In this document: one piece after another, positions 1 through 64,000 of the stretch | Layout of the letters: every line of letters starts with the position of its first letter | How positions within the stretch are numbered: position 1 is the stretch's first letter | Assembly (NCBI RefSeq): GCF_003073045.1 | Contig: NC_037595.1 | Coordinates: 13,198,074 to 13,262,073 of the forward strand | Reading direction: 5' to 3' | DNA from: Pomacea canaliculata | Lineage: Eukaryota; Mollusca; Gastropoda; Architaenioglossa; Ampullariidae | DNA length: 64,000 bases | Notes under the pieces: model-generated | What the model saw: the letters and a program-made list of their open reading frames with translations, nothing else | What the model was told of the DNA's origin: nothing | Database searches by the model: none | Translations under genes and position numbers: made by a program

Positions 1-539
1 TAAAAGGGAGAGAGACTTCATTAATACATGGAATTTCGACTGATTCAGAGGACTTCTGTTGGCATCTTGTACCGTTTACCGCAGAGGACTCGCGGAGCCC
101 TCAAATGGCGTTGCTGAGGAACATCGGTTGTCAATACGAATCCTGCTGCCTTACTACCGGCACGGAACCACTCATCCGTGCTATCGACTCAACAATATAT
201 TTGTTTCATTTTTCAATCAATCGACAGGAACCTCGTCTTCTTCGTTGCATTGGCAGAGCTGGTGGGGGAGGAAACGGAGGTAATGGGAGCCGAGAAGAAC
301 AAGCAAGTATGGCTTCCAACATCGCTTGAGGAGGAAAGACCTAGGAACAGGTTGTGCGAGCATTGAAGGGGAGTGTATAGCCGGGCTTTGTCCTCATGCA
401 ATATAAAGGAAAATGGAGGGAGGAAATGAAAAACAATGAGAATGGGGGCTTCGCTGGTTTTGAATAATACGACCGTTACTATAGCGTGTCAGTCCCTCAA
501 TACCTGTACATCAGGAAAGCGCTACTTCATCGCGAGCAC

Positions 540-606
540 GCACGCGCAGAACACACACACGCACGCACACATACACGCACTCTCTCTCACACACACACGC
601 ACACAT
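540..606. repeat. CA-rich imperfect microsatellite
   Basis: Alternating CA/CG dinucleotides broken by a short CT run. It generates a His/Thr-rich open frame over this stretch that has no protein support. Confidence 0.85.
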
Positions 607-3600
607 GTGCGCGCGCGGATGGACGCTCGTATATCTGAAGATCATATATCTCACGTTAGAGCATCAGCAACGTCTCCTGCCCAAAAGGTGTTCACAGACG
701 AAGTTACATAAACCATAAACTATGTAAGCAAACGTCTAGCATCTACCACTAGTGGCCTCAAACACGCAGTTTCCATGTTTGTCGGACAAGAATTCGCGGT
801 TTGTCAACAAACGCTTTAACAGTACGGACTGGCCGGCGAAGAGACAACATTGTACAAAAGGTCGACCGGTTCACAAGGGACATTTCGCCCTTTCATCTGT
901 GAAATCCAGAAGTAACTCACAAGCACAGATCACATCACCTCAAAAATTAAATGTTGAATTCACACAAAGCCCTTTACAGAGGCATAGACGAATTACCCTG
1001 CGTGCAATCAAAAATTACCGATAAAAATAATAAAAATGTAGAATTTGTATCAAACTTTTGAAGTCGTTCGACTCACGGACGTTCATGAAACCGAGAACCT
1101 CAGTGCGGCCACACTCTCAAACAGTAAATTACATAACACCTTCTAGACCCATACAGACGATGAAGCAGTAAATTACATAATAACATGCTCACCGAGGCTC
1201 AAGCACACTCAAACTGTATGTGACACACAAGACACACGGTCGCGTGACTGTAAATTATCACCTGCGTATAATGCTGAGCACGCACGCGCACTCGAAAGTT
1301 GTACAAGGAAGAGAGAGGATCATAGTCGGAGTGACAGCCGGGGATCTCCCTAACCGATCATAACCACCTCCACCATCCCACCCCACACCCAGACCCGTCT
1401 CCGGCGTAATAATGCTTAATTAACGGCTCGCCACGGTGACATGGCGTGCTCACTGCTCACAGCCTTTTGTTGTCAGGTGGCGAGAAACTAGATCACGCAC
1501 AGAGTTTACACACACACGGACACACGCACGAACCGCGAGGGTGAGGACGAGGGCACTCGTGGAGCACCGGTGGACGAAAACAAACAAACCCACACCTGAA
1601 AGGTAACCCTTCGCGTTACTAATAGCAACATCATCCACAACACGACTACAAGAAGTTTCGTGTGTATGTGTGTGTTTGCTACAAATCGAGGAATTGCTAG
1701 TACAGTCGAAACACGTGCGTGCTCACGTTCAGTAAGCGTGCGGTTAGCGCGTGACGTGTCGAGCATCTATAGCCACAAACAGCCTGTCCGGGCACGTGAC
1801 GTGCGCGATCTGGCTCGAGGCCCTCCATCTTGATTACCTGGCGGCGTGCAGTCAAGAAATGTACCTCCGACTGTTTAATCCGAGGCTCGCATTGCAGACG
1901 ACAGAACCGCTGACTCACAGTTTGTGATCGAATGGTTCGCCGTTACTTTGGTGACACGCGCGGCACCAGCTCCGTAACCCACAACACAGTTCTGCAGGTC
2001 AAAACTCGTGTGGGGAAGACTTCAAAATCAAACATCTCTCAGGTTTATCCTATGTCCCAATTATACCTTTTCAGCAGCTGCGCCATTCGAAACTTATTTA
2101 CATTAAAAAAATTAAATTAAATAAATGTGCACCTGTCTTGGTGAGAGATATCCTCTCACCTGTCGCCTGCAGCGTGACAGGCGCGCGTGCACACACACAC
2201 ACAGCCCTGACTGTATGCCCTTACCGGTGTTACATCTGACAGTCGTTACTCCTGTTACACCTGGCGGTTTGTAACGGAGTTACATCTGACGCTGCAGCTG
2301 CCACTCAGTCCCGACTTTCCAGCGGTCGCATCCCGCTCCGGCGTTCAACACGTTAAGAAGCGGATGACAAACGTGGCAGGCGTGAAAACAATGAGCACAT
2401 CAAACACTCGGGATGCTTTGCTCACCTCCAGCCATCGACCACCGCCTGTGACCACAGTTCCACATGTCCGAACATTTCCTCCACACTCCGGGATTTTCCC
2501 CTTCTTTCCCGAGGGCGTGAAAGCTTTGCTGTTCGCGAATCAATGATTACTTCTTCCTTGACCAAACACTATTGATCCCGGCCGATAACTGTCGGGTATT
2601 GGAGAGGTTTCAACAGTTGCACAGTCAGCAGACTGTATACATACACACCCAGCGTCCGATATATCGTTTGATGTTCGTATTCACACTTTGTAAGACTCCA
2701 TCACAGACCTTAAATATGAATAAAAATTTAGTCCAGGGAAAAAAAGTCATAAATATGGCGATGGCAAGGTATTGTCACCCTGTTTAGGCTATTTTATTGC
2801 TCACACTAATATTTATAACAATTGTAAAAAATTTTAAGTACCTCCTTTAAGGAGGGAAGAAAGACCTCTAAAAAAAGACCTCTAAAGAAGAGGAAAGAAA
2901 AAAAAAGTTTGTTTTGTTGTATTATTTTTTAAAAGTAATTTTTAAAGTTTTCATCACAAAAAGCGAAAGAATATTAAAAATAAACATCTAAATGGATTCA
3001 CTCACTGGCAAGCCAGGTAGTCAAGGAGAAGGAATTGCTTCAGTCAAGAGCTCTTGCTGACGAGATTACCATAAAGATAACTTATCAGTGACAGCTGTTA
3101 GATGACATGCCAGTAGCCAGTGGTTGGACAAGACTTCGATCATTTTATTGAGAGAAAGAAGGAGGGAGGGACAGAAGAGAGGGATGTATTGTACCCATAC
3201 AAGTCTGTGTTTGTATCTGTTGTGGGGTGACTGTCGGTTGGCACGACCTACTGAGGTAAGAGCCGTGTACACGATGATCTCCAACACACCTGAAAGCTCA
3301 GGTTTCAATCTTTAAAAATGTTGAAGCCAAGACCTGTTTGTCTGGGTTGAAGTTTGCACAACATGTCACACACCGTCCCCCAAATACACACGCTGGCTAC
3401 ACAGACAAAAGATTCGTCTATACCTTCTCTGAATGTAGACTACAGCGACTACACACGTCTATACACAGCGACTACACACTACACACCACAGCGAGTGGAG
3501 GCGGCTAGAGAAACTCCCGATGTAAGTCAGCGTGTAGACTGTGTGTTTGTGTGTCATTGTGACAGCCACAGTGCAGGCAAACCATGAATGTTGACACCCA

Positions 3601-5691
3601 GCTAACAAAGTGATGGAGTACAGACACAAACTTCATCCCAATAATTACAAGGGTCACTCTAAGTTCACGGACTGGCGTTCCATCTCATCGGTCGCGAGCC
3701 TAATTAACGAGGTATAAACAAGTGAAGAAAAGCTTGTACCTGGCTGGTGACGAGGTGGTGTGCAGTGCAGCAGCGTGTAGTCAGCCGCCTGTGTAGTGTT
3801 CGTGTCACTGCCGTGTCGGCCACTGAGGCTGACAGCACTCGCCTGGGGGCGCCCACAACCAAGTCATCCTTTGTCCAGTTCGCATGTAAACAAAGGTAGA
3901 CGGGAAAGGCACGGGTATCGATGAGACAAGAAGTAGGTTTGCCGAGGTTGGCGAGAATAGACGGCCTGCCGACAGCACGAGCTGCGTACAACTGCAGCGC
4001 CGCGCGCGACCTGGCGCATGACATCGTGTCGGCTGGCTAAAGCCCGCGTCACACTTGCTGACTTTACAAGAGTCGTGCACGAAATAACCGCAGGTCTGTA
4101 GCAACAGTTTGAACGTGTTTGTGATTGTCGGGACAAAAGTTTATGATGTGACAATCTGTAGTCTTCAAAGGGTTGACATTAACGATTATTTTTAATTATA
4201 TTCGGACTTGTAATACCATCATTCGGACATCGAGTCCTTTTTGCAATGTTTCTCTTCTCTGGGTTTTGTAGACTTACAAATATTACATTGTATTAATTTT
4301 TATTTTTTTCTTTGTTCACTTTTTTATTTTGTAAATGAACATACTTTTACAAGTTGTAGTAATCCTCTGGGATTAATATATTTGGTCATTTGTCATTTGA
4401 ATTCCATATTTTGCGTATTGTGGTACTGAATGATAAGGGATTTATTCTGGGCTGTTTACTGGGTGGTAAAAAACACTTGAAAGTAAACGAATATTTGAAC
4501 AATGAGGTAAAGGATCTGATTCAGCACACATGCGTTAGTAGAGAGCTTTTTGGGTACCATCACTACATTCAGTAAATGAGCCTCATTTCTGAAAAATAGA
4601 TGCTGACAGTGAAAGCCTCTTCTAATTATTTGGTGATGTATAAATATATATGACTGCTACAAATACAAAATGTAGAAAACATTTGGCCTATCTATTTAGC
4701 ATTTTCTCAACGTGTGAATGACACTGAAGTAAAGCTCCAGAGAACAAGAACCATAAGCTAGTGATGACTTGTTTCTGGTTAACATGCAAGAAAAGGGTTG
4801 TCTCCCATAGTCACTGTCAGTACAGCGATATTGTGGACTGACATCCCACGTACCTCTAGAAATCTAGTAATTATTACTCCCCACAAGCATTCTTTTAATA
4901 ACGAAATACATATTTTAAACACGTAAAGCTGTAAACTTAATGAAAATAATCCAGCTTCCTAACAGCTTATTATTATTTAAAGAAAAAGTATTTTAAAGCC
5001 AACTTTCTGATGCTATATACACACTGATGCCAGCGTTTTAGTAGTTTATTACTACCTATTACGATAATACCATACCTACTGCATACTTAATGCATAAATA
5101 CTACTGCTGTTACGAAACTAAAGGAGTTCACTTTTCAAAAAGAGCATTATGCATAAAAATGCTTTTTAAACTAAACTGTTATCTAATAATCTGTAAATAT
5201 TTATTTGCTCAATAAATTCATGTAAGGAAATATCTTTCCGATTTCTCTTGTCTGTTTCATATCGCTAGTAAAAAGTTACATTAGTTCGGATAATATTGCA
5301 GTCAGTAGGGAGAATATATGCTGTCGGACAAAAATAAATAAATAAAAGTTGTCAGGATAGTCTGCAGCTGGAAACGTGCATCAGGAGCCAAAACAAATCG
5401 TAGAGGGCAAGGGTTAGTCCGTTATTTCGTCATGCTGTCCTAACTCTTGCGTTTATAAAATAAATAATAATAAAATTTCAAATATATATGCACAGCTTGC
5501 TGATTGTCAGGGACATTGTCGTGGGTGGTGTGCACTGTACGGTGACCAGGACCTCCCAGAATTTACAAGATGTCGACCCAGTGAACCTGTGCTGTCTGAC
5601 AAGTTACACGATGCGTTCACACACCACTCAGCGTCCAGTTTTATGTAGATATCCATCTTGAAAGATGCCTACCTTACTATGGAGGTGGCAG

Positions 5692-5730
5692 GAAAGAGAG
5701 AGAGAGATGTGTAGAGAGAGAGAGAGAGAG
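5692..5730. repeat. (AG)n microsatellite
   Basis: GA dinucleotide run with one short interruption. Confidence 0.9.
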
Positions 5731-5870
5731 TATTCTGTGGAGAAGATATACCTACATACCTCTCTCATGCCATGTCATGGCAACAAAATATTAAAATATT
5801 ATTTGATAGAATGAACCCGAAAATGAGTTTATTATCAGACAGAAAAAAAGTAGACGACTGATCCCAATGC

Positions 5871-5936
5871 AAAAGAAGAAGAAGAAGAAGAAGAAGAAGA
5901 AGAAGAGAGAGAGAAGAAGAAGAAGAAGAAAAAAAA
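5871..5936. repeat. (AAG)n microsatellite
   Basis: Trinucleotide AAG run with a short GAGAGA interruption, ending in an A-run. Confidence 0.95.
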
Positions 5937-5977
5937 CCATTACAGGTTTATTCACTCCAGAGGGTGATAGACTTAAG

Positions 5978-6869
5978 GAGATTTAGGAGCTGTTCACTCT
6001 GAGAGAAAAATCACTCTCCTTGGGCCGCAACAACATCTCGCCAACAACACCTCGCCATTAATTAATCTTCTCAAAAGACGGAGAGTCAGACTCTGTGTTT
6101 GTAAATAACGATGTACACTGTGGACTCAGTACTTCTATACTTTCGCGGAGATTTAGTGAATGTTTCTTCCTGAGAGAAAAATCGAATAATGTGCTACCTG
6201 TGGTCGTTTGGTATCTTGATGCACGGCTTCAGGTCGTGTTCTAGGTGTTACCTTTCGACATAGAATGGTCAAGCTGACATGGACACCAGACTCAAAACAA
6301 CTTTTTACTTTAACTGCACGGCAACAGACTGAAATCTGTATGTAAACATTTATACATAGTCAAGCAAACTTCGAGAATCCAGTTCTAATAATTTGTCATT
6401 GATCTTTTTATGCAAGAAAGAATAGTTTGAAACACAAACGAGTATGGGCCAGGTATAGGTATATGCATGATACATTGTGAATCATCATGTTTTGAAATTA
6501 GGAAATTGTCAGAGGCTTGAATCATTAAAGAATATCGTATCTCCTTGTACGAATATGTGTCAAAAATGAAAGATGATTTGAACGATAACTATTAAGCTCT
6601 GTCTAAATGTGTCGATCACAAACGAAAAACAAAAGTAAACTATAAACAAAGAAAATACACACTATGTTCGATGTTTTCTTTACATTGTCAGACCAAGTGG
6701 AAAGGATGTAGCGTCTTCTTTTGTAACATGTGATCTGAATTGATCTTCGGACAAATAAGAGTGAAGGCAGCACAGGTCCTAGTAAACATGAGCAGTTGTA
6801 GCATCTAGTACTCGGAAGGGTCACACACTTGAGAAGATTTAGCAGGCCTTTCTTCCTGAGAGAAAAATC
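5978..6869 (+). repeat. Three-copy dispersed motif with TGAGAGAAAAATC core
   Basis: The 13-mer TGAGAGAAAAATC occurs exactly at 6000-6012, 6171-6183 and 6857-6869. Each copy is preceded 15 to 25 bases upstream by a GA(G/A)ATTTAG block, and the two last copies share TTTCTTCC directly before the core. Flanks are only loosely alike. This looks like an old local duplication or a short family of elements. No function can be read from it. Confidence 0.6.
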
Positions 6870-7846
6870 AAACAGTCTCTGCCACTACCTTGGGACGAGA
6901 CGGACGGCTTCATAAGTCTTTAGTACCTATTGTTTACGTAAACAGTGAAGCGCAAAGCGTGTTTATTACCATGCATTCTGTTTACGAAATCGTTCAAGAG
7001 GAGGTGTACAAGCTGACACACACACACATACACATAAGTGAAGCATTGAAAACTGCTCTGTAGGTTTTTTTTTTCTTGCTAGAAGTAAAGGTCAGTGCGC
7101 ACTTTCTATGCCTGTTCGAAGATGGTGTTAGCTTAAAGATACATTAGGTGTTTTTCATTTTCCAATTATTTACTTATTATTGAAAGTGATTAATATAATT
7201 GATTAATAATGCACTTGTTTCCGTCTCGCTTTTACGGAGCTTAATTGGCAAAATGGTGTCGTTAGTCTGACTAAAACCTTTTGAAAGATGGAGGTCGTTA
7301 GATGATTTAAATACGAGATTTGTCAGTTAGCGGACGGTCCTTTGAAACTCCTGGCAAGGCATCCATGGAAATGAAGTACGAAAGGGTGGCTGAAGTCACG
7401 ACCTTCGCTTGAGTGCGGTTCATCAAGAAATGTGTATGTGTTAAGAGAAAGAAAGCGAGAAAAGTCTGACACAATGAAGTGCACTTTTGTCTCTATTTCT
7501 GTTTCTTATTCTTCTATCTGTTCATGCAAGTTCACCCTAACCCATCCTTCTACATTGTCCGTTCGTCTACCTCCCTATCTCTCTGTGTCTTCTCTTTATG
7601 CTACTTTAAATCGCACCTTTCTGACCTGCCTGATTGTAATAGAGACTTTCCCCGCCTTAAATCTTCAGAGAGGAGGTGTTCTCGTTCAGTCTGGGGAACT
7701 TTATTACATTAGGCTGGTCATCACTATTGGTAGCAGACAGCAGTCTCCGCCCTGTTAATGTCTTCCTTTCAGTCTCTTGCACCATACAGTATCGGCCGGC
7801 AAAGACAAGAAGACAACGACGAAGACGAGGGAGAAAAAGAAGAACA

Positions 7847-7889
7847 GGATGATGATGATGACGATGACGATGATGATGGTGATGATGAT
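7847..7889. repeat. (GAT)n-type microsatellite
   Basis: Imperfect GAT/GAC trinucleotide run. Confidence 0.9.
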
Positions 7890-8323
7890 TTTCAATTACC
7901 ACTACCATCTCTATCATTATTGTCTTCTGCAGCAGATCTTCTACCGCCAGTTCCACAATCGTTATGACTCCTTCATCTGCTACGGTTATCAGAATCCATA
8001 GAGGGTTGGGGAAGCGGCTCGGTTAGAGAAGATGGGCACCACCTTCACAAAAAGCTGATTCCACAGACCGGAAAAAGGTCGCCTCTAAATTTCATAATAC
8101 TTTACTACCCAGAATTGAATTAAGATGTGCATGGCCTGGTCTTACAAATATCGTCAACCATCGACTTTTCTATTCCCCACTGCTAAATCAGACTCTGAAG
8201 GCAGCTGTTCTCGACAAGAAGCTCTTACATCGTCGGACAATCGAATGCAGTCACGACAAAGACCCTTTCCTTCACAGCTTACACCACGTGACAGGATGTG
8301 ATCCACGTTGCAGACCGTGGTCC

Positions 8324-8331
8324 TATAAAAG
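8324..8331 (+). promoter_or_regulatory. TATA box of the SRCR gene
   Basis: TATAAAAG lies 38 bases before the signal-peptide ATG at 8369, so a start site near 8354 would leave a 5' untranslated region of only about 15 bases. The spacing and strand fit a core promoter for the gene that begins here. Support is the motif and position only. Confidence 0.6.
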
Positions 8332-8368
8332 GCTATACCTGTAGCACAGGGTCCAGCAGTACCTCATC

Positions 8369-11300
8369 ATGGCCGGGAGCCTCCTGCCAGCCGTCGTGCT
8401 GGCTACCTGCTACTTGTCATGGACAGCTGTTCACGCAGTGAGTATCCATGCCAGTGATTCGCCTGGTCGTGAGGATGATGATGATGATGATGATGATGAT
8501 ATGATGTGATATGATATGTGTGCGTGACGGCATTCAGCGTGAAGATGAAGTAGAGTATGTTTCATGCTAAGGACGAGAGTGATGTCTTTAGAGCAAGGTT
8601 AAATAAAACCTACAATACCAATGACAGGAAACGTAGAGAAATATGTTGAAGAAATTAGTCAGTGACACTAAACCCATCCTAATAAGAAAATTTAAAATAT
8701 ACTAGTGCAACTCCATTATTCCAGGTTCATTTCAAACTGACCATTAGTCTCAGGAAAGAAGTTTATGGACGTCAGACGTCAGATATGCAAAAAGGAACTT
8801 TCTTGTATGTTTTCATGACTTTGCATTCATGATTAAAAAGGAATTCATACAATAATGTCTGAAGACATTGTAACCAAAGGAGTGATATAACATCTAACAT
8901 AAACTGCAGGGGTTGAATATATATGCACACACACACCAAAAAAACAAAAACAAAAAACAAACAAACAAACAAACAAACACACACACACACACAGAAAACA
9001 GTAAAGTTACAAAAAGAAATCGGTCTCTCAGATGCCCATAAGGAAACCTTTTTCTTTCAAGTTACGGCATTGCGCGAGGCGTGAGTATATCGTGTTCATT
9101 TATTGTAACTAGAGATCAGCACGGTATATGATGCTGGTCTCAGAAACAATGTTTCAGTTTTCTTATTATTACTTACTCCCACTCCTTCCCGCCAGCACCA
9201 GACTTGAAGCTTATCAAAGCAAGGATGGGTCTAATATCTTGCACTTCAAGTGTATGCCAGTAAAAAGAAAGATTCGTCGGATTACGGAATTTGAAGTTTG
9301 AGAGCAACACTGTAGAGAAGAGAATACCGTCGTGGCACGGAAGAAGGAGCAGGCGACAGCCGTCAGTGACACGCAGGCATCAAGATGGAGGATGACACTC
9401 ACAGAGACAGCTCATTAGCAGACGACAGCGGTAAGTGACAAGCAGGCAGCAAGATGGAGGATGGCAGACACAGACCATGGACGTGTATTTATGGACTGAT
9501 GTTTGTATGCCGAGACTCACTCTTAGCCTCTTGCGAGAAGTGATCTGCTGTTAGTCTCGGCGAGCCGTAACAAAAAATGTTAATAAACCGGAAGCTATGT
9601 CGTTTCCTGCCTCTTTTTAGTAGTAAAGCTGAAATGTGAAAAAATCGGAAGTTTTGTGGTCTGGAGCCTCGCTCTAGCAGTTAAGTGGAGAGAGAGGAAA
9701 AAAAAAAAAAAGAAGAAAAAATCGTCTGCCAGCTGTCCAGGGGATATAAGTTCGTGTACAGACACAGCTCATCAGCAGACGACAGCGTGACGCGCGTAGA
9801 TCCAGAATCTAATGTACACAACACGAAGCAACGTACGTGGCCGGTAAATCGAAAATGGAAAGCGGCCTGGTCCACACTAGTCTGCACTGGTCCACACTGC
9901 CAGGCCAGATAAAAGTGTCAGTGAAGGAGGCGCAGAATACTGTAAAGTCAAAAATCAAGATGGTAGCACAGGAGACAGAAGCCGTTAGTGGAAAAAAGTC
10001 GTCTGCTGCAAGAAATGGCGCAGTCCTGACAGCGAAGAACAATCCTAACAGAGCAGAACAGCGCAACAAACATCACAGATGAAAAGGAGAAAGCAAAACT
10101 CGAAATGAGGCAGGTGTAAGCTACTTAGATTTCATTACCTTTGTGAGACACATAGGAGCTCACCATGATTCTTTTATTTTTCTTGACAATTCTTTTGCCC
10201 TAGGGTGACCAGCAACATACCAGCAAGTACTTGATAAACGGAAATACATGAAACAGGTCCGCTATTAGCTTTACATATGTACACTATGCATCTAAAGCCA
10301 TACTTCTGTCTCAACTGAATTATTAGATTCATTAATTTAATATACTGTAACTGAGACATTATGTCTAATGTGTGGTTGGGAATGGGGAAGCCTGGAGGAA
10401 AATGAATGGGTGCAGGAGTGGATAATGTAATTTATTATTTTAATAATTCTTGTAACAATAACAGCTTTAAAAATCACTAATAATGTATAGTTGAAATACA
10501 GAACACTCCTTTATTCCGAACTTTTAATGTTCTTACCATTTCAAGAGTTTGTTTGCTTATGTCATTAACTGGTGGCTGAGCAGATACTTCTAATGACTTC
10601 TGAAGCACAGCAATCTTGTTGTCAACTGTGACCATTGCTTTGGGGTTATTTTCTATCTATTCTGTTGCATTTAGAGCATCTTAGAACATCTCTCTGTCCA
10701 CAAATGAATGAATATATAAGGGAGACAAGTACTGGAAACTTTAGGAGTTGTTCCACTAAAGATTACTTCCCTTTTAAGAAAGTTACCCAATCAGGTATTT
10801 CATTAACTTTGAAAGTAGGTAAGAAATTCTGTGTTCAAGCGCCATCTTAAAGTCGGTTACATGTTACTCAATTCAACATGGATTTGTACTCAAACAACTA
10901 AAAATAAGAAGAAAACAGTAAGTAATATTTTAATTCTAATGTATATTGTAATAAAATATGTTTGGTACTTTATCTTTGTTTAAATCGTGTAAATATTTTT
11001 TTTGTTGATTTCTAACGATTGACCTACTTCCTGATTAGTGAATTCTCAGTGCCACAACTATGACGCTGACAACGCTGCTGAACTACCATTTTACACCCTT
11101 CCCCTATTATATGTAACCAAAAAATACAGCCCTGCGACGCTATTAGACTTCTTTGTCCATGTGTAACTTAAATGGACAACATTACTGGCCAGCCGGAAAC
11201 ATAAAAATTTCTTCTTTTAGACACACAAAAAAAATCAGGTAAATTGATGGAAAATTTTCAATTTTATCTTAATTTTATAGAATCTAATCTTCATTCTTTA

Positions 11301-14300
11301 AAATTTCTCTATTTTCAGGAATTTGATGTTCGTCTGGTCGGCGGTATTTCCGATGCACAAGGCCGACTGGAGGTGTTTATCAATGGAAGCTGGGGCACTG
11401 TTGCGACGATCGTTTCAACGAAAATGACGCCAAAGTTGTCTGTCGTCAGCTTGGATTTAATACGTCAGTAACCGCCACTTTTCAATATTGAAAAATAAAA
11501 TCACCACAAAGATAAAAATGCCCCCTTGAAGTAAACGTATATATGGGGAAATAATAAGTAAATATATTTGAACATGATTATTATGATAATGTTAATACCG
11601 CCTTTCAACCGAAATTTTGTTACGCATAGGCATCGTGAACGATGCTTCCATTATTCATCTAGATTCTAGAAGCTTCTTTATATACTTTTCGATAGGTGAA
11701 CTACTATTAAATGCATCCATATTTCACGAGTCAAAGTTAATCTCGAAATAATTGTGAGCAGGAGCAACTACCCCATTGTGAGGTACCATGCCTACTACGG
11801 AGAAGGTCAAGACCCTATCTGGCTGGACAACGTTGAGTGCAAAGGTTGTGAAAGCAATTTGTCGCAGTGTGCGCATAGGGGTACCCACAACTGTGACCAT
11901 GGCGAGGACGTTGGGGTGGAATGTGAGCCGCCACCCACTGTTCCAGGTGAGCAGTAGTTTACCCCCTCTTAAGTGTTGCAGTTCAAACAATCCTTACCTT
12001 TCTTGGTTCATCTATATTAAGAGTTCCTGGGTTGTCTTTTTTCCGCACTTGATTATTTTTCGAAAGAATACAGACGAAAAAACAACCATGCAGGCAATCT
12101 GTGACTAATGTGACGCAGAATGGAGGAACAGTAAACACGAATTGACATCAAAATTTGTTATCGACATGTACAGCAGCAGAAAGACTTAAAGTACACATAG
12201 CTACATGCGACTTGCTGACAAGAGACAAGAATACCAGTCCTGTCTGACAAAACACTGAGTCTTAACCTGGTGCTCTACCTTTCTTCTCACTTGTGAAGCC
12301 GAAGAGCTTAGAGGCCACCAGCTGTGAATCTACGGCAATAAACACACTGTACCGGTTATCTAGTCAGTCCTTGCCTGGAGAAGAAGGCGTGTTCTTGTGA
12401 GAAAATCACCGTAACATTATGATAAAATATGTCAAATTAGAGGTCTAAGCCAACTTTTTATAAATCCATGTAATGTCTTGTTCAGTAAGTCTTTGTAGTG
12501 GGCAATTTTCTTATGACAAGAGATTAGGTTCTCACAAGTTTACCTAACCCACTGTCATGTAATCAAGACTATTTTTTAGAAGCGGGCTTTAAGTCCTTTC
12601 TCTGTCGTTGCAGTTGTTCCTGACATTAAAGTGCGCCTTGTGAACGGAGGAGCCCCTTTCCGAGGTAGAATAGAGCTGTACTGGAATGGACAGTGGCAGA
12701 CAATGTGCGACGAATGTCTTACTGAGAACATTGCCCGGGTAATTTGCACGTCTGTTGGATTCAAAAGGTAAGTACAGACAGTAGGTAATGCCATGCTGGT
12801 GGTAGCTGATTAGCATAACTGACAGTTAACAAGCGAGATCTGTTTTAGCTGTATCTCGATTTATATGTATATATTTCTCGCTATAAGGGAGAAGAAAGAA
12901 AGAACAAAAGAAAGAATAAAAAGGGAAAGATAGGTTAATAGCAAAAGGTAAACGAGAAAAAAAGAATACCAGTTACCTGCATTTTTTGCGCGCAAATCTT
13001 CACTTCAATAAGTGTAAAAACTGTTATCGGCGAAATTTTAGAAAAAGTATTTCAGTAAGTCAAAATAAATAGTAAAAACTAAAGATAGAAGTGATTGATT
13101 TGAATGGTAAATAGGACATTACATAAAAAGATAAAGAGGACATTATGCAAACAGAGCATTATGTATAGAGAACATTACATAACAGAGGTCATCAGATAAT
13201 GAAAACAATACAGAACGAGGATATTAGGTAATGAAGACAACATGTGGTGATTGAAATGGTATTCAGTGTGCATAACTGGCACTTTTTACTTACACCATTA
13301 TTACAGTTCTTCACCAGCCATTCTACGCTCAGCATACTTTGGAAGAGGAAGTGGTAGGATGTTCCAGGACGATCTGTACTGCCTAGGTTCCGAGACTAAT
13401 CTGGGACAATGCAGCAATTTTGGCCGGGGTGACCATGACCACAGTCAGGATGCAAGCCTTGACTGCCTGCCCTCCCCTTCGCCAAGCACCAATCGTATGT
13501 AGACAGAAGTTCTTAGGCAGCAGATGTAGGTTCCTTTAATCGCATAAGTCAATCATATGCTGGCAAGTGGAATTATAGGTAGATGTGGGCCGATCTTATC
13601 ATGACGACAGTTACATGTAGACAGACCGAAGTAAGCAACAGCCATGTCTCGCTCTGTCCACAGCCATTAGGGTGAAGAAAGCTTGAGTTTCTGACCTATC
13701 ATGGACATTCTGATCATAATTAAAAAAAAAACCCAAACTGTGTGGATACAGTCCTCTAAATTCTGATTAAAAAATAATATTTGAGATCAACTTGATCAAC
13801 ACAGTAGGATTAAGTAAGTTTCCTTTGATATTGTTCCGTCATTATTGTTTCAAGAAATAAATTAAATTTCAAAAACACGATTTTCCAAAGATCAAGCCAA
13901 TAACTTTACCCACACCGACAAAAGACGTCATCTCAAATAAAGTGGAAAACACTAACTAAACCGGCTTTAATATCGCCTAACCTAAACGAAAGCTGCGAAT
14001 AAGTAGGAAATTGTCTAGTTTTAAGAACATTTTTCGTACATGATGATAATGGTGGTGTGTGGACAAAGCAAAGTCGTTATAGTAGAAATTTTACATCGAC
14101 AACACACAGGACGTGATGAATTCCGTGTCCGTCTGGAGGGACGACATTCTTGGGAAGGCAGACTGGAGGTGGAGATATCCGGCCAGTGGGGAACTGTGTG
14201 CGACGATGGCTTCACCAAGGAGGACGCTATTGTCGCCTGTCGGTCTCTTGGCTTCAGCAGGTTGGCAACTTGTTAATATACTCCCTACTGTCCCTACATA

Positions 14301-17300
14301 ATTGAAAAGTATTGGTTAGTGTGTATGATTAGTAATGTGAAGCCAGTGGTTTTATAGTTAGCTTTTTGAATTCTGAAGACCTCATTTTACATATGCTCTC
14401 TCATATCCACTTCTATTGTATATCTTAAATAAATAAACAATCTCAACATAGAAAACAAAAATCACTCCTAAACGCGGAAAATATATTTTGACGAAATAGT
14501 GTTAGAGTTTAAGTTGATTTTTTTTCTTTGACTTAATCAGCAGTGATCCTGAAGTGCGACTAGGAGCCTATTACGGAGAAGCTACAGGCCCCATCCTGAT
14601 GGACAACGTGAATTGCATTGGAAACGAAAGCAACTTGGCGGAGTGTTCGTATAAGGATGGCCACAACTGCGACCACAGCGAGGATGTCGTCGTGGACTGC
14701 ATGCCTTCGTTTGGTGATTTAGCCTTTATTTGATAGCTACTTTGACTTTCAGAGTATCTTTGATGAATTTAGTGTCTCATCTACCTTTGCTTTTATAATC
14801 AACTATACTTGAACAGAATAGCTAATATTTACTTTTTGCAATTTAATCAACACTTAGGCTTATTTGAGTACAGAAAAACGCGCTTGTCCAATCGTTAAGC
14901 AAATAAAATCCTTTCAAACGTGAAGCAAAGGTCACTAACGTTCCCTACACCGACAAACAACTGCCATTGGTCGTGTCATTAACGTGGTACACGTTTACTA
15001 AATGTGCTTTCCTATTGGCTGTAACCTGAGCGCCATCTTCGAATGAGTGGGCAATACTAGAGTTTTTAACCCATTTCCTGATGATAATTGAGTCGAGTAG
15101 ACATCGCTAATCATGCACAGTGGATAAAGCAGATATTTTGAATTGCAGGTCAAACAGTGCGCACGGATTTCCGTATCCGTCTGAAGGGAGGAAATTCTTC
15201 TTGGGAAGGCAGACTGGAGGTGGAGAGATCCGGGAGTGGGGAACAGTGTGCGACGATGGGTTCACCAAGGTGGACGCTATTGTCGTCTGTCGGTCTCTTG
15301 GCTTCAACAGGTTGGCAACTAGTTTAGATCTCTTTGTGGCCCATTAGGTAGTAGAATTCTTTGGTTGATATATATATATTACTAGTAATTTAAAGCTAGT
15401 TTATTATCGGATATAAATTAATGTAACGTACTAGTACGTAATGTTAGACAACTAAAAAAATTAATAGGACAGACAAAGAAATCAGAAAATTAGTATTCTA
15501 CTTGCAAAATTTACATTGTATAACGATAGATATATATGAATATATTGTTTTACATCGGATATATCTCGAAGAATATTCGGTGTATTAAACCCACCATGAT
15601 GTTCGTAACCGTTTATTGTTTGACGATAAACTCTTTTTCGATTTTTTGATGTGTTTGCAGCACCTCGCGTGCTTAAATGTCTTTAAGCTTGTTTGCGTAA
15701 CTAATTACTAAGCTTGTTTTATTTCTATTTTTATCGGTGAACTTGGAAATGATATAATTTGTATTTAATGACATTAAGGGAATTCGGTTACCATATAAGT
15801 TATTGCTCCCTTTTTTGATGACCTAATAATAAACCAACTAGTAAGAGATTCAATAAGCAGACAAATGTGTAATGACTTATTGGTGATCTAAGTTACTTAA
15901 GAGTTGTTTTGAAGTTGCTTCCAAGCTTTTAGTGATTTTAGACTCTCTTTCGTAGAGCTGACGAAGTGTTGTGTCAGAATTTAAATGTAGTTTGCAGAAT
16001 TGTTTTCCTTTACAAGGTTGGTGTTATTTCGTGGATGATATTATGAGATAAATAGTTGAACATATGGAAAGAAGAAAATGTCTATACACACGGTTTGGTA
16101 TCGGTGACGAAGCTTTGTATGAGAATTCAAATATAGGTCACGAAGCTGTTCTCTTTGTCAAAACTAGTCTAATTATATGGCGACACTGTGAAATAAAGAT
16201 TAACTATAGTTTTATAAATTGGCACAAAAGGAGATAAAGAAATCAAACATTATTTAAATATACATTTAGCAAAGTTTCTGAGTTTCGACTTTTTGAGGTC
16301 ACTCGAATTTAAAGGCGCACTTTCAGTATCGATACACTCATACAAAACAACGGTCGTCTGTGGTTTTATTATAATCATAATTCTAACAAGGTGTTCACTG
16401 CATTACAATGAGCTCAATTGCTCCTTTGATTTGAGCAGCAGTGATCCTGTAGTGAGATCAGGAGCCTATTACGGAGAAGCTACAGGCCCCATCCTGATGG
16501 ACAACGTGAACTGCATTGGAAACGAAAGCAACTTGGAGGAGTGTTCGTATAGTGATGGCCACAACTGCGACCACAGCGAGGATGTCGTCGTGGACTGCAT
16601 GCCTTCGTTTGGTGATTATCCTTTATTTGATAGCTACTTTGACTTTCAGCGTATCGTGGATGAATTTAGTGTCTCATCTACACTTGATTTCATCATCAAC
16701 TATACTTGACTAGAATGGGCAATATTCAATTTTTGCTTTAATCAACAGGCTTAATTGAATACAGAAAAACGCGCTTGTCGAATCGCTAGACAAATAAAAT
16801 CCTTTCAAACTCGAAACAAAGGTCACTAACGTTCCCTACACCGACAAACAACTGCCAATAGTCATGTCATTAACGTGGGTACCCGTTTACTAAATGTGCT
16901 TTCCTATTGGCTGTAACCTAAACGACATGTGCGAATTAGCTGGCAACTAGAGTTTTGAACTCTTTTCCTGATGATAATTGAGTCGAGTAGATGTCGCTAA
17001 TCATGCACAGTGGATAAAGCAGATATTTTGATTGCAGGTCCAACACCACGCACGGATTTCCGTGTCCGTCTGAAGGGACGACATTCTTGGGAAGGCAGAC
17101 TGGAGGTGGAGATATCCGGCCAGTGGGGAACTGTGTGCGACGATGGTTTCACCAAGGTGGACGCTATTGTCGCCTGTCGGTCTCTTGGCTTCGACAGGTT
17201 TGCAACTTGTTAATAATTATACTCCCTAAAGTCTATACCTAATTGAAAAGTGCATTGTTTAGTGTGTATGATTAGTAATGTGAAGCAAATGGTTTTATAG

Positions 17301-20300
17301 TTAGTAATTTGAAATTTGGAGACGTAATTTTTCATATGCTCACTCTTATCCACTTCTAATGTAAATCTTATATAAATAAACAATCTCAAGATATTTAATA
17401 AATAATCTCTCCTAAACACGGTAAATATATTTTGACGAAATAGTGTTAGAGTGCAAGTTGATTTTTTACGTTGACTTAAGCAGCAGTGATCCTGTAGTGC
17501 GACTAGGAGCCTATTTCGGAGAAGCTACAGGCCCCATCCTGATGGACAACGTGAATTGCATTGGAAACGAAAGCAACCTGGCGGAGTGTTCGTATAAGGA
17601 TGGTCACAACTGCGACCACAGCGAGGATGTCGTCGTGGACTGCATGCCTTCGTTTGGTGATTTAGCCTTTATTTGATAGCTACTTTGACTTCAGCGTATC
17701 TTTGATGAATTTAGTGTCATCTACCTTTGCTTTTATCATCAGCTATGCTTGAACAGAATAGCTATTATTTACTTTTTGCATTAATCAACAGGCTTATTTG
17801 AGTACAGAAAAACGCGCTTGTCCAATCGTTAAGGAAATAAAATCCTTTCAAACGTGAAGCAAAGGTCACTAACGTTCCCTACACCGACAAACAACTGCCA
17901 TTGGTCGTGTCATTAACGATGGTACATGTTTACTAAATGTTCTTTCCTATTGGCTGTAACCTGAACGCCATCTTCGAATGAGTGGGCAATACTAGAGTTT
18001 TTAACCCATTTCCTGATGATAATTGAGTCGAGTAGACATCGCTAATCATGCACAGTGGATAAAGCAGATATTTTAAATGCAGGTCAAACAGTGCGCACGG
18101 ATTTCCGTGTTCGTCTAAATGGAGGAAATTCTTCTTGGGAAGGCAGACTGGAGGTAGGAGATCCGGCCAGTGGGGAACTGTGTGCGACGATGGGTTCACC
18201 AAGGTGGACGCTATTGTCGTCTGTCGGTCTCTTGGCTTCAACAGGTTGGCAACTAGTTTAGATCCCTTTGCGGCTCAATAGGTAGTAGAATTCTTTGGTT
18301 GATTTATATATAGATATATTTATATTACTAGTAATTTAAAGCTAATCCTTCTATCGGATAAATAAATTAATGTAACGTACTAGTACGTAATGTTAGACAA
18401 CTATAAAAATTAACAGGAAAGAAAAAGAAATCAGAAAATTAGTATTTTACTTGCAAAATTTACATTGTATAAAGATAGATATATTTGAATATATTGTTTT
18501 ACATCGGATAGAACTCGACGAGTATTCGGTGCATTAAACCCACCATGATGTTTGTAACCATTTATTGTTTGACGATAAACTCTTTTTCGATTTTTTTTGA
18601 TGTGTTTGCAGCACCTCGCGTGCTTAAATGTCTTTACGCTTGTTTGCGTAACTAATTACTAAGCTTGTTTTATTTCTATTTTTTATCGTTAAACTTGGAA
18701 ATGATATAATTTGTATTTAATGACATTAAGGGAATTCAGTTACCATATAAATTATTGCTCACTTTTTTGATGACCTAATAATAAACCAACTAGTAAGAGA
18801 TTCAATAAGCAGACAAATGTGTAATGACTTATTGGTGATCTAAGTTGCTTAAGAGTTGTTTTTAAGTTGCTTCCAAGCTTTTAGTGATTTTAGACTCTCT
18901 TTCGTAGAGCTGACGAAGCATTGTGTCAGAATTTAAATGTAGTTTGCAGAATTGTTTTCCTTTACAAGGTTGGTGTTATTTCGTGGATGATATTATGAGA
19001 TAAATAGTTGAACATATGGAAAGAAGAAAATGTCTTTACACACGGTTTGGTATCGGTGACGAAACTTTGTATGAGAATTCAAATATAGGTCGCGATGCTG
19101 TTCTCTTTGTCAAGACCAGTCTAATTACATGGAGATAGTGTGAAATAAAGATTAGCTATAGTTTTATAAATTGGCGCATAAGGAGATACAGAATTCAGAC
19201 ATTATTTCAATATACATTTAGAGAAGTTTCTGCCTTATGACTTTAAACGACGTCCCTTGAATTTAAAGGCACACTTTCAGTATCGATACATTCATATAAA
19301 CACAACGGTCGTGTGTGGTTTTATTATAATCATAACTCTAACAATGTTCACTGCATTACAATGAGCTCGATTGCTCCTTTGATTTGAGCAGCTGTGATCC
19401 TGTAGTGAGATCAGGAGCCTATTACGGAGAAGCTACAGGCCCCATCCTGATGGACAACGTGAACTGCATTGGAAACGAAAGCAACCTGGAGGAGTGTTCG
19501 TATAGGGATGGCCACAACTGCGACCACAGCGAGGATGTCGTCGTGGACTGCATGCCTTCGTTTGGTGATTTAGCCTTTATTTGATAGCTGCTTTGACTTT
19601 CAGCGTATCGTTGATGAATTTGGTGTCTCATGTTTACTTGTTTTTATCATCAACTATGCTTGAACAGAATAGCTATTATTTACTTTTTGCTTTAATCAAC
19701 AGCCTTATTTGAGTATAGAAAAACGCGCTTGTCCAATCGTTAAGCAAATAAAATCCTTTCAAACGTGAAGCGAAGGTCACTAACGTTCCATCCACCGACA
19801 AACAACTGCCATTGGTCGTGTCATTAACGTGGGTGCACGTTTACTAACTCTGCTTTCCTATTGGCTGTCACCTGAACGCCATCTTCGAAAGAGTGGGCAA
19901 TACTAGAGTTTTGGACTCTTTTACTTCCTGATGATAATTGTGGCGAGTAGACATCGCTAATCATGCACAGTGGATAAAGCAGATAGTTTTGAATGCAGGT
20001 CAAACAGCACGCTCGTGTTCCCGTGTCCGTTTGCAAGGAGGAAATTCTTCTTATGAAGGCAGACTGGAGGTGGAGATATCCGGCCAGTGGGGAACTGTGT
20101 GCGACGATGGTTTCACTAAGGTGGACGCTATTGTCGCCTGTCGGTCTCTCGCTTCAGCAGGTTGGCAACTAGTTTAGATCCCTTTGCGGCTCAATAGGTA
20201 ATAGAATTCTTTGGTTTTATTATAATCATAACTCTAACGGTACTCACTGCATTACTATGTGCTCAGTTGCTCCTTTGATTTGAGAGCCGGTCTAGTGGCG

Positions 20301-20657
20301 TAAAGGTTTGCGCCTGTCACCAATACACTGAAGGTTGGCTGTCCTGGGTTCAGCTCTCGTCTCGGGCAAGCTGTTCTTTCTCTGCAAGTGACATGTGTTT
20401 ACTGGGCTGGCTGCCTTGCCGTGATATAGCCTTAGTTGCTGGTTCGGCGTAAAACACCAATTCCCCCCTCCTTTGATTTGAGCAGCAGTGATCCTGTAGT
20501 GCGACCAGAGTCTATTACGGAGAAGTTACACTCCCCATCCTGATGGACAACGTGAATTGCATTGGAAACGAAAGCAACCTGCAGGAGTGTTCGTATAAGG
20601 ATGGCCACAACTGCGACCACGGCGAGGACGTCGGCCTGAAGTGCTTTCCTTTTACAC
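8369..20657 (+). CDS. Secreted multi-SRCR (group A) protein, seven tandem domains
   Basis: Exon 1 (8369-8437) encodes a 23-residue signal peptide (MAGSLL... TAVHA) and ends in phase 0. It joins exon 11319-11463, which opens with EFDVRLVGG. Fourteen further exons form seven SRCR domains, each split over two exons, as is usual for group A SRCR. Domains run 11319-11463/11762-11946, 12614-12767/13307-13494, 14110-14260/14541-14713, 15149-15310/16439-16611, 17038-17197/17484-17656, 18083-18244/19392-19564 and 19999-20160/20486-20657. SRCR domains bind ligands in scavenger and pattern-recognition proteins. I found no transmembrane exon, so the product is probably secreted, but the 3' end is uncertain. 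Domains 1, 4, 6 and 7 carry one-base losses. They may be consensus errors, or the gene may be partly decayed. Confidence 0.8.
8473..8518. repeat. (GAT)n microsatellite in SRCR intron 1
   Basis: GAT run passing into a GATAT-rich stretch, just downstream of the signal-peptide exon donor. Confidence 0.9.
8924..8993. repeat. CA and CAAA compound microsatellite
   Basis: CA run, A-rich stretch, (CAAA)n, then CA again, inside SRCR intron 1. Confidence 0.9.
9353..9787 (+). repeat. Short degenerate direct repeats in SRCR intron 1
   Basis: A block containing AAGATGGAGGATG recurs at 9353-9394 and 9422-9464. A second block, CTCAT(T/C)AGCAGACGACAGCG, occurs near 9411-9430 and again near 9768-9787. The copies suggest small-scale local duplication. 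No coding potential is apparent. Confidence 0.6.
11319..11946 (+). other. SRCR domain 1 (exons 2 and 3)
   Basis: The first half reads [23 protein letters not shown], then after a shift [19 protein letters not shown]. The second half reads [16 protein letters not shown] and ends [13 protein letters not shown]. All six group A cysteines are present. The shift lies at the WGTV-CDD junction, where a T is missing from an expected TT(T)GC. The exon is 145 bases instead of 146, and the next exon keeps correct phase only if the base is restored. A consensus error is the simplest reading. Confidence 0.85.
12614..13494 (+). other. SRCR domain 2 (exons 4 and 5)
   Basis: Open and phase-correct. The first half has [20 protein letters not shown] and [20 protein letters not shown]; the second has [18 protein letters not shown] and ends in DASLDC followed by a short Pro/Ser linker. 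This is the most divergent domain of the array. The usual HNCDH cysteine is replaced (HDHS) and an extra cysteine appears in CDEC, so six cysteines remain but one has moved. Confidence 0.85.
14110..14713 (+). other. SRCR domain 3 (cassette type A)
   Basis: Open. The first exon gives [20 protein letters not shown] and [19 protein letters not shown]; the second gives [18 protein letters not shown] and [13 protein letters not shown] with MPSF linker. Six cysteines. The donor of the first exon (CAG/GTTGGC) departs from the GTRAGT consensus but is shared by all cassette copies except domain 5, which has GTTTGC. If the intron after the second exon is retained, translation ends at once with GDLAFI and a stop. 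Confidence 0.85.
15149..16611 (+). other. SRCR domain 4 (cassette type B, frameshifted)
   Basis: The first exon (15149-15310) matches domain 3 closely but has GGNSS in place of GRHS. It is one base short around the [10 protein letters not shown] segment, so [13 protein letters not shown] is in another frame. The second exon (16439-16611) is open. The intron between them is about 1.1 kb and recurs almost unchanged in domain 6. Confidence 0.8.
17038..17656 (+). other. SRCR domain 5 (cassette type A)
   Basis: Open in both exons, nearly identical to domain 3, and joined to domain 4 in frame through MPSFG then [11 protein letters not shown]. The short intron (17198-17483) matches that of domain 3. 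This copy together with domain 3 supports the type A cassette being functional. Confidence 0.85.
18083..19564 (+). other. SRCR domain 6 (cassette type B, frameshifted)
   Basis: The first exon (18083-18244) is a near copy of that of domain 4. It is also one base short in the LEVE segment, but the change differs from that in domain 4, so the two losses arose separately. The second exon (19392-19564) is open, with [13 protein letters not shown] replacing SSDP. Confidence 0.8.
20270..20284 (+). repeat. Left target-site duplication of the SINE
   Basis: CTCCTTTGATTTGAG, identical to 20468-20482. The same sequence stands before the acceptor in the uninterrupted cassette copies at about 16424-16436 and 19375-19388, which confirms the empty site. 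Confidence 0.9.
20285..20467 (+). mobile_element. tRNA-derived SINE, complete with target duplications
   Basis: About 183 bp. A TGGCGTAAAGG box A-like block lies near the start and GGGTTCAGCTCTC resembles box B. The 3' part ends GGTTCGGCGTAAAACACC and a short C-run. Exact 15-bp target duplications, CTCCTTTGATTTGAG, flank it at 20270-20284 and 20468-20482. A relative lies at 26465-26592 on the other strand. It inserted into the acceptor region of the last SRCR exon. Because the duplicated target includes the pyrimidine stretch, the acceptor survives next to the right copy. Confidence 0.85.
20468..20482 (+). repeat. Right target-site duplication of the SINE
   Basis: Second copy of the 15-bp target, directly followed by the CAG acceptor of SRCR exon 20486. 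Confidence 0.9.
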
Positions 20658-21641
20658 GTGCGTAGAGATGTTTTGTTGCTTTATCCTTTATTTTGTAGCT
20701 AGTTTTAAGTATTCTTTTTTCATGAAAGCAAACGTTGGTTTAATCGAGTCTTTATTTTTTTTACTGAACTGGCCAATTGAAGTTACTTTTACTATATTAC
20801 ATTTACTGCACTTCATTAGACTGCTCCTTTACGACTGGTAGAAAAGAAAAAAAAACCTAGAAGGAAGCAATTTATGGATGTGTTTCAAAGAGAGTTGAAT
20901 ACTCAAGCCTAGAAACTATTGTTACCCTCTGCCAAGACTTTTTCGCAAGCGTCTTTCTCATAGTAGTCCTATGCTTACATTTAAATGGTACAAGCAATTC
21001 CTACAGTCAAACAGTAAATGAATAAACTAGAATACACTCACGAAGACAGTATAGATAACAATACAGTATCACCACCTATAAAAAAGTAAATCACTAGTTA
21101 TCAAACGGTATCCCGACACGTGAATGTTAATTTATCAATGGGTTAGCATTTGTGGCAAAGATGGCTTGGTGTACAGCAGCAGTATCCAATATCCACCAGG
21201 TTTTGACACCACTTCTTTGTGAGGAGACGTAATATCTCTCATTTATTGCACCATGGTTGTTTTTTTCTTTTTGCTTGGTGGTGGGATGGGTTAAGGGGAT
21301 GACAACGACTTCCCTCTCTTCTCTTTATAATTACGGAAGGGAATGATTGATTGATTGATAGCTCAGCACAGACAATTATTTAACCAGTCTGAGCTGGTGG
21401 TTCGAAAATAATGGACGTTAATTCTTTTTATTAAGACTGACATGGAACTATATGGTCAATGAACGATTTGAAATCCTGTTTTTCAGGTGACTAGTGAGAC
21501 ACCAGTGGGAAGACACGCTTCATTCAATTCACCCGTTCAGTTTACCGAAGATACAAATTCAAGTACTCCGTATATTAAAACATTAAATCAGCAAAACAAA
21601 TCTCAGGCTATCAGCAATAAGATTTTGATTTTGAATTCATA

Positions 21642-21647
21642 AATAAA
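21642..21647 (+). promoter_or_regulatory. Possible polyadenylation signal of the SRCR gene
   Basis: AATAAA about 1 kb downstream of the last SRCR exon on the same strand. No other support. Confidence 0.25.
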
Positions 21648-21943
21648 GAATTTAACAAAACTCCACTTTTATCTTTTTCATTTAAGGCCATTGGGTTCTA
21701 AAGAGGTCCTGCAAATTCTTCTGAGCTAAAAAGAAAACAAAATATTTCAAAATGCTCTTTTTTGAGGTTATAGAAAGCACACATTTTATCTTTATCTTTT
21801 GAACCATATTTGACAGCAAATTTTATAAGAATTTTAGTTTTAGTTGTCATGGTGATAAGCACCAGCTCTCTCCGTCTGCCTCTTAATTTAAATCAGCACC
21901 TTGCTTTTTTTTAACGTTACTTACATATGGATATTTGTGACAG

Positions 21944-22173
21944 GAGCAGCTTACCATGGAAATTAATGGAAAGGACTTGTAATTAAAACTTCATGCCTTA
22001 AATAATTAAAACAACCGAGTGGAGGTATACGTGGATGGACGGTGGAAGTGGACAAATTTTTCTGGATGAGGTCAGGTGCAAAGAAACAGAGACTTACCTA
22101 CACCGGTGTTGACACAGGCATCAGATTGCAAAACTGCGCCCAATTCCAGGACGTGGGCGTGGAATGTCAAGCA
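21944..22173 (+). pseudogene. Relic SRCR domain
   Basis: GAAYHGN at 21944 recalls the start of a second SRCR exon (GAYYGE). About 80 bases on, NNRVEVYVDGRWK is a first-half signature, followed directly by GQIFLDEVRC, which belongs to the second half. The end reads DVGVECQA before a GT donor-like site. The internal join, a stop and frame changes mark it as a dead remnant of the same array. Confidence 0.7.
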
Positions 22174-23364
22174 GGTTTGTAGAAAAAACCCCAGTGAGGT
22201 TATCTGGAGAATCGGTCTATAGTTGAGAATATTTATTTTAAAGACTTGAATTTCCATACCTTAAAAGGAAGAGGTGGATCGGGCTTAGCTCACACTTGAC
22301 AAGAAGCATCTGAGGTACGCCCAGCGATCAGATAAAAGCTTGTCATCATGATAGGTTTTCCAAACACATTTCTCGACTGATTTAGAGCATGGTTTTTCAA
22401 TCAAAACTTATTTTCAACGCCATTTCTTTGCAAAATTATGCATACATACATATACGCGAGCAGCTTTGCCTCTTGTACAAAATGAAAGCACTAAGATGAA
22501 ATGATAGTTTAAATTTTCCTTTACTTACTGTTAATAGGTTGTAGACGATCTCTATGAGAGAATGAGAAGTTAAATAGCTGTTACAAATTAAAGATCATAT
22601 ATGATTTTGTTATATTTTCGTAGACACGTGTTGCTGTGACAAGACATTTTACTTTCGATAACGAGTTAATTGACAGTACGAGGTAATTACCCCACATAAA
22701 AAGAAAATGAAAAGGAAATGCAAGAACTCTAACTAAAACCAGACAGAGATAAGTAACAAGAAGACACTTCTATGTAGAAAAGGAGTAAACCAAACCAAGC
22801 ATACTGCTGACCACATACATTGTTACAGAAAGACTCTGATATTAAAAAAAAACAAAACTGACTTTGAAAACTTAGATCACATTTCTCAAGAAAATTCGTA
22901 AAAAGAATAAAGCTGTAGTTACATTACAGAATCAGTGCTTCAGATTAAACATCCCCTTAAGAGATTATTTTGTGAATACAGTATGAATGACAAAATATAA
23001 CGAATAAAAAACCAACTGCTGCTACTTTTGTCACCGCTACTAGCGCATGATTGCCACTGTCGTGAAAACCGACATTTGAAAGAGAGAGATGCACCAAAGA
23101 ATGCATTAAGTTGGGTGCATTCTGGCAAATTTGAAAATAATCAAATTATACATATGAAATTTTTCTCTGATTTTGAAATTAGAATTCTGACAACGGTGCA
23201 GATCACTGTCCACAGTTCATCACGGACCGCGATCATTACTGCACATAATGCGAGTTAATTTGCGCTTGCCTCTAGTATAATTAATGTACAGACTAGTACA
23301 GTTTCATCTGGTGATGGCTATGGTTTTCTTACATAAAAGAAACGAATGATAAATTCACTGCAAA
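22174..23364. other. Intergenic stretch, nothing recognised
   Basis: AT-rich sequence between the relic SRCR and the end of the channel gene. Part near 23364 must be 3' untranslated sequence of the minus-strand channel; no clear AATAAA on that strand was found close by. Confidence 0.5.
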
Positions 23365-26300
23365 TCAAGTCTGAATGCATGCGACTTTGACTTCATGGGG
23401 CCTGGCACTCTCTCGCTTGAGGTCGATCTTCCTGGCAAAGAGGCGGCATAGGTCCAGGAGCAGGACACAACCTCCACAGCTGTCATGATGGAGAAGCCGA
23501 TCCACAAGCCAAAGTTTCCGCCAAGATCACCCAGAACTTTTGACCACTATAGAGGGCAGACAGAGGAAATAAAACACATGGACAGTTGTCTCAGGGCGAT
23601 GAGCAAACCTTCATCGTCTTTAAGCTTTCAATTAGTCGAGTCTACATTCCTTTCATGAAAGTTAATAAAACAATTTCCTAATTGTAGTAAGACCAACGTA
23701 CAAAATACTTCTTTTGCAACTGACAACAGTGAGGTGGCGATTCTAAAGGATGAGGGATAACTTACATCATATGCAGGAAATGTTTCCACTCGTTGGCTGC
23801 AGAGGGTTTTGAAGTAAACATTCACATGAGCAACGTTTCTCCTGAAAACAAACAGTAGTCTGACAGTGGTCCTTACAAGGCTTAGACAAACCACACTAAT
23901 ATTACTACGACTTCTACAACTTGTAATAATATTACTGCAACCTCTACAAGTTGTAATAATATCACATTATTCGTTCGTTTACAACTACTGCGACTACGAC
24001 AACTAAAACTATTAGTTCTTCACCAACAACTCTTTTACTAATTCCTGTTCTACTCACTATTACTTCGGGAGGAGTTACTAGTTAGTGTTTCTTTGTTGTT
24101 TCTGGTTTTCTTTAAATATTTCGCAGTGAGAAAAACTGCGTGCTCGGCTTACCTGAGATAATCCTTTTGTTCTTGTTCGGAGGAAGGGTGAGTTTCGTTA
24201 CCATTTCTCTGCAAGAAGTCTTGAAGTTGGTGAACTTCGAACGGCAATGCTTTGCTTGATGGCCATACACCCATCGACAGTTCGTTGCTGTATATAGTTT
24301 GGCTGCAGACGACATTAAAGTCTAAGCATCGTTTTGTTATCCAAACCCAGTAATGAGGGGTTAATCTTCGCAAGGCACGCTGATGTACTTTAGATAGCAG
24401 AAAATAGTATTAAATATTCATCTAGACTAGGTTCAAATATTGCAAGTCAGTAATCTCGTAGACAAATTCTCTCTATATATATATTAATTTTATTAATTTG
24501 CTAATTATGCAATTCCTATCTGACAGCGCGTAATAAAGTCGCCTGATAGCTTATGTCTAACAGCTTATAGCTCGCTAACGAAAACTTTCATTTATATGTC
24601 AAATTGTGACCTGCATGGTTGACGACAGAGGACCTTGCATCCCAAACGTCCGCGAAAGTAATCACGGGATACTACGTCGAAACAGCGCTCTACAAAGCAG
24701 CAATTACAACATGTGGTGTAGTGAAGAAAACTGTCCTTTATAAGGATAACATAACAAATAATGTGTACAAAAAATATATTATATATCATGCATGCATTCT
24801 GCCGAACTAGTGTTAACAGCACATGATAAATACATAAACACAATATCTATTGTCTATACTCACAAACATCCGTCCAGCACACACTTGTGACAAGGCAAGG
24901 CGAAGGGAGGTATTCCTAACATGGTTAATGCGGTTAAGTCTGCAATAAATATTGTTTAACATCGATTTCAGGAATTTTTTATTGAGATTTTAGACAACGA
25001 TAACAAATTAGAATTTGAGAAAATACGTTTATTTAGATGGTTGTGAACATTTAAGTGTATTACAGAGGTTTGAAGTGTGCAGTGAATACTGGTTTAAAAT
25101 GTAACAGGTTAATTACAGTGTTCGTCTTGAGTGCTTCATTCTTCGTTCTTCTCTGTCTTTATCTGTGATCATTCCACAGACTAATCACATGCGCAAACGC
25201 ATGGTTTATATTCTTACTGATCCGGTAAATGTCATCTAACTGATATATGTAGACAAAAATACAATTGCTGTTAACGCATAAAAGGTTATATGTGAAATAT
25301 CATTAGCAGTCGGCGACTATTTTTCGTTGCGTATTAAACTTACAAGTGTAAAGTTGTGTTTGTAACTTACTTTGCTCAATATCAGAACTGTTACAAGTTG
25401 TCATGATGCTGCCGTCTGGGTTATGAGAACACGGGTACTCGCTGTTGCAGCAACCGCACCTCTCGGCCAAACTGTTCTGGTAACAAGTCCTGTAACATGC
25501 CTGTTGACAAACTTCACTTAAACACAGTCTGAATGGTGTGTAGTACAGATGCTCACACAATGCAGCCACAAAAATAGAGAACTGCCTTATGTGTCTTGTT
25601 GAAATAACGACAGAGAGGTAAGAAGATAAAGGGTTAGAACGAAAGACACTGGTCACACCCAGTTACATGCGATAGATCGTCAGAAAAAGAAAATAAAAAT
25701 GACCTACCTTCTCAGTGTATCCCACATTGTACAGCTTCGCATACATATTCAACTCTGTATCCTCGTTTTCGTCAAATGTTTGGCAACACCCATACGGTTT
25801 GGGGTTCTCTTTATTTCCACCTGAGGAATATTTTAAAGTAGGTGACAGTCTCGTTGTCTCGGAATCAAGGTAAAAAAATTGTTTGTCTCCCTCGCTGCCC
25901 AGCAACCAAATGGGTACAGGACTTCGGTCACATTTTTTATTAGTAAGTAGGATTCTACTTTCTCAATCTTTCATTTGTGTACTCTTACCTTGCTCAGAGC
26001 AATATGAGTGGAAAATCCAGGGGCAACGACAACGCCTTCATCGTCAGGAAACGGCATCTCCTGAGGCGAATGCACAACTACCTTGAAACCAGTCGTCATC
26101 GACATACGCAGGTACTCGTCTTCTTCAACGTGCAGCTTCAGCTCAAGTCCTCACACAAGAAAAATAAATTGTGAGTCCAAAGCTTTTGAGTGAGAGCTGA
26201 TTAAGTAAAATCATCATCGTCATCGTCGTCGTCAATGATGATTTGTGATGATACACGAGAGGCTATAAAGATTAAGTACCAAAGATCGTCTTTATGAAGC

Positions 26301-28305
26301 ATATTGACCCAGTCTGTGACTCTGCCCAAGCTTGATAATCGACTATTCACAGATAGCGGCTAATTCAGGGTATTCAGAGAGGTGGTTTACCCATAGATAA
26401 AATTCTGATGTCCATAAAAATGAGTCTGAGCAATGAAAGCTGAAGGGAAGCAAAATCACAAACATCCCCCTGTTGACAAGGACCACATGCAGAAAAAGAA
26501 CAGCGTGTCTGAGATGAGATCTGAACCCAGGGCAGCCAATCTTTTCTTTAAGGGTATAAGTGCTCTGACCTTAAACTTGTTCTAGTGTCCACAAAAAAGT
26601 GTGCATATTTGTGTCATTTGCATAAACCTAAACAATACCAGTTTGACAATATCTCACCATGTTCAGGTCCCGTCATCGACACGTTAGGTATCCGGCGATC
26701 CTTGTTAATCGTGTAGCAGTTACCCAGTTTTTGGGAGTAAAATTTAGTAAAAAAACTGTAAAGAAGACAAAGAAAACATATTACGTTGTATATTTAATCT
26801 TTCTTAATATTTTATCCTTAAAATATAACATTATTGTAGTAATTAACTACATTCTTTCATACTATGGAAACAAAATGTCAAAATCCGGACCATTGTAACT
26901 TAACAGATTCCAGCAAAAAAGATAGACAAGAGAAATTGCAGTGAATTCGTGTCGGGATTGTTAATAAAAGTGTATTTAATGTCAGTCATAATGATGAAAA
27001 CCTACCAAACTTTATGAACGCCACTTCTATGGATGTTTTAAATTCATTTTGTTCTGCGTTTTCTTTATTATTACACATTTGATTGAATGACTGCATAATC
27101 AAAGGAGCAGATTTGACATTCAGATTGAGGGGTTCGTTCCTGGAATCTACACAACCTTTGTTTTCTTGAAGTGCAAATTAAATGTTGTTTATCTTTACGC
27201 GATGTTACTGAAACAATACAATTTTCACTGTCGACATCGTCATCACCACTATTAGCCACTCCTAACCACTCACTCCCTTTTCATGTAAGATTGCTACAAT
27301 ATGTGAAACAAGTTTAAAGCTGACTGCTCACTTACTTCTTATTGCACTCAAGTTCCGGATATTTACAGGATACCAGCATATCCTCCAGCTGATGTCCTAA
27401 GTCGTATCGCTGACTGTACTCGATGGAGGACATGTAGTTCCGGAAGAATTCGAATTCTTCATCCTTGCGTTTGAACGTCGGATTCACTGAGGGGTGTCGT
27501 CTCTACAAACACGTAGTAGCATCTGAGTAGCATCTGATCTCAGTATAGAGTATAGAGCTGCGGGATTAGACAGGCAGAGAGGCAGACAGGCAGAGCAGGC
27601 AGGCAGACAGGCAAAGAGCCAGGCAGAGGCAGGCAGGCAGATGGTGCATTTAAAGATTGTTAAACCGGACAAAATGTACGAATGCTTATATACGTTGTTA
27701 TTTATATTAGAGATCGTTCTAAAAGAGAAAAGATTAAAAGTAGACTTTGTAACATGTATTGCCTCTCAGTTATTACAAACCGAAATAAGCGATTCTCACT
27801 TTAGTTAGCCTCGTGCTTCTTCGGAAATAGTGAGCGTGTGAACTTCCCTTCGTGCTTGAATGCAACTATTACTTATTGCTGTGCTGCGGACGTTTCTCAC
27901 ACTTTTATTCCTTACTCAATCCATGATTTAACTTTACAATCTTTGTTTTAAACAGTTAAACTTCAACAACGGCAGCAACTACTATTGCACTATACTTTCA
28001 CCATTGTGTTGCCATAATGCAGTCCAATGGAAGGACTTTCAGTGCGCGTCGCATGTAGATGATGTGATAATCAAAATATTATGATAGCACTATGAAGATG
28101 TTAATTAATAGCACATTATGTGTCGATATTAATTTAAAGAACATTAAAAAACGAGACTCGCAAAAGGGTGCTCCTCTCATATCGACCTGCAGAAAAGCAT
28201 CCTTTTCAAACTTTGAGTTGCGCAGTATGTTCATGTTGCAGATACTAACAGCAGGAAACTCCACAGCATCCTGAACACACACACAAACGACTGCATTAGT
28301 TTTAC

Positions 28306-28360
<55 letters not shown>

Positions 28361-29233
28361 GCACACACGCACACACGCACAGGCACACACACACTCTTAT
28401 CATCTTTGACATACAGCAATATCAGATACATCCTCTCAAATAAATACAGGAGATAGCAAACACACACTTATACTGACAAATCAATGTGCGCAAGTAATAA
28501 TAAAAAAAATAATATTTTGAAAACTCGTAGAATTCACATATAACTACATACACAAAAACTTACACGCACCATATATACAGGAACTCTTTTGGAAAGAAAA
28601 CACAGATATACATACATGATGTCACACATACTGGCGTGACATGACAGCTTTTTTTTTTTTTGAGAGAGAGAGAGAGAGAGAGATCACACACATAATTTTC
28701 TAGTCAAATAGCTCAATCATTCTCTAAAGCTAAATGTTGTATGATGGGCGTCCATAACTCACCTCGTACTGGTAGGACACCGTCGTGGAGAGAGGGTTCT
28801 TCCAAAACTGTATGATCATCTCACAAGCGTTATGCGATGCGAACCCTGCACACGCCAACAACTACATGTGTACAGAATCATGAACGTGTTACCTGATCAC
28901 CAACAGCTACAGACTAAAAAACAAAACAAAAGCAAAACCAAAATAAACACCAACAACTCTGATAACACGTTTATCTACGGCATTCAAAAACATTGTGAGG
29001 TCCCCACAAATGGATATGTACAGCAGTCAGGGCCGGTCAGAACACCGAGATGGGATGCTTACCTACTGCACTCAGGATCATCGCCGCCCACAGCAGACGA
29101 ATGAGTAGATGATGGTCACTGGAGCCACCCGACGTACCCCGTGCATCGACGTCTGCTCCGCGAAGCCTTTGAGTAGCGTCTTCACGTCGTGTATGTCCGG
29201 CTCCTGTCTCTCCATCTTTTGCTTGCTGTCCAT
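23365..29233 (-). CDS. DEG/ENaC-family sodium channel subunit
   Basis: Twelve exons, high to low: 29233-29063, 28845-28763, 28270-28187, 27502-27336, 26755-26658, 26149-25989, 25820-25708, 25500-25371, 24939-24864, 24302-24153, 23841-23766, 23546-23365. Phases agree at every junction, and with three lost bases allowed for the sum is 1494 bases, 497 residues, normal for the family. The gating His-Gly motif is at residues 31-32 (TSMHGV). TM1 follows (LLIRLLWAAMILSAVG), then FPAVSICN, GNCYTIN, GPEHGLELKLH, PFPDDEG, APGFSTHIAL, a cysteine-rich stretch (ACYRTCYQNSLAERCGC), VWPS, NVAHVNVYFK and TM2 with GLWIGFSIMTAVE, where GFS sits at the G-x-S selectivity filter. Members form trimeric cation channels, gated by peptides, protons or force; the stimulus here is unknown. 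One-base losses lie in exon 1 (HGVRRV-GSS), exon 7 (TPN-PYG) and exon 12 (VEVV-LLLD). Confidence 0.93.
26209..26244. repeat. ATC/GTC trinucleotide microsatellite
   Basis: Short mixed trinucleotide run in a channel intron. Confidence 0.8.
26465..26592 (-). mobile_element. Partial SINE copy, same family as 20285-20467
   Basis: Read on the minus strand, GGCTGCCCTGGGTTCAGATC and the following CTGTTCTTTTTCTGCA match the body of the complete SINE (GGCTGTCCTGGGTTCAGCTC, CTGTTCTTTCTCTGCA). The 5' tRNA-like part is weaker and the tail is lost or diverged. It lies in the channel intron between the GNCYTIN and APGFSTH exons, in the gene's own orientation. Confidence 0.75.
27569..27642. repeat. (AGGC)n-type microsatellite
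   Basis: Imperfect CAGG/CAGA tetranucleotide run upstream, in transcript sense, of the channel exon at 27336-27502. Confidence 0.85.
28274..28394. repeat. (CA)n / UG-repeat beside a channel acceptor
   Basis: CA runs at about 28274-28285 and 28306-28394. In the transcript this is a long UG repeat that ends a few bases before the acceptor of the exon coding FPAVSICN (28187-28270). Confidence 0.95.
28649..28683. repeat. T-run followed by (GA)n
   Basis: Twelve-base T-run passing into a GA repeat in the second channel intron. Confidence 0.9.
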
Positions 29234-31320
29234 TCTACACATGACACAACTGTTGTAGTAAGTGTTTCAAAGTGACCTCAGAAAATGCTGATATAAAATT
29301 TCTACTGAGAGAAAATGATTTACCAACTGTTTAAACACCTTTACATTTCTCTAAAAAAATCTCTTTTGGATGGTTGGTGAAGAATGTGATAGCTGTGGAC
29401 AAATACTTGTCCACATTTTTACTAAAGAGAAACGTTTCTGGAACAAACAAGAGCCAAATAAACACTGAACTGTAAAAAATGTAGTCACAGAATGCTTGGT
29501 ACTGACGTTTCGTGTAGGGGACCACTGGGCTGTGGGGAGCCCGACATAGAGAAGTACCCAACCTTCAGCTTCTGCCACAGTCTCTTCATTGATGGGCGAG
29601 TGCTGGCAGAATGAACCTCAACCCTGTCTGCACGCAGTCCATCCTCTCATGATATGATACACTCACACATTAAAGCACTTTGAAGGCACAGCTAACTAGT
29701 CAGTAAACAGAACTCTTAGCGATCGACATCACAAAATTAAATCAAATTTATTTCTCCTATCCCTTCTCTCTCTCTCTACCCCCTCTCTTATCATCCTGAG
29801 CATGTGAAGCGCTGAAATGTTTGTGGATGGGAGGTTTGAGGTCAGACGAGTCAGAGTGGTTGTGGCACAGGTGCGATTTCTCATTTTTCATTTTAGAGAA
29901 CACCATAGACCGGTAGAGAACAACACAGACGAACACGTCATGTTGAGGGGAACCTTTCCCTGGCGTCATCCCCCCCTCCCCAAAACACGTGACACGAAGA
30001 GCGTTGTGGGGATTCTACATCCCGCTGCTGTCTTCTTAATTGTCTGACGCACCGGTGTGACGTACACAGGTGAAACCGGAAGCGAACAGTTAACGAGCTC
30101 TGAGTGAGAGCAGATACTAATCTCCCGTCCTCCAAGCATGCAGGTCGCCAGTTCATAGTGATTTCATGCTGCTCATAGGAAGCTTTACAGACCAGTGGCA
30201 AAGAAAGACTGTGGTACCTGTGTTTGCCTCCCTGTCAACATCATCGACAGTGTCAGCGTGATGTGCGAGTTTAATATCATCTCCAAACCATATCGCAGCA
30301 GCTCCAACGGCTGAGGTCAGCATGCGGGACGTGAACTTCTACCGGTAAAGCCAATTTCTGGAACCAGGATGACGTGGAGAATATCTGGATTCTTGAACGT
30401 TATTCTTTTTTTGTAAAAAATATTGTTTTATTTAAGCATTCTTCAACAACGGTGACAGCGCCACCGACAGAGGAATGCCAGACATGTTGGAGGTTTTCTC
30501 GTGCAACGCATGTTTTTTTGTGTGTGTGTTTTTTTTTTGTTTTTTTTTTGAGGCCTGTCCATCAAATCGTTTGTCCACGATTAATGAGAGGATAGAGACT
30601 GATGGCAAGTGAGTTTGGTGTTTGCAGACGGCTTGAGCGGCTTCAAACCATTTTACCTCATCATATAGATGTTCATAGTACCTGAAAGACTTTGCTAAAA
30701 TTTTCTATTTATGGTAATTTGTTCTTTGAAATGATATCGAAGAGTTTTATTTAAATGAGATATTGTTATTGACCTTAAAGTTCATCATTTACAGAAATAA
30801 AAGACTTGGGAAGGAGAGTTTAAACGCTCGGTATTTATCATTACTGTACAGAGCTCCTTTTCTGGAATTCCTTTCCTTACACTATGGGCTGGTCTGTGGT
30901 GAGTAAGTGCGTGTTAGTAATAAAGTCCAGCTTTTACAAATGTCCTTAGAACACATAACAATTTATTTGCTGTGAAGCGGAATTTTAGAAAACACTCATT
31001 GAAAAGAAGATGCTCTTGCTGCTGTACAACCATGTGGGTCACTAACACATTCACTTTTTGCACATACATAATATCCATCTAGCTGTACAGGTCGACAAAG
31101 TGGTCTCTACCAACAGGTGAAAACATTGAGAACAGTGAGAACCCCTCTGATCGTGTCGAAGCTGTAGAGAACAATTCCTATCACATCACGTGACAGTCTC
31201 ACTACCTCGCCCCTCCCTTCCTCCCTGTGCGGTAGAGCCAGTGATTATTCTCCCCCATGATTTGACGATTCTGTGAACTATTCAAAGTAGCTACATTTCC
31301 AAAATGCAACATATGATTCC
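29234..31320. other. Intergenic: channel promoter side and ADAMTS 3' flank
   Basis: No exon recognised. The left part should hold the promoter of the minus-strand channel; I saw no TATA box at a useful distance. The right part ends at the polyadenylation signal of the next minus-strand gene. Confidence 0.5.
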
Positions 31321-31327
31321 ATTAATC

Positions 31328-31333
31328 TTTATT
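31328..31333 (-). promoter_or_regulatory. Polyadenylation signal of the ADAMTS-like gene
   Basis: AATAAA on the minus strand about 490 bases after the stop codon at 31825, giving a plausible 3' untranslated region. Confidence 0.55.
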
Positions 31334-31824
31334 TTGAGCACAAATAGAATATACTTGACAATATACAGACTAATACACAGTGAAGAAATCGCTAAATGAC
31401 AAGAAATTCAAGCTTTGAGGTAGAAAAAACTACATGAAAACAGATCAAAACAAAACATAAAAAGTAAAATAAACTGCCTATTTATGAATTTCTTAATGAA
31501 ATATTTAAGATTTATCGGTCTTATGCACATTATTTTTCCGATTACGACAAAGTGTTAATGATGGGGTAGGAAAGTACAGTACCCAGTGAATGAACACTCT
31601 TTTGTCTTTTGTCTTTTCCCATTTTATGTCTGAGAAAATTACTTTTCCTCTGATTCTTAAACGTATTTTTTTGCCGATTCTACCAAAAAAGATGACCAAA
31701 CTTTCAAGAGATTATAGAACAGATGTTTATCAATACTATTATTTTTACGAGTTAATGTGTTTACTAGACTTGAATGATAAACGCACGGCCTGTCCTCAAG
31801 ACAAATACATGTTTTGTCTCCGCA

Positions 31825-32953
31825 TTAACTTTCATTTCCAGACATTTTAATGACAACAAAACCCAAGAAAGACATACAGCAAAAGAAAAGATTCGTCCAT
31901 ACAAAGACGCCGTCGCGTCCACTTGACTTTCGAGAACCTTCTGATTTCTGGATTTTCTTTGCTTCGTCGTTCACTGTGATATTCGATGCTTGTGGATCTC
32001 GAGATGATCTGGTGTTGTCTGACACAGGCTCGATTTCGGACATCCAGCCACCACGATAATGCGTCGATGAATGTTCGGTATTAAGACCCTCAATGCAATC
32101 TGAAAGAAAGGATGAAATAAAAAGAAACATTTTTGTGAAAGATGTCAAAGTAGTTCTCACCCTCCCCTCATACCTTTCTGGTCAGTCATCTCTGTAAATA
32201 AACATTGTCACTGAGACTGTTCCCAACTACAGGACCCAGCAAACATTTATGGTGCATAACTACCTCTAGGGTAACTATTCCTACTTCATGACAGTATCTC
32301 CAGAAAGGAACTTACCACTACAGTCCTTGCCGTGACATCCGACGGGGCAGGAACACGAGCAGTTTGAGTTGTTGTACACACCACCATTGTAGCAGACCTT
32401 CACGACACATTCCCTGCAGTCAGGGCCCCGTCGGCCCTCCACACATCTTTCACAGAAGCGGCCTTGAGCGAACTCACTGCACGTGCAGCGCGAGCATCGT
32501 CTGTCGTGGGCCTGGCCGCCATTGTGGCACAGGAGGGAGCACGTGTCGGTACACCTTGCACCTGCGACATGAATATTCACTCACAGAAGACTGATATCCA
32601 GGACTTTAACCAGATTCATTTTAGTGTCAGGAAAAAACAGAAAAATGTTTATTTAAGACCAGGATGAAGCGTTTAGTCATCGAAGCCACCGATCTGTGGT
32701 GGGTAGATATTGCACCTTCCTGCGTGTACTACTTTTGTTTAGAAAATTAATGTCTTTAAGTACATCTAGTGATGACTTTTTACATGACACCCTGTAGGAT
32801 AATTATGGAATCGTTAGATAATAAATCATAATTTTATTAACTTTAAATAATTAACCACAAATATGTAATTATGAAACTAACCATAAAAATTTGTTTTACA
32901 CAGACAGCCGCCAAGCCACGGGGTTCCTCCATTGCTACACTTGACAACCGGCA
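31825..32953 (-). other. EGF-like modules and C-terminal membrane segment (exons 21-23)
   Basis: Exon 21 (32882-32953) has KCSNGGTPWLGGCLC. Exon 22 (32316-32561) is cysteine-dense: CHNGGQAHDRRCSRCTCSE, CVEGRRGPDCREC, CYNGGVYNNSNCSCSCP. Exon 23 (31825-32099) is a Ser/Asn-rich stalk followed by a hydrophobic stretch (FVWTNLFFCCMSFLGFVVI) and only seven residues (KMSGNES). Phases agree exactly and no indels are seen. The product is thus predicted to be anchored in the membrane with the protease outside. Confidence 0.82.
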
Positions 32954-35900
32954 CTGAAACGACAGTTAGTTCAACATATAAGCACACACGTATACATACA
33001 CACAGACAGGCAAACTTTTCAGTTTTAACATTCTTCGCTGATTCACAAATCTGATTTCTTCAACGACTATAGAATGGATCTTCATTTAACGCACCGTCTT
33101 TGTTGTTATGCCAGAGATAAAGCACGTATGACCATTAAATGTGTTGTAAAAACAAACTCAAACGATGTAAAAACAAACCTACTCACTCGAGATTGGACTG
33201 TCAAACCGCCAGGTTACAGTCTGAGTGATGTTCTTACTTCCACTATTGTACAGCTAAAATGAAAAGTAATGCAAAACATTTTAAAATTGACTTAACTGTG
33301 GGATAGATAAAGGAGTATGCAATACACAATAAAATTGTTCTCGATTCCAACATTCCAAATTCATGAACTATTCACGCTAAGACCTAAAACACGAACGACA
33401 AACAAAGGAAGTAAGAGAATCCTACTCGCAAACACAAAGAATGTTCCAAGTGAACTTGAACCTGACCCTCAGCATCACTGGCTGTGTCAACATCCCGGTG
33501 GCGGAGAGGAGCTGAGCTCGATGGACGTATGTCCAGTAGGCGCCGGCGAAGTGCCGAGGGTTGTGGCTGTTGTCCACCACACGCCTCCTGGGGTCGCTGT
33601 GCTTGATCACTGGCTGCTCGTCTTTGGTGTACAGCTCTACAACATGGAGACGATAATCCACTTCAGAAATGTTTAACAGAACTCGAAGTTATATGATAAC
33701 CAGGTCTTATCGTGCACGTCAGTCCAAAAACAAACAAAACCATTCCATTCATGCATTCAACGTGAACCCTGAAGTATTAAAAAAAAGTGAAAACATGTTA
33801 ACTGTTCTCTTTTCTCTTCCCGTCCATCTCTAATTGCCCTTGTGGATGAATAAAGTTGTATTGAATTGAATTGAATCTCATGTTTATCCCATTTTTCTTC
33901 ATTCATTGGTTCTTGTCATATTTTTCAAGATTTTTGCAATAAATTTGTTGTGCTCTTTTTTGTAAAGCAAATAACTTAGAACTCTTCTGTTCACGATTAT
34001 AAAGCGATTTACCAGTTGCCAGGCAGGCATGATCGTTGTAATCAAAAACAATTAAGATATCCTTGGTTCCAGCTGCCAGGTTAAAGATCTTCACCCTCTT
34101 ACCTGAAAGACAAGTCCATGAAGCTCATTTTTTGAAACATTTCGTTTATATTGTAAGCATTAATAGACTACAGAACAATCCATTTGAAGAACAAGGGAAA
34201 GACTTTCTCAATAAGCGTGAATAGAAACAATTTTTTTTTTCTCGTGTCCGTTTGTAGACTGAACTTTGTTTACTTGCAGCATATTAAGGTGTCTTTACAA
34301 GTACAATGGAATTATTGACCACTTTAGCATCTTTTATAGTCTTACCAAAGTAATACTTAAGTGTGTAAAAATACATATTGAAAAAGAAGCTTTCAACGCG
34401 TACTAAATAAAATGAGTGTTTAAAGTGTCCACATTGTCTTTATTCTCGTCCTACCCACATCACATCCACACTTTCATCCTGCTGATTGAAGTTACCTGCA
34501 GGCACTGGAGCGTTCATGATTCCATAAGCGCACGAAGAGTTATCTCCGCCGCAAACACCGCACACATCTTTGACGACAGCATCGCCACTTCCGTCCACGG
34601 ACCGGTTATTACAGCCAAAACCCTTTGTTTAGAGAAATAGCAAAAAATCTTGTCTATTCATGGAAAGGAATATCTCAAAGAAATGAAACCAACCCAAATC
34701 TTTATACTTATCCAAGTACTTGAGTTAGAAGAACGATGTAGTAGGGTCACCTCACACTCTGGACGAATGGAGACAACCAGCAATGACAAGAACATCTGAA
34801 GACTTAAGGAACAATCAGAAAAAAAGAAGTAATCATAAAAGACAACCTACTGTGCACAAGCCGCGCATACACCTGTGTTGTACACCTCGCAGGTAATAAT
34901 CCAGGCCCTTGGTACCGCAAGGGGCGCCATCTGGCTGAAAGGCCATGACGACAGTAGAGACTGAGAATGGCGAGGACGACTCCCTGCATCCAACTGCACA
35001 GTTACTGGCCGCTGTGCACATATTTTTGTACTTGAATACATGTATCTTTTTACTACATGAAAATTAAGACATCCCTTAAAATTTTGCTCTTTTGGAGCCA
35101 AAAATTAATACTCGGTCTTGTTTTGGGGAAACACGGTAAAACTGTTTGTGTTTTTCCCATTCTGGGAGAAAAGATCCATAGTGATGAGATGGTTACAGGG
35201 CAGTGGACCTGCACCTAGTCTAAAGGTCGGGCAGATAATCGGCAGAAAAACTTCTGGTACCGTCGGCATTGTCGTGGATGTTGTCCCCCCTGATGGCAAA
35301 CTTGTCCTTGTTGAGGACGCGGCGCCTGAGGAGCTGGCTGCACGTGTAGGTGGCGCGATCCTGCTTCAGCTCAGTGTCGCTCTTCACCTGATCCCCTGGA
35401 CAGGGCTAAGAACAAATAAAACCTCGAGATTTTTCTCCCATTCACTTTCATTGTTGCAGCCTTATCATGGATTTCATATTTGAGTGCACTTTTGTGCATG
35501 TCTATGTGCATATGTATATATAGATATATACATGTGTTTTGTGTTTTTTTCCTCTTTTTGTTGCTTACTCTCAATTTCTTAACCTGTCGCTCAAATAAAT
35601 CACCTTTGATAAATAATAGCAGTCTTTACAGTCTTTGTTCTTTAACAGCAAACAAAAAAAATTCAATGTGTGACAATTCCAGCTTACAGCGTTAGTTCCT
35701 TTTAAACCACGAAGTCCAGACTAACAAACACAAGTTAATAATCATTAAAGAAAACTTACTATTTACCTCAGTATTGCACAAAATCGCCTTGAACTTTGAA
35801 CCCTGGCAATAGTTTTCCATTATGGGTCTGCAGAAAAGTAAAGGACAAAATGAAAATTTGTACCTTTGACTGCTCGTTCCTGCTATCGACCCAACAATAT

Positions 35901-38900
35901 ACGAGCATGTTGTTGGAACACTTTATATTTATTCACAGACAAGTAGATACACATGATTACTCAGCCTTGAAACACAGAGTAAAATATGCTTTTGTGCTGA
36001 AATTATGGTACTGCAACACGGGGAGTATCATACGTGGGTTCGTCACACATTCTAGATGCCAGAAGGAGGCCTGTGCCACAGTCCGAGGAACACGAGTTCG
36101 TGAAGCTTGACCACTCGGACCAGCCGCCCTCCCGTCTGTTCCGCAAGTACGGGGCCAGCGAGATGGTGGTTGTCTGGTTCGTGATGTTCATGCATTGGCC
36201 AACCCTAAGACACACCTGCACACGCGTTTCCAGAGAAACATGAATATCCGAGAAAACACCTCTGACCATCGTCACACATCGTGTGTCACAGCGGACTGGT
36301 CACCTTGGATAGACTGAAGAGCTTAATATGATCACGATATGCATTGACATACTTCTGTACAAAATAAGTTTGTGTAAGCTACCTCCTTCAGAGTAAATAT
36401 TTATCTGCAAATTACTCTCCATGAAAGATATACCTTAAAATGAAAAAACATTTCCATTAACATTGGTTTAAAAGCATTTGGACATTATGTTATAGGTTTT
36501 ATTTTGACTTATGAGAGTTATTTTTTGGTAGTGTAGTTTATTTCGTTAAGGAAAAAAATTTCAAAGCCCAAATATCATGTCTTCTCTCTAATACAGACAG
36601 AAATTTTACCTGATTTTCCCACAAGGGCGACCCACCGTGGCGTCAGATATGGCGCCCATGAGCCCAAAGTGCTTGTCTGACACGTTGACCACAGCACAGT
36701 ACACAGCAGGACAGGGCTGGCAGCAACATCAATCGTCAGTTATCAGCTTACAGTTGCAACATGTTTGACTTGTATCAACATCAAACCATTAGTTTCATTA
36801 AATACTATCAGGTTGTCTTTGAATCAACTGTGTGCCACACAGAGGACATTTTCTCTCTGAACTTTGATCAGGATTACAGGATACAAATATTTGAATTTTA
36901 GCAGAAGTAATATTGCGGGAGATTTTATTTAACAGTATTTTTTATTTCAATGAATCACGCATGTTAACAAGTGTTTCTGAAGACTGGTGATGTCTAGTCC
37001 ATCACTTACCCCGTCGTGCAGCTGACGAACATTTTCTGAGCCTCTCATGAAAGATGTTTCACATAATTTGTCCAGTCCTAAGGCAAGCACTAGTGAACGG
37101 AGAAAATTGAACAGCCATGAAACTGATGTTTCTCTATTAATATCCTATCAAAACAATGCTTTCAAAAAAAAAGCTCAAAGTTCAAGGCTCACTCTTCCGA
37201 CCTTCACATTTCTACGCAATGAAAATGTATACAGAGACATTAAATAGCAGAAAACGCAAACGCTTTGATTGTGAATTGATTGTGATTGATGAGGAAAAAG
37301 GAGAGGGGAAGAGAGTGAGAAGAGAAAAAAAAGGCGATGGTGACAAAACTCATAAAATATCGACAGACCCGACCGACAGCCTGGCAATAAACACACGGGC
37401 GTCTTACCGACATTATTGAAGATAATAAGTCTTTTGTAAACAACATAAAACCATATTTACTTGCACATTTCCTCCATTTTATCTTTCAGTCACTCAATAA
37501 TCGGGAGACAGAGGACTACTTTCAAGAGTCATGACTAAAAGACTTGAGAGTATACATCATAGATAAGAAACCGTTGTTTACCTGGAAAGGTCTTCTTCAG
37601 TGCGATGACAGTACCAACCGGAACACTTCTTACATACAGACAGCCAATCTTCGGGTCGCTTAAACGAGATCGCGCATGCAAACAAAAGTAATAACATAAA
37701 CAAGAGACCAGCAGCAGTGATCAATCATCATCACTCATCTTTGCTCACCATCGCTCATCATTAAAAATTATCACTCACTATCAGTCACAATGAGAAGAAC
37801 TATAAAGAGACTTACCGTTGCCGCCGTTTTCTCAACACATTTCGACAAAAAAGAAATATTTCATTGATTATAGAATATTCTAGAAATACGAGCTTTATGT
37901 TGGAGATAGTGAGAATAGTGCTACACATGAATAGCCTGCCTATACGCAGACGCACAGACAAACACAATCATAGGCAAAAGTCGAAACATGGAGGAGGCTC
38001 AGCATATACTCACTAAACTCTTCCTAAAAGAATTCCCTATAGCAAGGCAGGAATATGTTTTGGTTTCCTTTCATAAAGCCACGAATAGGTCCACATGCAC
38101 TCCAGTCATGACCCAGACCCAGGCTGCAAGGAAGAAAAAAATGAAGTCATTTGACCCTGATTAGAGAAAGGCATCGAGCCTCTCTTATCGTAGGTAGCCT
38201 TTCCTTTATTTTGCCATATCATAGAAGCAAATAGGGATTTGAGGTCCTCAACAAAGCACAGACATGTGAAGAAGTAAGATGCACTCACGTGTGGCCAAAC
38301 TCGTGTGCCTCAAACAGCCAGGTAGGCCGTGTGTTTTTTGAAATAAAACACTTAAAAGCACGACTGCAGACTCCAGACGCAAATGCCACGCCAATGTTCC
38401 CTCCAATGTTCCTGTTTAAACAAAATCAAACCAAACTCGACAATTATGTTTACATTAGTCAGTAAAAGCTTAATAGCATTTCATGTGTATGTCTGTATGT
38501 AAATGTATCTCTCTATACATAAATATTGTCCTAAATTGTAAATGTATCGAAATATGTATAAATGTTTGTGTATGAACATTTGCTGTGTCAGGGTGGCTCA
38601 CCAGCAGGAAGGAAGTGAGAGGAATAACAAAGTCACTCACTGTGTCAGGACGGCCACGGAATCGTAGACTTTCATGGCGTCCTCCGGAAAGTCGCTGCAC
38701 ACAGTTCGTGCTCTGGACACCTGCCTTGTGTGGAAATTACTTTGGTTTCGATACCACCACTGCAGGAAAAAAAGTGCATAAAAATCATCAGGTCTTTCAG
38801 GGGACGAACATGCGCCATAGTCAAAGGGAGGTAAGCATAAACAAGCCAATTAAGTAAGTCATGACTTACCTCCCCTGCCTTCTAGTTTCGTTTTCAGCAG

Positions 38901-41868
38901 ACAAGTCGCCAAAATTTAATCTTACGAGCTATTTACTGCTAGAGTTACTTTCATATTTTGCATCTTATCATGCACGACTAGAAATTCATCGACTATACTC
39001 AGTTATCAGTACCAAGGATCAATTTTGTAGATATAAAAATAAATATTTATATCATTTGCATTGATTTATAATTTCAGAAACTCACTGGATTTTTCCAAAA
39101 TACAACAATTTTCAGCACCAGATGTTGAATACTACTCCTACAGCTTCAGGGTTTCCGTAGAGAGCCTGCATCTGTGAGCAATTAAATGTTTATTTGCGCT
39201 GATGACCATGCACATGATACAGCACAAACAAAATGTGTAATAAAATACTGAGTTGTAAGAACCACACAATGCTAGTCCAGTACAAACACGATTCAGATAA
39301 CGGAAGAGGCTACTTGTGCACAAAGAGGATGACACTGATACACATTTCTGCTGGTGCTGGTGATCTTGACAAAATTGTTGGTCTAGATGATTATAATAAG
39401 CACGATGACAATGAAGGCGATAGCAAGTATAGTAATGTCAGGGTTTATTATGATAGGGATAATTTTATGTAAGCAACCAAAAAAAAAAAAAAAAAAAAAA
39501 GCAGAACGAAGGAAGGCGTGGAACGTAGTGTGGAAGGGAGATAAAGGAAAGAAAGGAGAAAAGACAAGAAGGATGATGTATAGAAGAAAAAAAAATAAGA
39601 GAGATGGATGTGAAAAGTTGTGCAAGCCAATTTATGTAAGGCATTCAAGGAAAATAACTGGTTCTTAAACGTGAGTAACTCTAACTCTACAAAATTGACT
39701 GTGTGATAAGACAGAATGTTTATACTGGCATCAGAAAAAGAGACCAAGTCAACCAACACCCACGAAAGTGACGCAGTACTCACCCCATTGAATTTGACTG
39801 CGACGAAGTTGATCACGTCTGTGGTGGAGTTGTACCCGTACACTCGCCGTAAGTGACTGATGTAGTCCTGGTCGAGCAACCACGGCAAACTCCGCTGTCA
39901 TGGGCCGCCGGCCGTTGTCATCCACTGCAAGATCCCCCACCCCAACACAAAAGGTTAAAAAAAGAAAAGAAAAAAAAAAAAAGAAAAAGGTTTAGACAGA
40001 AAAAGTTTGATAATCAGTCCTCCGAACATAAAATCAGACATATTCTTGTGATTTCCTTCTTATACTTTGATGTCAATATTCCCTCGCTGCTCTTGATGCT
40101 GAGCTTCTATCGGTAGCCTTCTGTTTTCTTTAATTTCGCTACTAATTACACTTTATTTCTCATAATTATTCACTTCTCTTTGTGAAAGCTAAGGCGCACG
40201 CTTGAAGTAAATACTTTCACGGTGTTAGCACCGCAAAGAGCAGATAAGAAATTAGAAGAATACCTTCTTGCTCTTGTTCACCCTTCCATGTCATTTCATC
40301 TGAAGTGGTCTTAGAAGACACATTGTCTTCATCGTAGTCCTCAGAGATGGAGTCTGTTTCGAGCGACTGGCTTTGCTTGCTCGGCGCTTGTTTCTGAGCG
40401 GAATGTGAACACTGGCGTTCACCCAACCGTCGTCGCTAAAAGACTGGAAACCGATCTTTTTCCAGGCTACCAGGACACGCCCAGTTCCAACTGATCCCAG
40501 CTCCTGACTCAGGTGGTGTCTCACTGTCTTTAGGTGAGTCGTGACGGACAGCCAGGTGCTCACCTGTACTTCCAGGGTGCTGAGGTAGAGGGTGTATAAC
40601 GTACTCGTGGACATCGTCATACGCACCTGCCACCTTGACATCAGTCACAAGAAAAATTTAGTTATTTAGTTACAAGAAAATCGAAAACGTGAATTATTTA
40701 CAAAAATAAATTTTTATATTACAGAGTCCTTCACAAATGTCTGTTGAGCAGCACCTGAAGGTAGAGAGAGAACATCAAGAGGCAATCGTTTTCTTCTTTA
40801 CCTTATCAACAATCGTACATGTTTTTGTTATTCTTCGTGTTTTTCTTTTTTTAAGTCGCAGCTAATTATACCTACCGAATGTAACAGGAGCTGAACTTAC
40901 CAGCAAACCGTCACAGATATGAAGAGAGGCAACTCCACTAGTCTGAAACGTTCCTTTATAGTGACATCCCTTGCTTTCAAGAGGTTGCTTTGCTGACTGT
41001 CCTCAAAATGCTCGTCCACGAGGACTTCTTTATGAACCTCGTCCGTTCTTTGCGCACTGACTTCGAAGAACTTTTTGGGAAGAAGTCAATGTGATTGTGA
41101 GTCGAAGTTCTTGTCTCCCTTGAAGATAGGTATTCAGAGCCTCTCGCTTCGTGAACCTGAAATTTAAAAGAAAGAATTAGGCTTAGTAATAATTAGTTGG
41201 ATTTTGCTGTCAAATATTAATTTACAATATTAGTTTATTGAGTTGACTTTTATTAGCAACATGAATTTAAACAAATAGATTAAACATCAAAATATCAAAT
41301 GTATATTAACTACAAATATCAAAGAAAGAAAAAACCTCGAAATTAAACAAAAATGTGTGCACACGAATCCTTTGATTAAAATTGACGGACTGCAGACTAA
41401 GAAAAAAGTTTTTTTTTTTTTTTTTAAGACAATCGACCATACCGTCGAAATGACTTTACACCAGGGGGAGAAAACCTCACTACTGCTGTGTCCACGTAGT
41501 CGCTTTCATCTGCAACATCATCAGATAAAACAAACACATGGAGGGTAATAATGTAATGGAAATACCCTCGATCAGTAATTAAGAACTCTTTTAATAAAGC
41601 TTTGTTTCTTTTTAGTTTCCAATGGATTTTTTCTCTCTTAAATCGCATGAAATGGTTACTTTAACATTCGGATATCACACTGAGAAAATCGCTATCAGGC
41701 CGTTAATTTTACATAAAACTAAACGATCAACATGGATGACCAATGATTAATATTACAACGATTGATGAAATACTCACGCAAAAGCCGGAACTTCTCGAGA
41801 TACGAAGGACTCATCGTTTCGCCTCCAGACAGAAGGACAATCAAAGTGAAAACCTCGATGAGATGCAT
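31825..41868 (-). CDS. ADAMTS-type metalloprotease with EGF-like and membrane segments
   Basis: Twenty-three exons, high to low: 41868-41778, 41509-41443, 41156-40901, 40626-40264, 39924-39784, 39171-39086, 38720-38641, 38411-38289, 38122-38014, 37658-37582, 37077-37010, 36716-36610, 36215-36034, 35827-35767, 35405-35261, 34930-34851, 34622-34496, 34102-34013, 33636-33467, 33253-33187, 32953-32882, 32561-32316, 32099-31825. The sum is close to 1030 codons. Order: signal peptide, prodomain, zinc protease with HEFGHTLGLGHD, disintegrin-like part, one TSP1 repeat, cysteine-rich part, spacer, EGF-like modules, hydrophobic segment, short tail. Core order and motif are those of ADAMTS enzymes, which cleave extracellular-matrix proteins. 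The C-terminus is unusual because ADAMTS proteins normally end in TSP1 repeats and are secreted. Phases agree from exon 7 onward except near exons 9 and 13. Exons 3 to 6 need several one-base corrections, and exon 4 has an in-frame TAG. Confidence 0.9.
33187..37658 (-). other. ADAMTS-like disintegrin, TSP1, Cys-rich and spacer (exons 10-20)
   Basis: Exons 10-12 give GCLYVRSVPVG, FPGLDKLCETSF and PCPAVYCAV with VGRPCGK. Exon 13 has the TSP1 start GGWSEWSSF and CSSDCGTGLLLASRMCDEP. Exons 14-16 give YCQGSKFKAILCN, TYTCSQLL and DDGAPCGTKG. Exon 17 has CGVCGGDNSSC, the conserved link into the spacer. Exons 18-20 (IFNLAAGTKDILIVF, GAYWTYVHRAQLLSATG, NITQTVTW) form the spacer. These parts bind substrate and matrix in ADAMTS enzymes. 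Only the join before exon 13 needs one base. Confidence 0.88.
33800..33876 (+). mobile_element. 3' end of a non-LTR element (LINE-like) with TTGAA tail
   Basis: GATGAATAAAGTTGTATTGAA followed by (TTGAA)n is the form of tail seen at 3' ends of many invertebrate non-LTR retrotransposons. It lies in an ADAMTS-like intron, antisense to that gene. Only the tail is recognisable. Confidence 0.45.
38014..39924 (-). other. ADAMTS-like catalytic domain (exons 5-9)
   Basis: Exon 5 reads MTAEFAVV, then DQDYISHLRRVYGYNST and FVAVKFNG. Exon 6 has MQALYGNPEA and HLVLKIVVFWKNP. Exon 7 ends DSVAVLTQ. Exon 8 is clean: NIGGNIGVAFASGVC, CSRAFKCF and LFEAHEFGH. Exon 9 completes HTLGLGHD and has GFMKG at the expected Met-turn. 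The three zinc histidines and catalytic glutamate are intact, so activity is expected. Exons 5, 6 and 9 each hold one apparent one-base indel. Confidence 0.88.
39478..39500. repeat. A-run in ADAMTS-like intron 5
   Basis: Long A homopolymer; on the minus strand it extends a spurious Phe-rich open frame from exon 5. Confidence 0.9.
40264..41868 (-). other. ADAMTS-like signal peptide and prodomain (exons 1-4)
   Basis: Exon 1 starts MHLIEVFTLIVLLSGGET, a signal peptide. Exon 3 ends in GCHYKGTFQTSGVASLHICD, the conserved prodomain segment with the cysteine that can mask the zinc. Exon 4 continues GAYDDVHEYVIHPL and later an acidic run (SISEDYDEDN). Exon 3 needs at least two frame corrections. In exon 4 a TAG falls just before an RRR that could be a furin-type site, while the neighbouring frame holds RNKRR. 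Which is real cannot be decided here. Confidence 0.75.
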
Positions 41869-42224
41869 CTTTCCTAATTTGACACATAAACAAAGAGTTC
41901 ACAAAGAGGACGCTGGAGTTAAACAAAAGGCAGTCGTGAAACTAAATGATGAAAGAAGAGAAGAAAACGAGAGAAACGACAACTCGTAGATACCTTTCAA
42001 TTCCTGTCTTAGTTTACACTCTACTGCTCTCTCACCTGCCAGCAGATCGCAAACTGTGTTCACACACACCTGACTGACCAATAGCTGTGAACAGTCGCTG
42101 GTTGCTGATTTCTAGTCACTAGTTCACGTCACCTGGGCTGTAGACATGTCAGTAGTTTCCCCTTTCAGCTATAGTAGTCCTCCCATTGTTTACCGTTAGA
42201 AATCTTATTTCCCCTCGTTATGAT

Positions 42225-42545
42225 TTAATAACAACAACAATAATAATTAATAATGATTTGTTTAGCGCATATTCACACTCATAAGGAGCATGCTCTTTGC
42301 GCGTACAACAGAGACATGGACAACATGGAAAGCATACGAGGGATGTAAGAACAAACAACAGTAGGAAAGTATCAAAGGAGGACAAGGGGGAGGGTGAAAA
42401 GAACTAGCATTTAGTTTCTGCGCCGGCCTTCTATGGCGTCAGCTGTCCGTTAATCAGGGGGCAGACGGGGTGTGCTGCGTGCATCACCCGGGGATCGAGC
42501 CAACCAGTCGATGTCCTGCCCCAGACAAAAGGGTTCAAAGGATGA
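42225..42545 (-). repeat. Interspersed repeat with (ATT)n-type tail
   Basis: On the plus strand an AAT/AAC-rich run is followed by GATTTGTTTAGCGCATATTC and AGGAGCATGCTCTTTGCGC, then about 230 bases ending in GGGGATCGAGCC. The AT-trinucleotide run at one edge would be the 3' tail of an element in minus orientation. Such blocks are common as dispersed repeats in mollusc and other marine invertebrate genomes. The class is not certain. Confidence 0.4.
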
Positions 42546-42908
42546 AAATAGGATTTTAAATCATGTGACTGCGCTCACTACAACATACTGTTTCCTCTGA
42601 TGTGGGAGAATAGCTCCATAAAGAACTATCGCCATCAGAAAGAGGTTATTGCGTGACGTCAGCGTTGTCCTCTTATACGCCTTGATTAATATATTTAAAT
42701 CCAGCTTTCTCATTGGCTGACTGTAAAATATCTTTCCGTGCATGGTCACCTGTGTACGCTTTATCTCGAAAACAAAAAAGGAGTGAAGGAAATCTTGTAC
42801 TAAGACTTCTACTACTGTCTTAAGAGGTTGTAGGTTTATTGTTTTAAAATGAAAAGACTGAGGGAATTAGTGATTGGAGGAAAAGGAAACAAAACTGAAA
42901 TAAAGTGA

Positions 42909-43015
42909 AAAAAAAAACAAACAAACAAACAAAACAAAAAACAAACAAACAAACAAACAAACAAACAACAAACAACAAAAACCCAAACAAACAAAAAAAA
43001 AACCCAAACAAACAA
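42909..43015. repeat. (CAAA)n microsatellite
   Basis: Long CAAA tetranucleotide run with A-rich and ACCC interruptions. It generates Phe/Val/Cys-rich minus-strand open frames with no support. Confidence 0.95.
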
Positions 43016-43716
43016 AGTGTGAGAATCAAATGACTGTGTTCCTCGTAGTTCGTGACAGTACATCGATACAGAGACAGAGACAGAGAGGTGCTCTCAGCAT
43101 CACACTTGCTCAGTCCCCTATCCATTCCACTATCATTTGGCCCTCTAATCGCCACTCTCGTGTTCCGGGCTTAGGTCTGCTTGTTTCCTCTGATAATTAA
43201 CTAGTTTTCGGAGTAACTTTAATAACTTTAACTGTCCTGTTCAACTGTATTTATCCCACGAGGCTTGGCCATGCATGTGCAGACCGTGTATTTGTTTGTC
43301 TTTGTATCCAATTCATTTCTTCAATAATTAACTGCTATGTGTTTTAGCTAAAGCTGGCGTGGCAGCAGAGTCTGAAGCAAATAAAGTTGCGAGTTTGATT
43401 TCCACTTTTATTTTTAATCAGATAGATGTTTGCTTTGTTAAACACGGTTTGACTTTTTGTTTTTGTTTTGGAGAGCTTGAGTGTGTCTGAGTGCAAATGT
43501 GCGTGAACGCGTGTACGTGTTGTTCATTCGACAACCTGACACGGTGGTAAGGTTTTAGTATTGCAGGTGCAGAAAGCAGCGAAAACGCTCGTTTAGGTGA
43601 AGGTTCGGTACTCAGTTTGGGTTGTTCGCGCATGCGTAGACCAGGTCAGTGGCAGAATTTCGTGGGGAAAATAAGGGGATTCCTGGCTGATATGTGCTGC
43701 GCGGTGGAAGGAAATA

Positions 43717-43900
43717 GTGAAGTCAGCCATCATCAGAGCTTGCCAGGCCTTATCACACTTTGTAGCACAGGATGGCGCGCCCTGCATCGCGAGGGTGACC
43801 TGTCGCGTCAGGGTCAAGGACTCTGGTGTTGTGACACGTGGTGTACAGCAGGGACACTCGGACATACTCTTCCGGATCCAAGTGGCTCACCGTCAGATAC
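43717..43900 (+). mobile_element. Possible LINE reverse-transcriptase fragment
   Basis: The frame from 43717 reads IIRACQALSHFVAQDGAPC then VTRGVQQGHSDILFRI. This resembles the non-LTR reverse-transcriptase block around the TGVRQGD-LSP-LF motif. The catalytic YADD block is not visible downstream. Treat as a tentative remnant. Confidence 0.3.
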
Positions 43901-45290
43901 GTCCTGATCAGCACTTAAGATTGGTTTGTAAACAACACCCATCCGACTGGACAGCCATCCACACAGACAGAAAGACACAACATTGCAGGCGCAATGAGGC
44001 ATCCAGTCCTTGTCAACCGTTGTTTACTGCATCAGCAGCCAAAACCTGTGGAAATCTTTTTTTTCGTCTCTCTTGTTCTCTGGGTTTTTTTCCTTCTCTC
44101 CTATTTTTTTAATGTGTCTTTTAGTGAGGAGGTTAAATTTTTGGGTCCCTCGGTCCATCCGTGTCCCCACTCACTCTGTAGTGTGCGTGTGAGTGAGAGA
44201 GAAAGAGAATGTGCTGTGTGAGTGCGTGCGTGTATATAGTTTTATTTCTCTTTTGGCGTACTAAATATCCAGCGAGCCACTCTTTCGATAAGAATATCCT
44301 GTAGTAACAGGAAGTTTTGAATTGTAGCGGTACCTTGATATTAGCTGTGGATGATTGCTGTCTGAAGTGTCTACACATAATGTTAGAGAGATGGGTTCAC
44401 AGACAGATCGACTGGTTGATTGATTCTTTTCCGCTTCAAGAGCAGAACTCACACAAGGGTGTCAGCATGTATTAAATAAATACACGACATTTTAAATTCT
44501 ATAAACATAATCCAGTTAGAAACAAGACCAGTTGCAATCGACTTTTATAAAACCGCGCACCGTGATCTCTACATTGAAATATTCACCTCGCATCATAACA
44601 GCATTTAGAAATGTAGTCTCTTCCTCCTTCTTTGTATGTTTAGTAGGAAAGTCCATCCACCTGGCATCGATTTCGAAGTATGGAGGGTAATAGAATTTAT
44701 TTGTTTTAGCAATAACTTGATATGACAGAACTGTGGAAAGGGGAGATAAAAGTGACAGCTGAAGAATTTACCTCCGACGAATAGTATTACTTCCCTTGCC
44801 TTCCTGTTTGAACATTTTAAATGTCTGGAACACTCTCCAGGAGATTATAACAGATGATAGCTTCGAAGAAATTACCTATGACTAAAGGTTAAAGTGCAGT
44901 AGAGTGATGGTATTAGTAACAAGGAATATTCAAACAGACCAACACCACCCCGGTTACTCCACAGTCCTACAAGCTGTGATCTGGAAGAAACCTCTCGCCA
45001 TCTTGGCGCCATTGCACAACCGCGCGTGCACGATTATCCAAGTGCGCAAGTGTGTGCGCTAATTCAGGGACTTTGCGGAAATGAAATTCATTTGCAGCTG
45101 ACCCGTGGCAGCGGTTCACATCCGTGTTGGGGCTCAGCAGCTCGCGGTCTTGGCCGGATGCACCGCCCATGTTGACTCCAGTCCGCGCCACACCAGATGG
45201 CGCGCAGATGCAAGTCGCTGGACGCCGGCGGACAACTGCTTCCAGTCGTGAAGTCAACTGATGCTGACTGGTTGGACATCTCCACACGGT

Positions 45291-47477
45291 ATGCTGCCCT
45301 TCCCAGAGTACAGTGCGTGGATCCTCGCGCTGATGATGGTCAGCGGTGAGTAACATTTGGTTTCCAATGACTACAATTAACAGATGGTGCTGGCTGTTTG
45401 TAAGACCCTGCAGGCCATCTGTGTACACGCAGCCATTGCCCGAGGCTAGAGGCTCGAGTCTGTAGCGACACGCCCCGGTGACCCTTGCATGATGTCCTGT
45501 GCGATAAGCTCAGTTTAGACTGGGAATAAGTTTAGTCTTGGATCGTATCATTCGTCTGCACTCAACAGTTTTTATCTTAAATGTGATTGACAATAAAGCA
45601 CGCGTGAAGAAAAAAAAAAACAAAAGACAGCAGATCGTGGAATGATGACGAAAGACACGAAGAGAAAAGGAGTGAGGCCATGAGTGGAGAAAGTGGGTGT
45701 ACGTAGAATGAGAGAGACAGGAAAAGATTGAATCCTTTATTAATTTAGCTTAGCTTCAGCAAAGATGTAAGAATCTGTCACCATAATCAATATTTTTAGA
45801 ACATAATACAATTATAACAACAAGAGTTAAAAAGTTCCATTCACAAATGTAAATACGTGTGAACACATTCTATATATTATCTCGGAAGACATCAACCCGT
45901 ATACACACACAGCCCTAAAATGGATTATAAACAATAGTAATATTATGAACAACGGATATGATAAGAAAAAAGTTTTTCCTCAACAATGCAAACACACAGA
46001 AATTATCGGTAACATATTAATCGCACACACACACACCCTCCCATCCACACACACACAGAGTTACAGACAGATAAAGAGAGGTGGATGCTCATTATATCGC
46101 ATGCATTTTTGTTGTTTATAAGGACTCCACTGCAAGCGAATATCGAAGACAGTGATAATTTCTGAAATGCTTAAATGGGTGGATGCTGAAAAAGCCTGTA
46201 GGACAGAAGGACCGGACTGTCACCTGGCGGTTGGAGAGGGTGAAGAAAGCATCCAGTGGGACACAGTGAGCATCAGTGACAGTCAGCACTGGATTGGTGC
46301 AAAAAGGCAGCGCATCGTAGCTTGGAGAGAATGTTAGTACTTTGCTGCTTTGTCGTACATTCTACACTGAACAAAACTAAGAAGGCTCTATAGATGGTCG
46401 ATGAATTAATTTGTTGATTTTTTTATTCGCACAGTTAATAATAATTATAAAAATAATTTGTACAAACTATTTTCAGCTTTGTAGACCATAATTTTTTATG
46501 ATTATTTATCCCATCATTCATTGATTCTTTAGTGCAGCCTCTTTGTTTAGCACAGGAAATCATTCATTGTTTTTCACGGGAAATGATTGGTGATTGACAT
46601 AATTATTCCATCAGCCACTCACTCCGATCCTCGATGACCTGTGCTCGTCTCCTGCCTCGTCGGATGGACTAGCAAACGATATAGTAAATGTTTAAATGTT
46701 AAGAATATAAAATTATTGATGAGGTTATTTTCTTTATTCAGCTGGAAGACCATTGTTTAAGGCAACTGGCTGCTATAGGACCTCGACTAGTCTCGGCAAT
46801 GGTCGCACATTACCTCAAAACAACCCGGATGAGTGTTTTCAAACATGCAGGACGCAGTTTGTAGCTCTACAAGTAAGTGACTATATCTTGCCGGGAAAAT
46901 GTTTGTATTGAAGTGGTAAATATGTAATGAATAAAGATAATTTGGTAGGGAGTCATTAGAATTTATTTTAATCAGATTATGAGTTGGAGAGAAAAGACAG
47001 AATGATATCAAGATGGCTCCTACTCAGCCTACCTGTCTGCCGGAACCATCCAGACCAGGTAATTAATTACACAGAAAAACAGATTAAGAGAAGGCAAGAA
47101 GATGAAAAAATAACAAAAAAAAACAAAACAAAAACAGTTGGGGTTGCGAATAATTGAGAGATGGAGGCAAAATCTGATCACAGAGAAGGAGTGAGAATTT
47201 CACATCTTCATGCTGTAGCACTAACTGTAGGGAGTTGTCTCCCTCTACATATCGTCGAATGTTGTAAAAACATTTCAACTTCCGCATTCTTGTCTTTCTG
47301 TCTCATCAGAACTCAACGTGCTGGTGTGTGTCTTCTGCCGTCAAGTCGAGCTGGTGTCGTCTGAACACTGCTACTTGAAGTGTGCTGATACTCAATGTTT
47401 CTATTTTGGAGGAGTCGAGGCGCTTTCAGTATATGGTGAATATCAACTGACTTGACCATTAAAAACTACAAAGAACA

Positions 47478-47547
<70 letters not shown>

Positions 47548-50500
47548 TGATGATTGGTAATTGACTCTGATCAACGTTTACTAACAGCACAACACCATGA
47601 AAATCATTATCAGTGAAGTTTTTGTTTACAGAGCTCCCTGCAAGAACTGTCTTCATCGGGAGCAATCCCGGTGAAAATTTCTACTGGAGGCTAGACGAAG
47701 AAAAAATTTTGTGATAAGCAAAACTTCTTCCAAAAAAATCAACCGCTTGTGTGGTGAGTGAGAAGTGTCATGATTAGTTTTACTTGCTGGTAAATAATTA
47801 TATACCATATAAACTAATTACTGCGATGTAAATTGTCTCGTGCACGCTGATGTATTCTTGCTTATGTACGTTTGTTAATTGCTCGTGCCGCTAGCTCCTC
47901 CTTGGTGGTGTTTTTCCGTACTAGAATTTGTTTCATTCGTGAGTGAAATGTACTTTCTACAGAATTTTTTTATATATCAAAATAGGGACTATTTTAAATC
48001 AGTTGATATTCAGTATTTGATATTTACACAAAGTATGAATATTTTTCGTATGATTGTGGTCAGTTTATTTTCTGAAATATGCACTTGCCTGCTTAAAATC
48101 AACCCAACACTATAAGTAGGTGAAGCGATTTAATATACAGTATGTTTTGAGGAAACATAGGAATTGATATATCAAATATGAATGTTATTTCAAAACTATA
48201 AAAGGCAATGCAGTTTTAATTTTTTGATCTCTCGATGTTTCCTACAGTGTATGGGACAGGAGAATATCGAAGTAGAAAGTCGACTTGTCCAGGGGGAATT
48301 AAAGAAGTAACACTTGAAGAAGGCACTGACATGGACGAGCTTCTACAAGCTGTGTCACCATGACAGAAGCGTCGGACGGCTTCTTTCTAAATGTGACCAC
48401 TCGCGGTTTCTTCTGGATAAATAGTAAGTAACTCAACACTAACATGGTGTGTGGTTGTGTGGTCAGCACTGATATAACATAGCTGAATGGTCATTTCTTT
48501 GATATAAATCTGGATAACCTTTATTTGAGCTAAGTCACCATTGGGTTAAGTAAGTTAGTGTCGAAAATGGAGTTAACGGATGCAAAAAGGTCCATGTTAT
48601 CAGAATAATAGTCACTTCTCCAGTCCCAAAATACTTTTTTTTACAGTAAAGCAGAGAAAAGATGACAATGATGAAAGACGACGACGAAGGCGATAATAAT
48701 GATAATGACGACGACGATTCAAGAAAGATTCACATCATTATCGATGGCAATGAGACTTCCGATAGTAAAAAAAATTTGAAAGACGATGCTATGGTTCATA
48801 GTTTCACAAGATTTGCCTATGTTTTTCCCCAAAGGGCTCCCCTGGAAAGTGTGAATGGAAGTGGAGGAGGCTGTGTGTCGCTGTCAAAAGTGAACGACAA
48901 GTACATGATGAAGAAACAAAATTGCAGTAAAGCAAAGCTACCCAGCATTTGTTCCTGCTTCACAGGTAATTCTTTGTCCTATAGTAGTTAATGAGCAGTG
49001 AACTATATTTTTCTTACTGTTTGTGATTTAGGGAGCTGAATTCTGAGCAACTATTACTTGATGACATCAGTCATAACATTAAAAATATTTTTTTTGGTTT
49101 GCTATCATGTTTTCTTGGACTTAATAAGTTTTTTCTTGTCTCAAGAAATTAAATCCATAGAACTGATCCAACCCCACACTTGCAGCGGTTACCTTTAGCA
49201 GACACTCTACGGCTTTGAAGAATATTATTGTTTTCTTTTTTTTTTTTTCCTTGATGTAGAGCGCACTGAGCTGTTGACTTCCGAGGTAACAACTTTAAGA
49301 ACCACATCCGTGACGCAATCGACAGAGCTCATCACGCATGCGTTGACGACAGAAACAGTAACGGAAAAGTCTTCTACCATTGCAACAGGTAGGACCACAG
49401 TATGAGGAGAATCGTCCGGCCTGACATCAGTTCCTTCATCTTCATGCTTCGATCGTTTAAATTGAGCGTTTGAGCTAAGGAACTAGAAATATATAATAAG
49501 CCTTGAAATCTAAGGCTATATTTTATTTTTCATTTCAAGTCAAATACTCCATTATTAGAAGTGTGTGTGTGATTGTTTGACAATAATATATTCATATAAT
49601 GAAATTGAAACTATGCACGCTAGCTCAACCAGACATACAGAGAGAAGACAGACAAACACACGCTATAAACAGGTGCCAGCGGATAAAAAGAATTTCCAGT
49701 GGGATTCTCCTCCTACCACTGTTATCCATGTTCTCACTGCAGAGACATCTACTGCCACACTGTTGACCCTCGTGAACTTCACTAGCTGCTCCCAGTTAGA
49801 AGGAAACAACGAGAGCGGAAGTAGGAGGATCACGTGGCCATGTGGAACACAACCTGCTCCAGCTCTGGGAAGCAAGCGTAGAGACCCGGCTGTAGAACCA
49901 TCGAATAATTTAACAGGTAAGAAAAAGAGAACAAGGATGACTTCCACATTTTCTGAAATAATTTTCCGAAGTTACATTGCACAACCAAACATTTGAATGT
50001 TATAAGGGAGTGGCGTACAGGTGAGGGGTGAGTAAGATGTCATTGACCATACCCTTTGATCTTTGGGTGCGGATTTCTAGTCTTGTATCTTGTTTCTCCG
50101 GATGTCACCTGTCACTTTTTGCTCCTTCGCATGCATACTAGTTACTAGTCATAGATAAACATGATATTACTTTCGCTTTAATATTCACTACACTGCTGTG
50201 TGTGGGGAGGTTTTAAAATATTTCTTTTTCGTCCTCACTCGTTGGACATCATTGCCAGATGATAGAAATGTTTTCGCTTGTAGTCACCACACATATCACT
50301 GTTCTCAACCATCTATACAACTGCTCTCATTCTGTTCAAGCCATCATCGCAGCAGCTGCAGCTGGAGGTGTTGTACTAATTGTTGCTGTTGTGGTAACTA
50401 TTTACTTGACGACTTGCAGGTAAGTTCATCGTACCTTCTAGAACAGTTGGAGCAAACGTGCAATGAGTCAAGATGATGTGATGAGAGTTATGGTAGTAGT

Positions 50501-50726
50501 TCAACGTGCCTATGTACACAAGTGTGTATGTGTGTGTGTACGTGCACGACGACTGTAGGTATCTACGAATTTCATTATTCTAGCATGTATTTTTAAATAC
50601 CTATATTTATATATATTTAGTTTGATGTATTTATGTTTGATTCATTAATCTATCCTGTTTTATTTCAGGTCTAAAAATTCAATCATCCAGAGGGACAAGT
50701 ATGGTCGTGTTCAGTATCCCATCTAA
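45291..50726 (+). CDS. Receptor A: CTLD-WSC-lectin-like type I membrane protein, short tail
   Basis: Exons: 45291-45345 (signal peptide MLPFPEYSAWILALMMVS), 46125-46334 or close (lectin-like: KWVDAEKACRTEG, HLAVGEGEES, HWIGAKRQ), 46742-46872 and 47310-47435 (WSC: TGCYRTST, ECFQTC, NSTCWC, SEHCYLKC, FYFGGVEALSVY), 47632-47753, 48248-48423, 48647-48965 (second lectin-like region ending SGGGCVSLSKVND and PSICSC), 49260-49388 and 49743-49916 (Thr/Ser-rich stalk), 50259-50419 (TM: AAAAAGGVVLIVAVVVTIYL), 50669-50726 (tail). Most exons are phase 1 at both ends. WSC and lectin folds bind carbohydrate. The 19-residue tail holds KYGRVQYPI. One-base indels are inferred in the second WSC exon, the three following exons and the TM exon. 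Ligand and function are unknown. Confidence 0.8.
47478..47554. repeat. (GAT)n(GAC)n microsatellite
   Basis: Pure trinucleotide run in a receptor A intron; it gives a Val/Ile-only minus-strand open frame that is not a gene. Confidence 0.97.
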
Positions 50727-51976
50727 AAACTATTCTTCACGAGCTGTGTAAGCACGGAAAACACTACTATAAGTACTGAACTAAACATCAACATGTCCTT
50801 AGTGCCTGGTGTCCACAGCCGCAGGACTACGAGTGAAAATGTGGCTGAAATGATAACAAATATTGTGCAGCAGATACCAACAGAACAACATTGTTACACA
50901 GATAGTAATAGAACTGTGTACATCGACTCTCCACTATAGAATTTTTGTTTTTATATCTAGAGATCGGTTGAGACAAGTCTTGGTTTTCACGTGATTATAG
51001 ACTGGCAGGAGATGCTCTTTATATGTACAAACAAGTAGAAGTGTTACTGAACGGTCAGAAAGTTAATTGTGTCTCTGCAAAAACTGTGTATAAAGTTACA
51101 TCTTGCGCATATGTTTATTTACCAGAAGTTGGATAACAATATTTATAAATACATGGTCTTTATTTTGTTTTCTTCTGTGTGTGTGCATGCGCGCTCTCGT
51201 GGTTAAATAAATAAACAAAGGGTAACAGCCAGCTACGTGAATCACTTGGCGGAAAATAATGAAGTTTTATTATTTATAGTAATAAATTGCTATATTGTTA
51301 TCTAATACTAAAAAATGTATAAACAGCTCTCGACATTCATGAGCATAACCACAAAACACGCATACATATATGTTTACAAAGAGCTGTTAGTAATTGTGTC
51401 TATGAACATATGTTCATATTGATGATAGATATCAACAATGTTTTCTATATAATAATTCTACATCCTCATATCAATAAATCCGCGTACATGGGTACTATGC
51501 CCATACAACAAGAGCACATAGCATACATCTATCCACCAGTCTACATAGGCATAGTGAGCAACACACCAGCACCCACCCGCCCTCAGCCACCCACCCAGAG
51601 AGACGCACACACTGACAGCAAAACCCAGACAAGGAAGCAGAGACATGGCTAAGTGGACAACCTATCCACTGGGTACAAAACATGTTTACAAGTGGTGTCC
51701 GTGTACAATCGTTTGGCGTGAAACATCCTCAGTACTTGACAACAACACGTGTTTAATATGCTGACTGAAAGTAGACTAGGCTGTGCCGTGCTTCCGCACC
51801 GGAAGTGACGTGCGTGGATGCGCGGGCGATAAGCAGCAGGAAGCTGGACGGTGCAAGGGCCACAAGTGAATGCTTTAGTTGTGAAGACACGACCTGCGAG
51901 TCTTTCGACACAACTGCTGGCGACATCCTACACAGCGGACATCAGTGAGGAGACACTCATCACGACGATTTGTGTG
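50727..51976 (+). other. Receptor A 3' untranslated region and spacer to receptor B
   Basis: AT-rich 3' untranslated sequence up to the AATAAA at 51206, then about 770 bases without recognised genes. The last 250 bases before 51977 are CG-richer and probably hold the receptor B promoter. Confidence 0.5.
51206..51211 (+). promoter_or_regulatory. Polyadenylation signal of receptor A
   Basis: Overlapping AATAAA hexamers about 480 bases after the receptor A stop codon. Confidence 0.55.
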
Positions 51977-54900
51977 ATGTTGATTCTGACACTCAGCCTT
52001 CTTTTCCTCTACACATCGGGTAACGATGAGCAAATTTTACTTGTCAAAATCGTCTGAATGTTTCATTTGATGTATCAGAATAATCGTTGTCTAAACACAA
52101 GTTGTGATCACTTTCAGAGGACACTAGTCTCGAATAAAGTTATATATATATAGTGAATTGTAAAATGGGATATAAACTTTCTTAATGAAAAAAAAATATC
52201 AACCTTTCCAACACACGCGAAAAGCCATGCTAAATATGTAATGAGAGTTTCCTGTCGACAGAATGTTACAAAACTTATGTAACACCGAACATGACCTGGA
52301 CCGAGGCCTTTACTCACTGCAGACAGAAATATTCTGGGAGACTTGCTACCACCTCGGCTTTAGAGTGGAGAGAAAGAGGAACACAACCTGGTCTGCCACT
52401 GAACACCTGGGTGTGGGTTGGGGCAGTGTATCTAGACAGTCACACGTGGAGCCCCTACGGAGGTAATGTACACAAGATGTTAGACACAACAACAAGTTAG
52501 GAACCTCCGTGTTTGGAAAAGTGGGTAAACAGATATTACTACTCTATTAAGTCCTTTTAGAAGGACGATTACACAGATTTTGGTTAATTTAGACATCCTA
52601 TCTATGCTATGTTGTTACCAATTCTTTGACAGGATCATTGTATTATCCACAACGGAAGCTAAACAATTCTAAAGTTATTCCTTACGATACACAACTCCTA
52701 AAGGAAGATCTCTTGGTATTAGACGAAAACATGTCCAAAGAGAGTTTTAATGCGAGGAGAAAAGACCATTAGAAGCAAAGTTTCCTAATCAGTTATTAAT
52801 TACCATATTCTGTCAGGAAGTAAAACAGATCTCTTAGAGTATACTGGATGCTATGAAGTGTCCGACTTTCAAGAAGCACATCAGTACGAGAACGTGAAGG
52901 GTCCCCCCGAGTGTTACAGGAGGTGCGGTCGACAACATCCCGGAGGGCATATGTATTTAAAAGTGAGGTTTCTATCACATTTTAGACATAATTATTGAAT
53001 GACATTTGAGAAAATCTCTTATTTTAATTCTTTCTGGGAGCATGCTTTATATAATCTATTGACTGTTATGATAGACACAATGTTCTGTGAGATTTAGGAA
53101 GTTCTCATCGTTCATAAATGTAACACCACCTTTATATTTCAAGTACATGTACTTAAAAAATGACGACAAAAGTTAATGACTGGCGGTTTATAACTTTGCA
53201 GGGTACAGACTGTTACTGCTTACCCTCCAGTCAACTACCGGACACACGTTTCAGAGTGGACTCCCGGAAGTGTGACGTCATCTGCCAGAAAACTTTCCAT
53301 TGGTGTGGAGGCGACGAGAATTTCTACTCCGTCTACTGCAAGTATTCCACCCACCAATAAGTTTAGCATGAATGAGTGTTGACAGGATATAGATATTGAC
53401 TTATGAGAACTTTTACATGTACAACACTTGACATGGAGATTTATCACACGTTATATGTACAGTACTATACATCATACACTTGCTATACACTTGCTAATGT
53501 TCTCTCTCCAACGACATCGACATCCACCACCTCAGAATGATTAGAAGTACAAACTGCTTCGGACACGCTGTAGTTACAGTCGTGTTATTATTTTAGCATA
53601 ATAAAGAAACCTGCATGATCACAAATTAGCTCAGTTTTTAAAAGATTACCCGAGATTCTTTTTTGTTATTTCAGCTGTTTCTCATAGTCTCAGGATCGAT
53701 GATGATGCCTCCTGGGACGGTCCATGTTTTCAGGGAAAATTCAATGAGTCGGACGATAAAGAATGGACTCTCCACATCACAAGCACCAACTGTAACGAGA
53801 CAAAAACAGCAGTTTGTGGTATGTATTATGTTAAGTTAGTTGTCGTCAGGTCATGACTAGCCTTTTCTTTATTCTTTTTAATGCTTTCATCTTTCTCCTT
53901 TTTTCTTTTTCTCTTCTTTCTTCATAAGTTCTTCTTTTTTCTTTACAGACTTTTCGAGTTCCTCATCCAGCTGCTTATAAAAGATTCTTTAAATATTATT
54001 ATTTAGTTCATGGTTACATGGACGTGGCTGCATTATTCTTTCATTCTGTACTGGGATACTCTGCTTCCGGTTGACCTACTCAAGCTCAGGCGCTGTCAGA
54101 CTTTACAATCACTTTCTCCATGTTGAGCAAAACACGACTCAAGGCAGGACATGCACTCGACTTACTGAATGTGTCGTCTTTACTAGCTGCAGTGTCTCAT
54201 GTATCCACACAGTCATGGGTGAATGATCTTTTCACCCTGTTTGTTGCAATTTTCCATAAGAAAACAGTGTCCTTGTTCTGCTTGAGTTGTTGTGATATTA
54301 GAAAAAATAATCACTTTCACTGGTTTGAAGAAAGGAGCGTCACGAGGCAGTCCCTATGTTATTAACGAATGTGAACATTTTACTAGAAACAATAACCCTG
54401 AGGTGTCTCCATCGAGTGCTAATTGAAAGATGCTTTGCCAATTGTTTGTTTCAGTTTTCCAAAACAAAACGGTTTCTTTATTAGGCGATTCGTCATTCCA
54501 AATAGTGTCCGACTACTGTAAGTCACTGAACAGTTCTCTTCCCTTGAGGTTCGACTCAGTGTCCAGCGAGTCGCTTGACTTCAGCAGCTACAGGAATAAT
54601 GTGTCTGGGGGACTAAGTGTCCTATACAGAAGCTTCTGGCTGAATTTGAATCTCTCAAAGTCTCCATACTGGATTGATGGTAAAAATACACTGTTCATTA
54701 TTTCACATATACACGCATGAAGGAGTAAACACACACACACAAGAGAAAGAAGAATAAAAAGTGTGACGGAGATAATAGTAGGAGAGAGCGACAAAGCTCG
54801 AAGTGTGATAACATGCTAACTCCTGAGGTCGCATGTTGGCTGTGAACTCATGTATTATCATTTTGTTTGAAAATAATGAAAACCGTGATTTATCTGTATG

Positions 54901-56913
54901 TAAAGTTTATCACGACAAACCATTGTCATTGCTACATGGCATAATCATTTAATATTCTCTCAGGCAAACCGTTCACGGAGCCAAACATTACAAGGACAAC
55001 TGCCAGGTGTGTCGCCATGAGAGCCCCGAGCAATGTATCGATGACTTTTTATGCCACACCTTGTCGCATGAGTCTTCCCGCCTTGTGTTCAGGTAAACAG
55101 ACATTTTCCTCCAAATATTGAAAACTGGAAATTTCATTTTAAAAGATATATTTTTCAAAACACTTTACATTTGTATAATAGAATCCAGAGCTTATATGAC
55201 CACAGGGGCAGTGAGTTGTAAACAGTTGAGTAGAGACTTACTAGGCGTAAAACTCAAACAACCAACTATTGAGCTTATTACAAAGAACACTATCTTGAGC
55301 CGTTGGTTGGCCCGTTTGTTGATTTGCTTTGGTGTGATTTCGCTCCTCTGAACGGAAAGTTAAGAAAATCACAAAAAGTTCCGCGAGTCCCTTTCCCGAT
55401 GTCCCAGCCTCGTGAACAAAGAGATGTACACGTGGTCCAGGACGAAGTCTTATCCGGGGACTTTACAGTCCTCGATGTCATGGTGACAAGTGAGTATTCT
55501 TACAATACTAGTAATAATCAGAGCCAAAACAATACACATTTTCTTTTGTTTGTTTTGGGAGCAGGTCAAGAGCGCAACAAAGGAGAAGGACCAGGTAACT
55601 CGATCAGCATCAATCGTTCTCCCTTTCTTTCTTGTTCTTTCTCTCCATTTTTTTCGTTCCCAGTCATTCTGTTTCTGTGATTGAATGGTCCGATAATACT
55701 GCCTTCGCCGCTCTACTTCCCAGCCTTGTGTCAGTATTTTAGCAGTGCATGTATGTAGGTTTCTAGCAGTTGATACTATTTTCTAGACTTCTGTGTCAGC
55801 CTTAAGACCTAGGGGCTATTTTCAGTACTAATAATTGGAAGAAAACTAGTAAAAGAAAGTTTCATACCACACACACTGTTGAAATGTTTAAAGTTGTAGG
55901 ACTTGCCATCATCGCCGCGGCGATTGGAGCTGGAGTCTTGGTCGTCTTCTGTCTGGTGGCGGTGCTGCTGGTGTGCTTGAGAAGGTAAGAACAGAAAGAA
56001 GTAGTGTTACCAGCTTCATGGGGAAAAAACATCTACGAACTGTAGTCTCTATGTCCTTCTTTCCGTCCTATTTTATACACGAGGGCCCTGATATATATAT
56101 ACACACACACAAGGGGAAAATGGAAACATTATCAATTCTTTACTGATGTGTGTTTCTCTCAGTTACATTGATGTGTCAGAGGAACAGACAGTATAGTTCT
56201 TTTATTTCATTATCTATTATGTCTGCTATGTGCTTTTGATAAATATAACTGACAGAAGCTTTACACTGAAGTTTGCTCTCGTATTTTTTGTCAATACATC
56301 ATTACAATAAATGTATCCTTATTTTTCGTTATTTTATGTCTACTTTTGTCCCCCTTTCCACGTTTTAATCTTTACATTCCGGGTGGTCTTAACTCTCAAC
56401 ACTAGACATGGAAAACTACGAACCAGCAGAGCTCGACGCACAGACTCGTACAAAAGTTCGTCACGGAACAGTGATGTCACCTCAAGCGAGCAGCCAGGAC
56501 CCGCGCGAGGGCAAAGGTCAGACACAAGCGCCGAGGTCACCATCGAGACGAGTTACATGCTCGCCAATGAACTTTCTTCCTCCCCTTGTGATGCACAATA
56601 CTCGTACGTCACCCACTCGCTCCAACACAGTTACACAAATCAGAAAGACCTCGGACGGTCAGACACTGGTCATGTCCTCTTGACCCCCCGTCACGAGGAG
56701 AGCGCAGAGATGTACTCCTACACCTACGTGGACATTGTGGACAAAGACACAAAAGACAGCAGAGGTCTCTGTCAGCCCTCAACAGCCACGTACACCAACT
56801 CTCGGATGCTGGCTTCATCGGGAGGGATCGGTCCTCAGGACCCTGACCTGTCTTTGCAGGGTGACACAGCTGAGTCCCCCCGTGAGTACTTGTATGCCAG
56901 AGTCTATAAATAG
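51977..56913 (+). CDS. Receptor B: CTLD-WSC-CTLD type I membrane protein, long Tyr-rich tail
   Basis: Exons: 51977-52019 (signal peptide MLILTLSLLFLYTS), 52262-52462 (lectin-like: MTWTEAFTHCRQKYSGRLAT, TWVWVGAVYLD), 52817-52962 and 53202-53341 (WSC: TGCYEVSD, ECYRRC, GTDCYC, KCDVICQKT), 53675-53818 (module ending TKTAVC), 54455-54679 and 54964-55092 (second CTLD: SDYCKSLNSSLPL, FWLNLNL, RCVAM, TPCRMSLPALC), probable stalk exons ending 55490 and 55565-55594, 55900-55984 (TM: GLAIIAAAIGAGVLVVFCLV), 56406-56913 (tail of 169 residues). Nearly all phases agree; only the end of 53202-53341 is off by one. The tail has YSYV, YTYV, YVDI and a terminal YLYARVYK, which suit SH2 or adaptor binding. Paralogous to receptor A, 1.25 kb upstream in the same orientation. 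Confidence 0.85.
54238..54290 (+). pseudogene. Relic of a duplicated lectin exon start
   Basis: FVAIFHKKTVSLFCLS here parallels FVSVFQNKTVSLLGDSS at the beginning of the true exon 54455, including the preceding TGTTTGTT. The copy lacks an AG acceptor and diverges quickly, so it looks like a decayed exon duplication within the intron. Confidence 0.55.
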
Positions 56914-58105
56914 GAGGCATCACCGGCTGACAATACACCTACAGATTTATTACTGCTTGGAGTAGTGATACCTGTACAGTTATTTCCAGTAGTAGCGCGT
57001 TTATTTTTCCCACCGACCTACAGTTTGTGTAGAAAACAACATCGCGTTGACCTTCTCACCTCGGGCAGTACAACGGAGCACGTGCTTTAGACACTCGGTG
57101 AGTGCAGACTTTCATTCCTCCATGTCTCAGTCTTAATTTCCAGTTTTGAAAAACCTTTGAGTCGATATTATATATATATATATCAGTTGTTGGAGAGTTA
57201 ATGTATTCATTTTTGTAATTAGGAAGTTATCTGCTTATTTTGTTTGCTTTGAGTAGATTATTGACTACTGTACTTTAAGCGACAAATGTTTGTCGAGATT
57301 GACACCAACACCTCCATCCCCTGGAAAAGGAATATACGCACAAAAAGAAACACTGAATTATTCTTGGTCAATGCCAAAAGTCATTGAAACCATTGCCTGA
57401 TGACCCATGAACTAATACATTTACTGTTCTTCGTGTTGTGTTTATTGTTCTTGATGGAAGTAGTTATTCATTTTACTGTTCCTGGCAATCTTACCTTCAT
57501 TGTTCTTGATATAACACACTTCCTACTGGATCTACTACTACATGTAAATATTAAATTTTAATTAAAAAAAAGTTTCAATGACCAGTATGAGAGTGTGACA
57601 CGGTTTCTACTATTGACATTAATGATCGACAACACCATGTACTGTCAACTACAGTAACTACCTTTATTTATTAATCTGTACACATACAATTCATTATAGC
57701 CATTTCAGAAAGACTTATATCCTCCATGAAATTGCATCAGTGGTTGCTGTTTTCATTTACTAATAAAGTTTTGTAAGATGCTGTTAGTGTCTGTGATACG
57801 GTATGTAGATGGTCATATGTTGTGACCTCACACGCTCGTTTGCTCATTTTGTAAAATTAAGTTTAAATGATGAAAATACAATGTGACTTTCTACACATTG
57901 TTTGGTTTTGATTATCAAATGACTGTCAAACTGGTTGTAAAAGTTTGAATGCTCATACATTAAGTTGATTTCCTGTGGATTATAGTCACTTGTACTAAAA
58001 GATGGCGCTCCATTTAACAATGAAACACAAGGAAATGTGTTGTTGGTATATAAAGTAAAGGTCACAATAATATTTCACATACAATTTCAACACAGTCATT
58101 ATTAG
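56914..58105 (+). other. Receptor B 3' untranslated region and flank
   Basis: AT-rich untranslated sequence to the AATAAA at 57763, then about 320 bases with no recognised feature before the tail-like exon at 58106. Confidence 0.55.
57763..57768 (+). promoter_or_regulatory. Polyadenylation signal of receptor B
   Basis: AATAAA about 850 bases after the receptor B stop codon, followed by a GT-rich stretch. Confidence 0.65.
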
Positions 58106-58439
58106 GCTCGGACACAAACCCACCCACACTGATGTCCGGTCGCCACATGTCTATGAGCTCGATCAAGACTACGGACGGTTCAATCTTGCTCGCAAACCCG
58201 TTTGCTCCATCGGAGGCCATGGTGAATGTTCAGAGCATCCTCCACAAACCTTCGGCCTCATGGAAGTCGTCAGAGAGAGAGAGAAAGAAAGAAACAATAG
58301 CAGACGACATGTACACCGACTTGCACGCGCTGTGACGACATCAAGTTGCAGCTTTTACCAGGATTTCGCCATACTGCAGGCCGATGATAAAGGGAAAAGA
58401 TTTTACGAGAACTCTTCCTTCTCCTTGTATAGAGAGTAG
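58106..58439 (+). CDS. Tail-like 3' exon, possibly alternative tail of receptor B
   Basis: An AG acceptor ends at 58105. If the receptor B TM exon (phase 2, ends 55984) is joined here, the frame stays open for 110 codons to a TAG at 58437-58439, with HVYELDQDYGRF and a terminal SFSLYRE. A second frame from 58108, open for 75 codons, ends in DDMYTDLHAL. Both hold tyrosine motifs of the YxxL/F kind. No lectin, WSC or TM exon lies between receptor B and this point, so it is either an alternative last exon or the orphan tail of a lost paralogue. Expression is unproven. Confidence 0.4.
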
Positions 58440-59031
58440 TTCCGGCCAGTGGAAGAGCACAAGCGTCGAGTCACTACAAACAGGTTTTATTATCGCCGGC
58501 CCACACAACCGCACACACAGCGATGTTTTTGTTGTCGGCAGTTCAGATGTGATTTAAGTCGGTGACAGATTCTTTAAAACTGCGACTTTAACCTATCTCT
58601 TCCAAAACTTTACTTTTGAAATTTTTTTTTTTTTGCTATTGTAAAATGAATATTGAAATCGTAGAGTATGAAAATGAAGACAGCCGTGACGAGATAGCCA
58701 AACACTTTGGTGAAAATTTGGCTCAAATGCCGACAAAGCCTCTTAACGACTGATGAAGCCGCATACTAATGAGCGAGTGAAGTGTAGAAGGCATCTTGGT
58801 CTCACGAGGAACGCATATTAATTTATTTCCTGGGAAGACTCAACCATACATGCTTGGAGCTTTTGAGGACGAACTTCAGCCATCATGCGGATTATATTAA
58901 GTCTGGTGCTTGGTGTCTACACACATCACAGTCACCGCCCACAACCCCCCACCCCCTAACAGACAGCACGACACCAATATCCGAAACTGCAAAGAGATCA
59001 TGGGCACAACGGCACCAGGACTACACAGGAC
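58440..59031. other. Spacer, nothing recognised
   Basis: Sequence between the tail-like exon and the signal-peptide exon of the third paralogue. No feature seen. Confidence 0.5.
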
Positions 59032-60239
59032 ATGGCTATCCTCGTGATGCTGACTGTCACCATGAGCCTCATCCTCCACTCCACTGGTAAAGCGGGTAAA
59101 TATCAACATAATTAGGAAATATCATCTTGATCTTCCCTCCAACGCTCATTGTGTATTAATAAATTAATATGTGTAACACTTGGCGGATCTTGCGTTGAGT
59201 ACAGCGATCCATGCTAGTTCTGACTCGTTAATGTCTTATAATGGAAGGCTAAGGACACTTTATGGTCAATCTTCACGTGGAATCATTGACCATTCTCTCT
59301 TCCAGTGTTAAGCAGATGCTGCTAAATCTTTAAACTTCTTGTCCATGCTGCATTCATTTCGACCACACACTACCTGGATAATCACAAACATTCAGTCGCT
59401 ATGGTTCGTTAGTTTCTAGTAAAAGGCGGGTTTTGACATTTTTCTTTAATTTGTTAACGAAATTTTGATAAACCTCGCCCGTCTTTAAAGACTTACTTCC
59501 TGTTCACAGCAAGATTAGACAGGCTGAGTTCCGGATTGACCTCAGCTTGCCTTTATCTTGGATAGCAATCATGCGTGTCTGCTGTAGATTGTAGATAGAC
59601 ATGGTGACAATGGTGACCGGTACCACAGTGACTAAAACTATCTTTCAGGGGACCTTAGAGGAGATGGAGTTCCAGTAAACTCTTACAACACACGGGAAAA
59701 AACCATAGTAAATATTAGAAGAGTTTTCTGTCCACAGTGTCGTAACGACACATCTTACGTAGAAGCGAACATGACATGGAGCGAGGCCTTTACATTCTGC
59801 AGACAGAATAATTCTGGGAGACTTACTACTTTCACGACTGCAGAAATGGAATAGAGAAAAGAAAGGACACCCATGACCTGATCTGCCAAATCTTAACATC
59901 ATGTCGTGGTCTGCAACGCACCGTGTATCTAGAGAGCTCACACCTTGAAGTCCTTGTCCGAGGCTCAATTCTTATGAGCAGAGAAAAAACATCTAAGCGA
60001 CAAATATGGTCATGAAATTATGTCGACCACAAGCATCGTCCAAGAAATGAAACTTTCATGCGTCATGAAAGCCCAATCTAACACGCTTAACCCACAAGTT
60101 CATCTTTATCGCGGCAATTTTGTCAATTAGAAACGCGCCTGACATTATATTCTGCAGGAAATGGACTGACCGCGATCTCCATCTAATAAGGTATATTGGT
60201 TGTTATGACACGTACCCAGACATTCGCAGAACAACTCTC

Positions 60240-62400
60240 AAGGTCCAGGTACTTGAGCCATAGAGGTTGTTTACCCCCCGCCCAACACACCACGCGTCCT
60301 ATCCTCCCCTATCCCCTCGATGCCCACGAATCGACCTACGCTCATCATAAGGAACGTGCACGTGCGTGCCAACAACATCCGCGCTCTGAGGCCATACTGT
60401 ATTAAAACGTGAGTCTTCTCTATACATTTTAGTACATAAAGATATTAACTGAACGTCTTAAGAACGTATATATATCCTTACCCTGCTCCCTTGTCAGTGA
60501 ATCACTGGCGATCTTATCAACATACATTCGATCCCGTTTTTTAGTAAGTACAAACGATATCTATTTTTCTAGGTTTGGACGAGCTTTTCCCCAGTTTTTT
60601 AATAGACTCTCGTACATAGCTACCCAATTCTACTACTAAATATGGTTGGTTTTTATACCCATAACTCCGCGCAGCGAAATGCGAGGAACAGATAGCATAT
60701 ACAGACTATGCATACTTCCTAAGACAATACCGAACTCGACAACAGCCTCCCTGACCATATCACCCGATTGTCCCAGGGCGACTAACTGCATCCGTCAGTG
60801 CTTACGCCGCTGCGCGTGTACCCCTCAATCAAATACACACCAGACTCATATCCCATTCTAGAGCCGAGTCCCCGCGCCCATAGTGTAGTAGAACGATAAT
60901 CCTGCCAAGGAAAAAGCTTTCTCATATTGCGACCCACTCGCTGAGAGGAGCATGAGCATTGAACTCCTGTCGATTATGGTCAAGTTTTCGCATGTGAACA
61001 AATCACATTTAACTCTGCAAGTTTCGAGTCAGACGAACATCATAGGTCTTCGACCTCTATACTCTAGATGACAGGAATTCCATGAATTAGTTTTTTGTCT
61101 TCAATTTAACTGGATTCCTTTGAGAGTTTGTTACAACAAAAGTTCTTAAGCAGAACCATTCTGCTAGAACGGAATACAGAGTTTCATCCACTATAACCAT
61201 CTCATCACACTAAAACTTTTACACAAATTGACACTTTCTCCACTATTTCCCATTTCAGCTCTCGTCTCGCTAGCTCTCATTAAATCAACACCCAGGAGAG
61301 TCGTGGGAAAGATGTCCGTGTTCTTGGCCCGCAACGATTCAAATGAGTCTTTGAGGAGCAACAACAGACCGCGGACTTCCACATCTAACAAACTCCGAGT
61401 TGTTGAGAGCGAATGGAACTGGCTTTCTGTCGGTCACCTATTGGCTTTAAACGGCGATCTTCTCTGCACGTTGACGCCCGATTCACGTCCGTAACAGCGC
61501 TTACGCGCCGGTCACCCAATACACGTGTCGGCCGTTGAGGCTGCTTCCCTAGATCTCGCCTCGGGTCACCTAACCCCAAATTAAATCTCCTCCACACAAC
61601 CTCACGGGCCCAGAGCTATTCCCACAACCCACCACATCCTACAGCCCCGGCCACAATCGGCCCACTAGAACATGACTCCAGTATCTCGCATACCTCAGCA
61701 ATCCATACCTTGTCAATCCCCCATACGCGCACCAATCGACCTAACGCCAGGTAAGGTCAAGGCCATTACCCAAACTCGGCAACAAAATCAATCACCACTA
61801 CTCACATCCCACACCCTTAGGCGTGGTACGAACCCACGTCTCCTCCACACCAACCTCCCACGTTTCACCACCTGCACGCCGCACACCTAGGCACAATCTG
61901 CATTCACCAGTCACTCGATCCACATCACCAAGATCAGTCGCGCGAGGTGCCCGTCCATTCTCTGTCAGCCTTCCTACCCGTCTGTAACTATCTCCGTCTC
62001 AACCCCGACATCCAGAGCACTCCGATACCAACCCCATCTCACCCCACAGCCTGTCATCCGCAACTCGGCCACCATAGCAAACAACCCCCTGCTATACATC
62101 CGCACACACTTCCCGCACCGACACACCCCCATCGAACCACTCGCTCCGCACGCATACTGAATAGAGCCAAGATCAACTTAGCACTAGACCCACATACTGA
62201 CGCCACTTAAAGTGGAACATACATAACCTCGCTCGCCATTACACAAGCCAATTCAACACTGCTCACTGTCCAATCCACAATCATAAAGACCAGGCGCCCA
62301 CCGCAACGGCCCCCTCACCACATCATCACATCAACCCGCGCCTCTCGATCCACTTCAGCGCTTTGACACTAACACCACCACTTGTTTGTTCTGAAGCTTG
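60240..62400. other. Strand-asymmetric C-rich stretch
   Basis: Unlike the rest of the window, this stretch is rich in C and poor in G on the plus strand, with many CCA, ACC and CCC words and little homopolymer T. Apart from scattered receptor C matches I see no coding or repeat structure that explains it. Confidence 0.5.
61480..61570 (+). mobile_element. Possible third, heavily altered SINE copy
   Basis: GCGCCGGTCACCCAATACAC and later TCTCGCCTCGGGTCA resemble GCGCCTGTCACCAATACAC and TCTCGTCTCGGGCA of the complete SINE, in the same order and spacing but with extra bases. Confidence 0.3.
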
Positions 62401-64000
62401 GCTCCTTTGACTTACAGCGTGGCTGCCGCCTATATCCGGCTCTTTTCTGCTGAATAACACACAAGCACTAGCTTTTATGCCAAACCAAGTTAGTAGCCTC
62501 GCTCCTAGCGGGGTAGCGATCTGTGCTAACTTCGGTCTGTTAGCATAGGTCAGTGACAAGTTGTTCCTCTATAAATCAAGTGCTTCTTTTTTTAGCATAC
62601 GACGACGTATCCGCGTAGATGATCATCGCACTGCTATCAAGGCTACTCCTGGTCTGATGCTGAAAAGTCTGCTTATGCGATAGGCTTATGCTTACAAGCC
62701 CATACACATCCCATCTGGTTCCACCCTGGCTGCATAGCCAAGTCCCAATTCATTGCTATTAACTAAGTGCTTCGCTTGAATTTACTAGACATACCCAGTT
62801 GTCACAACCTCCTGTCGACTACGGTTAGTTCTGTCTACGTCCAGTGACTGAACTTTGAAATGATGTTTTTGCTTCCTATTTGTTCCCAGCCGTACTATTT
62901 CCACGAAGACGGCAAAGACCCAGTTTTCGTGTTGCCCCTCATCTTTCAACATAGGTTGCTCCCGCTCCTGTGAGTCTAACTGAACAGCCTTCCCTGGACG
63001 TTTAGATCAGTGTCCGGTGAGTCGGCCTGACTCCGCCGAACTACAGGACTAATGGCTGTACTGGCAGCATCAGCTCTTCAAGCCCAACCAGTTCCGATTT
63101 TGGACCACTCTTGCGAAGCTTCCGATTTATCCCAGGTACATCTTGATCGCCACTGAACTTAAAAATCGCTCCGAGTCTCCCAACTGGATTGACGGTAGAG
63201 CGCCAGTCAGATTGATCACCGTCAGGTATGCCACTTCATTGACTTCACTATACACGTATTGATACGCACCAGCGCACAGCCCCTCACTATCTTGACTGCT
63301 ACTGTAGTACATCGTACACACCAGATCGGTAACCCACACTACACACACACGTGAGAGAACTCATGAGACAACTAATCAAGTTGCTGACAGAATATACTAA
63401 TTTAGACTATACGACTGAGCACAGCAAAGCGATCACCAGCTTCACGGGTAAATCAAGCATACTCATGATCGCGCCTGCTCAGCGTCAACTTCTTAGACAG
63501 GTCGCAATGCTTACGAGCTTCGCTGAACTTCCAATGGCTCTGTATACGATTTATTCATATCTTATTTTCGCACAAAATAAATTCAAATAAATAATGTGAA
63601 TCGATGCTTATCTCGTCGGCGGCGTCAGTGTGCAATTATTGTATCATCGGCTACACATATATTCAGCATCACTTCAACGATCTCTTGATACCTTTCTCCT
63701 CATAGGCGATACAACGTTACACAGAGGGCCCAGTCCGCCTTCTCACTCCAAAGCACAGACTTGCAACGGGAGCGCTGTGCCATGCGACCAATACCACGAC
63801 GCAACACCAAGTGTCGTGACTTTTCACTGTCACACCACTTCACCGCTCGTGGGGCATATCATTCATAGCCTTCTCGTAACCTTGTGCTGTCAGGTAAACA
63901 CTACGTATCGATGTCGTACTCTTGGCAAAAAACACGCCCAAAACAAAAACAAACAATACCCGCCGGGAAAGCAGCGCTGAAATTGTCAATGCAAAACAAA

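Follow-up and report, generated by a model that had tools for sequence, protein, structure and literature searches.

The genes studied here raise the question of where a WSC domain stands relative to C-type lectin-like domains (CTLD) encoded in the same gene: between two such domains, or inside the first of them. They lie in tandem as a small cluster, two copies plus a third that is partly garbled, on a chromosome of Pomacea canaliculata (contig NC_037595.1), analysed as a stretch of 64,000 nt, from now on referred to as the window. The cluster genes appear to encode cell-surface receptors with WSC domains and CTLDs, one of them having a tail of signalling type, and a type I membrane receptor family built of these modules is supported. 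The exon order, the identity of the WSC domain and of the second CTLD (CTLD2), the first half of CTLD1, one membrane span and the tandem copies can be read from the genomic sequence; nesting, ligand type and signalling are inferred.

Structure of gene 2

Gene 2 (51977-56913, + strand) was modelled as 12 exons forming one intact open frame of 582 residues, with GT-AG borders in all 11 of the 11 introns as modelled. The encoded order is signal peptide, CTLD first half, a WSC domain on two exons, a short three-cysteine exon, a complete CTLD2, stalk, membrane helix and a tyrosine-rich tail. Exon 1 (51977..52019, +) contains the start codon and a short hydrophobic signal peptide of 14 codons and ends in phase 1; no in-frame ATG other than the one at 51977 is found back to the preceding stop. 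On the same strand follow exon 2 (52262..52462, phase 1-1), encoding the first half of CTLD1, exons 3 and 4 (52817..53341; 52817-52962 and 53202-53341), which carry the WSC domain and are separated by a phase-0 intron, and exon 5 (53688..53818), a candidate second half of CTLD1 with three cysteines spaced C-x21-C-x7-C. Exons 6 and 7 (54455..55092, +; 54455-54679 and 54964-55092, each phase 1-1) encode CTLD2 with four cysteines and an EPN triplet, exons 8–10 (55182..55594, +; 55182-55210, 55408-55489 and 55565-55594) the stalk, exon 11 (55900..55984, +) a single transmembrane helix, by eye a hydrophobic run followed by basic residues, and exon 12 (56406..56913, +) a cytoplasmic tail of 168 residues with 12 tyrosines and two YxN motifs. 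Intron 4 has an alternative with a GC donor after 53337 and an acceptor before 53675 that keeps the frame. The first-pass annotation of this DNA had described most exons as phase 1-1, which does not hold for gene 2, where this is true of only four of ten internal exons (2, 6, 7 and 10), or five of ten with the GC donor.

The splice sites of gene 2 were picked by eye and by phase, so the modules might be separate genes wrongly joined by the model. This is very improbable given that 12 exons with compatible phases run through 582 codons in one frame, that the model has a signal peptide at one end and a membrane helix at the other, and that the order is repeated in gene 1. A search of NCBIfam gave no relevant match.

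The WSC domain

The two WSC exons of gene 2 encode nine cysteines, eight of them by eye at WSC positions; eight conserved cysteines are given for WSC domains in PMC13094651. When searched alone against Pfam these exons matched the WSC family PF01822 over profile positions 1–82 of 82 with 19.6 bits (E 0.0011), below the cut-off of 27.8 bits, and within the full protein the match fell to 9.2 bits (E 1.9), while the gene 1 WSC gave no Pfam match in either protein form tried. The WSC assignment had been made to depend on profile searches of these exons, and on Pfam alone it half fails, with gene 2 below threshold and gene 1 giving nothing. A local model was built from eight WSC sequences of the P. 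canaliculata genome, two of them partial. It scored gene 2 at 32.0 bits, where none of 500 shuffles exceeded 9.0, and gene 1 (with X at the frame break) at 19.2 bits, where none of another 500 exceeded 9.3. Alignment with hhalign of both genes' WSCs (gene 1 again with X) to the eight genome WSCs gave a probability of 96.7% (E 4e-10). In a blind scan gene 1 exon 3 alone reached 10.8 bits, below one unrelated local match at 12.4, and a PDB sequence search for the WSC gave no match worth keeping. Both genes thus lie under the curated cut-off of PF01822 and are homologous to recognised WSC domains; the gene 2 WSC is divergent.

The C-type lectin-like domains

The complete CTLD2 of gene 2 exceeds the Pfam Lectin_C cut-off of 22.6 bits (28.5 bits, E 2.7e-6) and contains the C1–C4 cysteines, which identifies it as a CTLD. 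Its exon 7 scored higher than all 1000 and all 2000 shuffles and was the best local CTLD-second-half match with both models in the blind scan, which took in 264 kb around the window in all six frames, with the C4 locus described below scanned alongside. The CTLD2 of gene 1 is supported by exon 7, for which 1 of 1000 and 0 of 2000 shuffles were as good; the snail-enriched model placed it second among 8388 rows, and with the first model its 7.1 bits lay among noise.

Gene 2 exon 2 alone gave no Pfam match, and joined to the second half of CTLD2 it reached 25.0 bits, above the cut-off. Exon 2 supplied the top three local CTLD-first-half matches in the blind scan, in gene 2 (18.4 bits), gene 3 (15.1) and gene 1 (12.5), the next local match being at 11.0 bits, while two C4-locus CTLDs scored above the exon 2 matches. 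Against Lectin_C, gene 1 exon 2 scored 15.5 bits (profile 3–52 of 107). The lectin_C check proposed in the first-pass annotation is in this way passed by gene 2 CTLD2, gene 1 exon 2 remaining under 22.6 bits. What had been called a compact lectin-like exon does carry a lectin-like signal, that of half a CTLD only. Matches in a PDB sequence search were weak; they included E-selectin (E 0.26) for CTLD1 and echicetin (E 0.15) for CTLD2. A phage collection searched with exon 2 of gene 1, an uninformative comparison, gave no match.

Position of the WSC domain relative to CTLD1

In CTLD1 the first half is recognisable and the second half is suggested by cysteine layout, not by profile. Exon 2 being half a CTLD, exon 5 may complete it, in which case the WSC would lie inside CTLD1 at a phase-1 intron; from the sequence we rate this at even chances. 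The linear order of a WSC between two lectin-like units, as first described, stands, with the amendment that the first unit is a CTLD first half and that the WSC may be nested in it.

By eye, exons 2 and 6 both end in phase 1 at equivalent spots (W-S-P-Y-G and W-I-D-G). Exon 6 contributes one cysteine to CTLD2 and exon 7 three. The split CTLD1, leaving Cys16 apart, shows the same division between exon 2, with Cys34 alone, and exon 5, with three, and in both exon 5 and exon 7 the last two cysteines lie 8 apart. The first half of CTLD2, which alone has no match, reached 16.9 bits when joined to exon 5, a score below the cut-off and obtained without shuffle control. The cysteine layout, the shared phase-1 exon ends and the join scores were counted in favour of nesting. 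When three cysteines were placed at random in 44 residues, 60 of 13244 placements fell within the set limits, which were chosen after exon 5 had been seen; a tighter range of 13–18 for the C2–C3 spacing would exclude exon 5 itself. The Pfam score of joined exons 2 and 5 was rejected as proof of nesting, as one of four shuffled exon-5 controls (14.5) exceeded the real join (11.4); the other three gave no Lectin_C match, and one shuffle of the first half gave nothing.

Several observations count against nesting. The C2–C3 spacing of 22 in exon 5 is larger than the 14–18 read in the CTLDs compared, and shuffle tests gave no CTLD signal for gene 1 exon 5. With the GC donor in intron 4 Cys176 is lost, leaving an odd ectodomain cysteine count. 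Also listed here are the 26% identity between the WSCs of genes 1 and 2 and the lack of detectable DNA similarity between these genes. The profile signal of gene 2 exon 5 as a CTLD half is weak: 57 of 1000 shuffles were as good, with two models 115 and 73 of 2000, and with cysteines fixed 158 and 97 of 2000; in the blind scan it ranked 50 of 8388 rows.

The WSC may accordingly not be nested at all: exon 2 would then be an orphan CTLD half whose partner exon was lost, exon 5 a linker and CTLD2 the only whole lectin fold, a reading we hold to be possible, on balance doubtful. The resulting architecture, (half CTLD)-WSC-linker-CTLD, which is close to the initial description, is likewise tentative. 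That exon 5 is unrecognised as a CTLD half by profile in gene 2, and likewise in gene 1, speaks for it, as does the C4 locus, where a CTLD with both halves matched by profile or PDB keeps them on one side of the WSC and a second seems by eye to do the same, the nested case being seen at none of the other loci. On the other hand, with a lone first half Cys34 would lack the partner it normally has and the cysteines of exon 5 would be odd in number, and gene 1 retains exon 2 and the order, which would be odd for a useless half domain.

Under the nested reading, which could as easily be right as wrong, a PAN/Apple-type domain (the WSC) is presented from inside a CTLD. Ancestrally, both CTLDs would have had a phase-1 intron at the G after the conserved W, at the start of the long loop, and the WSC unit would have entered that intron in the first of them. 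The WSC would thereby be displayed from the CTLD loop, followed by a second complete CTLD, the stalk and the membrane helix. We give an equal chance, for and against, to the full proposal, that exon shuffling put the WSC into a phase-1 intron splitting a CTLD at its ligand-binding loop in a tandemly duplicated signalling receptor. A literature search returned no recognised description of such a domain-in-domain, WSC-within-CTLD recognition head.

Gene 1 and a third copy

Gene 1 (45291-50727, +) repeats the domain order of gene 2 and its exon order and WSC intron position. It consists of exon 1 (45291..45345, +; signal peptide), exon 2 (46123..46332, +; CTLD1 first half), exons 3 and 4 (46742..47435, +; 46742-46872 and 47310-47435; WSC, with a frame change inside exon 4 by homology), exon 5 (47632..47750, +; approximate boundaries), the counterpart of gene 2 exon 5, exons 6 and 7 (48248..48965, +; about 48248-48427 and 48811-48965; CTLD2), and, by eye and with approximate boundaries, stalk exons, a transmembrane exon (about 50284-50419) and a short tail (49260..50727, +).

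A third copy, missed by the first-pass annotation, spans, in window numbering, about 59.0 to 65.6 kb and extends past the window, 59032..64000 (+) being within it. Its signal-peptide exon was placed by eye at about 59032-59086 (+), its CTLD1 first half begins at about 59753 (+), and CTLD2 traces are found near 62965-63200 (+); beyond the window, in the same numbering, follow a transmembrane exon at 64676 and a tail that stays open to about 65615. The composition is odd from about 60 to 64 kb, and gene 3 lies partly in this garbled-looking sequence. A protein match at 32763, considered as a possible fourth copy, was put down to chance, as it has neither DNA similarity nor exon context.

The copies are unequal. 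As bounded, exons 5 and 6 of gene 1 are interrupted by stop codons in each of the three frames. A single frame is open in exon 4, although the stretch homologous to gene 2 begins in another; the frame of gene 3 is lost, by eye, within exon 2. It is quite conceivable, if short of probable, that genes 1 and 3 are decayed, that only gene 2 works and that there is no functional pair. Against this, the remaining exons of gene 1 are open, the gene 3 tail is open over 196 codons, and the composition at about 60–64 kb suggests an unpolished patch in an assembly made, according to PMC6129957, from PacBio sequence corrected for single-base errors with Illumina. With such a patch in an assembly of this type, sequence errors are a live alternative to decay. 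The tandem pair first proposed is partly confirmed, gene 2 being intact and gene 1 not equally so. The tandem family is old and small.

Comparison with other WSC and CTLD proteins

Three further P. canaliculata loci have WSC and CTLD matches adjacent on one strand, each locus being a putative single gene. At C3:40.304-40.314 Mb, which we take to be a mannose-receptor-like CTLD array, WSC and CTLDs occur on one strand within 10 kb as in the receptor cluster, but the WSC comes first and is followed by six CTLD-first-half matches (12.5 to 41.5 bits), with no WSC between CTLD halves; these neighbouring matches may belong to a single gene. The mosaic at C4:24.348-24.365 Mb, also a putative single gene, resembles the cluster in its CTLD-WSC-CTLD-WSC alternation on one strand and differs in that both halves of one CTLD precede the next WSC, as those of a second appear to by eye; a third shows only a first half. 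Sushi-like repeats, as judged by eye, follow at this locus. A CTLD cluster on C10 was discarded as a nested relative, its CTLDs spreading by eye over three exons with no convincing WSC.

Kremen is an animal single-pass protein with WSC, Kringle and CUB domains; it has the WSC in common with gene 2, for which the Pfam search reported neither Kringle nor CUB. WSC and CTLD also occur in one family in Polycystin-1/SpREJ: PMC1934368 lists WSC in SpREJ6, 7, 10 and human PKD1, CTLD in SpREJ1–3, PKD1 and PKD1L2, and for the family PKD repeats, REJ, GPS and PLAT domains and 1–11 membrane segments. Gene 2 does not belong to this family, having one membrane span and, in its 582-aa model searched against Pfam at E up to 10, no PKD, REJ, GPS or PLAT match. 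A survey of bivalves names WSC among the extra domains in unique CTLD-protein architectures, the domain order not being readable from the portion of text available (PMC10140915). The order had at first seemed unrecognised; in view of the three loci and that survey this no longer applies to the combination, and the placement in a split CTLD may differ. The combination of WSC with CTLD is thus not unique to this locus, judging from these sequences, and the new part may be a WSC inside a split lectin domain.

Ligand and signalling

In CTLDs that bind sugar in a Ca2+-dependent way the motifs are an EPN or QPD triplet, an acidic residue before C2 and ND before C3. Among the CTLD second-half matches displayed, EPN was present in 13 of 16 and QPD in 1 of 16, and an acidic residue before C2 with ND before C3 is common in the snail CTLDs compared. 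CTLD2 of gene 2 retains EPN, the motif of sugar-binding CTLDs in PMC514892, but lacks both ED before C2 and ND before C3 and so does not have the full motif set; exon 5 has by eye neither EPN nor QPD. The carbohydrate-recognition family proposed at first keeps its receptor family and the EPN of CTLD2, while carbohydrate recognition is, on these sequences, a weaker inference than stated, because CTLD2 is without the acidic residue and ND and exon 5 without the triplet.

Genes 2 and 3 would both end in a long tail carrying tyrosine motifs of the YxN type, the sequence being found at 2 of 12 tyrosines in gene 2 (P 0.03) and at 2 of the 4 in gene 3 (P 0.04). When scanned for ITIM, defined as (I/V/L/S)xYxx(I/L/V), YxxM and NPxY, the gene 2 tail gave no match. 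Grb2-type SH2 adaptors prefer YxN. On binding of a ligand to the WSC/CTLD head the receptors would cluster and their tail tyrosines become phosphorylated, and the phosphorylated tail could then recruit Grb2-type SH2 adaptors.

If nesting is false, this is another mosaic receptor of the molluscan CTLD/WSC kind, mainly useful as an annotated example and as a warning on assembly quality. If nesting is real, the variable loop of a CTLD accepts a complete folded domain by way of a phase-1 intron, which would give animals that lack adaptive immunity a direct way to new recognition surfaces.

Structure of the receptor genes

The genome comprises 440,159,624 bases in 24 contigs, of which the window covers 64 kb of contig C6. 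Twelve spliced exons of gene 2 (51977-56913, forward strand) give 582 codons in one frame, with GT-AG boundaries in 11 of 11 introns as modelled. They encode a signal peptide (exon 1), the first half of a C-type-lectin-like domain (CTLD1; exon 2), a WSC domain (exons 3-4), 44 residues with three cysteines (exon 5), a second CTLD (CTLD2; exons 6-7), a stalk (exons 8-10), a transmembrane helix (exon 11) and a tail (exon 12). The GT donor of intron 4 is weak, and a GC donor 4 bases upstream, combined with an acceptor before 53675, keeps the frame and makes exon 5 phase 1-1. The first-pass annotation had described most exons as phase 1-1, which applies to only 4 of the 10 internal exons in gene 2 as modelled. 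At 16293-16709 (+), ~29 kb upstream of the receptor genes, an SRCR-like stretch was recognised by eye within an open frame ([10 protein letters not shown]...[12 protein letters not shown]...VDC).

In gene 1 (45291-50727), exons 5 and 6 as bounded are closed by stop codons whichever of the three frames is read. In exon 4 a single frame is open, reachable from exon 3 via a donor four bases further on, and the stretch matching gene 2 (STCWC versus TDCYC) is in another frame than the open one; gene 1 may be a decayed copy or contain assembly errors. A third copy, gene 3, begins with a signal-peptide exon at ~59032 (by eye) and runs past the window, its transmembrane exon and open tail being located in the DNA directly following. 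Its exon 2 shows 61% identity across 31 residues and its CTLD2 DNA 74% across 93 bases. The count of three copies covers the 264 kb examined, and further paralogues beyond it are possible.

Inside gene 3, at ~60-64 kb of the window, the GC skew is negative throughout, down to -0.47, and the frames are lost, so that 60000-64000 looks like an unpolished assembly patch. The CpG ratio is raised over most of these ~4 kb, with the usual composition back near 64.0 kb. Excerpts of the Pomacea canaliculata assembly paper (PMC6129957) describe 440.1 Mb of contigs and 14 linkage groups, built from PacBio reads with smartdenovo and corrected with Illumina data.

A motif scan of the gene 2 tail revealed no ITIM, YxxM or NPxY. 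It holds 12 tyrosines, two of them in YxN, and the gene 3 tail holds four, also with two in YxN, while the gene 1 tail is short and without YxN (by eye). Since the chance of as many YxN is 0.03 for gene 2 and 0.04 for gene 3, the enrichment is suggestive only.

The WSC domain

The WSC domain proposed in the first-pass annotation was recovered in both genes with a genome-specific model (trained on 8 WSC sequences from the genome itself, including 2 partial ones), which gave 32.0 bits for gene 2 (top of 500 shuffles 9.0) and 19.2 bits for gene 1 with an X at the frame break (top of 500 shuffles 9.3); with Pfam the domain stayed below the cut-off of 27.8 bits in gene 2 and had no match in gene 1. 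The WSC exons of gene 2 searched alone reached 19.6 bits in Pfam, covering the whole profile, and 9.2 bits within the full protein. A profile-profile comparison of the WSCs of both genes with the 8 training sequences gave a probability of 96.7%. No DNA similarity was found between genes 1 and 2, and their WSC identity is only 26%. Despite this, a phase-0 intron is placed at the same WSC position in both (before NSTCWC in gene 1 and GTDCYC in gene 2), which supports a common descent of the two genes.

The lectin modules and the position of WSC

CTLD2 of gene 2 passes Pfam with 28.5 bits. Its exon 7 scored above every shuffle (1000 in one test, 2000 in another) and was the top local match in both second-half scans, whereas exon 7 of gene 1, equalled by 1/1000 and 0/2000 shuffles in two tests, ranked 2 of 8388 rows with the snail-enriched second-half model and fell within noise with the first one. 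EPN is retained in CTLD2 of gene 2, as in 13 of the 16 second-half matches listed (QPD in 1). A canonical calcium site is nevertheless unlikely, because this domain has no acidic residue before C2 and no ND before C3.

Exon 2 of gene 2 alone gave no Pfam match; joined to exon 7 it gave 25.0 bits. When the window and 100 kb on either side (264 kb) were scanned blindly in six frames for CTLD first halves, the top three local matches were exon 2 of gene 2 (18.4 bits), gene 3 (15.1) and gene 1 (12.5), the next local match having 11.0 bits. Two CTLDs of a locus on contig C4 outscore these exons, one of the two being a training row. On this ranking exon 2 is, judged by sequence, a CTLD first half.

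A half fold requires its partner, and exon 5 is the candidate, which would place WSC inside CTLD1. Exons 2 and 6 have equivalent phase-1 ends (by eye), the cysteines are divided one plus three over the two exons of CTLD2 and likewise over exons 2 and 5, Cys16 aside, and the final pair of cysteines shows a spacing of 8 in CTLD2 as in exon 5. This layout arose in 60 of 13244 random placements, with limits set after the sequence had been inspected; a tighter spacing range, also counted for random placement, would however exclude exon 5 itself, in which the C2-C3 spacing is long. The first half of CTLD2, without a match alone, reached 16.9 bits when joined to exon 5, below the cut-off. Against nesting, the real join of exons 2 and 5 was outscored in Pfam by 1/4 joins with a shuffled exon 5. 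Nor did profile models separate exon 5 from its shuffles (57/1000; 115/2000 and 73/2000), its score being matched by 158/2000 and 97/2000 shuffles even with the cysteines fixed; it ranked only 50 of 8388 rows, and exon 5 of gene 1 carries no CTLD signal. Taken together, we give the nesting of WSC in CTLD1 about an even chance. In searches of open-access literature, judged on titles, abstract openings and some passages, no description of a WSC inside a CTLD was recognised.

WSC and CTLD elsewhere in the genome

Family searches of the genome gave at least 17 WSC matches and at least 143 CTLD matches, the latter with 150 of 360 candidates scored. The WSC and CTLD exons of the present cluster were absent from both; exons this divergent can escape such searches. 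WSC and CTLD were found adjacent on the same strand at C4:24.35 Mb, C3:40.30 Mb and C3:18.34 Mb, each a candidate single gene. At C4:24.35 Mb the order is WSC, WSC, CTLD, WSC, CTLD, WSC, CTLD first half, WSC and sushi-like repeats, where the sushi repeats and the second half of one CTLD were assigned by eye. Over C4:24348054-24365000 (L002, L029, L005, L007, L030), WSC and CTLD alternate and several sushi-like repeats come after them. Within this stretch a short module ('C..LY..G....G.Y') seems to be repeated, and the frame apparently shifts within one CTLD second half. At C3:40304500-40314499 (L045) a WSC is followed by six CTLD-first-half matches on one strand, which we take to be a mannose-receptor-like array opening with WSC, and at C3:18.34 Mb a WSC precedes a CTLD first half in what is presumably a polycystin-like locus. 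Two loci on C10 (L043, 21203000-21212999; L044, 21227000-21232999) belong to a tandem CTLD gene cluster, with the CTLD spread over three exons, the last beginning near the EPN loop (by eye). In bivalves, the excerpted part of a survey (PMC10140915) lists WSC among the additional domains of CTLD proteins.
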